Under the pieces are notes generated by a model, which saw only the letters and a program-made list of their open reading frames with translations, searched no databases and had not been told where the DNA came from. A program made the translations under genes and the position numbers. DNA of 43,598 bases from Bacteroidetes bacterium HGW-Bacteroidetes-13 (lineage in GTDB: Bacteria; Bacteroidota; Bacteroidia; Flavobacteriales; Flavobacteriaceae), in the NCBI GenBank assembly GCA_002841025.1, contig PHDQ01000003.1, positions 1 through 43,598 of the forward strand, written 5' to 3'. This document shows, piece by piece, positions 1-43,598 of the stretch (positions within the stretch are counted from its first letter, which is position 1; the number at the start of each line of letters is the position of its first letter).

Positions 1-149
1 TTTAGTTTTTTTGTCCTTCGATTTGACACTGGATTTAAAACCTACGATCCGGCGGAACCAAATGGGTCAAGATGGTTCAGAAAATACAATTTTGCCAATG
101 CGGTTTTAAATATTGGGATTAATTATCCTTTCTAAACTTAATATTTTTT

Positions 150-157
150 TACCTTTG
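150..157 (+). promoter_or_regulatory. Bacteroidota -7 promoter element (TAnnTTTG) upstream of fbaA
   Basis: TACCTTTG, 27 nt before the ATG at 184. Confidence 0.6.
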
Positions 158-183
158 TCACCCAATCTTAGAAAATCAAAATT

Positions 184-1254
184 ATGTCAACGAAAATAAA
201 AGCCGGTGTCGCTACCGGAGAAGAAGTTCAAGAAATTTTTCAATTTGCCAAACAAAAAGGATTTGCACTTCCGGCAGTCAATGTGACTGGTTCCAATACT
301 ATAAACGCTGTTTTAGAAACTGCCGCAATTCTTAAATCTCCCGTGATTATTCAGTTTTCAAATGGCGGCGCCCTATTTAATGCCGGCAAAAGCTTGTCTA
401 ATGAAAACCAACGCGCCGCCATTCTTGGAGGTGTAGCCGGTGCCAAACACATTCATTTGTTGGCCGAAGCATATGGTGCAACTGTTATTCTTCATACGGA
501 TCATTGTGCGAAAAAATTATTGCCTTGGGTTGACGGGTTGTTAGATGCATCCGAAATACATTTCAAAAAGACCGGCAAACCGCTATACAGCTCACACATG
601 CTCGATTTGTCTGAAGAACCCATCAAAGAAAATATCGAAACTTGCCAAAGATATCTTGAGCGCATGAGCAAAATGGGGATGACACTCGAAATAGAACTCG
701 GCATCACAGGTGGTGAAGAAGACGGTGTGGACAACTCGGATGTGGACAGCTCAAAACTCTACACACAACCTGAAGAAGTGGCTTATGCTTATGAAAGTTT
801 GAAAGAGGTGAGTGATCAATTTACCATCGCAGCAGCTTTTGGAAACGTACACGGTGTTTACAAACCCGGAAACGTAAAACTTACCCCAAAAATCTTAAGA
901 AACTCACAAGAATACGTTCAAAAACATTACAATACCGAACACAATCCAATTGATTTCGTTTTTCACGGCGGGTCGGGTTCAACCGTTGAAGAAATCAGAG
1001 AAGCCATCAGTTATGGAGTGGTGAAAATGAACATCGACACCGACTTACAATATGCCTTTCTTGAAGGTGTGAGAGATTATATTCAGGACAACAAAGCTTA
1101 TTTGCAAGGACAAATCGGAAATCCTACTGGTAGTGACCAGCCCAACAAAAAATATTACGACCCTCGCGTTTGGCTTAGAAAAGGTGAAGAAACCTTAAAA
1201 ATTCGTCTAAAACAAGCATTTGAAGACCTCAACAACATCAATACTTTAGCTTAA
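184..1254 (+). CDS. fbaA: Class II fructose-bisphosphate aldolase
   Basis: 356-aa ORF; motifs VILHTDHCAKKLLPW, LEIELGITGGEEDGVD, FHGGSGS and MNIDTDLQYAF typical of class II FBP aldolase; -7 box TACCTTTG at 150-157. Confidence 0.96.
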   Translation: MSTKIKAGVATGEEVQEIFQFAKQKGFALPAVNVTGSNTINAVLETAAILKSPVIIQFSNGGALFNAGKSLSNENQRAAILGGVAGAKHIHLLAEAYGATVILHTDHCAKKLLPWVDGLLDASEIHFKKTGKPLYSSHMLDLSEEPIKENIETCQRYLERMSKMGMTLEIELGITGGEEDGVDNSDVDSSKLYTQPEEVAYAYESLKEVSDQFTIAAAFGNVHGVYKPGNVKLTPKILRNSQEYVQKHYNTEHNPIDFVFHGGSGSTVEEIREAISYGVVKMNIDTDLQYAFLEGVRDYIQDNKAYLQGQIGNPTGSDQPNKKYYDPRVWLRKGEETLKIRLKQAFEDLNNINTLA

Positions 1255-1277
1255 TTCGTTAACCAAATAAGAACGGT

Positions 1278-2144
1278 ATGGCAATGTCAGCTTGGTTTAA
1301 AAGAAAAGAAAAAGGCATTCAAACCCCAACGGAATCTAAAAAAGACGTTCCTAAAGGTCTGTGGTACAAATCGCCAACCGGAAAAATTGTAGATGCCGAA
1401 GAGCTTGAAAAGCACTTTTTTGTCAGCCCGGAAGATGATTACCACGTGCGAATCGGAAGTAAAGAATACTTCCAAATCATGTTTGACAACAATGAGTTTA
1501 CTGAACTCGACAAAGACATGACCTCCAAAGACATGCTGAAATTTGTCGATACCAAAAACTACAACGATCGGCTCAAAGATGCCTATCAAAAAACCAAACT
1601 CAAAGACGCAATTCGTGTTGCAGTAGGCAAATCAAAAGGTAAAGATTTGGTGATGGCGGTGATGGATTTCGGGTTTATAGGCGGGTCGATGGGTTCGGTC
1701 GTAGGAGAAAAAATAGTTCGTGCTGCAGATTATTCTTTGAAAAACAACATTCCATTGGTAATAGTTTCAAAATCAGGTGGTGCACGCATGATGGAGGCAG
1801 CATATTCGCTGATGCAATTGGCAAAAACCTCGGTCAAATTGGCACAACTCGATGAAGCCAAAATACCCTACATATCACTCTGTACCGACCCGACTACCGG
1901 CGGGACAACCGCTTCGTTTGCTATGCTCGGCGACATCAATATTGCAGAACCCGGAGCACTTATCGGTTTTGCAGGACCTCGTGTAGTCAAAGACACCACC
2001 GGAAAAGATTTGCCGGAAGGATTTCAAACTTCAGAGTTTTTGTTGGAACACGGCTTTCTGGATTTTATTGTTCACCGAAAAGACCTTAAAAATACCGTAA
2101 ACAAATATCTCGATTTGATTCTCAACCAACCGCTGAGGGATTAG
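1278..2144 (+). CDS. accD: Acetyl-CoA carboxylase carboxyltransferase subunit beta
   Basis: 288-aa [49 protein letters not shown]. Confidence 0.95.
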
Positions 2145-2324
2145 ACATCTCGGTTTGCTTTAAATGAGGTTGGCGTTTTTAGCCGTTAGCTTTTTATTGA
2201 AACTGCTAACCAAGGTTTGCGTGTTCGGATTTTATTTCCGTTTTCTGTTTAACCCTTATTTCATCAGTACAGAATTCTGGAAGTTGCAGACGCTTACCAA
2301 AGCTAACCGTCAATAGCAAGTTTC

Positions 2325-3695
2325 TCATTTCTCAAAAGTCAGCCGTTCTTGCTCGACAGACTCGGATATTCTTTTCGGAATAATCGGATTTATCAGTGTT
2401 TTACGCGGTTTAGTTTTGAGAAAAGGAAACAATTCTAAATTTTCCTTCATTTGATCTTCCGGGTTGGTGTATCGGGTTGTACCGACCAAAATCTCTCGAT
2501 GCAAATCGTATAATTTTTGCTCCTTTTGGTGGCTTTCAGTTACTTTTTTTTGGATAAAACCATTTTTAAGTTGCTTGATGAAACCACCTTTTCTTTCAAT
2601 TTCTTTAAATAAAAGCAAAGCTTTTTCAGCCAATTGTGTCGTGATGGATTCAATGTAGTATGACCCGTCAGCCGGATTGGAAACAGCGTCAAAAAAACAT
2701 TCGTTTTTCAAAATCAGCAATTGATTTCGCGCGATACGATGCCCGAATTCATTTTCTTTGTGAAACAAAGTGTCGTACGGTAGATTGCAAACCGCATCGG
2801 CAGTACCCAAAACCGCGCTCATACATTCAGTGGTTGTGCGCAACATATTGACGTTGTAGTCATAAATCGTTTTGTTTCTCAAGGATGGAACAGCAAAAAT
2901 GTGACAGGTTTCGGGAAAACCATATTCGTTTGCCAAAGAAGCGTACAAAATACGGAACGCGCGAAGTTTGGCAATTTCAAAAAAATAATTACCCCCTACG
3001 GCAAATTGAATGTTGACGGCAGCACTACACAAATTTGAAAACTGATTGAAATATTCATTGAGATGCGCCATTGCGAAAGCCAATTGCTCAACCCTGTTGG
3101 CTCCGGCTTGTTGATAACTCATCACATCGATGCTCAAGAGTTTTTGGTCAGGATGTGAAGACAGAAGACCTTTTAAATTTTCAAAGTCTTTTGCTTCGTT
3201 TTCAAACCAATTCCCATCGCTCATCAATCGACCGATTGGGTCTAAATTCAAAAAAAAATGTGCTTTTTTAAGTTTAAAAAATTGAATAAGTCTTTCTATA
3301 AAAATCAAATCAAAAAAACTGAATTGACAAAAAACGGTCACCTCTTCAAACGGAAAACCGGAAAATATTATTTCTATGTCAAAAGGTTCATCCGCTTGAA
3401 GGCGAATTGCTGTCGCGCCGTTTTCTATACTTTTCAAGATGTTTTTACGTGCGAGTTTTTCATTTTTCACAAAAAAAGTATCCACTATTTTCCAAGCATC
3501 GGTAGGTTTTGAGAAAGGTGCCTTCGTTTTTTTTTCTTCATCAAAATGGTAAAACGGCTTCACGTGGATACCTTCTAAACTCTCCCACAACATGGTTTGG
3601 TTGTAGTCTGCTCCTTTGAGTTCAAACTGTATTTTTTGTTTCCAAGCTTTGGAAGTAATTTCTGGAAAGTCGGATAGATCTAAGGTCTTACTCAT
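2325..3695 (-). CDS. mutA: Methylmalonyl-CoA mutase small subunit
   Basis: 456-aa ORF with TIM-barrel-like region (VPSLRNKTIYDYNVNMLRTTTECMSAVLGTADAVCNLPYD, NPADGSYYIESIT) and no C-terminal B12-binding domain. Confidence 0.88.
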   Translation of the reverse strand: MSKTLDLSDFPEITSKAWKQKIQFELKGADYNQTMLWESLEGIHVKPFYHFDEEKKTKAPFSKPTDAWKIVDTFFVKNEKLARKNILKSIENGATAIRLQADEPFDIEIIFSGFPFEEVTVFCQFSFFDLIFIERLIQFFKLKKAHFFLNLDPIGRLMSDGNWFENEAKDFENLKGLLSSHPDQKLLSIDVMSYQQAGANRVEQLAFAMAHLNEYFNQFSNLCSAAVNIQFAVGGNYFFEIAKLRAFRILYASLANEYGFPETCHIFAVPSLRNKTIYDYNVNMLRTTTECMSAVLGTADAVCNLPYDTLFHKENEFGHRIARNQLLILKNECFFDAVSNPADGSYYIESITTQLAEKALLLFKEIERKGGFIKQLKNGFIQKKVTESHQKEQKLYDLHREILVGTTRYTNPEDQMKENLELFPFLKTKPRKTLINPIIPKRISESVEQERLTFEK

Positions 3696-4008
3696 GAGTC
3701 AATGTGTCATTTTCAATGATAAAAATATCTTCATTCTCTCGTTTCATAAAAAACTTGTCGCGAGCGTATTCTTCCAATTTCTCACTGTCTTTAAATTCTT
3801 GAATGGCTTTTTTATCTTGCTCAATTTCTTTAGAAAAAAACAATTTTTTCTCATCTAATTTATCAATCTCTTTGCTGAGTTCACGATGGATAAAATATGA
3901 ATTTGCATCCAAAAAAATCATCCAAACCACAAAAAACACACCAACCACCAAGTATCGATTGGTGAAAAACCGGAAGTATTTGTTGCCAAACAATTCTTTT
4001 ATACTCAT
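3688..4008 (-). CDS. Septum formation initiator family protein (FtsB/DivIC-like)
   Basis: 106 aa; one N-terminal TM segment, coiled coil, EEYARDKFFMKRENEDIFII motif; overlaps mutA start. Confidence 0.85.
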   Translation of the reverse strand: MSIKELFGNKYFRFFTNRYLVVGVFFVVWMIFLDANSYFIHRELSKEIDKLDEKKLFFSKEIEQDKKAIQEFKDSEKLEEYARDKFFMKRENEDIFIIENDTLTHE

Positions 4009-4010
4009 TT

Positions 4011-4625
4011 TTAGATAGATATCAGCTTGTTGTTGATGATGGTGCGAACGATATCAACCGCCACCGTATTGTATCGATTGTTCGGGATAATGATGTCTGC
4101 ATACTCCTTGGTCGGTTCGATAAACTGTTCATGCATTGGTTTTAATGTCACTTGGTAGCGATTAATCACCTCTTCCAAATCTCTACCCCGTTCAGATATA
4201 TCTCTGCGCAATCGTCTGATGAGCCGTTCGTCGGAGTCGGCATGAACAAATATCTTGATGTCAAACATATCTCGAATATCCGGGTGCGTCAAAATGAGAA
4301 TCCCTTCGACTATCATTACTTTTCGAGGCATGGTTATCACTACCTCTTCTGTTCGGTTATGGATTTTAAAAGAATAAACCGGTTGCGGAACAGCGTGTCC
4401 GGATTTAAGCATCTTAAGATGTCCTACCAACAAATCAAAATCGATGGCGCGCGGGTGATCAAAATTTACCTTTGCGCGATCTTCAAAAGTCAAATGAGAC
4501 AAATCGTTGTAGTAGGAATCTTGACTGATGACACCCACCTCATCTACAGGTAGTTCGTTGATTATTTGATCGACAACCGTGGTTTTTCCACACCCGGTTC
4601 CTCCGGCTATTCCGATGATAAGCAT
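4011..4625 (-). CDS. udk: Uridine kinase
   Basis: 204 aa; Walker A GIAGGTGCGKTTV; SQDSYYNDL; FDHPRAIDFDLL. Confidence 0.95.
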   Translation of the reverse strand: MLIIGIAGGTGCGKTTVVDQIINELPVDEVGVISQDSYYNDLSHLTFEDRAKVNFDHPRAIDFDLLVGHLKMLKSGHAVPQPVYSFKIHNRTEEVVITMPRKVMIVEGILILTHPDIRDMFDIKIFVHADSDERLIRRLRRDISERGRDLEEVINRYQVTLKPMHEQFIEPTKEYADIIIPNNRYNTVAVDIVRTIINNKLISI

Positions 4626-4876
4626 GTTCTCTTGATTTTTACAAAATTAGGGAAAATGGTTTAGATTGATTTAAGTTTTTTGAAAAACGGTTTTCAACCC
4701 GATTTACATTGACTTAAGCACGCACAATCGAAAAATTTTTGGGTCTGAAAAATGCTTTTCTCCCTTGGTAAATATTCAAACATAATTACAATTAAACAAA
4801 GACCGTAGGTAAAATCTTTCGTGAATTTATGTTGTCAATCGACCATTTCATGCACTTCAAACCAAAGAAAATACCC

Positions 4877-6082
4877 TTACAGGGGTGCACGCGAATTGCC
4901 AAAACGAATCCTGAAGATTTTACCTTGAAAGATATCTGACAAATAAAGCATCCCATCGGGTCCTTGAGCCAATCCCAAAGGATTGCCCTTTCCGTCAAAA
5001 TTGTAGGTTGCAAAATCTTCAAAAGTGACCGTTGAACTTAATCCACTACCTTGAAACGTTCCGACACGTATGCGTTTTGCCAAGGAGGAAGGCCCGTCTG
5101 AAAAAGTGCTGCCAAAAAGTACCGTAAACATTTTACCTTTAAAATTTTGTGGAAATTGAGAACCTTTATAAAACAATATTGCATTGGGCGAAACAATGTT
5201 TTCCCAAACAAATATCGGATTGACAAACTCCGGTTGCGCTGAATTTCCCAAAACTATTGGCCAACCGTAATTTCCCCCTTTCACAATGACATTCAGTTCA
5301 TCTTTCCTATCTGGTCCATTTTCTGTTGCCAATAAATCTCCATTGTCATTAAAAGCCAACCCAAAACTATTGCGCAGCCCACTTGCCCAAACGTATGAGT
5401 CCGGATTCGGATTATCTGAAGGTATAGACCCATCCGGATTCAATCTCAAAATTTTACCGTTAAATTGATTCAAATCTTGTGCCTTGTCTTGTTCAAAGGC
5501 ATCACCGACCGAAACATACAATTTTCCATCCGAACCGAATGCCAAATTTTCAATTTGATGCCCGGGTGCGCTCGGCAGATTGTCTAACAATATTTCAAAG
5601 TCAACCGCTCTGTTATTCTGATCTTTCATCCGGGCTACTTTTCCAAGCGTACCGTTTGGGGTTCGGACAGCAAAAGTGACATATACATACCGATTGGCAA
5701 CATAATCCGGGTCAAATGCCAACCCAATTAATCCATTTTCGCCCGCCGAAGGGAATCCACCCATTACCATAGTTTCTACATCTGCAAATGGCAGCGCATT
5801 AAGCCTTCCATCTTGTATGATTTTTATTCTTCCAGATTGCAATTCATTGACAAACAATCGGTTTGAACCATCAGGCGGAAAAGCAACCGTCGTAGGAAGT
5901 TCCAACCCTGTTGCAAATTCTTCGACAATAAACCCCGATGGGACTAATATATCTTGAACCAATTTTAAACCTTCAGTGTCCGGTGGTGATACAATTGCAT
6001 CAATGTTATTATCCGAACCTGAACAAGCAGTCAATAAGATTGTCCAAAAACCAAAATGAACGAATCGATGTCTAATTTTCAT
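4877..6082 (-). CDS. PQQ-dependent sugar dehydrogenase-like (glucose/sorbosone dehydrogenase family) lipoprotein
   Basis: 401 aa; lipobox LLTAC; GLIGLAFDPDYVANRYVYVTF, GHQIENLAFGSDGKLYVSVGDAFEQ, ENGPDRKDELNVIVKGGNYGWP. Confidence 0.88.
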   Translation of the reverse strand: MKIRHRFVHFGFWTILLTACSGSDNNIDAIVSPPDTEGLKLVQDILVPSGFIVEEFATGLELPTTVAFPPDGSNRLFVNELQSGRIKIIQDGRLNALPFADVETMVMGGFPSAGENGLIGLAFDPDYVANRYVYVTFAVRTPNGTLGKVARMKDQNNRAVDFEILLDNLPSAPGHQIENLAFGSDGKLYVSVGDAFEQDKAQDLNQFNGKILRLNPDGSIPSDNPNPDSYVWASGLRNSFGLAFNDNGDLLATENGPDRKDELNVIVKGGNYGWPIVLGNSAQPEFVNPIFVWENIVSPNAILFYKGSQFPQNFKGKMFTVLFGSTFSDGPSSLAKRIRVGTFQGSGLSSTVTFEDFATYNFDGKGNPLGLAQGPDGMLYLSDIFQGKIFRIRFGNSRAPL

Positions 6083-6197
6083 GAGGCCTATTTTTATTTT
6101 GCCAAATTAAAACAAAATTGAGCCTATCGATTTTATTTAACCCTTTTTTAAGTCTTAAAAAGATTTTTGGCTCTGTGAAAATTGTAACTGAAAACCC

Positions 6198-6205
6198 TAA
6201 CTTTG
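6198..6205 (+). promoter_or_regulatory. -7 promoter element upstream of hutH
   Basis: TAACTTTG matches TAnnTTTG, 17 nt before the ATG at 6222. Confidence 0.55.
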
Positions 6206-6221
6206 TTAAAACTTGCAATTC

Positions 6222-7784
6222 ATGATTCAAACTAAAAATATATTTCTTTGGGGTAAAGACACGCTTACCGTGCGCAAAGCATTGGCCTTGTCAAAAGGTA
6301 AAATGGCTGCTCTCTGGCATGATGTCACCATCGAAAAAATAAAATCGAACGCAAAAATCGTAGAACTCATTTCCAAAAATCAAGCGGCTGTTTATGGCAT
6401 CAACACCGGTTTTGGGCCGCTTTGCACCACCAAAATTTCACCCGCCGAAACGCGCAAACTCCAAACCAACATCCTCAAAAGCCACAGCGTGGGTGTCGGA
6501 AAACCCATCGATTCCGACCTTGTCCGGCTGATGTTAGTCCTCAAACTGCATGCTCTTTCTTTCGGCTTTTCTGGCGTTAGTTTTGCCCTGCTCAAGCGCA
6601 TGCAATGGCATTTGGAAAACAACTGCATTCCGATAGTTCCCGAAAAAGGCTCTGTGGGTGCTTCAGGAGATTTGGCACCCTTGGCACATCTGTTTTTACC
6701 ACTCATCGGATTGGGAAAAGTAGTTTTCGAGACAAGGGAAATGGAAACTTCTGAGGCACTTCAAAAAGCAGGTTTGCAACCCATCGAACTCGGCCCAAAA
6801 GAAGGTTTGGCACTCATCAACGGCACTCAATTTATTCTTGCGCATGCCGTGAAACTCGTCGAAAAAGTGCACAATTGCCTTGCGCATGCAGATTTGGTTG
6901 GTGCGCTGATGGCTGACGGTCTGCAAGCTTCTATCAAACCTTTTTCGCCCGAATTGCACCAGCTTCGGCCGCATTTGGGTGCCATTCATGTGGCAAATAA
7001 TCTGCATCGATTGTTAGAAAATTCTTCGCTTTTGCAAGCACACGAACACTGCGAACGCGTGCAAGACCCCTACTCGCTTCGCTGCATGCCGCAAGTGCAC
7101 GGTGCATCGCGCGATGCTTGGCTTCACTTAAAAAACACCGTCGAAACTGAACTCAATTCGGTGACCGATAATCCCATCATTTTTGATGAAAATCACAGCA
7201 TCAGCGGTGGCAATTTTCACGGTCAACCTTTGGCGTTGCCCATCGATTACGCCTGCCTTGCGACATCCGAATTGGGCAATATTTCCGATCGACGCATCTA
7301 TCTTTCACTCTTGGGCGATCGCGGCATCCCAAAACTGCTGATGCCCGAAACCGGTATCAACTCCGGATTTATGATGTTGCAATACACCACTGCCGCTTTA
7401 GCGAGCGAAAATAAAACCCTCTGTTTTCCCGCATCGGCAGACAGCATACCGACTTCACTTGGGCAAGAAGACCACGTGAGCATGGGTGCTTTCGGTGCCA
7501 GAAAAGCCTTGCAAGTTGCAGACAACACGACTAAAATCTTAGCCATCGAATTGCTTTGCGCCGCACAAGCCATCGATTTGAGGAGACCTTTAAAGTCCTC
7601 CGAAACTTTGGAAAAAGTACACCGAGAAATCCGCAAACACATCTCGTTTGCTTCCGAAGATCGAATTTTTTCTGCTGATATCGAAAAATCCACCGCTTTG
7701 GTGGAAAGCGGAGAATTGCTAAAACTGATTTCTTTTTCAAAACCAAAAACCACAAACGCAGATGGACTATTCGAAATTTATTGA
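6222..7784 (+). CDS. hutH: Histidine ammonia-lyase
   Basis: [15 protein letters not shown] (MIO-forming ASG), [40 protein letters not shown] at 6222 preferred over the upstream TTG at 6213. Confidence 0.96.
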
Positions 7785-9429
7785 TGCCTACGCCAAACAC
7801 CCGCATTATCACGCACCGCGCGGCTCGAAATTAAACGCCCTGTCGTGGCAAACTGAAGCGCCGTTACGGATGTTACTCAACAATCTGGATGCAGAAGTAG
7901 CTGAAAATCCGGATGAACTTGTGGTGTATGGCGGCACCGGAAAGGCGGCACGAAACCGGGAAAGTTTGGAGAAAATTATTGAAGTTTTGTTGCGTTTAAA
8001 AGAAGATGAAAGCCTGTTGGTTCAATCTGGAAAACCGGTCGGAATCATTCCCACGCATTCGGAAGCGCCCCGCGTTTTGATTGCCAACAGCAACCTCGTA
8101 CCCAAATGGGCTACTTGGGAGCATTTTGACGAATTGGACAAAAAAGGACTGATGATGTTCGGGCAAATGACCGCCGGAAGTTGGATTTACATCGGCAGTC
8201 AGGGAATTTTGCAAGGAACCTACGAAACCTTTATGGCTTGCGGACAAAAACATTTTGCCGGAGACCTGCGCAAAAAGCTGATTGTTTCAGGCGGTATGGG
8301 CGGTATGGGCGGTGCGCAACCTTTGGCGGCAACCCTTGCCGGAGCAACTTTTTTGGGTGTCGATGTCGATGAGAAACGGATTCAAAAACGCATCGAAACT
8401 CGCTATATCGACAAGATGACCCATTCTTATGAAGAAGCCATAAAATGGATATTGGAAGCGCAAAATGCCGGAGAGAATATCTCCGTTGGCTTGGTGGGTG
8501 ATATCGGCGACGTACTCGAAAAACTGTTGCAAGACAACATCATCCCCGATGTATTGACCGATCAAACCTCGGCGCACGACCCTGTCAACGGCTATGTCCC
8601 GAACGGCTATACTTTGACGGAAGCCGACAAATTGCGAAAAAATCCGGAAGCCTATCGGAAAATTTCCATTGCAAGCATGGCGCGACATGTCGGCCTGATG
8701 TTGGAACACCAGAGAAGAGGCAGTGTCGTGTTTGATTATGGCAACAACCTCCGCGCCTATGCTGTGGAAGGTGGAGAGCAAAAAGCTTTTACCATCCCCG
8801 GTTTTGTTCCGGAATACATTCGGCCGCTGTTTTGCGAGGGAAAAGGACCGTTTCGTTGGGCGGCACTTTCGGGCGATCCGGAAGATATTTACGCCACCGA
8901 TCAAGCATTGATGGAAGCTTTCCCGGAGAACAAACCGCTGATCAAATGGCTGACCGAAGCCAAAGAAAAAATCGCATTTCAAGGTTTGCCTTGCCGTATA
9001 TGTTGGTTAGGATTGGGCGACCGACAAAAAGCCGGATTGATTTTTAACGAACTCGTGCGAAGCGGGAGAGTCAAAGCACCAATTGTGATTGGCCGCGATC
9101 ATTTGGATTGCGGTTCGGTGGCCTCGCCCAACCGTGAAACCGAAGGCATGTTGGACGGCAGCGATGCGGTGTCCGACTGGCCGTTGCTCAACCTGATGGG
9201 CAATACTTCGGGTGGCGCAACTTGGGTGTCTTTTCACCACGGTGGCGGCGTGGGTATGGGCTACTCGCAACACGCAGGCATGGTGGTGCTGGCAGATGGT
9301 ACCGATCGTGCGGAAAGATGTCTCAAACGCGTTTTGCATACCGACCCGGCCATGGGCGTTTTCCGGCATGCAGACGCAGGTTATGAGAAAGCCCAAGAGG
9401 TTTCAAAAAAGTTTGGGTTGGGGCTGTAA
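7762..9429 (+). CDS. hutU: Urocanate hydratase
   Basis: 555 aa; [67 protein letters not shown]; overlaps hutH by 23 nt. Confidence 0.96.
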
Positions 9430-9679
9430 ATTATTTCAAAATTGCACAGTGATGCTTCGCTAAAACGCGGTTTTTAGACATCTAAAAATTTGACTGCGCT
9501 GGTTTTGTATATAATACTAACTACTCATTCATAGTTAAATATATAGTGGAAAATTGTAAGTGTCTGGGGGTGTTCAATATTTGGTAGTAATTTAAAAATA
9601 AACTGACAAATGGGTTGGTTAAATAATTTTGAAAAATTTGGACATTGCGAATTAAATGATAAATTCAAATCCCATAAAG

Positions 9680-9860
9680 TGTAAGCTTCCCCAAAAATAG
9701 TACAGTTTAAAAGTAGAAAAATTAACTTTGTAAATTGAAACTAAAAACGAAAAGTAGTAAATTCAATCCGACCCATCCTCGAGGAGTTTGATTTAGACTA
9801 AGATTTAGAGACCTTTGTAAGTTTAGGTTTAAGTAATATCGCTTTCTGCAAATGAAATCA
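9680..9860. other. Possible decayed IS3-like insertion-sequence end (non-coding)
   Basis: TGTAAGCTTCCCCAAAAATAGTACAG followed by AT-rich leader-like DNA with stops in all frames; resembles IS3-type termini by eye only. Confidence 0.22.
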
Positions 9861-9945
9861 ACATTATGCCGACAGGCGTGCAGTCACTACGTCTTCTGCC
9901 ATATCATTTCAAAACGCTAATTCTTCGAATATCTTTCAATTGTGG

Positions 9946-9953
9946 TATCTTTG
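9946..9953 (+). promoter_or_regulatory. -7 promoter element for tyrS
   Basis: TATCTTTG (TAnnTTTG), 23 nt before the ATG at 9977. Confidence 0.6.
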
Positions 9954-9976
9954 CCAAAAGTGATTTTTACATTTGT

Positions 9977-11272
9977 ATGAAGAAAAATTTTTATCAGGAA
10001 CTGACATGGAGAGGCATGTTGCACGATGCCATGCCAGGTGTGGAAGAACATCTCCAAAATGGCATACAAAGTGCCTATGTAGGCATCGATCCAACTGCTG
10101 ACTCGTTGCACATCGGTCATTTGGTAGGCGTGATGATGCTCAAACATTTTCAACTCTGCGGACATCGGCCCATTGCTTTGGTAGGCGGTGCCACCGGCAT
10201 GATTGGCGATCCGTCCGGGAAATCATCTGAACGCAACCTGTTGGACGAAAAAACACTGCGTCACAATGAAGATTGCCTTAAAAATCAGCTGGGTCGTTTT
10301 TTAGATTTTGACAGCTGTGAAGCAAACGCCGCGCTTTTGGTCAACAACTACGACTGGATGAAACCCCTGAGCTTTTTGGAATTTATCCGCGATGTCGGCA
10401 AACACATCACGGTCAATTATATGATGGCCAAAGATTCTGTCAAAAAACGCATTGACAGCGACCAAGCTGAGGGTATGTCGTTTACCGAATTCAGTTATCA
10501 ATTGGTGCAAGGATATGATTTTTTGCATTTGTACCGCACCCACAATTGCACCTTGCAGATGGGCGGAAGCGACCAGTGGGGCAACATCACTACCGGCACA
10601 GAGCTCATCCGTAGAATTGCATCCGGAAAAGCATTCGCACTCACCTGTCCTTTGATTACCAAAGCCGACGGCTCCAAATTCGGAAAATCGGAAGGTGGAA
10701 ACATTTGGTTGGATGCCCAAAGAACTTCGCCATTCAAATTTTATCAATATTGGCTGAACACTTCCGATGAAGATGCGGAAAAATACATCAAAATATTCAC
10801 GCTTTTCTCACAAGAAGAAATACAAACAGCCATCGAAAGTCATCGTGCTGCGCCACATTTACGATTGTTACAGAAAAAATTGGCTCAGTCAGTTACCATC
10901 ATGGTACATTCTGAGGAAGCTTTGGGAAATGCGGAAAAAGCCAGCCAAATTCTTTTTGGAAACAACACCGCAGAAATCCTAAAATCCATTGATGAAACCA
11001 CGCTTCTGGAAATTTTTGAAGGCGTGCCCACCGCCGAAATTTCTATCGAAGAACTAAAAATCGGTGTTTCAATTGTTCAAATCCTGACTGAAAAAACAAA
11101 TTTTTTAAAATCAAACAACGATGCGCGACGTGCTTTGAAGGAAAACAGTATAGCCGTCAACCAGGAAAAAGTGAATGAAGAATTTGTATTGACTCGGCAA
11201 TCACTGCTCAATAACAAGTATATACTGTTGCAGCGTGGCAAGAAAAATTATTTCTTAGTTAGAACTACATAA
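9977..11272 (+). CDS. tyrS: Tyrosyl-tRNA synthetase
   Basis: [34 protein letters not shown] (KMSKS-like), C-terminal S4-like region; start moved to MKKNFYQEL because the ORF-track start precedes the -7 box. Confidence 0.96.
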
Positions 11273-11278
11273 AAAGCA

Positions 11279-11307
11279 AGTCCCGCGGTGTTTCAAGCCG
11301 CGGGACT
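11279..11307. terminator. Perfect 10-bp GC-rich hairpin between convergent tyrS and YHS gene
   Basis: AGTCCCGCGG-tgtttcaag-CCGCGGGACT; no immediate T tract. Confidence 0.6.
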
Positions 11308-11351
11308 AACCAAACTAACTAACAATATATGAAAAAAACTAACTCTCTTTT

Positions 11352-11798
11352 TTAGTTGACAACCAATTTGTCGTAATTTCTGTTCGCTTTGGCCATCAAA
11401 GCTTTCGGATTTTCAGTCAACCAGGATTCGTAAGTATTGTTGAAAGCAGTTAAATAAAACAGATACAACTTTCCATCTCTTACCTCAAACGATTTCGGAT
11501 TGATGTCCACTTTTTCGCCTGTTTTGGCCATCGCATAAGCACAGTAACCTCCGTATGCTGGCACGTATTTCTCAGAATCTTTTTGAAATTTTTCCAAATT
11601 ATCTAAGGAAGAAAACCGATATTTTGCTCCATTGTATTCTGTTTCAAATTTGCCATCTCCTTTTGTGGCTTTTCCCTGAAAATAGGCAACTACATCATAT
11701 CCTTTTGCCATCAAACCTTTGTCTAAATTGAGTTCTCCTTGTTGAGAGAAAACCGACAGACTCAGTGTGAAAATGAATAGGTTGATAACTGATTTCAT
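11352..11798 (-). CDS. YHS domain-containing secreted protein
   Basis: 148 aa; signal peptide; KGYDVVAYFQGKATKGDGKFETEYNGAKYRFSSLDNLEKFQKDSEKYVPAYGGYCAYAMA. Confidence 0.9.
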   Translation of the reverse strand: MKSVINLFIFTLSLSVFSQQGELNLDKGLMAKGYDVVAYFQGKATKGDGKFETEYNGAKYRFSSLDNLEKFQKDSEKYVPAYGGYCAYAMAKTGEKVDINPKSFEVRDGKLYLFYLTAFNNTYESWLTENPKALMAKANRNYDKLVVN

Positions 11799-11937
11799 GA
11801 CTATTTGAGATTGATTTGGCTAAGGGAAAAATTTCTCGCTGAAATATTTCCAACAATCAAAAAGTCGAAGGGGAAGTTTAAAACTTTCGGGCTAAAGTGT
11901 TAAAAATTAAAATTTTAACGTTTTTAACGTTTCTCTC

Positions 11938-12783
11938 CTAATTGGATTTCACGAAATCAATCGAATCGTCAACCAAAATTTGGAAAGGTTTTGGAAGTGA
12001 AGTTTCGGTGTACGGATGCTTACCGCCAAAGACGTGGTCGGCTTGGTCGATTAGCTTCAATTGCCCTTGTTTGCTCCAATCGTGTAAATTTTTTGCATCG
12101 GTGACAGGAACAGTCGTGTCATCTGAACCATGCAAAATAAGAAAAGGTTTGTCCATGCGTTTCACCGCCGATTGGATATTCAACCGATCTTGATTTGCCT
12201 GAAAATTTTCGAAAAACTGATAGTGATGCGGCATTTGTTGTTTTGTTCGTGCATTTTCGACATGCATTACTTGCAGTTTTTTCCACATTTCCAATTTCTC
12301 ACCGTTTGGAAAACGGGATCCGAAATCGCTCACAGCCGCCCAGGTAATCAGCTTGGTCACATATTGATTTTTAGCTGCTTTCAAGGCGACTATTCCTCCG
12401 CCCCGACTATGTCCAATCAGGGTTAGGTCATTCCGGTTGATTTCGCTTTCAAAACTTGGTTCTGTAATTGCCCACTGAATAACCGCTTCCAAATCGTCTA
12501 ATTCTGTGGTGAAATTGTTTTGCCCAAAGGCTTCCAGATCACCAAATTCCAACGGATTGTCCGGTGTTGTACCGTTGTGTGAAAAATTAAATTTCACAAA
12601 AAAACAATCGGCTTGGGCAAAGCTTTGCGCAGCCAAATCCCAACAACCCCAGTCTTTAAAACCTTTGTAACCGTGACAAAAAACAACAATCGGTTTGGTT
12701 TTATTCGTTTCTTTATAAAACACATCCAAAAGAATGGGTTTTTGATGTTTTCCGTCTATTTGAATGTTTCTGAGAATTTTCAT
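11938..12783 (-). CDS. Alpha/beta hydrolase
   Basis: 281 aa; nucleophile elbow LIGHSRGGG; FCHGYKGFKDWG; ILHGSDDTTVPV; C-terminal DHVFGGKHPY. Confidence 0.9.
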   Translation of the reverse strand: MKILRNIQIDGKHQKPILLDVFYKETNKTKPIVVFCHGYKGFKDWGCWDLAAQSFAQADCFFVKFNFSHNGTTPDNPLEFGDLEAFGQNNFTTELDDLEAVIQWAITEPSFESEINRNDLTLIGHSRGGGIVALKAAKNQYVTKLITWAAVSDFGSRFPNGEKLEMWKKLQVMHVENARTKQQMPHHYQFFENFQANQDRLNIQSAVKRMDKPFLILHGSDDTTVPVTDAKNLHDWSKQGQLKLIDQADHVFGGKHPYTETSLPKPFQILVDDSIDFVKSN

Positions 12784-15554
12784 GGTAGTAATTTTTCGGT
12801 TATGGGCATCGCCGGATCAAAAATTTCTTGTAGCAGCGAAGTTAGCAAAGATTCAAAAGACTTCAGAACAATTGCATCAATCTTATGCACTTTGATGGCT
12901 CCTTTACCCATTTTGTCTTTAACCGCAAAGGGCATAAACCCCGCAGTTATGTTTTTAAACGAGAGGATACCCGCTTCAAATGGCAAGTTAACATCGTTGC
13001 TTTTTTCTAGCAAATAAGCGTAAAACAAAACTTGAAAAGCCTTGCTGTATTTGAAGTCTTCGCGTAAACAATCCCATTCGATAATTTCTAAATTGGCAGG
13101 CTCCACTTTGCCGGTTTTGTAGTCAACAATGCGGATTTGTCCATCCACTTCATCTATACGGTCAACAGTACCTTTGAGCAGGATTGGGAAGTCGAAATGA
13201 GGCAAATCGAGGTTTGCGGTCAGCGTTCGTTCGGTGAATAATATTTTGACTTGATGGCCATTTTCGAGCAGTTTCCTGTCGATCTTAATCAATTGTTCCA
13301 CAAATTTTTGTGCTACATAGAATACTATCAGATTTTTACCGTGGGAAAAATTTCCGCCTTGAAAATTGATTTCAAAATATTTTCTAACCACCTGCTCTAT
13401 GTTTTGATGCATTTCATCGAGTATGGCAATGCTTAAATACTTGTTTTCATAAGGTTTGTAAAACGCTTCCAACGAATGATGAACGATGTCGCCCAAAGTT
13501 CGCAATTCCACGTTTTCCTCTACCTGTTTCTCTTCGTAAACTTTCAGGATAAACTGTTCGTAAAACTTAAGCGGATTCAATATGTAATTGGTCAACGTAG
13601 TGGGCGAAAACCCTGTTTGTGCCCGTTGTTTGAGCAGTTCGATGACACCTTGGGTTTTCGTTATTGATTTCAACGAATTTTGTGCAATTGGCGCGGTGTT
13701 ATCAACCTTAATTTCTTGTATTTGATGTGGTGAATCAAGTTTGAGTTGCAGCAAGAAACGGCTCATTTCACCCGCTCCAAAACTGTCGGTATCGGTGTTG
13801 TATATAAATATTAAATCCGAAGAACGGCTGACCAATCGATAGAAATGATACGCAAAAATAGCATCGGATTCTTTGTAAGTCGGCAGTTCGAATGCCAATC
13901 TGACTTCCTGTGGCAGTAGGGTTCGGTGATTTGGTTTGGTCGGTAGATATCCTTCATTGACACCCAACATGATGACGCGGTCAAAATCCAAATTACGCGA
14001 CTCGAGCAATCCCATGATTTGAAGTCCTTCCAATGGTTCGCCGCTAAATGAAAGTTTTTGGGTGTTAATCAGCTCTGTAAAAATTCGATTGAGCGTTTTG
14101 ATATCATTCAAAAAAGGGTAACGCGCTTGGTAAGATTCGAGTTTGTTAAATATTTCATGGAAGTGAAACAAATATTCGATTTTCAAGACGTTTGCATCCT
14201 TATTTTGCAGAAGCTTTCCCTTGATCAGTTGAATTATTTTTCCGAAATTTCCTAGAATTTCCTTTTCCGGCCAATTCGAGAAAATCAAACGCAACACTTC
14301 CTTGTCACCTATCGATTCGATATGGTCAAAAATCGACTTGGGTGTCAAAAAAATCAAGTTGTTGTTTGTGATCTGTTCTTGCAAACTTTTGACAGCTTCC
14401 AAATGCAAAATCCCATTCAGCAAGTCACAAATCGAAAAAACATCTTTGTAATAAAATTCTTTGACCGACGATGTGCTGTTTGACAAATTGGTATGTATTT
14501 TAAAAATATGCTTAAAAAGTTGTGCAACACCAAGATTTTTCAGCGGTAAACCCATGGTGATGTTAGCGGTGGTAATGGATTCCGGAATGGCGCTTAGCAG
14601 TGGTTCCAATAGATTTTCATCAGCCAAGATGATGGCTGTTTGTCCTTCATTTGCATATGTTTTAAAACTTTGTTGCAATAAATTTCCGACGTATTTAACT
14701 TGCCCAATATTTTTGGAAACAGCTACAGACTGAATTTTTTTGCTTTTTTGGAAGTAATCACACTCCCAAAGAAAAGGATGTGTTTTGTAATAGGGCAAAT
14801 TTTGGAGTCTTCTGAAAAATTGACCAATCTCACTCGATTCGTGATGGATGAAATAACTGTCAACATCCCACAATGCGATGCCGCGTTCGGCTTCTAGTAT
14901 GTCGAAAACTATTTTCTCTTCGGCTTTGGTAAAGGCGTTAAAACCTGCAAAAATGATTTGCACTTCCGGATTTTTGAATAAAAAATCCTGAACTTTCGAA
15001 GTGGCTTCTCTATAAATCAAGCCTCGATAGCCTTGTTTTTTTAGTATGAGTTGTTGGCTGAAACGTTCATAATAACGCCAAAAATTATCCCATCGTTTCA
15101 GATAAGAATCTTTCAATGGATTGGGTTGATTCAACTGCTTTGACCAATGGTCTATGTCTTTGATATTTTTTAAGTACCCGAAAACTTCTTTGGGATTGCT
15201 CAGATTGCTGTCAATTTCATCAAAATCGTGGAGCAACATCGAAGCCCAACTCGTAAATTGATCAAAGCTTTCTGGCTCATCATCATTTGGGACGGTTGAT
15301 TTATAGACCTCATAAAATTCCATATTTTGCTCCAAGTTATCCATCAATCGAAGCCCGGACAAATCAATTGCAAATTCTTGAATGGTGAGAATTTTAGGCG
15401 AAAATGATGCCTGCTTTAGTTGTGTTTTTAGCGAATTTAAAAAGAACAGACCTGCGCGTTTGTTCGGCCAAACCACCCAAGTGTTAAGCAACTGATTCTC
15501 GTGATTGTCTATCACGTGTTTGACGACCTGCTGAATGAATGATTTTGTTTCCAT
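12780..15554 (-). CDS. PD-(D/E)XK nuclease family protein (AddB-like)
   Basis: 924 aa; LLESRNLDFDRVIMLGVNEGYLPTK and C-terminal RecB-type nuclease GTVDRIDEVDGQIRIVDYKTGKV; 4-nt overlap with the hydrolase gene. Confidence 0.87.
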   Translation of the reverse strand: METKSFIQQVVKHVIDNHENQLLNTWVVWPNKRAGLFFLNSLKTQLKQASFSPKILTIQEFAIDLSGLRLMDNLEQNMEFYEVYKSTVPNDDEPESFDQFTSWASMLLHDFDEIDSNLSNPKEVFGYLKNIKDIDHWSKQLNQPNPLKDSYLKRWDNFWRYYERFSQQLILKKQGYRGLIYREATSKVQDFLFKNPEVQIIFAGFNAFTKAEEKIVFDILEAERGIALWDVDSYFIHHESSEIGQFFRRLQNLPYYKTHPFLWECDYFQKSKKIQSVAVSKNIGQVKYVGNLLQQSFKTYANEGQTAIILADENLLEPLLSAIPESITTANITMGLPLKNLGVAQLFKHIFKIHTNLSNSTSSVKEFYYKDVFSICDLLNGILHLEAVKSLQEQITNNNLIFLTPKSIFDHIESIGDKEVLRLIFSNWPEKEILGNFGKIIQLIKGKLLQNKDANVLKIEYLFHFHEIFNKLESYQARYPFLNDIKTLNRIFTELINTQKLSFSGEPLEGLQIMGLLESRNLDFDRVIMLGVNEGYLPTKPNHRTLLPQEVRLAFELPTYKESDAIFAYHFYRLVSRSSDLIFIYNTDTDSFGAGEMSRFLLQLKLDSPHQIQEIKVDNTAPIAQNSLKSITKTQGVIELLKQRAQTGFSPTTLTNYILNPLKFYEQFILKVYEEKQVEENVELRTLGDIVHHSLEAFYKPYENKYLSIAILDEMHQNIEQVVRKYFEINFQGGNFSHGKNLIVFYVAQKFVEQLIKIDRKLLENGHQVKILFTERTLTANLDLPHFDFPILLKGTVDRIDEVDGQIRIVDYKTGKVEPANLEIIEWDCLREDFKYSKAFQVLFYAYLLEKSNDVNLPFEAGILSFKNITAGFMPFAVKDKMGKGAIKVHKIDAIVLKSFESLLTSLLQEIFDPAMPITEKLLP

Positions 15555-15577
15555 TGAAGTACCAAGATAGGGCTAAA

Positions 15578-15609
15578 AATAAAAAAAGCGCCGGAAACCC
15601 GACGCTTTT
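15578..15609 (-). terminator. Rho-independent terminator downstream of the OmpA-family gene
   Basis: minus strand: AAAAGCGTCGGGTTTCCGGCGCTTTTTTT. Confidence 0.85.
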
Positions 15610-15631
15610 CATTTAAAAATTTAAGCTGAAA

Positions 15632-17056
15632 TTACTTGATAACAGTAACTTCTACTCTTCTGTTATTTTTTCTGCCTTTTGCAGTATTGTTAGAATCGAT
15701 TGGGCGAGATTCACCATAACCGTGTGATTCAAGCCTACTGCCTTCCAAACCTCTTGTAGTAAGGTATTCTCTAACAGTTGCTGCTCTGTCTTCAGATAAT
15801 TTTAGGTTTAAGGCATCGCTACCCACGCTGTCAGTATGTCCATCTATTGAAAATTTAGAATTTGGATATTGCTTCATAATTTCAGCAATAGCGTTCAAAG
15901 TTTCCAAAGATCCTTTTTGAATTGATGCTTTACCTGTATCGAAAAGAATAGTTTTAGAATAGTCATTTAATTTTTTGACATCATCCACAGATACTTCAGG
16001 ACAACCGTTGTTTGCTACAGTACCAGCAACAGTTGGGCATTTGTCATCTTTATCAAGTACACCGTCGTTGTCGCTATCTGGCCATGGGCAACCTTTATTT
16101 GCTTTAGGACCCGCTTGATTAGGACATGCATCGTCTTTATCTGCGATACCATCACCATCTGCATCTGGACATCCATTAAGTGCTTTCAAACCTGCAACAG
16201 TTGGGCAGGCATCTTCTTTGTTTGGAATACCGTCACCATCTGTATCAGGACATCCGTTAAACTCGGCTAAACCGGCTTCATTAGGACAAGCGTCTTTACT
16301 GTCTTCGATACCATCGCCATCAGAATCTGGGCAACCTTTAAATTGTGGTAATCCTGGCACTTCCGGACAAGCATCTTCTTTGTCAAAGATTTTGTCTCCG
16401 TCTGTGTCTTTGTCTCCAAATCGGAATACAAGACCCAATTGATGTTGCCAGTGAGAAATACTGCCCTCGATTGGGCTTGCTATGTTGGCTTGATTGATAG
16501 TTTCACCACTATCGGCGGCGTATTTGTAGGTTGTTTGCAAATTTAAACCCAATTTGTCGGTCAACCAAAAATTGATGCCTGCTCCAGGATTAAAAGTCGC
16601 AAAACCTTCATTGTCAATCCAAGTGTATCCTGCGCCAACATTGATGTATGGATCAAAAATCTTTGAACCAATCAAAGTAGCTAAACTATAGCTGAATCCA
16701 CCATCCGCTGAGTAGTAAGATAAATCTTCAGGGCGAAGTAAAGTATTTCGTTCTAAAATAGCAATTCTATCAATTTGGTTAAACGAAAGGTTAACACCAA
16801 AAGAAATGTTGTCTGCAATATGTCTTTTAACGTTGACATAAGAAAATGGTGAACCAACGAAATTCCAATTGTCGCGTGCATTAAATGGTTGAGCAAACAA
16901 GTTACCCATCCCGCTTGCGCCAGTACTTGAGAAATCTACGGCGTTAGCACCAATAGTAATCGCCCACGGATGGTTTTTATCCTGAGCATAAGAAACGCTG
17001 GTTATAAGCGTTAGAAAAGACAAAATCAAAAGTTTGCTAAAATGTTTCATATTCAA
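15632..17056 (-). CDS. OmpA family protein with thrombospondin type-3 repeats
   Basis: 474 aa; signal peptide, N-terminal beta-barrel, five DxDGDGIxDxxDxCP-type repeats, C-terminal OmpA domain [31 protein letters not shown]. Confidence 0.94.
15995..16408 (-). repeat. Tandem TSP3-like coding repeats in the OmpA-family gene
   Basis: Recurring units [27 protein letters not shown] / [27 protein letters not shown] / etc. Confidence 0.85.
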
Positions 17057-17176
17057 TTGTTTAAAAATTTTTCGGTTTAATATTTGGCAAATGTAAGTTG
17101 TTAATATCTATTAACAAAAATAAAATTAATAAAATTTTTGGTTTTCCAACTCAAAAATATACATTTTTTTTGAATC

Positions 17177-18370
17177 TTATATAATTTTCAAGCTTTTACC
17201 AACAATTTTAAAAGCCTCCAGTGATTTTTCAATATGCGCTTTGCTGTGCGCCGCTGAAATTTGCACCCTGATTCGCGCTTTTCCTTCCGGAACGATTGGA
17301 TAATAAAATCCGATAACGTAAATTCCTTCCATCAGTAGTTTTTCTGCCATTATTTGCGATAATTTGGCATCATATAGCATTACTGGAACGATGGCAGATT
17401 CTCCTTCTTTGATGTCAAAACCCAAAGCCTTGATCCCTTTTTTGAAATGATTTGTGTTTTCCTCGAGTTTATCTCTCAAATCGGTATTTTTCCCCAACAT
17501 TTCAAACACTTTGAGTGATGCACCTACAATAGCAGGAGCCAATGAGTTAGAAAACAAATAGGGTCTTGATCTTTGTCTGAGCATTGCGATGATTTCTTTT
17601 TTCCCGGTGGTGTAACCACCCATGGCTCCTCCCAAGGCTTTGCCAAGCGTACCGGTGATGACATCTACTCTGCCCATCACGCCTTTGGCTTCGAGCGTGC
17701 CTCTGCCGGTCGGCCCGATAAATCCCGCCGCATGACATTCATCAACCATAACCAAAGCATCATATTTATCAGCCAAATCGCAGATTTTATCCAACGATGC
17801 CACCACACCATCCATTGAGAACACGCCGTCGGTAACGATTATTTTGAATCGATGCCCTGATTCATTTGCTTTTATGAGTTGTTGCTCCAAATCTTGCATG
17901 TCGTTGTTTGCATACCGATAGCGTGCAGCTTTGCATAGCCTCACGCCGTCAATAATAGATGCGTGGTTGAGCGCGTCAGATATTATTGCGTCTTCTTCGG
18001 AAAACAAAGGCTCAAAAACCCCTCCGTTGGCATCAAAGGCAGCAGCGTATAAAATGGTATCTTCTGTTTGATAAAACTCGGCTATTTTTTTTTCGAGTTT
18101 CTTGTGAATGTCTTGTGTTCCACATATAAATCGGACGGAAGACATCCCAAAGCCGTGAGAATCCATCGCGTCTTTTGCGGCCTGAATCACTTCGGGATGT
18201 GAAGATAAACCCAAATAATTGTTGGCGCAAAAATTAATAACTTCTCTGCCATCTTCTAATTTGATGACCGCATCTTGTGATGAAACGATGATGCGCTCTT
18301 TCTTGAAAAGTCCTTTTTCTCTAATACTTTCAAGTTCTTTTTGAAGATGAAATTGCAATTTTCCGTACAT
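17177..18370 (-). CDS. kbl: Glycine C-acetyltransferase (2-amino-3-ketobutyrate CoA ligase)
   Basis: 397 aa; [51 protein letters not shown] (PLP Lys). Confidence 0.95.
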
Positions 18371-18401
18371 ATTCTTGAATTAATGTGTTCAAAAAAAATG
18401 A

Positions 18402-18631
18402 TAACTATTCAGTCCAATGAAAAATCGACACAAATATAGTCTGTTCGAGTATTTTATTGAAAAATGCGACCGCTTTTTTAATAAAACGTATCGAGAACGC
18501 TACAATTTCAAACTTCTCGATACCTGCCTGTGGCAGACAGGCAATTTTTAATAGTAAAGCTGTCGCATTACTATTAAAAACCACTCGAAGTGACGATTAA
18601 AACTAAATTCATTTGAATAGCTGAATAGTTA
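18402..18631. repeat. ~230-bp non-coding palindromic MITE-like element, copy 1 (complete)
   Basis: Terminal IR TAACTATTCAG (18402-18412) / CTGAATAGTTA (18621-18631); internal IRs TTCGAGT/ACTCGAA, TATCGAGAA/TTCTCGATA, TGCCTGT/ACAGGCA, TTTTTAATAGTAA/TTACTATTAAAAA; second copy at 43438-43598. Confidence 0.85.
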
Positions 18632-18650
18632 CAAAAAATGAAACTGTTTA

Positions 18651-19229
18651 CTATTTGTAAAAATTCATCTCATCCAAATATTTCCATACTTTTTCCGGCA
18701 ACATCGGCCTTACATTTTTACCAGCCTCGATTTGATTTCGGATAAACGTGGAAGATATTTCAATTATGGGAGCTTCGGCATAATGGATGTTTGAGTGATT
18801 AATCAAGCTTTCATCCATTTTTTCAGCAGTAAGCCTTGGATAAACATACAGTTGGTGTTGCTTGAGAATGTACTCATAGTTTTTCCATTTGTGGAAAGTT
18901 TTGAGGTTATCCTCTCCGACAATCAAAGAAAACTGATGCTCGGAATACTTTTCAGACAAGACAGCCAATGTATTGACCGTATAGGAAGGTTGTGAAAGTT
19001 TAAATTCGATGTCCGTCGGCCTGAGTTTCCCATAGTCTTCTGTGGCGCGAAATACCATTTCGAGTCGCTGGTAGTCATCTAAAAGTGTTGATTTCTTTTT
19101 ATGTGGATTGTGCGGTGTCACCACCAACCAGACTTGTTCCAAATCGGCGTTTTCTGCCATATAATTGGCAATTATCAGATGTCCCACATGTATGGGATTG
19201 AAGGTGCCGAAAAATAAGCCGATGTGCAT
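18651..19229 (-). CDS. nadD: Nicotinate-nucleotide adenylyltransferase
   Basis: 192 aa; FFGTFNPIHVGHLIIANYM; VTPHNPHKKK; ISSTFIRNQI. Confidence 0.95.
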   Translation of the reverse strand: MHIGLFFGTFNPIHVGHLIIANYMAENADLEQVWLVVTPHNPHKKKSTLLDDYQRLEMVFRATEDYGKLRPTDIEFKLSQPSYTVNTLAVLSEKYSEHQFSLIVGEDNLKTFHKWKNYEYILKQHQLYVYPRLTAEKMDESLINHSNIHYAEAPIIEISSTFIRNQIEAGKNVRPMLPEKVWKYLDEMNFYK

Positions 19230-19802
19230 TTATTGTTTAATAAACTCTTTTACAAGCTCATACGCGTCTCGCTTGGCTTGCTCCAGATTTTGGTTTTCAA
19301 TGATTACGTCAAACAAATGTGCGGTTTCCAACTCTTTGAATGCCTTTTCAACGCGCATCCTAATTTTCTCATCGCTTTCGGTCTGACGATTTCGCAAACG
19401 TTTTTCCAATTCTTCCACCGATGGAGGCCTGACAAAAACCGCCAATGTTTGTTCGGGAAATTGCTTTTTGATATTCAATCCGCCAATCACATCTATGTCA
19501 AATATAATGTTTTTCCCCTGAGTCCAGAGTCGTTCCAACTCACTTTTGAGGGTTCCGTAATAAGTTCCTTTATAAACTTCCTCATATTCAATAAATTGAT
19601 TTTTGGAAATTTTATCTTCAAACGATTCATTGGATATAAAATAATAGTCTTTACCGTCTATTTCAGCAGGTCTTTTTTCACGGGATGTGGCTGACACAGA
19701 AAACGCGAGCTTCAAATCTTTTTGATTGAGCAGGTGATGCACCAAAGTAGTCTTCCCAGATCCGGAAGGTGCAGAAAAAACGATGAGTTTGCCTTGTTTC
19801 AT
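19230..19802 (-). CDS. gmk: Guanylate kinase
   Basis: 190 aa; VFSAPSGSGKTTLVHHLL; SATSREKRPAEIDGKDYYFIS. Confidence 0.96.
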   Translation of the reverse strand: MKQGKLIVFSAPSGSGKTTLVHHLLNQKDLKLAFSVSATSREKRPAEIDGKDYYFISNESFEDKISKNQFIEYEEVYKGTYYGTLKSELERLWTQGKNIIFDIDVIGGLNIKKQFPEQTLAVFVRPPSVEELEKRLRNRQTESDEKIRMRVEKAFKELETAHLFDVIIENQNLEQAKRDAYELVKEFIKQ

Positions 19803-19811
19803 TTTGTTTCT

Positions 19812-20669
19812 TTACAAAGCGTTCAATAATTGTTCCTTGAGCTTTTCGAGTTCGTCTTTCATCTGCACGACTAATTGTTGCATTCCGGCATGATTGGCTT
19901 TTGAACCGATGGTGTTGATTTCGCGACCCAATTCTTGGGCGATAAAACCCAATTTTTTTCCATTGGAATCGGCCGAATTCAAATTTTCCATAAAGTAATC
20001 CAAGTGGTTAGAAAGTCGCAATTTCTCTTCAGCGATGTCGTATTTTTCCAAATAATAAATCAATTCTTGTTCAAAACGATTCTCATCAACAGTTTCCTTA
20101 AGTGCCGTGATGGCTTTGTGCAATCTGTCTTTGACCATCTCGACACGCTCGGTTTCAAATGCGGGAATTTTCTCCAAAAGCGATTGGATGTTGACGACTC
20201 TCAATTTGAATTCTTCATACAACACCCTGCCTTCCGAAGCCCTGAAATCAATCAGTTGCCTAACGGCTTCTCTTACCGCAATTTCGACCTCTTCCCACTC
20301 CACCGCATCGGCTTCCTCTTTTCTGGTCTGCATAGCATCGGGCATCCGCACTGCCATTTTCAACAATTCGGTCTTGTCGCCATCCACGATTTTTTGCATT
20401 TGAACAATGTACTGATTGACAATGACTTCATTCAATTCAGCGGGAGTCGTTGACCCCAAGTTTTCTATATAAACCGTCAAATCAACCTTGCCTCTTTCGA
20501 GCAATAGTTGTACGATATTTCGCAAAGTCAGTTCTTTTTCTCGATAATAGGACGGCAAACGGAGATTGAGATCAAGCGATTTGCTGTTCAGTGATTTTAT
20601 TTCAACGGTGATGGCTTTGTCTGAAAGTTGGCGGACACATCGGCCGAAACCGGTCATGGATTGAATCAT
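19812..20669 (-). CDS. yicC: YicC/YloC family endoribonuclease
   Basis: 285 aa; N-terminal MIQSMTGFGR; C-terminal GKKLGFIAQELGREINTIGSKA. Confidence 0.93.
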   Translation of the reverse strand: MIQSMTGFGRCVRQLSDKAITVEIKSLNSKSLDLNLRLPSYYREKELTLRNIVQLLLERGKVDLTVYIENLGSTTPAELNEVIVNQYIVQMQKIVDGDKTELLKMAVRMPDAMQTRKEEADAVEWEEVEIAVREAVRQLIDFRASEGRVLYEEFKLRVVNIQSLLEKIPAFETERVEMVKDRLHKAITALKETVDENRFEQELIYYLEKYDIAEEKLRLSNHLDYFMENLNSADSNGKKLGFIAQELGREINTIGSKANHAGMQQLVVQMKDELEKLKEQLLNAL

Positions 20670-20728
20670 GTAGCGTATTTAAAAACTTTGGCGAAGTTAC
20701 AAAATTGACCGGATTAATTAAATTGAAA

Positions 20729-20736
20729 TATCTTTG
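20729..20736 (+). promoter_or_regulatory. -7 promoter element for hemW
   Basis: TATCTTTG with TTG at 20705-20707 (N21); overlaps the ORF-track start, supporting translation from 20791. Confidence 0.6.
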
Positions 20737-20790
20737 ACAACGATTTCACAAATCGCACCCAACAAATTTTCAATACAACCCAACAAAATA

Positions 20791-21960
20791 ATGTCCGGCA
20801 TCTATATTCACATTCCTTTTTGCAAACAGGCATGCCACTACTGCGATTTTCACTTTTCAACTTCCTTGAAGATGAAACGCGCCTTGGTTGAAGCGCTCCA
20901 AAAAGAATTGATTTTACGAAAGGATGAAGGAATCGGTGAAGTCATTGAAACCATCTATTTCGGCGGCGGCACACCTTCCGTTCTCGAAATTTCCGAGCTG
21001 CAATCGATTATCAAAACGGTTTACAAACATTACCAGGTGATTGAAAATCCGGAAATTACCCTTGAAGCAAATCCCGATGACCTGACCGATGAAAGTGTTT
21101 TTAAAAATTATAAAAATATAGGGATCAACCGTTTGAGTATCGGTATTCAATCTTTTTTTGACGGTGATTTAAAGTTGATGAATCGCGCTCATGATGCGAA
21201 TGAAGCAAAAGCGTGCCTTCAAACTGCCAAAAAATATTTTGACAACATCTCCATCGATTTAATCTATGGAATCCCCGGAATGTCGGTTGACCGTTGGTTG
21301 AAAAACATACAGACCGCTTTGGCTTTTGATGTGCCACATCTGTCGTGTTACGCACTGACGGTTGAACCCAAAACCGCTTTACACAGCTTTATCAAAAAGG
21401 GAATCATGCAAGCACCGGACGATGAAATGGCGCAACTGCATTTTCAAGTTTTGACTGAAACTCTTGAAAAACAAAACTTTATACACTACGAACTTTCCAA
21501 TTTCGGCAAGGAAGGTTTTTTCTCCAAAAACAACACGGCTTATTGGTTGGGCAAAAAATACCTCGGCATCGGCCCTTCGGCGCACAGCTATGACGGGTTG
21601 TCCAGAAGTTGGAATGTGTCTAACAATCATCTTTACATCAATCGTTTAATTGAAAATCGTTTGCCCTCAGAAAAAGAAATTCTGACCCAAAAAGATCGAT
21701 TCAATGAAGCCGTAATGACCGGACTTCGAACCATTTGGGGTGTTTCTTTTGACAAAATAAGTGCTGATTTCGGCAGACATTATTTAGATTATTTGATTCG
21801 ACAAGCACAACCACATCTGCAAAACAAGCTTTTGCGCATAGAGAAAGATATACATTCGCCGGAATTGGGACGTTTGATAACGACACAAAAAGGGAAATTT
21901 CTCTCGGATGGCATTGCTTCCGACCTATTTTTACTCAATGACAAACCCATATCACTATGA
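20791..21960 (+). CDS. hemW: Radical SAM heme chaperone/coproporphyrinogen oxidase-like HemW
   Basis: MSGIYIHIPFCKQACHYCDFHFS (CxxxCxxC); YFGGGTPS; HYELSNF. Confidence 0.92.
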   Translation: MSGIYIHIPFCKQACHYCDFHFSTSLKMKRALVEALQKELILRKDEGIGEVIETIYFGGGTPSVLEISELQSIIKTVYKHYQVIENPEITLEANPDDLTDESVFKNYKNIGINRLSIGIQSFFDGDLKLMNRAHDANEAKACLQTAKKYFDNISIDLIYGIPGMSVDRWLKNIQTALAFDVPHLSCYALTVEPKTALHSFIKKGIMQAPDDEMAQLHFQVLTETLEKQNFIHYELSNFGKEGFFSKNNTAYWLGKKYLGIGPSAHSYDGLSRSWNVSNNHLYINRLIENRLPSEKEILTQKDRFNEAVMTGLRTIWGVSFDKISADFGRHYLDYLIRQAQPHLQNKLLRIEKDIHSPELGRLITTQKGKFLSDGIASDLFLLNDKPISL

Positions 21961-22727
21961 TTGCTACCATTCAAACGAACGCAAAAAGTTTTGAGGTCGA
22001 TTTGTCAAAACCCATTGACATTTCCATTTCCATCCAACATGGAGAAAAAAATCTGACCGCTTGGGGAATTGAAGCACCACACATCTCTCCGGTTGTTTCC
22101 GGCGATTGGACAGGAAAAGTTACGGAAGGCGCAAATGTCAATTTCAACAACATTTTTTTCAACCCACATGCCCACGGAACGCATACGGAATGTTTGGGAC
22201 ACATCACCCGTGATTTTTTTGATGTGCAAGACTGTCTGAAAACGTTCTTTTTCTTTGCAGAATTGATTACGATTGAACCCGAAAAGCACGGTAGCGATTT
22301 GATAATTACCAAAATGCAAATCGAGAAAGCATTGAAAATTAAAAATACCGAGGCAATCATCATCCGAACTTTGCCCAATGGCATCGATAAAATTTCAAAG
22401 CAATATTCCGGAAACAATCCGGCTTTTTTATCAGCCGATGCCGCAAAATACCTCCGTGAAATAGGAATCAAACATTTACTAATCGACTTGCCCAGTGTTG
22501 ACCAAGAAGAAGATGGTGGAAAACTCGCAGCACACAAAGCATTTTGGAACGTTAAAAACACAACTCTGCTGAACTCAGACGCGCGGTTGGATGCCAGCAT
22601 TACCGAACTCGTTTTCGTACCCAATACCATAGGAGACGGTGCTTATCTGTTGGATTTACAGCTTGCGCCATTCTCAAACGATGCCACACCGAGCAAGCCG
22701 ATTTTGTATGAAATTAAAAAGGTTTGA
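21957..22727 (+). CDS. Cyclase family protein (kynurenine formamidase-like)
   Basis: 256 aa; NPHAHGTHTECLGHI metal-binding motif; ATGA overlap with hemW. Confidence 0.85.
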   Translation: MIATIQTNAKSFEVDLSKPIDISISIQHGEKNLTAWGIEAPHISPVVSGDWTGKVTEGANVNFNNIFFNPHAHGTHTECLGHITRDFFDVQDCLKTFFFFAELITIEPEKHGSDLIITKMQIEKALKIKNTEAIIIRTLPNGIDKISKQYSGNNPAFLSADAAKYLREIGIKHLLIDLPSVDQEEDGGKLAAHKAFWNVKNTTLLNSDARLDASITELVFVPNTIGDGAYLLDLQLAPFSNDATPSKPILYEIKKV

Positions 22728-22797
22728 CACCAAAACGAACCGCTCATATCGCTCCTGCCAAAACAATATGGAGCTGATTTTTCAAATAATTGATGTT

Positions 22798-25700
22798 TTA
22801 AAAATATGCCCGCAACTGGACCGTTCCCGTGTGAATGGTGTTAATGTTTTCGGATTTTCTTCCGAAATAACTCAAATTAAAATCCAAAAAATCGGTGAGT
22901 TTTTTTTGCAAATTGAGTGTCCAGGTGAGGTTGGTTCCGGGTTGCAAGCCTTCGAGCATTTGAAATCCGACCGGTGAAAAACTGTCACCGGTGAATTGAT
23001 TGTTAAACAAATTGAACTCGCCGGTTACCGATATTTTCTGTAGGTTCGAATAGTTGAATGAAATACCAATGCGTTGTTGGTCTAAAACCTCACGCTGTCC
23101 CAAATCGTTTTCTTTGTTTTGATATTGATAAAACAAATCGAATTGTGCGTTGCTGCTGAACAAATACGATATTTTTGGGTTGAGCGTATAACCGACGATG
23201 TCAAAATTGCGCGTCGGGAAATTCTCTGAAGTGTTTTGCGTCCGGGAAGAATTGGTCAGAAAATTGGCTAACCAAAAGGTTTTGAATTTGTGGCTGAACT
23301 GCAACTGATGAGAAGTCAATTCGCCTTCTTGTGTGCCGGTTGACAAAAAGTTTTGACTTTGTGTTCGAATATATGTGTATGAAGTGGTGTAGCGTTGCAG
23401 CCCGCGATTGAAAAACAGGCTGTTGCGCAGATTCAGGTTGAGCCCCAACAAATCGTTGCTACCGGTGTCAAAAGGGTTGAGATCTAATACGTTTTCTTTT
23501 CGTCGCACTTTGCGATCTATCAAAAAAGAAGTTTGGTTGTAAAAATGGGAAAGTGTTTTCTTCAGTCCGGTTTGGTTGCTCCACGAAAGCGGATTGAGCG
23601 TCAGAATCTGACTCCATTTGTTTTGGTGCGTTTTGACAAAATTTCGATTAGGCAAGAGTACCCGCACAAAATTGGCTTCATCCTGGAAAGCGGCTTGCTC
23701 AAATTCATCAAATTCTTGCAGCCCATTGTTGTTAAAATCAAACCAAGTGAAACTTCCCGTACCGTCTTCGACCTTGACAAAAGTAAACTCCTGTTGGGGC
23801 TGAGTGCCGGAATTGGTTTCAAAAACGGTGTTGAGTTGTACTTTTTTATCCAAAAAATATTGGTTGTAAAAAATCCGTGAGTTAAGCGATTGCTCGTCGC
23901 TGACTTCGGGGTTGGTGTTGTTCAGGGTGCGATAATTTGCAAAGATTTGCAATTGACTCGAAACGTTGTTAATCAATCGGGATTTCAGAAAATAGGTATT
24001 GGAGGTGTTTACTTTTTCCAATAAATTGTTTCGCAAACTGTCATTTACACGGTATTTAAAACCAATTTCCATGAAAATTTTGGTGCTGTCGCCCACGCCG
24101 GTGAACACCTTATATTCGTTGAATTTTTGACTTTGAGGCGATAAAATTTGTGTTTGGGCATCGCGTTGTTTATTGTCTTCCAGGCGAATTTCATTGCCAA
24201 ACCATTGTTTGTCCAAACTATACGTAATTCTGGAATTCATTCGCAGAAAAGTATTGTCTGATTGATCTGAAGTAGCATCCAGATAACTGCCGGCGGCGGC
24301 GATGTTCCAACGGTTGAAATGGAGATTGGATTGAAACAGATGCCGACTTCCGGAATAGGAATTTCCGTCAAAACTGAGGTGTTGAAATTGATAGCCGATG
24401 ATTCCGTTTTTGGGATGCGACCATTGAAGTCCAGTGCGGATGAAATTTTGGGTGCCACTGCTGTTGTTTAGATTCCAATCGCGGTCAAATTCGATGTTGT
24501 AGAGCCTTTCGATGGTTCGAAAATCTTTGTTGATGTAGTCGTAATCCAAAGTGCCTTCCAGCTTCCCCGTTTTCTTAAAAAATTGATGCTTGGCGCGGAT
24601 GGTTCCTGCAAAACCGGTGTTGTCTTGGTCGTCGAGGGAAGAAAACAGGTTTAAATCGTTGTTGCTGAAAGCACTTTCAAACTGTATGGACGACTTTTCG
24701 TTAAAATCATATTGCCCATAAAAAGTGGCAATTTGCAGTTGCGTTGGGGCGACCAATTGGATGACGGGTTCAAAATCGCCTTGCTTCACGCCATTGACAG
24801 GTGTTACAAAAGTAAAAATCCGTCCAACGACATTGGTATTGCTCAAGATATAATTGCCTTGATTTTGACCGACTTGCGAAAACCGAACCGTGAACAAAGT
24901 ATCGGTTGGATTGTTAGAAAACTCAAAGGCTTCAAAACCATCGATGGTTACTTTTTTGTACAATATCTTGTTTTCGGAAAAAGATTCTGACAGAGCCGAT
25001 GGCGCAACCATTTTGGTCGGGTCGTCGCCGGCATCGGTGAGCGTACCGATTTGTTCTTGCGAAAGATTTTGCTGGAGCGGTTGGTTTTTGGAGTCACTTT
25101 CAGAAAAAATCTTTCCGCCCAATTTAAGTTTTCCCCGCTGATATTCCGCTCCGTCGTAGGTGGTAAACCGGGTAAAATTGCGATCGCTGAACTGGTATTC
25201 GACCGTTACCCGCATTTCGGAAGTGATGGGAAACAGCGAAGTAAACGTGATTTCGCCCGCGTTGTAGTCGATTACATAATCGTTGTCTTCCCCACGCTTG
25301 AGTGCGAGTCCGTTCACATAAACCGTTTCGCTACCCGAAACGATGAGCACAAAGAGTTCGCCGTTCGGTCCTTGTAATTTATAGGGCCCTTGGTTGCCCT
25401 CTCTGCCTTGAATGTTACTGCGCGCAAACTGACCTCTGACGATTGCTCCCGAACCGAAAAGCGTGGTTTTGCTCACGCCTTTTTGAATCGTTCCTCCCGC
25501 GTAAACCCCTTGTACTTTCTTCTGAAATCGACTGAAATAGGAGTCCGAATTGATCAAATTGACATCGCCTGCACGTATGTTCCAATCTTTGGTGAACAGT
25601 TCGATAAACACTTCGTCGAACTCATCCAAACGCTGCGAAAAACCGTTTTCCTGAATGGGAATGTTGTTGTCCTGAATCGACGCACGCAGGGTGACTCCGT

Positions 25701-26214
25701 TGCCCAACTCACCCGAAATCTGCAAGTCGAGCTCCGATTTCAACACCGAATTTTGGTTGTTACCGACGGTCACGCCACGGGTGATGCTTCCTGAAGTGTT
25801 GAGTCCGTCAAAGGGAATAAAACTTTTTTTGGCTTTGTTTTCGAGACTGTACACCCTTTCTAAATTTTGTGATCGATTGACAATCAACGAATCGTCGAAT
25901 ACTTTATACAAACGAGTCAGATATTTGGGAAAAGGCAGAAAATAAACCGCAATGCTGTCTGTTTTTTTCAATGCCTCACTTTTTAAAATCAACATTGCCT
26001 TTGGGAAATCCACGGAATAATCGACTGTGCGAATGAGATTTTCGTCACTGTCAAAAACCTTAAAACCAAAAGGCTGTATGCTGACCGAATCGATGCGCAG
26101 ACTGTCTCTGCCCGCAACCGCAATCCACTTTTTTTGGAAACCGGATGGCAACTTTTGCCCCAAGGTCAACAAGGGAATAAAAAGTAAAATGATATAGATT
26201 GCTTTTCTTAGCAA
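22798..26214 (-). CDS. Large conserved outer-membrane beta-barrel-like protein
   Basis: 1138 aa; signal peptide; GSITRGVTVGNNQNSVLKSELDLQISGELGNGVTLRASIQDNNIP; long alternating aromatic beta-strand pattern to the C terminus (TVQLRAYF). Confidence 0.7.
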   Translation of the reverse strand: MLRKAIYIILLFIPLLTLGQKLPSGFQKKWIAVAGRDSLRIDSVSIQPFGFKVFDSDENLIRTVDYSVDFPKAMLILKSEALKKTDSIAVYFLPFPKYLTRLYKVFDDSLIVNRSQNLERVYSLENKAKKSFIPFDGLNTSGSITRGVTVGNNQNSVLKSELDLQISGELGNGVTLRASIQDNNIPIQENGFSQRLDEFDEVFIELFTKDWNIRAGDVNLINSDSYFSRFQKKVQGVYAGGTIQKGVSKTTLFGSGAIVRGQFARSNIQGREGNQGPYKLQGPNGELFVLIVSGSETVYVNGLALKRGEDNDYVIDYNAGEITFTSLFPITSEMRVTVEYQFSDRNFTRFTTYDGAEYQRGKLKLGGKIFSESDSKNQPLQQNLSQEQIGTLTDAGDDPTKMVAPSALSESFSENKILYKKVTIDGFEAFEFSNNPTDTLFTVRFSQVGQNQGNYILSNTNVVGRIFTFVTPVNGVKQGDFEPVIQLVAPTQLQIATFYGQYDFNEKSSIQFESAFSNNDLNLFSSLDDQDNTGFAGTIRAKHQFFKKTGKLEGTLDYDYINKDFRTIERLYNIEFDRDWNLNNSSGTQNFIRTGLQWSHPKNGIIGYQFQHLSFDGNSYSGSRHLFQSNLHFNRWNIAAAGSYLDATSDQSDNTFLRMNSRITYSLDKQWFGNEIRLEDNKQRDAQTQILSPQSQKFNEYKVFTGVGDSTKIFMEIGFKYRVNDSLRNNLLEKVNTSNTYFLKSRLINNVSSQLQIFANYRTLNNTNPEVSDEQSLNSRIFYNQYFLDKKVQLNTVFETNSGTQPQQEFTFVKVEDGTGSFTWFDFNNNGLQEFDEFEQAAFQDEANFVRVLLPNRNFVKTHQNKWSQILTLNPLSWSNQTGLKKTLSHFYNQTSFLIDRKVRRKENVLDLNPFDTGSNDLLGLNLNLRNSLFFNRGLQRYTTSYTYIRTQSQNFLSTGTQEGELTSHQLQFSHKFKTFWLANFLTNSSRTQNTSENFPTRNFDIVGYTLNPKISYLFSSNAQFDLFYQYQNKENDLGQREVLDQQRIGISFNYSNLQKISVTGEFNLFNNQFTGDSFSPVGFQMLEGLQPGTNLTWTLNLQKKLTDFLDFNLSYFGRKSENINTIHTGTVQLRAYF

Positions 26215-26356
26215 AACATGTTTCGTATTATTTTCAAAAATATTCTAATTATGATTCAATCGGTGTTATTTTTTCTTAAATATGATTTGCAGACGAGATT
26301 TAATAATTGATAACGAAGTAAAACAATTTTTATGTTTTTCGTTTTAGTTCCGAATA

Positions 26357-26389
26357 AACCCCAAAAGGGTTCAAAACCCTTTCGGGGTT
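26357..26389. repeat. Near-perfect palindrome in the divergent intergenic region upstream of xth
   Basis: AACCCCAAAAGGGTT-C-AAAACCCTTTCGGGGTT. Confidence 0.75.
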
Positions 26390-26401
26390 CACGTTTTTTC
26401 T

Positions 26402-26409
26402 TAGTTTTG
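26402..26409 (+). promoter_or_regulatory. Candidate -7 element for xth
   Basis: TAGTTTTG matches TAnnTTTG, 20 nt before the ATG at 26429. Confidence 0.5.
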
Positions 26410-26428
26410 TATGATCAATCATAAAACC

Positions 26429-27199
26429 ATGACAAAGAAAATCATTTCCTACAACGTAAACGGCGTTCGAGCCGCACTCAACAAAGGTTTGATCGATTGG
26501 CTGAAAGCCGCAGACCCCGATGTATTGTGTTTACAGGAAATAAAAGCTATGGAAGATCAAGTCGATACCGAATTATTCAAAGCGATTGGATATCCCTATC
26601 AATATTGGTTTAGTGCCCAAAAAAAAGGATATAGCGGCGTGGCTGTCTTGAGCAAAACCGAACCGGAAAATGTTCAATTCGGTACAGGAATCGCTTCTAT
26701 GGATGCTGAAGGGCGCAACCTTCGCGCCGATTTTAAAGACTTTTCGGTAATGAGTCTATACCTGCCTTCCGGAACCAACATCGAACGCCTCGACCACAAG
26801 TTTGATTACATGGATGAATTTCAAAAGTATATCGACAACTTAAAAAAAACCTATCCGAAATTGGTTATTTGTGGCGATTACAACATCTGTCATCGAGCCA
26901 TCGACATTCATGATCCGATTCGCAACGCAACCGTTTCGGGCTTTTTACCCGAAGAACGTGCATGGATAGACGGATTCATGAAAAGTGGGTTTATCGATTC
27001 GTTTCGCTATTTCAATCAATCACCGCATCAATACTCGTGGTGGAGCTATCGTGCCAATGCACGCAACAACAACAAAGGTTGGCGGATTGATTATGCCTTG
27101 GTCAGCGAGCCGCTTGAGAAAAACCTCAAAAGAGCGTTCATTCTTCCCGAAGCCAAACATTCCGACCATTGTCCTGTGGGAGTGGAGTTTGAATTTTAA
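26429..27199 (+). CDS. xth: Exodeoxyribonuclease III
   Basis: IISYNVNGVRAALNKGL; LCLQEIKAM; CGDYNICH; HSDHCPVGVEF. Confidence 0.95.
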   Translation: MTKKIISYNVNGVRAALNKGLIDWLKAADPDVLCLQEIKAMEDQVDTELFKAIGYPYQYWFSAQKKGYSGVAVLSKTEPENVQFGTGIASMDAEGRNLRADFKDFSVMSLYLPSGTNIERLDHKFDYMDEFQKYIDNLKKTYPKLVICGDYNICHRAIDIHDPIRNATVSGFLPEERAWIDGFMKSGFIDSFRYFNQSPHQYSWWSYRANARNNNKGWRIDYALVSEPLEKNLKRAFILPEAKHSDHCPVGVEFEF

Positions 27200-27250
27200 G
27201 GATTATGAAAAATTTCTAGTGCATAATCTCAAACCTAAATAACAGCACAT

Positions 27251-27297
27251 AAAAGCAATAACCACTCGGGCACAAACTCGGTGGCTGTTGCTTTTTT
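27251..27297 (+). terminator. Intrinsic terminator of xth
   Basis: AAAAGCAAtaaCCACTCGGgcacaaactCGGTGGctgTTGCTTTTTT. Confidence 0.75.
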
Positions 27298-27363
27298 GTT
27301 GTGGTGTAGTAATTTCACAAAATTTTGACTTATTTTTACGCTATTGCTATTCCACACGAACTG

Positions 27364-27789
27364 ATGAAACAAATTATAATTTTAATGGTTTTGACAGGAA
27401 TAAGTTCTAATGTCTTTTGCCAAGCAGAGGAAGTAAGAATTACTACATTAGCCGATTCGATAAAAAAACACAGCGGCGCATCAAAATTACGGTTTATAAC
27501 AAACACGAATGAAGCCAGAGAATACGCACTTGTCGATATTGAAAATAAGACTCCTTTTCTGATAACCAACGGCGGGATTGCCCCCTCAATCTCAATTGAC
27601 CAAATTAATTTTGAAGAAAAGTATCATGTTTATTTTTATGAAACCGGATGCTCATATCTTAAGAAAGACGTAGAAGGAGCATATAATTTTGTTGTTTTGG
27701 ATTTTATTTTAAGAAAATATGGCAAGGCTGCTATTGCAAAAATAAGTAAGGATGTATTTGGCATTGACGATTGGGAAAAACAAAATTAA
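27364..27789 (+). CDS. Hypothetical secreted protein
   Basis: ~141 aa; signal peptide MKQIIILMVLTGISSNVFCQ; family not recognised. Confidence 0.65.
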   Translation: MKQIIILMVLTGISSNVFCQAEEVRITTLADSIKKHSGASKLRFITNTNEAREYALVDIENKTPFLITNGGIAPSISIDQINFEEKYHVYFYETGCSYLKKDVEGAYNFVVLDFILRKYGKAAIAKISKDVFGIDDWEKQN

Positions 27790-27843
27790 ATAAACAGAAT
27801 TAAAAATCTTGTCTGCTCAAAAGCAGATCACCAAATTTATAAA

Positions 27844-28737
27844 ATGAAAATTGCCATTTTTGGTTACGTAAAACACCCGGAGATGATGACCAGTCTGACT
27901 TCGGTATTAGGCTCAATCTACGCCCGGCAGCTGAAGCCGATTTTGGAAAAAGAATTGTATGCGGAAGCGCTTTCGTCTGGGCTTGATGTTGCCAATCTTC
28001 AAACCTTTTCAAGTGCAGAGGATTTGGATGATTCCTTTGATCTTTTTTTGAGCATCGGCGGCGATGGAACTTTTCTTAGGTCAGTCAACTTCGTTCGCGA
28101 TTCAGGCATTCCTGTCTTGGGGCTCAACATCGGAAGACTTGGTTTTTTGGCCAACGTTCAGAAAGAAAATTTTGGTCAGGCTCTTGAATGTCTTTTAAAC
28201 AGTCGTTATGCCATCAGCAAGCGAAGCCTGATTCTTTTGGAATCAGATTTACCGTGTGAAGAAGCTCCCAGGCAGCAAATTGCATTAAACGAAATAGCAT
28301 TAAGCCGACGCAAAACCACCTCTATGATAACTGTCGAAACCTGGCTCAACGACGAGTATCTCAACGCCTATTGGGCAGATGGATTGATTATTTCAACACC
28401 CACAGGCTCCACGGGCTATTCGCTGAGTTGCGGCGGCCCGGTTATCAGCCCGGAAACAAGGGCGTTGGTGTTGACACCGATCGCTCCTCATAACCTCAAC
28501 GCAAGACCACTTATCATCCCGGACAACATGACCGTGAAACTCAAAGTTTCGGGTAGAGAACCTAGCTATTTGGTGTCATTAGATGCCAAAATGATAACAT
28601 TCGCCAACGAAACATCGCTCACCATAAAAAAGGCACCTTTTTACATCAATATGATAGAACTTCAGGGTGAAAGTTTTTATAAGACCCTTCGGAAAAAACT
28701 GCTTTGGGGAGAGGATAAAAGGAACCTCAAACAATAA
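27844..28737 (+). CDS. nadK: NAD kinase
   Basis: 297 aa; SIGGDGTFLRSVNFV, GLNIGRLGFLA, STPTGSTGYSLSCGGPVISP. Confidence 0.96.
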   Translation: MKIAIFGYVKHPEMMTSLTSVLGSIYARQLKPILEKELYAEALSSGLDVANLQTFSSAEDLDDSFDLFLSIGGDGTFLRSVNFVRDSGIPVLGLNIGRLGFLANVQKENFGQALECLLNSRYAISKRSLILLESDLPCEEAPRQQIALNEIALSRRKTTSMITVETWLNDEYLNAYWADGLIISTPTGSTGYSLSCGGPVISPETRALVLTPIAPHNLNARPLIIPDNMTVKLKVSGREPSYLVSLDAKMITFANETSLTIKKAPFYINMIELQGESFYKTLRKKLLWGEDKRNLKQ

Positions 28738-28806
28738 TTTAGAGCAACTTTAGTTTTAATTCGTGCACGAATTGACAGCAAATTGTTGAATCGTAAGCAG
28801 ATTTGT

Positions 28807-28814
28807 TATATTTG
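28807..28814 (+). promoter_or_regulatory. -7 element with upstream TTG (28786-28788, N18)
   Basis: TTG-N18-TATATTTG. Confidence 0.6.
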
Positions 28815-28829
28815 CAAACTTTTAAAAAC

Positions 28830-29489
28830 ATGAAGTATTTATTCGGATTTATTTTGATGTTCACCAGCTACATACCTGTTTGTGCACAAATCTACGAAGT
28901 AGGAGTCTTTGCAGGTGGCAGCAATCTAATTTCCGATGTCGGAAAAACTGATTATATCGCTCCAAACAAATTTGCAATTGGCGCGATTGCAAAATGGAAT
29001 CGAAGTCCGAGATACGCCTACCGAGCATCTTTTACCTATGCAAGAGTTTCCGCTGACGATGCAGATTCCGATGTTGGCAAAAGAAAACAACGCGGGTTTC
29101 GATTTACGAACACCGTCAAAGAAGCATCGGCGGGAATGGAATTTAATTTTTGGGATTTTGACTTGCACGAATACGGATTCACACATACACCCTATGTATA
29201 TTCCGGTCTGAGTTTTTTTCAATACGGGACACTCACCGGAAACGATACTTCCGTTGCCATTCCGATGGTAGTGGGATACAAAGTAAAAATGACCGAACGA
29301 TTTATTTTGGCATTTGAGGTAGGCGCACGTTATACTTTTACCGATAATTTAGACTTGAGCAATCCCAATGACAACGACACTTTTGACAGTCAAAACTTTG
29401 GCAATGTAAAAAGCAACGACTGGTTTGTGTTTACCGGCTTCACAATTACTTACACCTTTGGCAAAAGACCTTGTTATTGCAGAGAATAA
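28830..29489 (+). CDS. DUF6089-like outer-membrane protein
   Basis: MKYLFGFILMF signal peptide; QIYEVGVFAGGSNLISDVGKTDYIAPNKFAIGAI; located between nadK and uppS. Confidence 0.75.
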   Translation: MKYLFGFILMFTSYIPVCAQIYEVGVFAGGSNLISDVGKTDYIAPNKFAIGAIAKWNRSPRYAYRASFTYARVSADDADSDVGKRKQRGFRFTNTVKEASAGMEFNFWDFDLHEYGFTHTPYVYSGLSFFQYGTLTGNDTSVAIPMVVGYKVKMTERFILAFEVGARYTFTDNLDLSNPNDNDTFDSQNFGNVKSNDWFVFTGFTITYTFGKRPCYCRE

Positions 29490-30232
29490 TGGAACAAAAC
29501 GAAAGCCAACTAATTAAAGAATTCCTACCCAACCACGTTGCCATTATCATGGACGGCAATGGTCGATGGGCAAAAAAACAGGGGTTGGCGAGAGTACTTG
29601 GACATGAAAAAGGAGCACAATCTGTAACGGAAACAGTCGAAACAGCAGGTAAATTGGGAATTCAGTATTTGACGCTTTACGCGTTTTCTACCGAAAACTG
29701 GAGTCGCCCTAAACAGGAAATCGACACGTTGATGAACTTATTGATTTCTTCACTTAAAAAAGAGCTCAAAACACTTCAGAAAAACTCTATCAAACTAGTC
29801 GCAATCGGTTGCATTGAACAACTTCCTAAAAAAGCATTCCGACAATTGAATGAAGTCATCGAAAAAACCAAAGGAAACGAAAAGTTTACACTTACCTTGG
29901 CACTTTCGTATGGCGCAAGAGAGGAATTGGTTCGCGCCATGAAAGCCATTGCGCTTAAAGTTAAAAATAATATAATTTCAATAGAAGATATTGACCAATC
30001 CACGATTAATAAGCATCTTTACACGCTGAATTTACCAGATGTCGATTTATTGATTCGTACCAGTGGCGAATTGAGAATCAGCAATTTTATGCTTTGGCAG
30101 TCTGCCTATGCCGAATTTTATTTTACCGATGTATTGTGGCCTGATTTCAGGAAAGAACATTTGGTCGAAGCTTTGTTAGACTATCAAAAAAGAGAAAGAC
30201 GTTTTGGAAAAATTAGCGAGCAACTCATTTAA
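29489..30232 (+). CDS. uppS: Isoprenyl transferase (undecaprenyl diphosphate synthase)
   Basis: HVAIIMDGNGRWAKKQGL; LTLYAFSTENWSRP; DLLIRTSGELRISNFMLWQ; TAATG overlap with the preceding gene. Confidence 0.95.
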   Translation: MEQNESQLIKEFLPNHVAIIMDGNGRWAKKQGLARVLGHEKGAQSVTETVETAGKLGIQYLTLYAFSTENWSRPKQEIDTLMNLLISSLKKELKTLQKNSIKLVAIGCIEQLPKKAFRQLNEVIEKTKGNEKFTLTLALSYGAREELVRAMKAIALKVKNNIISIEDIDQSTINKHLYTLNLPDVDLLIRTSGELRISNFMLWQSAYAEFYFTDVLWPDFRKEHLVEALLDYQKRERRFGKISEQLI

Positions 30233-30236
30233 TTTC

Positions 30237-32774
30237 ATGTCAAAAAATTACATATTCCTACTAGCACTTGTCATTGCCACCCTAAATTCGGGAAGTGTCT
30301 TTGCACAGGACAATCTGACTTTCGGCAACGGCAAAACCTATATTTTAGAAGAACTCAAGGTAACGGGTGTGGTCACTTACAACGAACAAACCATTATTAC
30401 CTACACCGGATTGGTTGTCGGTCAGCCCATCACCATCCCCGGCGTAAAACTGAGCGACATCACCAAAAGACTCTGGGGACTCGGTCTTTTTAGCAATGTC
30501 AATTTTTATTTGACAAAGGTCGAAGATGATAAAGCATGGTTGGAACTTGAGATTCAAGAATTACCCGAACTATCTGAAGTTAAAATTGTCGGGATGAAAA
30601 AAAGTAAGACTAAAGAAATCATCAAAGAAGCTTCACTCAACAAGGGAATCAAAGTCACCGAAAATCTCATCACAAATACCAAAAATTATTTGGAGAACAA
30701 ATATAAAAAGAAAGGTTATCTCAACACCAAAACCATCATCAACACCCTTCCCGATACGGTCGGAAAAAATTCGGAGAAAATGGTCATCCGTATCGACAAG
30801 GGCGACAAGGTCAAAATCAGAAAAATAATAATTGATGGAAACGAAAAAATTTCGGATTACCGACTTAAAAAAGCCCTTAAGAAAACCAAACAAGTAAAAG
30901 TTTACCGCCTCTTTAAAAGATCCAAATATATTGAAGACGATTATCGAAAAGACCTTCAAGCCATGATGGACAAATACAAAGAACGCGGATTCAGGGATGC
31001 GCGGATTCTCTCCGACACGCTCATCAAGGTCAGTAAAAAAAGAATTAATTTACAAATAAATTTAGAGGAAGGAAATAAGTTCTATTTTGGAAATATCGAC
31101 TTCATCGGAAACTCTGTGTTTTCAGATACCGAGCTCAAAAATGCGTTGGGCATCAACAAAGGAGATGTCTATAATGGGGTTCTTTTCAAAAAACGAATTA
31201 AAGACGACTCAAGACCCGATTCAGACGACTTGAGCAACCTCTACCAAAACATTGGTTATCTATTTTCAAACCTCACGGCCGTTGAGGTTGGTGTCAGAAA
31301 CGACACCATCGATTTCGAAATTCGCGTGGTGGAAGGTAAATTGGCTCATTTCAACGAAATCCGCGTAACCGGAAACACACGAACCAATGACCATGTCATC
31401 TATCGGGAGCTCCGCACACGTCCCGGCCAAGTTTACAGCAAAGCAAATCTAGTTCGTTCGGTCAGGGAATTAGGTCAAACCGGTTTTTTTGATCCGGAAC
31501 AAATCGAGCCCAAATTTGAAAACGTAAATCCGAATGAGGGTACCTTGGACATCAACTATTCGTTGGTTGAAAAAGGCTCCAGCCAAATAGAGTTGCAAGG
31601 TGGTTTTGGCGGCGGTGGTTTCATTGGTACTTTAGGCCTTTCCTTCAATAATTTTTCCATTCGCAATATTCTCAAAAGAGAAGAATACAGACCTCTTCCG
31701 ATGGGAGACGGACAATCATTGGCACTCAGATTGCAAGCCAGCAGAACCTCTAGGGTATTCAGCTTTTCATTTGTAGAACCTTGGCTGGGCGGTAAAAAAC
31801 CCGTACAATTCTCTACCACACTTTCACACAGCAAGCAGTTCCTGTTTAATGGACTTCGAAACGATGTGGACAAAAGCCGAAGCTTTACCATTGACGGAAT
31901 TACCTTGGGATTGGCCAAAAGACTGAAAGTACCGGATGACTTTTTTACCCTTTCTCAGGCCGTAAGTTTTCAATTTTTCAACCTCAATAACTTCAACACC
32001 GGATTGTTTACCTTCGGCGATGGCGTGTCAAACAATTTCGCTTACACCATTGCCATTAGCAGAAACGATACCCGTGTGAACCCGATTTTCCCAACCGCCG
32101 GTTCTAATTTCAATCTAAGCCTAAAAGTCACACCACCATACTCACTATTCAGCGGTACTGACTTTGGAAACTTAAAAAACGACCCCAATTTTCAAAATAC
32201 AGACGGCACACCCAACCAATCTTTAATCGATCAAAAAAGATTTCGATTTTTGGAATTTTACAAGGTAAAGTTTAAAGGAGATTGGTACAACAGTTTGTAT
32301 GCCAATAAATTAGTGTTAAAAACCACGGCAGAACTCGGATACTTAGGTTCCTACAATTCTGAGCGAGGCACGCCACCGTTTGAACGATTTTTCTTGGGTG
32401 GTGACGGATTGGGTAACTTCAGTTTAGATGGCAGAGAAACCATCGGACTCAGAGGATATCCAAACCAATCTCTTTCAAGTTTTGACGGAGGTACGATTTA
32501 CAACAAATTTACGTTAGAACTTAGATACCCGCTCACTTTAGGTCAAGCAGCCTCTATTTACACACTTGGCTTTTTGGAAGGCGGTGCATCGTTTGAAAAA
32601 TTCAGAGATTACAGTCCTTTCGACTTAAATCGTTCAGCTGGATTTGGAATTCGTATATTTATGCCCGCTTTTGGCTTGTTGGGAATTGATTTCGGATATG
32701 GATTTGACAATCTTCCGGGAAGTTTGAAGGCCAATGGCTGGGAAACACATTTTATTATTGGTCAACAATTTTAA
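30237..32774 (+). CDS. bamA: Outer-membrane assembly factor BamA
   Basis: POTRA-like repeats, C-terminal Omp85 barrel (FFLGGDGLGNFSLDGRETIGLRGYPN; GIRIFMPAFGLLGIDFGYGFD; terminal QQF). Confidence 0.94.
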   Translation: MSKNYIFLLALVIATLNSGSVFAQDNLTFGNGKTYILEELKVTGVVTYNEQTIITYTGLVVGQPITIPGVKLSDITKRLWGLGLFSNVNFYLTKVEDDKAWLELEIQELPELSEVKIVGMKKSKTKEIIKEASLNKGIKVTENLITNTKNYLENKYKKKGYLNTKTIINTLPDTVGKNSEKMVIRIDKGDKVKIRKIIIDGNEKISDYRLKKALKKTKQVKVYRLFKRSKYIEDDYRKDLQAMMDKYKERGFRDARILSDTLIKVSKKRINLQINLEEGNKFYFGNIDFIGNSVFSDTELKNALGINKGDVYNGVLFKKRIKDDSRPDSDDLSNLYQNIGYLFSNLTAVEVGVRNDTIDFEIRVVEGKLAHFNEIRVTGNTRTNDHVIYRELRTRPGQVYSKANLVRSVRELGQTGFFDPEQIEPKFENVNPNEGTLDINYSLVEKGSSQIELQGGFGGGGFIGTLGLSFNNFSIRNILKREEYRPLPMGDGQSLALRLQASRTSRVFSFSFVEPWLGGKKPVQFSTTLSHSKQFLFNGLRNDVDKSRSFTIDGITLGLAKRLKVPDDFFTLSQAVSFQFFNLNNFNTGLFTFGDGVSNNFAYTIAISRNDTRVNPIFPTAGSNFNLSLKVTPPYSLFSGTDFGNLKNDPNFQNTDGTPNQSLIDQKRFRFLEFYKVKFKGDWYNSLYANKLVLKTTAELGYLGSYNSERGTPPFERFFLGGDGLGNFSLDGRETIGLRGYPNQSLSSFDGGTIYNKFTLELRYPLTLGQAASIYTLGFLEGGASFEKFRDYSPFDLNRSAGFGIRIFMPAFGLLGIDFGYGFDNLPGSLKANGWETHFIIGQQF

Positions 32775-32806
32775 ATTTGGTACGGTTTTTTCTAAAACAT
32801 TTCGGA

Positions 32807-34015
32807 ATGAAAACAAAACATTTACTTCTTCTCTGCTTTTTGCTTCTATCGATGAGCAATTTTGCACAAAGAGGGGTTCGCATCGCTTATGTTGACATGG
32901 ATTATATTTTAAAAAGTGTTCCCGAATACCAAGAAGCTGTAAGTTTACTCGATAAAAAAGTGATTGATTGGAAAAAAGAAATTGAAGGAAAGTTCAATGT
33001 TGTCAATCAGCAAAAAGAAGCATTGGAGAAAGAAAAAGTATTTCTCACCAAAGAATTGATTAAAGAACGAGAAGATGAAATTGTCTTTCAAGAAAATCAA
33101 ATTTTGGATTATCAGCAAAAAAGATTCGGTCCAAACGGTGATTTAGACATTCAAAAAAGACAATTGGCACAACCGGTGCAGGATCAAGTGTTCAATGCTG
33201 TTCAGGAAATTGCAGCAAAAAGGCAATACGATTTTGTGTTTGATAAATCCGCCGATGTAGTGATGTTGTATTCCGCAAAAAAATACGATATTAGCGACCT
33301 GATTGTTCGAATCATTACACGAAATGCCAAAATAGATGCCAACGGGAATAAAAATGAGGAAACAGTTGAGTCTATCTTGGATGAGCCCGATCCGGACACA
33401 CTCAGCAAACAAGAACAAATAGCCAACAAAAGAGACGAAAGACTCCGTTTGTTGGAAGAACGAAAAAAAGCAATCGAAGCTGAAAGACAAAAAAGACTAC
33501 TCGAATTTGACCAAAGAAGACAAAGACTACTCGACGAAAGAGAAGCGCGACGAACCGGAAAAACAGTAGAACAACTAAGAAACGAACGGGGTGAAAACGT
33601 GTCAGATTCGACCGCTGTCAAAGTGGATACCCGAACGCAACAACTGGAAGATAAAAAACAAGCTGTCGAAAAACAAAAACAAGAAAGACTGCAGCAACTT
33701 CAAGACAAAAAACAACAATTGCTGTTGGAACAAGAAGCACGACGAACCGGAAAAACAGTAGATCAATTAAAAAAAGAAAAGAAAGAAGACGTAAAAGACA
33801 GCCTTTCGGGTCAAGCGGATGATAAAGCGAAACAAGCTATTGACGCTAAAAAGAAAGAAGCCGAAGATAAAAAAACAGCTCGGGCACAACAATTGGAAGA
33901 TCGCAAAAAAGCCATCGAAGCAGAAAGAGCAAAAAGATTAAAAGAATTTGAAGACCGCAGAAAAAAATTGGAAGAAGAAAAATTAAAAAAGAAAAACAAG
34001 GAAAACAATCAATAA
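32807..34015 (+). CDS. OmpH/Skp family protein with long repetitive coiled-coil extension
   Basis: Signal peptide; RIAYVDMDYILKSVPEYQEA; Lys/Glu/Gln-rich internally repeated C-terminal half. Confidence 0.88.
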   Translation: MKTKHLLLLCFLLLSMSNFAQRGVRIAYVDMDYILKSVPEYQEAVSLLDKKVIDWKKEIEGKFNVVNQQKEALEKEKVFLTKELIKEREDEIVFQENQILDYQQKRFGPNGDLDIQKRQLAQPVQDQVFNAVQEIAAKRQYDFVFDKSADVVMLYSAKKYDISDLIVRIITRNAKIDANGNKNEETVESILDEPDPDTLSKQEQIANKRDERLRLLEERKKAIEAERQKRLLEFDQRRQRLLDEREARRTGKTVEQLRNERGENVSDSTAVKVDTRTQQLEDKKQAVEKQKQERLQQLQDKKQQLLLEQEARRTGKTVDQLKKEKKEDVKDSLSGQADDKAKQAIDAKKKEAEDKKTARAQQLEDRKKAIEAERAKRLKEFEDRRKKLEEEKLKKKNKENNQ

Positions 34016-34057
34016 ATCGCAAATCTAAATTAATTAAAAAAGTAAATTCAAAAAACA

Positions 34058-34558
34058 ATGAAACATTTAAAAACCAGTCTGATAGTATTGTTAGTAACCG
34101 TTGGACTCAGTAGCATGAGCTATGCACAAACTAAATTGGCGCACATCAATACCCAAGAACTTATCAAAGTATTGCCTGAAGCCATCGAAGCAAATAAGCA
34201 ATTGGAAAAACTTGAGCAAACCTACACCAAAGACATCCAAACTTCTTACACTGAATATCAAAAAAAGTTGGAGCAATACCAAAAAGAAGCTGAGACTCAG
34301 CCCAAAGAAGTCAATGAAAGAAGAGCAAATGAGATGGCAGAAGCCGAAAACAGAATTCGTGAAGCACAAGAATCCGCAGCCAAAGAATTGCAGCAAAAAC
34401 GCTCTGACCTCTACGGACCCATCATGGAAAAAGTTCGCGCAGCTATTCAAAAAGTTGCCAAACAATTGGGATTTGAGTATGTGATGGATGCCAGCACATT
34501 GATTGTTGCCGATGGTAAAAATCTTTTGCCAGAAGTAAAAAAAGAGTTGGGACTTTAA
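34058..34558 (+). CDS. OmpH/Skp family periplasmic chaperone
   Basis: 166 aa; signal peptide; KLAHINTQELIKVLPEAIEANKQL; GFEYVMDAST. Confidence 0.92.
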   Translation: MKHLKTSLIVLLVTVGLSSMSYAQTKLAHINTQELIKVLPEAIEANKQLEKLEQTYTKDIQTSYTEYQKKLEQYQKEAETQPKEVNERRANEMAEAENRIREAQESAAKELQQKRSDLYGPIMEKVRAAIQKVAKQLGFEYVMDASTLIVADGKNLLPEVKKELGL

Positions 34559-34581
34559 TCCCGAAAATTTAAACATTTTAC

Positions 34582-34627
34582 AAGCTGCCCTTCGGTGAGA
34601 TTTTCTTACTTTAGGGCAACTTTTTTT
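34582..34627 (+). terminator. Intrinsic terminator after ompH, abutting the murI start
   Basis: AAGCTGCCCT...AGGGCAACTTTTTTT, T run ends 3 nt before the ATG at 34631. Confidence 0.75.
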
Positions 34628-34630
34628 ATC

Positions 34631-35422
34631 ATGACAACTACTTCTCCCATTGGAATTTTTGACTCCGGCGTAGGCGGCACAACCGTTTGGAAAGAAATCT
34701 CAAAACAACTGCCCAACGAGCAAGTCATCTATTTGGCAGATAGCAAAAACGCTCCATACGGTGAACAAAAACCGGAAGAAATCATCCGGTTATCCTGCAA
34801 AAACACTGAATTTCTCATTGAGAAAGGTTGCAAAATTATCGTGGTCGCCTGCAACACAGCTACAACCGCCGCAATTGCCACTTTGCGACAAAAATACGAT
34901 ATCCCATTTATCGGTATCGAACCGGCCATCAAACCGGCAGCTTCCCTGACCGACACCAACCGAGTGGGAATCCTTGCTACGAAAGGAACCCTTTCAAGCG
35001 CGCTGTTTCACCGCACGGCAGACCTGCATGCCAAAAATATCGAAATTGTTGAACAACGAGGTGACGGCTTGGTAGAATTAATCGAAGCGGGCGAAACAAA
35101 TTCTGAAAAGACATTCGCACTGCTCAAAAAATACATCAACCCGATGATCGAAAAGAACATCGATTGCTTGGTGTTGGGATGCACACACTATCCTTATCTG
35201 ATTCCACAACTCAAAAAAATACTTCCTGCATCGGTAAAAATAATAGACTCAGGCGAAGCTGTTGCCAGACAGACCAAACACATCCTCGAAAAATCGAGCT
35301 TGTTGAACACATCCGACACGAAACCAATCAATTTTTGTTATACCAATTATAAAACGCACCTGCTTCAAGATTTTATCAATAAATTGGAACTCAACACACG
35401 GGTTGAGTTTTTGGAATTTTGA
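34631..35422 (+). CDS. murI: Glutamate racemase
   Basis: PIGIFDSGVGGTTVWKEI; VVACNTATTAAI; VLGCTHYPYL. Confidence 0.95.
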   Translation: MTTTSPIGIFDSGVGGTTVWKEISKQLPNEQVIYLADSKNAPYGEQKPEEIIRLSCKNTEFLIEKGCKIIVVACNTATTAAIATLRQKYDIPFIGIEPAIKPAASLTDTNRVGILATKGTLSSALFHRTADLHAKNIEIVEQRGDGLVELIEAGETNSEKTFALLKKYINPMIEKNIDCLVLGCTHYPYLIPQLKKILPASVKIIDSGEAVARQTKHILEKSSLLNTSDTKPINFCYTNYKTHLLQDFINKLELNTRVEFLEF

Positions 35423-35458
35423 GTTTTCACATCCCAAAAACTATCCATTTAAGTTCCT

Positions 35459-35466
35459 TATCTTTG
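35459..35466 (+). promoter_or_regulatory. -7 element upstream of trhO
   Basis: TATCTTTG (TAnnTTTG). Confidence 0.5.
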
Positions 35467-35508
35467 CAGACTTAGAAATTTTTCTTTTAAACTTAATCAA
35501 AGTATAGC

Positions 35509-36537
35509 ATGCAACTGTACAACACCTTAAGCGCAAAAGAAAGGGAAGCACTCATAGCCGAAGCCGGAAAAAAAAGGCTGACTCTTTCTTTTTATCAATA
35601 CGCCAAAATCGAAAATCCGGAAATTTTCAGAAACCATCTGTTTATTACCTGGAATGAATTCGATGTGTTGGGGCGTATTTATGTCGCCAAAGAAGGCATC
35701 AACGCGCAACTTTCTGTTCCCGCCGATTATTTTTCCGCTTTCAAATTGCATCTCGACTGCATCACATTCCTAAAGGATGTACGGCTGAACATTGCCGTAG
35801 AACACGATGATTTTTCGTTCCTCAAACTCAAAGTAAAAGTCCGCGATAAAATTCTCGCCGATGGGCTCAACGATAACACTTTTGATGTGACCAACAAAGG
35901 TATTCACTTAGATGCAATTGCCTTCAACAATCTCATCGAACAACCCGATACCATTTTGGTGGACATGCGCAACCATTACGAAAGCGAAATCGGTCATTTC
36001 AAAAACGCCATCACACCCGATGTTGACACCTTTAGAGACTCGTTAAATCTGATAGAAGAGGATTTAAAAGATTTTAAAAAAAATAAAAATCTGGTCATGT
36101 ATTGCACCGGAGGCATTCGCTGTGAAAAAGCAAGTGCCTACTTCAAACACAAAGGATTTAAACATGTTTACCAATTGGAAGGCGGCATCATCAATTATGT
36201 AAACCAAGTAAAAGAAAAAGGACTTGACAACAAATTTATCGGGAAAAATTTCGTTTTTGACGAACGCCGAGCCGAACGCATTTCAAATGATGTCATCGCA
36301 CACTGCCACCAATGCAAAAATCCGTGCGACACCCATGTCAATTGTGCTAACGAGGCGTGCAATTTGCTCTTTATCCAATGTGAAGATTGTGCTGAAAAGA
36401 TGAATCAATGTTGCTCGGAAACCTGCATGCAAATAGCCGCATTACCCTACGAAGAACAAAAATTGTTACGCAAAGGAAAAGCCAACAGCAACAAAATTTT
36501 CAAAAAAGGACGAAGTGAAGCATTGCGCTACAAATAA
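35509..36537 (+). CDS. trhO: Rhodanese-related tRNA uridine hydroxylase/sulfurtransferase
   Basis: VAKEGINAQLSVP; VMYCTGGIRCEKASAYF; C-terminal Cys-rich CHQCKNPCDTHVNC. Confidence 0.92.
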   Translation: MQLYNTLSAKEREALIAEAGKKRLTLSFYQYAKIENPEIFRNHLFITWNEFDVLGRIYVAKEGINAQLSVPADYFSAFKLHLDCITFLKDVRLNIAVEHDDFSFLKLKVKVRDKILADGLNDNTFDVTNKGIHLDAIAFNNLIEQPDTILVDMRNHYESEIGHFKNAITPDVDTFRDSLNLIEEDLKDFKKNKNLVMYCTGGIRCEKASAYFKHKGFKHVYQLEGGIINYVNQVKEKGLDNKFIGKNFVFDERRAERISNDVIAHCHQCKNPCDTHVNCANEACNLLFIQCEDCAEKMNQCCSETCMQIAALPYEEQKLLRKGKANSNKIFKKGRSEALRYK

Positions 36538-36771
36538 CTTTACAACGCAAACAAAATCAATCGGCGCACAAAAAATGGTTAATCTCTAATAAAAAAAGCA
36601 GATTTGTTTTCTCAACTGATTTTATTTCATTTGAAAAACTTTTTTCCAAATAAGCAACTGCGGAAAACTTCATTTTAACCAAGTTTTCGGGAGTGATTGT
36701 GTTTATGTATATTTATACCGAGAAATCGATTGATAAAATTGTGTCGATTTTATCTTTTAAAACTAAAAACT

Positions 36772-37926
36772 ATGTCTTGCAGCAATTGCTCAACTTCAGA
36801 TAACGGCCAACCCAAAGGATGCAAGAACAACGGTACTTGCGGAACATCGAGTTGCAACAAACTCACCACCTTTGACTGGCTTGCCAACATGAAACTCCCA
36901 CAAGGTCAATCCGAAATATCTTTCGTAGAAGTAAGTTTCAAAAACGGAAGGAAAGAATTTTTCCACACACCCGAAAACATAAGCCTTCACATGACCGACA
37001 TCGTAGCCACCGAAGCCCAATCTGGTCATGACATTGGCACCGTAACACTCACCGGTGAATTGGTTGGCATTCAGATGAAAAAGAAAAAAGTACATCCCGA
37101 GAGTCCCGATATCAAAAAAATATACCGCAAAGCCACCCAAAGAGACATCGATGTTTGGCAACAAGCACGCAGCAAAGAAGAAGCCATTCAGGTGCGGGCG
37201 AGAGAAATTGCAATTGCCCTTCGTTTGGAAATGAAAATATCGGATGTAGAAGTTCAAGGTGATGGATCCAAAGTTATTTTTTATTATACGGCCGATACCC
37301 GTGTAGATTTTAGACAACTCATCAAAGAATTCGCCCGAGAGTTTTCTATCCGAATAGAAATGAAACAAATCGGACTTCGTCAAGAAGCTTCCAGACTTGG
37401 TGGAATCGGCTCTTGCGGACGCGAACTCTGTTGCAGCACTTGGCTCACAGACTTTCGTTCGGTCAACACCACCGCGGCAAAATACCAACAACTTTCCCTC
37501 AATCCGCAAAAATTAGCCGGACAATGCGGCAAACTCAAATGCTGCCTCAACTATGAGTTGGATGCTTACTTAGACGCGCTTCAAGATTTCCCGAAAACAG
37601 AAGTGAAACTAAAAACCGAAAAAGGCATCGCTGCTTGTCAAAAAATAGATATTTTTAAAGGAATCCTTTGGTATGCCTACGAAGGCGAATGGATGAACTG
37701 GCACATACTCACAACTGCAAAAGCCAATGAAATCATTACGAAAAACAAAAACAACGAAACCGTCACAAGCCTTGAAGATTTTGTAGGCGTTTTGGAAAAA
37801 GATGAAACTGTCGAATATGAAAATGTAGTTGGTCAAGACAGTTTAACGCGATTTGACAGACCCAAAAAGTCTAAAAATAAGAACCGTAACAAAAATCGAA
37901 ACAAAGCCCCTCGAAATGCGCGTTAA
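36772..37926 (+). CDS. PSP1/RicT-family protein
   Basis: SRLGGIGSCGRELCCSTWL, LSLNPQKLAGQCGKLKCCLNYELD; basic C-terminal tail. Confidence 0.9.
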   Translation: MSCSNCSTSDNGQPKGCKNNGTCGTSSCNKLTTFDWLANMKLPQGQSEISFVEVSFKNGRKEFFHTPENISLHMTDIVATEAQSGHDIGTVTLTGELVGIQMKKKKVHPESPDIKKIYRKATQRDIDVWQQARSKEEAIQVRAREIAIALRLEMKISDVEVQGDGSKVIFYYTADTRVDFRQLIKEFAREFSIRIEMKQIGLRQEASRLGGIGSCGRELCCSTWLTDFRSVNTTAAKYQQLSLNPQKLAGQCGKLKCCLNYELDAYLDALQDFPKTEVKLKTEKGIAACQKIDIFKGILWYAYEGEWMNWHILTTAKANEIITKNKNNETVTSLEDFVGVLEKDETVEYENVVGQDSLTRFDRPKKSKNKNRNKNRNKAPRNAR

Positions 37927-38398
37927 TGTTTTTTTGATGATTATTTTGATTGGCGTACTCACCTCTTGCGACCAAAAAATGATTTTGGATGAATACCAAA
38001 ACGTGGGCAGTTTTTGGCAAAAAGACAGTGCGGTGGTTTTTAATTTCAATCCACCGGATACCTTAAAGCAATACAATCTTTTTATCAATCTTCGCAACAA
38101 CAATGACTACGGTTTCAGCAATATTTTTTTGATAACCGAGTTGTATTTTCCAAATGGAGTAATCCAAACCGACACCCTTCAATACATGATGACAAACCCC
38201 AAAGGCGAATGGTTGGGAAACGGATTTACCGATCTGAAAGAGAATAAACTTTTGTACAAAGAAAATTTCCGGTTTTCAAGTATGGAAAACCATCAAGTTT
38301 ATATCAAGCAAGCGGTTCGAAAAATCGGTGCCGTTGACGGGATAGTTGAACTCAAAGGTATCACCCAAGTCGGTTTTAGAATTGAAAAAACAAATTAA
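37916..38398 (+). CDS. gldH: Gliding motility lipoprotein GldH
   Basis: Lipobox-type LTSC; DQKMILDEYQNVGSFWQKDSAVVFNFNPPDTLKQYNLFINLRNNNDYGFSNIFLI; between RicT and PBP1A genes; 11-nt overlap. Confidence 0.85.
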   Translation: MRVNVFLMIILIGVLTSCDQKMILDEYQNVGSFWQKDSAVVFNFNPPDTLKQYNLFINLRNNNDYGFSNIFLITELYFPNGVIQTDTLQYMMTNPKGEWLGNGFTDLKENKLLYKENFRFSSMENHQVYIKQAVRKIGAVDGIVELKGITQVGFRIEKTN

Positions 38399-38415
38399 TT
38401 TTTAAGCAATTAAAA

Positions 38416-40719
38416 ATGAGCACTAAAAAAAAGGCAACTACTTCAAAACCGTTCAAATTTACCAAATGGTTTTTTGGTATTTTCTTTGCTGGATTGGGTT
38501 TCATTATATTTATTTTCCTATTGGCCTCGTGGGGCGTTTTTGGTTCTCTTCCTACCTTTGAAGTTCTCGAAAACCCCGACACAAACGTGGCTACCGAAAT
38601 CATATCTTCGGATGGTAAAACTTTGGGTAAATTTTATTTTAACGACAACCGGACACCCGTTTTTTTTGAAGACTTACCTCCGCATTTGGTCAACGCACTT
38701 GTCGCAACCGAAGACATTCGTTTCTATGAACATTCAGGCATCGATTCCAAAGGAACTTTGCGAGCCTTATTCTTTTTAGGTACTCGAGGTGGAGCAAGCA
38801 CCATCACCCAACAATTGGCTAAACAATTATTCACCGACAACGTTTCCCGAAACATCGTGGCACGTGGTCTGCAAAAAATCAAAGAATGGATAATTGCCAT
38901 TCGATTGGAAAAGCAATACACCAAAGAAGAAATCATCACCATGTATTTTAACATCTATGATTTCAATTACAATGCGGACGGAATTCGTTCGGCTGCACGC
39001 ATCTATTTTAACAAAGAACCCAAAAGTCTTTCCATCAATGAATCTGCCATTTTGGTCGGCATGTTCAAAAACTCATCTCTCTACAACCCAAAACTAAGAC
39101 CCGAGCTCGTCAAAAACCGACGAAACACCGTATTGAGTCAAATGTTTCGGTATGATTTTATCACTAAAGAACAAAGGGATTCACTTCAAAAGCTGCCTCT
39201 CAATATCAATTTTACTCCAGAATCACATAGTCAAGGTACCGCAACTTATTTTAGGGAATATCTCAGGGATTTTATGCAAAAATGGATCAATACACATCCC
39301 AAAATAAATTCCGATGGAAGCAAGTCCAAATACAATCTTTACCAAGACGGTCTTAAAATATACACTACCCTCGATTCGCGCATTCAAAAAAACGCAGAAA
39401 ACGCGGTCAACGAGCATCTTGCGCATCTGCAAAAAGAATTCTTCAGACAAAACGAAGGCAACAAAACCGCTCCATTTAGAGACATCACCAAAGAAGAAAC
39501 CCAAAGAATTCTCAACCAATCGATGAAACGATCTGAAAGATGGCGAGTTCTTAAAAACAAAGGGCAAACGGAAAAAGAAATCAAAGAGTCGTTTTACAAG
39601 AAAACAGAAATGACTATTTTCACTTGGAATGGCGAAAAAGACACCCTGATGCGCCCCATCGATTCAATTGTCTATTACAAACATTTTTTGCAAGCCGGAC
39701 TTTTGTCAATGGAACCCCAAACTGGTCATGTCAAAGCTTGGGTAGGCGGCATCAACTACAAGCATTTTCAGTACGACCACGTGTTGCAGGGAAAACGGCA
39801 AGTTGGTTCAACCTTCAAACCCTTTGTGTATGCAGCCGCTATCGACCAACTTCACCTCTCCCCTTGCGATGAATATCCGGATGTTCAACATTGTATCGAA
39901 AAAGAAAAATACGGTAATCCGGAAGCTTGGTGCCCGAAAAACTCGGACGGAAAATACTCCGGAAAAATGCTCACGCTGAAAAGTGCTTTGGCAAATTCGG
40001 TAAATAGCATTACCGCAAGACTCATTGACAAAATAGGACCACGGCCAGTAATTAATCTGGCACATAATCTCGGGATGACCTCAGATATTCCTGAAGTACC
40101 TTCCATTGCGCTCGGAACAGTCGATTTAAGCGTGTACGAAATGGTAGGAGCCTATGGCGCATTTGTCAATCAAGGAATTTATATTACCCCAACCATGATT
40201 ACCCGAATAGAGGATAAATACGGTACTGTTTTAGAAGAATTTGTACCCGAAACCAAAGACGTTTTGAGCGAAGAAGCGGCCGCAACTGTTGTGAGCCTGC
40301 TGGAAGGTGTGACACAACACGGTTCCGGACAAAGACTAAGAGGAACTTGGGCACTTGGCAGAATCGATTACCAGCGTGCAGTGACCGGTTATCCTTTTGA
40401 TTTTAAAAACCCGATTGCCGGCAAAACCGGAACTACACAAAACCAAAGCGACGGTTGGTTTATGGGCATGGTTCCCAATTTGGTCACCGGCGTTTGGGTG
40501 GGCGCAGAAGATCGCGCGGCACACTTTTCTTCCATTACTTACGGGCAAGGAGCAACCATGGCATTGCCGATTTGGGGAATTTTTATGCGTTCTAACTATG
40601 CAGACAAAACACTCAACATTTCTCAAGGAGACTTTGTGAAACCGCAAAATATGACTATCAAAATCAATTGCGAAGAAAGTAATCTGTCCAATCCCAAAGA
40701 AGAAGAATTTGATTGGTAG
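38416..40719 (+). CDS. Penicillin-binding protein 1A (transglycosylase/transpeptidase)
   Basis: 767 aa; ATEDIRFYEHSGID; GGASTITQQLAKQLF; GSTFKPFVYAAAID; GKTGTTQNQSDGWFMG. Confidence 0.95.
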   Translation: MSTKKKATTSKPFKFTKWFFGIFFAGLGFIIFIFLLASWGVFGSLPTFEVLENPDTNVATEIISSDGKTLGKFYFNDNRTPVFFEDLPPHLVNALVATEDIRFYEHSGIDSKGTLRALFFLGTRGGASTITQQLAKQLFTDNVSRNIVARGLQKIKEWIIAIRLEKQYTKEEIITMYFNIYDFNYNADGIRSAARIYFNKEPKSLSINESAILVGMFKNSSLYNPKLRPELVKNRRNTVLSQMFRYDFITKEQRDSLQKLPLNINFTPESHSQGTATYFREYLRDFMQKWINTHPKINSDGSKSKYNLYQDGLKIYTTLDSRIQKNAENAVNEHLAHLQKEFFRQNEGNKTAPFRDITKEETQRILNQSMKRSERWRVLKNKGQTEKEIKESFYKKTEMTIFTWNGEKDTLMRPIDSIVYYKHFLQAGLLSMEPQTGHVKAWVGGINYKHFQYDHVLQGKRQVGSTFKPFVYAAAIDQLHLSPCDEYPDVQHCIEKEKYGNPEAWCPKNSDGKYSGKMLTLKSALANSVNSITARLIDKIGPRPVINLAHNLGMTSDIPEVPSIALGTVDLSVYEMVGAYGAFVNQGIYITPTMITRIEDKYGTVLEEFVPETKDVLSEEAAATVVSLLEGVTQHGSGQRLRGTWALGRIDYQRAVTGYPFDFKNPIAGKTGTTQNQSDGWFMGMVPNLVTGVWVGAEDRAAHFSSITYGQGATMALPIWGIFMRSNYADKTLNISQGDFVKPQNMTIKINCEESNLSNPKEEEFDW

Positions 40720-40756
40720 TTCAATTTTTTGCTTATCCAAATTTGATTAAAAGCCA

Positions 40757-41998
40757 ATGACACCTTCAGGAAAAATAGAATTGATGGCTCCGGCAGGAAA
40801 TTTTGAATCCCTGCAAGCCGCTTTAGACAACGGTGCCGATTCAGTTTATTTTGGCGTCGAACAACTCAACATGCGGGCGCGTTCTACCATCAATTTCACC
40901 TTGAAGGATTTGCCGGAAATAGCCAAACGTTGCCAAGACAAAAACGTCCGAACCTATCTGACATTGAACACCATCATCTACGACCACGATCTGTCGGTAG
41001 TAAAAACCCTCTTGACCAAAGCCAAGGCAAACAACATCAGTGCAGTCATTGCTTCCGACCAAGCCGTTATTTCGACCGCCCGAAGCCTGGGGCTTGAAGT
41101 ACATATTTCTACACAACTGAATGTGACCAATATAGAAACCGTTAAGTTTTACAGCCTCTTTGCAGATACCATCGTTCTTTCTCGCGAATTAAGTTTGCGT
41201 CAGGTCAAAAATATTACCGAACAAATCGCCAAAGAACAAATCAAAGGTCCCAATGGAAATCTGATAGAAATAGAAATTTTTGGACACGGTGCCTTGTGTA
41301 TGGCCGTTTCCGGGAAATGTTATTTAAGCCTGCACTCGCATAATTCTTCTGCCAATAGAGGTGCGTGCAAACAAAATTGCCGGAAAAAATATACGGTCAT
41401 CGATCAAGAAAGTGGTTTTGAAATCGAAATTGACAACGAATACATGATGTCACCCAAAGATCTATGCACCATTGACTTTCTCGACCAAGTAATCGATTCA
41501 GGCATCAAAGTATTGAAACTTGAAGGTCGCGGTCGCGCACCGGAATACGTGGCAACCGTCACCAAAACCTATCGCAACGCAATAGAAGCCTACTACGAAG
41601 GTACTTATACCAAAGATAAAATCGGCGTATGGATGGATGATTTGTCCACCGTTTACAACCGGGGCTTTTGGGCCGGTTATTACCTCGGTCAAAAATTGGG
41701 TGAGTGGAGTGATAATCCGGGCTCAAATGCTACCCAAAAGAAAGTTTATATCGGTAAAGGCATGCACTATTTCCCTAAATCGGGCGTGGCAGAATTCAAA
41801 ATCGAAGCATACGATCTGACGAAAGGTGACAAAATTCTCATCACCGGCCCAAGCACGGGCGCACAAGAATTGGTTGTTGAAGACATGTTTGTCAACGACG
41901 TCGATGCCGAAAAAGCTTCAAAAGGAGATAGTTGTACTTTCAAAACACCCTTCCGAATTCGCCTTTCCGACAAACTTTATAAAATTGTAGCGGGTTAA
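40757..41998 (+). CDS. Peptidase U32 family protein
   Basis: 413 aa; ELMAPAGNFESLQAALDNGADSVYFGV; EIFGHGALCMAVSGKCYLS; NRGACKQNCRKKY; KLEGRGRAPEYV. Confidence 0.93.
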   Translation: MTPSGKIELMAPAGNFESLQAALDNGADSVYFGVEQLNMRARSTINFTLKDLPEIAKRCQDKNVRTYLTLNTIIYDHDLSVVKTLLTKAKANNISAVIASDQAVISTARSLGLEVHISTQLNVTNIETVKFYSLFADTIVLSRELSLRQVKNITEQIAKEQIKGPNGNLIEIEIFGHGALCMAVSGKCYLSLHSHNSSANRGACKQNCRKKYTVIDQESGFEIEIDNEYMMSPKDLCTIDFLDQVIDSGIKVLKLEGRGRAPEYVATVTKTYRNAIEAYYEGTYTKDKIGVWMDDLSTVYNRGFWAGYYLGQKLGEWSDNPGSNATQKKVYIGKGMHYFPKSGVAEFKIEAYDLTKGDKILITGPSTGAQELVVEDMFVNDVDAEKASKGDSCTFKTPFRIRLSDKLYKIVAG

Positions 41999-42003
41999 AA
42001 CAA

Positions 42004-42044
42004 TTTGTCTTTAAATATTTTGTACATATATTTGTACATATATT
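42004..42044 (+). promoter_or_regulatory. YefM-YoeB-type operator with embedded Bacteroidota promoter
   Basis: TTTG (42004-42007)-N19-TATATTTG (42027-42034); perfect tandem 12-mers TGTACATATATT at 42021-42032 and 42033-42044; TGTACA cores 12 bp centre-to-centre. Confidence 0.85.
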
Positions 42045-42064
42045 TTCATTAAAAATCATTTGCC

Positions 42065-42319
42065 ATGATAACAACAACTTTATCGGATTTCAGGAAAGAC
42101 ATCAAGACATATTTTAAAAAAATCACGGAAAATTTCGAAACATTAATTATAAACAGGGGGAAAGACAGTGGGGTGGTAATTATCTCTTTGGATGAATACA
42201 ATTCGCTAATGGCAACCCGGCATGAGCTTTCATCTGCCTCGAATGAAAAAAGATTGGATGCTGCCATTGAAAAATTGAAAAACAAACAAACATTTGAAAA
42301 AATACTTTTGGAAGAATGA
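42065..42319 (+). CDS. yefM: Type II antitoxin, YefM/Phd family
   Basis: 84 aa; MITTTLSDFRKDIKTYFKKI...LIINRGKDSGVVIISLDEYNSLMATRHEL aligns by eye to YefM; ATGA overlap with the toxin ORF. Confidence 0.92.
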   Translation: MITTTLSDFRKDIKTYFKKITENFETLIINRGKDSGVVIISLDEYNSLMATRHELSSASNEKRLDAAIEKLKNKQTFEKILLEE

Positions 42320-42831
42320 AGTATATTTTTGTTGATGAATCTTGGGAAGACTATCTGTATTGGCAAAAAACGGATAAAAAAATGCTTCGTAAAATCAATG
42401 ATTTGTTACACGATATTTCCCGCACACCATTTTCCGAAATTGGCAAACCCGAACCTTTAAAATTCAAATACAGAGGTTTTTGGTCAAGAAGAATTGACAA
42501 TGAGCACCGGTTGATTTATCAAGTCCGGGAAGATGAAATATTGGTTGCTAAATGCAGATTTCATTACGATTTGATTTTTCTAAAATCCCTTTCACTTCAA
42601 ATGGTCATCATCACCCTTCAAAGAGAAAAATGCATCGGCTGCAACTACTGCGTCGAATTGGATTCGGCACATTTTCGCATGTCAAAAAAAGATGGAAAAT
42701 CGGTTCTTTTAAAGTCAATCAACAACAAAGGGTTTCACACGCTCAAATCGCCTGACCACAACATATTGGAAAAATCTGAATTAGCTGCCAAAGCTTGTCC
42801 GGTGAAAATTATCACTTTGAAAGAAATATAA
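42316..42831 (+). CDS. YoeB toxin (aa 1-84) fused in frame to a single [4Fe-4S] ferredoxin domain (aa 96-171)
   Basis: ESWEDYLYWQKTDKK...GKPEPLKFKYRGFWSRRIDNEHRLIYQV...CRFHY = YoeB; linker DLIFLKSLSLQ; MVIITLQREKCIGCNYCVEL...KACPVKIITLKEI = ferredoxin; uninterrupted frame. Confidence 0.88.
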   Translation: MKYIFVDESWEDYLYWQKTDKKMLRKINDLLHDISRTPFSEIGKPEPLKFKYRGFWSRRIDNEHRLIYQVREDEILVAKCRFHYDLIFLKSLSLQMVIITLQREKCIGCNYCVELDSAHFRMSKKDGKSVLLKSINNKGFHTLKSPDHNILEKSELAAKACPVKIITLKEI

Positions 42832-42883
42832 ACGAGTTGTTTCTGTCAAATTTAATCTTGTGGGAATGGCACAAAATTATAGA

Positions 42884-43294
42884 CTATATGAATTGCTCTT
42901 TCAGCAAGGCAATTACTTGATTTTCTGTCATTGAATCTGCCGTATCGACAAATTTTACTTTACCTGACATTGCTTTTATTTTTGATATTGCCTTATGCAA
43001 CCCGATCTTTGCCTCCGCCGGTCCCAAAATAACAATAGAATCTGCCTCTTTGAGAGCTGCAATCACTTTTTCATAATAGTTCTTAAGCTGTTGCGTGAGT
43101 TTTTTTTCTTTGACCTTTTCAAAATTTGAAAATTGATTACCCATCCGTGTGTATTGCTTGCCTTCTCCATCCACTCGGATTCGGCTTTCAAAATTGGATT
43201 CAATGGATTTAATCGTTTCCTTCCCATTGTTTAAAATGACAAGTGTTGCTTTTTTACTGTCAATCCAAACGCCTACTTGTGTTAGATTTTTCAT
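42884..43294 (-). CDS. Pelota/eRF1 domain-2-like 'translational machinery' type protein
   Basis: ~136 aa; GVWIDSKKATLVIL, YYEKVIAALKEADSIVILGPAEAKIGLHKAI, KFVDTADSMTENQVIALLKEQF; start MKNLTQVG. Confidence 0.55.
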   Translation of the reverse strand: MKNLTQVGVWIDSKKATLVILNNGKETIKSIESNFESRIRVDGEGKQYTRMGNQFSNFEKVKEKKLTQQLKNYYEKVIAALKEADSIVILGPAEAKIGLHKAISKIKAMSGKVKFVDTADSMTENQVIALLKEQFI

Positions 43295-43437
43295 GGTATT
43301 GATTTTAGTTTTATAAAAAATTAGCCTATTTCTTACAGAAGACACATAAGAAAATAATCACATAAATTTAGTGATTTTTGCGTAAAAAAGCTAATAAAAA
43401 AGACCCTTTTTGAATTACAATAATCATTATTTTTTTG

Positions 43438-43598
43438 TAACTATTCAGTCTAATAGAAAATCGACACAAATTTATAGTCAGTTCGAGTGTTTTATTAAAA
43501 AATGCGACCGCTTTTTTTAATAAAACGTATCGAGAACTATACAATTTCAAGCTTCTCGATACCTGCCTGTGGCAGACAGGCAATTTTTAATAGTAAAG
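43438..43598. repeat. MITE-like palindromic element, copy 2 (truncated by window end)
   Basis: Aligns over ~160 bp to 18402-18559, with about ten substitutions plus short indels; identical through CTTCTCGATACCTGCCTGTGGCAGACAGGCAATTTTTAATAGTAAAG. Confidence 0.88.

Follow-up and report, generated by a model that had tools for sequence, protein, structure and literature searches.

A YefM-type paired operator interlaced with a putative Bacteroidota promoter upstream of yefM-yoeB

Positions 42004-42044 of the window, the whole analysed stretch of 43,598 nucleotides from Bacteroidetes bacterium HGW-Bacteroidetes-13, very probably form the promoter-operator of a self-repressing yefM-yoeB operon, a reading in which binding, transcription start, repression and its strength are deduced from the sequence. 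A YefM-type pair of palindromic cores and a promoter of the Bacteroidota type appear to share the same bases, and the arrangement recurs at many related loci.

Direct reading of the window (42000-42067: acaaTTTGtctttaaatatttTGTACATATATTTGTACAtatattttcattaaaaatcatttgccATG) confirmed two TGTACA cores at 42021-42026 and 42033-42038 (no strand assigned), which are 12 bp apart from centre to centre and lie 26 bp 5' of the yefM start. Relative to the predicted transcription start, core 1 extends from about -18 to -13 and core 2, the longer imperfect palindrome of the two, from about -6 to -1. The original prediction had equated this spacing with that of E. coli, and indeed the E. coli yefM upstream region reads TTGTACAATGAACTGTACAA, which also places the cores 12 bp apart from centre to centre. 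The perfect 12-bp tandem duplication to which it had drawn attention is present as well, with positions 42021-42044 consisting of two copies of TGTACATATATT (24 bp), but is incidental: conservation among relatives is limited to the cores, the TATATT between them and the 12-bp step. Since the second TATATT (42039-42044) is not conserved, a functional tandem repeat or slippage was ruled out.

TGTACA as such occurs in the window at chance frequency (6 sites versus 6.5 expected), as it would if the site had arisen by chance and had no regulatory meaning. However, TGTACA-N6-TGTACA is found only once in the window, where 0.04 sites are expected even with one mismatch, and the pattern searches that provided all genome-wide statistics identified the pair at 12 bp as the sole occurrence in the whole 2.54-Mb genome. 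Together with the retention of the pair at yefM across phyla, this makes a chance origin so improbable that it can practically be neglected. The shorter pattern GTAC-N8-GTAC has ten sites in the genome, fewer than the 48 of the reversed-pattern control, and a genome-wide search detected no TGTACA pair at any of the others. A wider YefM regulon was ruled out, as the genome is devoid of any other TGTACA pair.

The gene downstream of the cores, yefM (42065-42319, + strand, ATG at 42065), encodes an antitoxin and putative repressor of 84 residues (Pfam PF02604, 2.5e-15). In alignment with E. coli YefM, the DNA-contacting residues Arg10 and Arg31 are invariant; both are needed for operator binding in the E. 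coli protein (PMC4803016). yefM overlaps by 4 bp with the yoeB toxin domain (42316-42570, + strand; PF06769, 4.6e-37; TIGR02116, 1.5e-34, above cut-off), and this order of a YefM/Phd antitoxin followed by a YoeB/Txe toxin is that of a YefM-YoeB type II toxin-antitoxin operon. The closest solved relative of the toxin domain is E. coli YoeB (PDB-ID 2a6q, 2e-33). Alignment located Glu46, Arg65, His83 and Tyr84 in the domain, which retains all 26 positions that are invariant in a nine-sequence alignment.

A free YoeB would end at or just after His83-Tyr84. Here the protein continues into a ferredoxin (42601-42831, + strand; Pfam Fer4_15, 1.3e-9) that is a separate gene in relatives: the yoeB stop is lost (HYD-TTG...) and a length difference of 1 nt sets the 4Fe-4S ferredoxin in frame, giving a YoeB-ferredoxin reading frame from 42316 to 42831. 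This in-frame join, which leaves the operator assignment unaffected, could be a real fusion or a matter of assembly. YoeB is a candidate co-repressor, and its fusion to ferredoxin may alter that role. The main text of a 2025 survey of RelE/ParE multidomain toxins (PMC11980606) does not mention ferredoxin.

For comparison, yefM upstream regions were drawn from the same order, the same phylum, 80 named genomes across the bacteria and E. coli. Filtering by a YefM profile and deduplication left 92 loci of the Bacteroidota group, a few of them from MAGs of Ignavibacteria and Chlorobiota, and 35 other loci. When Bacteroidota yefM upstream regions were searched for 12-bp pairs, as proposed at the outset, GTAC cores paired at exactly 12 bp were recovered from 83 of the 92 Bacteroidota-group loci, nine lacking such a pair, and from 27 of the 35 others, with 0.03 loci expected from shuffled sets. 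The GTAC-GTAC distances show a sharp maximum at 12, which accounts for 102 pairs from the Bacteroidota group and 27 from the others; nearby distances are almost empty. Earlier work already noted that a wide range of bacteria retain both the sequence and the spacing of the operator (PMC7730913, PMC3920265, PMC4803016). With two TGTACA cores at a 12-bp step, located upstream of yefM and overlapping the promoter, the window has the sequence layout of a YefM-YoeB paired operator, which supports the assignment of the pair as a putative YefM-type operator 5' of a genuine yefM-yoeB pair.

The number and step of the cores vary at some loci. At 19 Bacteroidota-group loci and at none of the 35 others, the series continues after another 12 bp with a third core, possibly the site of a third YefM dimer; examples with three GTAC cores in 12-bp steps are L033, L034, L036, L040-L042, L044, L048, L059, L061, L068 and L116, and the window has two cores. 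At four gammaproteobacterial yefM loci (L078, L082, L084 and L098), two cores abut as TGTACATGTACA, a 6-bp step, beside a further core.

Primary-sigma promoters of Bacteroidota combine TTTG and TAHHTTTG with about 19-20 nt between them (PMC6847099, PMC7366714), TAHHTTTG being the refined -7 consensus of F. johnsoniae (PMC6847099). In the window, TATATTTG at 42027-42034 (+ strand) matches this consensus and overlaps core 2 by its final two bases. The sequence TTTG at 42004-42007 (+ strand) can be read directly 19 nt upstream, within the expected 19-21 nt although one short of the modal spacing of 20, and begins 5 bp past the U32 stop codon. Both elements had been named in the original prediction as -7 and -33 boxes, and both assignments gain from the relatives, in which the placement of the -7 box on core 2 is conserved and oriented and TTG is enriched at 19-20 nt. 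Since the sigma-A box lies at -12 to -5 (PMC9723704) and 4-5 nt separate the -7 box from the start (PMC6847099), transcription is predicted to begin at 42039-42040 (+ strand), leaving a leader of 25-26 nt to the ATG.

Among paired loci, TAnnTTTG ending on the G of core 2 is present in 48 of 83 from the Bacteroidota group versus 1 of 27 others (Fisher p 2e-7, calculated over loci that are in part related and thus not independent samples). The mirror-image motif, reading into core 1, occurs at only 1 of the 83, and this imbalance therefore points to an oriented promoter and not to operator symmetry or AT-richness. Shuffling of the spacer gives 3.2 composite sites on expectation and at most 10 in 1000 shuffles, and 29 representative paired loci with less than 70% YefM identity contain ten forward and no mirror sites. 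A TTG precedes the 48 composite boxes at a spacing of 20 in 24 cases and of 19 in six, with 0-5 cases at any other spacing; 31 of the 48 loci have it at 19-21 nt, as do eight of the ten composite representatives at 19-20. None of the 48 carries a G at either H position, in line with TAHHTTTG, and the distance from box to ATG ranges from 15 to 31 nt (30 in the window). In three Ignavibacteria/Melioribacteraceae MAGs (L057, L058 and L065), the same TAnnTTTG is accompanied by a TTG at 20 nt, which suggests that these lineages share the Bacteroidota-type promoter.

These data bear on an alternative in which the TGTACA pair does act as operator but the TATATT spacer belongs to that operator or simply reflects AT-richness, the promoter being located elsewhere, for instance 5' of U32. 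The region is indeed AT-rich, the module is embedded in a U32-ferredoxin operon, which makes read-through likely, and 35 of the 83 paired Bacteroidota-group loci lack TAnnTTTG on core 2. Such a spacer would, however, account neither for the orientation bias and its excess over the shuffles nor for the concentration of TTG at 19-20 nt and the missing G at the H positions, and the same operator is found in other phyla without TAnnTTTG. A promoter located elsewhere is accordingly considered quite unlikely. At the 35 loci the -7 box is elsewhere or unrecognisable: it ends in core 1 at about eight (e.g. L015, L037, L043), starts inside core 1 at four or five (L017, L019-L021, perhaps L028) and lies downstream at several, where core 2 takes the -33 position (L125, L128, L130), while about ten are without a clear box. 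A sigma70-like TACRAT leading out of core 1 occurs at 11 of the 27 loci from other phyla, and likewise in E. coli, versus 6 of the 83 Bacteroidota-group loci; with so few instances, a sigma70-type reading of the Bacteroidota promoter was ruled out.

Taken as a promoter threaded through an operator, the site would work as follows. RNA polymerase carrying the Bacteroidota primary sigma factor would read TTTG as -33 and TATATTTG as -7 element and start near 42039-42040. YefM dimers, binding more strongly with YoeB, would occupy both TGTACA cores, which at 12 bp are separated by roughly one turn of the helix. Core 1 would then abut the -7 box on its upstream side, and the final two bases of the box would be overlapped by core 2, which would also cover the DNA up to the start site; in these positions the bound repressor would be expected to exclude or stall the polymerase, so that the operon represses itself.

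Of the original proposal that repressor site and non-sigma70 promoter are intertwined, the architecture thus stands and extends well beyond the window, but the tight autorepression derived from it does not. Repression is full in E. coli pyy, where the -10 element is covered by the long palindrome and the short one lies at the start site, and leaky in Axe-Txe pat, where the L palindrome lies in the linker and the S palindrome partly on the -10 element (PMC7730913). Because the cores of the window (-18 to -13 and -6 to -1) adopt a register between the two, the strength of repression is not predictable. Moreover, transcription may read through the operator due to the location of the module inside the U32-ferredoxin operon.

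This location is evident from relatives. A U32-family peptidase gene (40757-41998, + strand; PF01136, 1.4e-67) precedes the module, which splits it from the ferredoxin gene. Of 19 loci fetched from other genera of the family, 18 have the two genes side by side, and in several relatives their stop and start codons overlap; the loci compared for this setting were L144 and L147-L165. In G643, a member of the genus without yefM-yoeB, U32 adjoins ferredoxin as in an empty site. The inserted module is shared by the window and its sister species G642 (84% DNA identity). On the other side of the module, a convergent gene (42884-43297, - strand) encodes a protein of 137 residues with no Pfam match, and near the contig end (43560-43582) the window contains the inverted repeat TGCCTGtggCAGACAGGCA.

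In G642 (L143, G642:C53), core 1 and the spacer are gone, core 2 has become TATACA and no -7 box is left. Its YoeB carries an internal stop as well as the exchanges S57F and H83Y, its YefM is intact and under purifying selection, and yoeB and ferredoxin are in separate frames. The joint loss of operator and toxin constitutes a natural control and gives indirect support to a site that serves the module. It could also be taken, along with the lost YoeB stop codon and the in-frame ferredoxin fusion of the window, as a sign that the module is decaying in the window too and that the operator is an intact relict. Yet both cores and the -7 and -33 elements of the window are intact, its YoeB retains all invariant positions, and pairwise dN/dS values are 0.06 for yefM and 0.10 for yoeB, from which decay in G642 is probably recent; the relict is therefore regarded as rather improbable. 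It is a speculative, though slightly less remote, idea that the autorepressed promoter now sets the level of ferredoxin, as YoeB-ferredoxin, and that the toxin-antitoxin switch is being domesticated as regulator of the U32-ferredoxin operon. If true, the YefM operator would also govern a housekeeping gene, following insertion of yefM-yoeB between U32 and ferredoxin.

Across the compared loci, the geometry of the repressor site is the constant to which the host promoter is fitted. The sequence recognized by the host polymerase is accommodated differently: in Bacteroidota, TAHHTTTG ends in core 2, and the loci of other phyla often have a TACRAT that starts in core 1. This suggests how a mobile module stays self-repressing when it passes between lineages whose promoters are incompatible. 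The operator geometry itself is textbook knowledge from E. coli and Axe-Txe, whereas its Bacteroidota-wide merger with the promoter seems to be unreported; literature searches, confined to open-licence texts so that absence is weak evidence, returned no report of a Bacteroidota YefM operator. The comparison delimits a group of Bacteroidota promoters that are putatively self-regulated and have a clear -33 element. They are of use for examining the disputed function of that element and for constructing repressible promoters.

The closest known counterpart is E. coli pyy, in which two TGTACA cores 12 bp apart likewise overlap the promoter in front of yefM-yoeB and YefM has the same Arg10/Arg31 pair (PMC4803016, PMC7730913). 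It differs in its sigma70 -10 element, TACAAT, which leads out of core 1, whereas TAHHTTTG of the window ends in core 2, so that the register is off by ~4-5 bp; moreover, E. coli has its longer palindrome at core 1, the window at core 2. Enterococcus axe-txe pat has the same cores and 12-bp step, one core lying within the linker of the promoter and the second extending partly over the -10 element (PMC7730913), but its promoter is of the sigma70 type, strong and poorly repressed, and, judging from its published description, the cores of the window lie somewhat further downstream relative to the promoter. With sigma-ABfr promoters of Bacteroidota the window shares TTTG and TAHHTTTG at about 19-20 nt; in contrast to these, its -7 box has bases in common with a repressor core. 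Finally, the -33 TTG is hardly evident in the genome-wide promoter set of F. johnsoniae and much clearer in the composite yefM promoter set.

Follow-up and report, generated by a model that had tools for sequence, protein, structure and literature searches.

Locus organization

The window analyzed here, that is, the whole 43,598-nt stretch of contig PHDQ01000003.1 from Bacteroidetes bacterium HGW-Bacteroidetes-13 (GCA_002841025.1), comes from a draft genome that is 82% complete and comprises 358 contigs. The locus under study consists of a trhP-like gene, a yefM-yoeB toxin-antitoxin (TA) module and a ferredoxin gene (fer), the toxin and ferredoxin genes being joined in one open frame:

40757..41998, + strand: trhP-like gene, peptidase U32 family (Pfam PF01136), 413 aa; ancestral upstream neighbour of fer
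42003..42040, + strand: promoter/operator of the TA module; two TGTACA cores (42021 and 42033) overlap a TATATTTG box, which we take to be −7-like by the Bacteroidota consensus
42065..42319, + strand: yefM antitoxin gene, 84 aa, overlapping the yoeB start (Pfam PhdYeFM_antitox, 2.5e-15)
42316..42831, + strand: fused YoeB-ferredoxin ORF, 171 codons, single open frame
42316..42570, + strand: toxin-coding part (yoeB), codons 1-85; keeps the catalytic residues, carries G41E and K32H
42571..42573, + strand: TTG, codon 86, site of the lost yoeB stop (TAG in G002, TAA in L062)
42574..42600, + strand: former yoeB-fer spacer of 27 nt (26 nt in G002, 15 nt in L062), now part of an in-frame linker
42601..42831, + strand: ferredoxin with one [4Fe-4S] cluster, 76 aa from an internal ATG (Pfam Fer4_15); ortholog of the stand-alone fer after trhP

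An earlier note on this DNA had described a single uninterrupted 171-codon ORF that encodes a complete YoeB in residues 1-84 and a [4Fe-4S] ferredoxin from Met96, and our analysis bears out each of these points. Residues 5-84 match the full Pfam YoeB_toxin profile (4.6e-37), the fused ORF scores well above the cut-off of the NCBIfam Txe/YoeB equivalog TIGR02116, and the top PDB match is E. coli YoeB (2a6q, E 2e-33), with residues 1-84 aligned end to end to residues 1-84. E46, R59, R65, H83 and Y84 are all present at the E. coli numbers, as the note had stated, and K49, S57 and E63 are retained as well. The full-length profile match and the catalytic residues place this part, by sequence, in the YoeB/Txe family. 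Toxins of this family cleave mRNA in a ribosome-dependent manner, are neutralised by YefM and end near Tyr84, so that their C-terminal tail can reach the mRNA; the window protein, however, runs on for 87 more residues. Residues 99-167 match Pfam Fer4_15 (1.3e-9), and four cysteines in a CxxCxxC...CP arrangement (positions 11, 14, 17 and 66 of the product starting at Met96) provide the ligands expected of a single-cluster [4Fe-4S] ferredoxin (Fer4_15/Fer4_13). In an AlphaFold model of the fusion, the YoeB part is confident (87-95 in blocks of 10 residues) and residues 85-171 score <50, the underlying alignment consisting of YoeB rows with none of its own for the ferredoxin part.

The module has its cognate antitoxin gene upstream, preceded by the paired TGTACA operator, a feature that nearly every homologous yefM gene shares. 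The two cores are 12 bp apart in the window, the geometry reported for YefM operators (PMC7730913). On the other side of the fused ORF, at 42884-43300 on the − strand, a 138-aa protein is encoded that has no Pfam match above the cut-off and no NCBIfam match.

Insertion between trhP and fer

TrhP is a prephenate-dependent tRNA U34 hydroxylase, and TrhO is a rhodanese-type tRNA hydroxylase. The best NCBIfam match of the U32 protein in the window is TrhP, although the score is below that model's cut-off, and the protein contains a CX6CX15CX3C motif (C181, C188, C204, C208), a motif that in U32 proteins is a proposed binding site for a [4Fe-4S] cluster (PMC6747719). In most of the flavobacterial relatives compared, trhP and fer adjoin directly, with no TA module between them; the usual junction in these empty sites is TAATG, a stop/start overlap of 1 nt, and the ortholog of the window ferredoxin directly follows trhP. 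This gene neighbourhood suggests that the ferredoxin is probably the redox partner of TrhP; the TrhP paper makes no mention of a ferredoxin (PMC6599085), and our literature search returned no paper that links the two.

In a sister species of the same genus (G002, contig PFUR01000055) and in a third species (L062), yefM-yoeB lies exactly between trhP and fer, and yoeB and fer are separate genes. The antitoxin-toxin pairs of the window, G002, L062 and a Flavobacterium locus (L082) form one clade (support 97/88), and a single ancestral acquisition is therefore the simplest history for the four loci. In L082, the related yefM-yoeB (2441-3255) is located right after the trhO stop codon, that is, in the same position relative to a U32-like C-terminal domain as the other three modules occupy after trhP. 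This placement possibly reflects a preferred insertion point or, otherwise, a later deletion of trhP and fer. Some flavobacterial TrhO proteins (L062 84-1469; L082; L164; L165) have an apparent C-terminal extension that is ~50% identical to the U32/TrhP C-terminus and has no Pfam coverage; the window TrhO (35509-36537) is without it.

Three candidate relatives of the fusion were rejected. L164 and L060, which gave matches spanning both parts with stops inside, are both empty sites with no TA relic, and in G018 (L021), a long open frame reported near fer resolved into a normal trhP gene with a normal fer behind it.

Loss of the toxin stop codon

The YoeB subgroup to which the window protein belongs normally ends with Asp85, and codon 86 is the exact position of the stop in relatives: TAG in G002 and TAA in L062, compared with TTG in the window. 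A linker does follow the toxin, as previously reported, but it is shorter than the proposed 11 residues DLIFLKSLSLQ after Tyr84, because Asp85 is the last residue of the toxin and the linker proper spans codons 86-95 (LIFLKSLSLQ). The remaining YoeB genes whose end could be read, 65 in all, without exception have their stop 0-4 codons past Tyr84, and 0 of them are fused. Taken with the empty sites, the stops of the sister and third species substantiate one of the two readings that the note had offered, namely, stop loss after insertion of a TA module upstream of a ferredoxin gene.

The spacers of the window (27 nt) and of G002 (26 nt) can be aligned with one 1-nt gap, and it is this indel that puts fer in frame in the window. 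Among random spacers of 10-40 nt with matching composition, ~23% are both open and in frame, so read-on into fer after stop loss needs no special cause.

Given that the assembly is a fragmented draft and that the lost stop is a single substitution, an assembly or sequencing error could hide a real gene with a stop at codon 86. We regard such an error as highly improbable because the window also differs from G002 by the separate 1-nt indel in the spacer, the checked neighbour genes (penicillin-binding protein, trhP, yefM and trhO) have intact frames, and a miscalled base would be unlikely to fall on the stop codon itself.

The note had also called for a search of relatives for the same architecture, and this yielded no other instance among the matches listed. 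No full-length YoeB-ferredoxin fusion was detected among the matches listed, best first, from 400 genomes of the family, and no second fusion among those from 300 genomes of the genus of L062, likewise best first. None was present in the best 80 loci from genome contigs, and the plasmid collection gave distant YoeB matches only. Hence, among the matches listed, no other species has this architecture, as a conserved fusion family would. A literature search found no paper describing a YoeB-ferredoxin fusion; its one hit was a transposon-sequencing study in which each term appears once or twice.

Divergence of the toxin and the ferredoxin

In G002, yoeB (G002:C53, L077 3001-3252) is interrupted by TGA at codon 71, with TAG still at codon 86, and carries K21R, K49R, S57F and H83Y, each at a site where ≥93% of homologues agree (figures from an ungapped comparison, the internal stop disturbing the alignment). 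G002 is also without the TGTACA operator pair, whereas its yefM stays open. Judged by its sequence, the G002 yoeB is a pseudogene. Another YoeB gene with an internal stop codon was seen in L079 (Cyclobacteriaceae, Bacteroidota).

The toxin part of the window is better preserved than the G002 copy but shows two changes at near-invariant positions. One is G41E, where 62 of 63 homologues have Gly; the other is K32H, where 59 of 63 have Lys and the rest Arg or Gln. On the window branch, 6 of 84 YoeB residues changed, these two included, vs. 12 of 572 in trhP, yefM and fer combined (Fisher P = 0.019, a weak and uncorrected result). The dN/dS of yoeB is still low, 0.08-0.10. The ferredoxin, which is 91% identical to that of G002, is under purifying selection, with a dN/dS of 0.04 between the two.

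These observations bear on the other reading of the note, a redox-linked toxin chimera, and lend it no support. Selection for a working YoeB-ferredoxin chimera, whose [4Fe-4S] cluster would control or localise the mRNA interferase through its redox or oxygen state, would be in keeping with the retention of key residues in both domains, the intact antitoxin and operator, and the open frame of the spacer. Nevertheless, there is no second instance among the matches listed (~700 genomes) or in the 65 YoeB ends, the sister yoeB has decayed to a pseudogene, near-invariant sites are altered in the window toxin, and the linker derives from a non-coding spacer, of a kind that would be open and in frame by chance in ~23% of cases. 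We therefore consider selection for such a chimera very unlikely. Slimmer still is the chance that the fused protein is made and used as a ribosome-dependent RNase, its C-terminal active-site tail tethered to a [4Fe-4S] domain that, through the state of its cluster, gates mRNA cleavage or the binding of the antitoxin.

Somewhat less remote, albeit still unlikely, is a modest adaptive value of the stop loss, which might restore the translational coupling of fer that was lost through the TA insertion and/or disarm the toxin. The TAATG overlap of trhP and fer in the empty sites, as opposed to the spacers of 15-26 nt that the insertion created in L062 and G002, is compatible with restored coupling, and the disabling changes in the G002 yoeB are compatible with disarming. 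However, the ferredoxin gene has been retained without coupling in both G002 and L062, so coupling is dispensable.

Discussion

The explanation that we favour, and hold to be quite probable, is a lineage-specific loss of the stop codon in a decaying TA module, an accident rather than a purpose-built redox-controlled toxin. The insertion, the orthology of the genes, the stop loss, the frame and the decay of the G002 copy can all be read from the compared sequences. Under this scenario, a yefM-yoeB module that brought along an autoregulated promoter would have inserted once, in an ancestor, at the junction of the trhP stop and the fer start. The toxin would then have come under relaxed constraint within the genus, leaving a truncated yoeB without an operator in G002; in the window, the yoeB stop, TAG in the sister, would have changed to TTG, and a spacer that is a multiple of three and contains no stops would have yielded the 171-codon ORF.

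The ferredoxin would still be made, from ATG 42601 and/or within the fusion; its probable client is the U32 hydroxylase TrhP. The proposal that translation may still start at ATG 42601 holds up well: in nearly all relatives, the stand-alone ferredoxin begins at the residue aligned with this Met, so a separate ferredoxin is likely still produced.

In ribosome-bound YoeB, the C-terminal tail is displaced by ~3 A toward the mRNA, which is contacted by His83 and Tyr84 (PMC3814384). Because the tail must swing onto the A-site mRNA, it would be expected to be impaired by 86 extra residues, so that the stop-loss mutation may have been neutral or mildly disarming; a folded domain about ten residues past the tail would probably interfere, and toxicity may accordingly have been lost. 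YoeB with a C-terminal GST tag has been cloned in one study (PMC7256200), so activity may survive a C-terminal fusion, and interference is best regarded as a prediction. The fusion itself most likely serves no specific purpose. Some observations in the window count against decay: the YoeB catalytic residues, antitoxin and operator pair remain intact, and yoeB still has a low dN/dS. Its toxin is therefore not an old pseudogene.

The locus thus appears to be a natural experiment, in which an inserted TA module became entangled with a housekeeping operon and then decayed differently in sister species, by a nonsense mutation and operator loss in G002 and by stop loss in the window. It also cautions against equating one long ORF with a functional domain fusion. 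Should the fusion protein work after all, it would represent an mRNA interferase gated by redox state, and we know of no precedent for one.

Compared with the YefM-YoeB (Axe-Txe) type II TA systems, represented by E. coli YoeB (PDB 2A6Q; ribosome-bound, 4V8X), the window has the same complete YoeB domain with E46, R59, R65, H83 and Y84, the overlapping antitoxin gene and the TGTACA pair with 12-bp spacing, but differs in the loss of the stop after Asp85, the additional 86 residues including a whole ferredoxin, and the G41E and K32H changes. The stand-alone Flavobacteriaceae ferredoxins encoded after trhP (Pfam Fer4_15), which in other genomes are ~50-79% identical to that of the window, share its four Cys ligands and an ATG at the same residue, whereas the window ferredoxin forms the C-terminal part of a YoeB ORF and is separated from trhP by the TA module. 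The G002 locus has the same gene order, trhP-yefM-yoeB-fer, and the same insertion point; unlike the window, it combines a yoeB broken by TGA at codon 71 with TAG at codon 86, no fusion and a lost operator.
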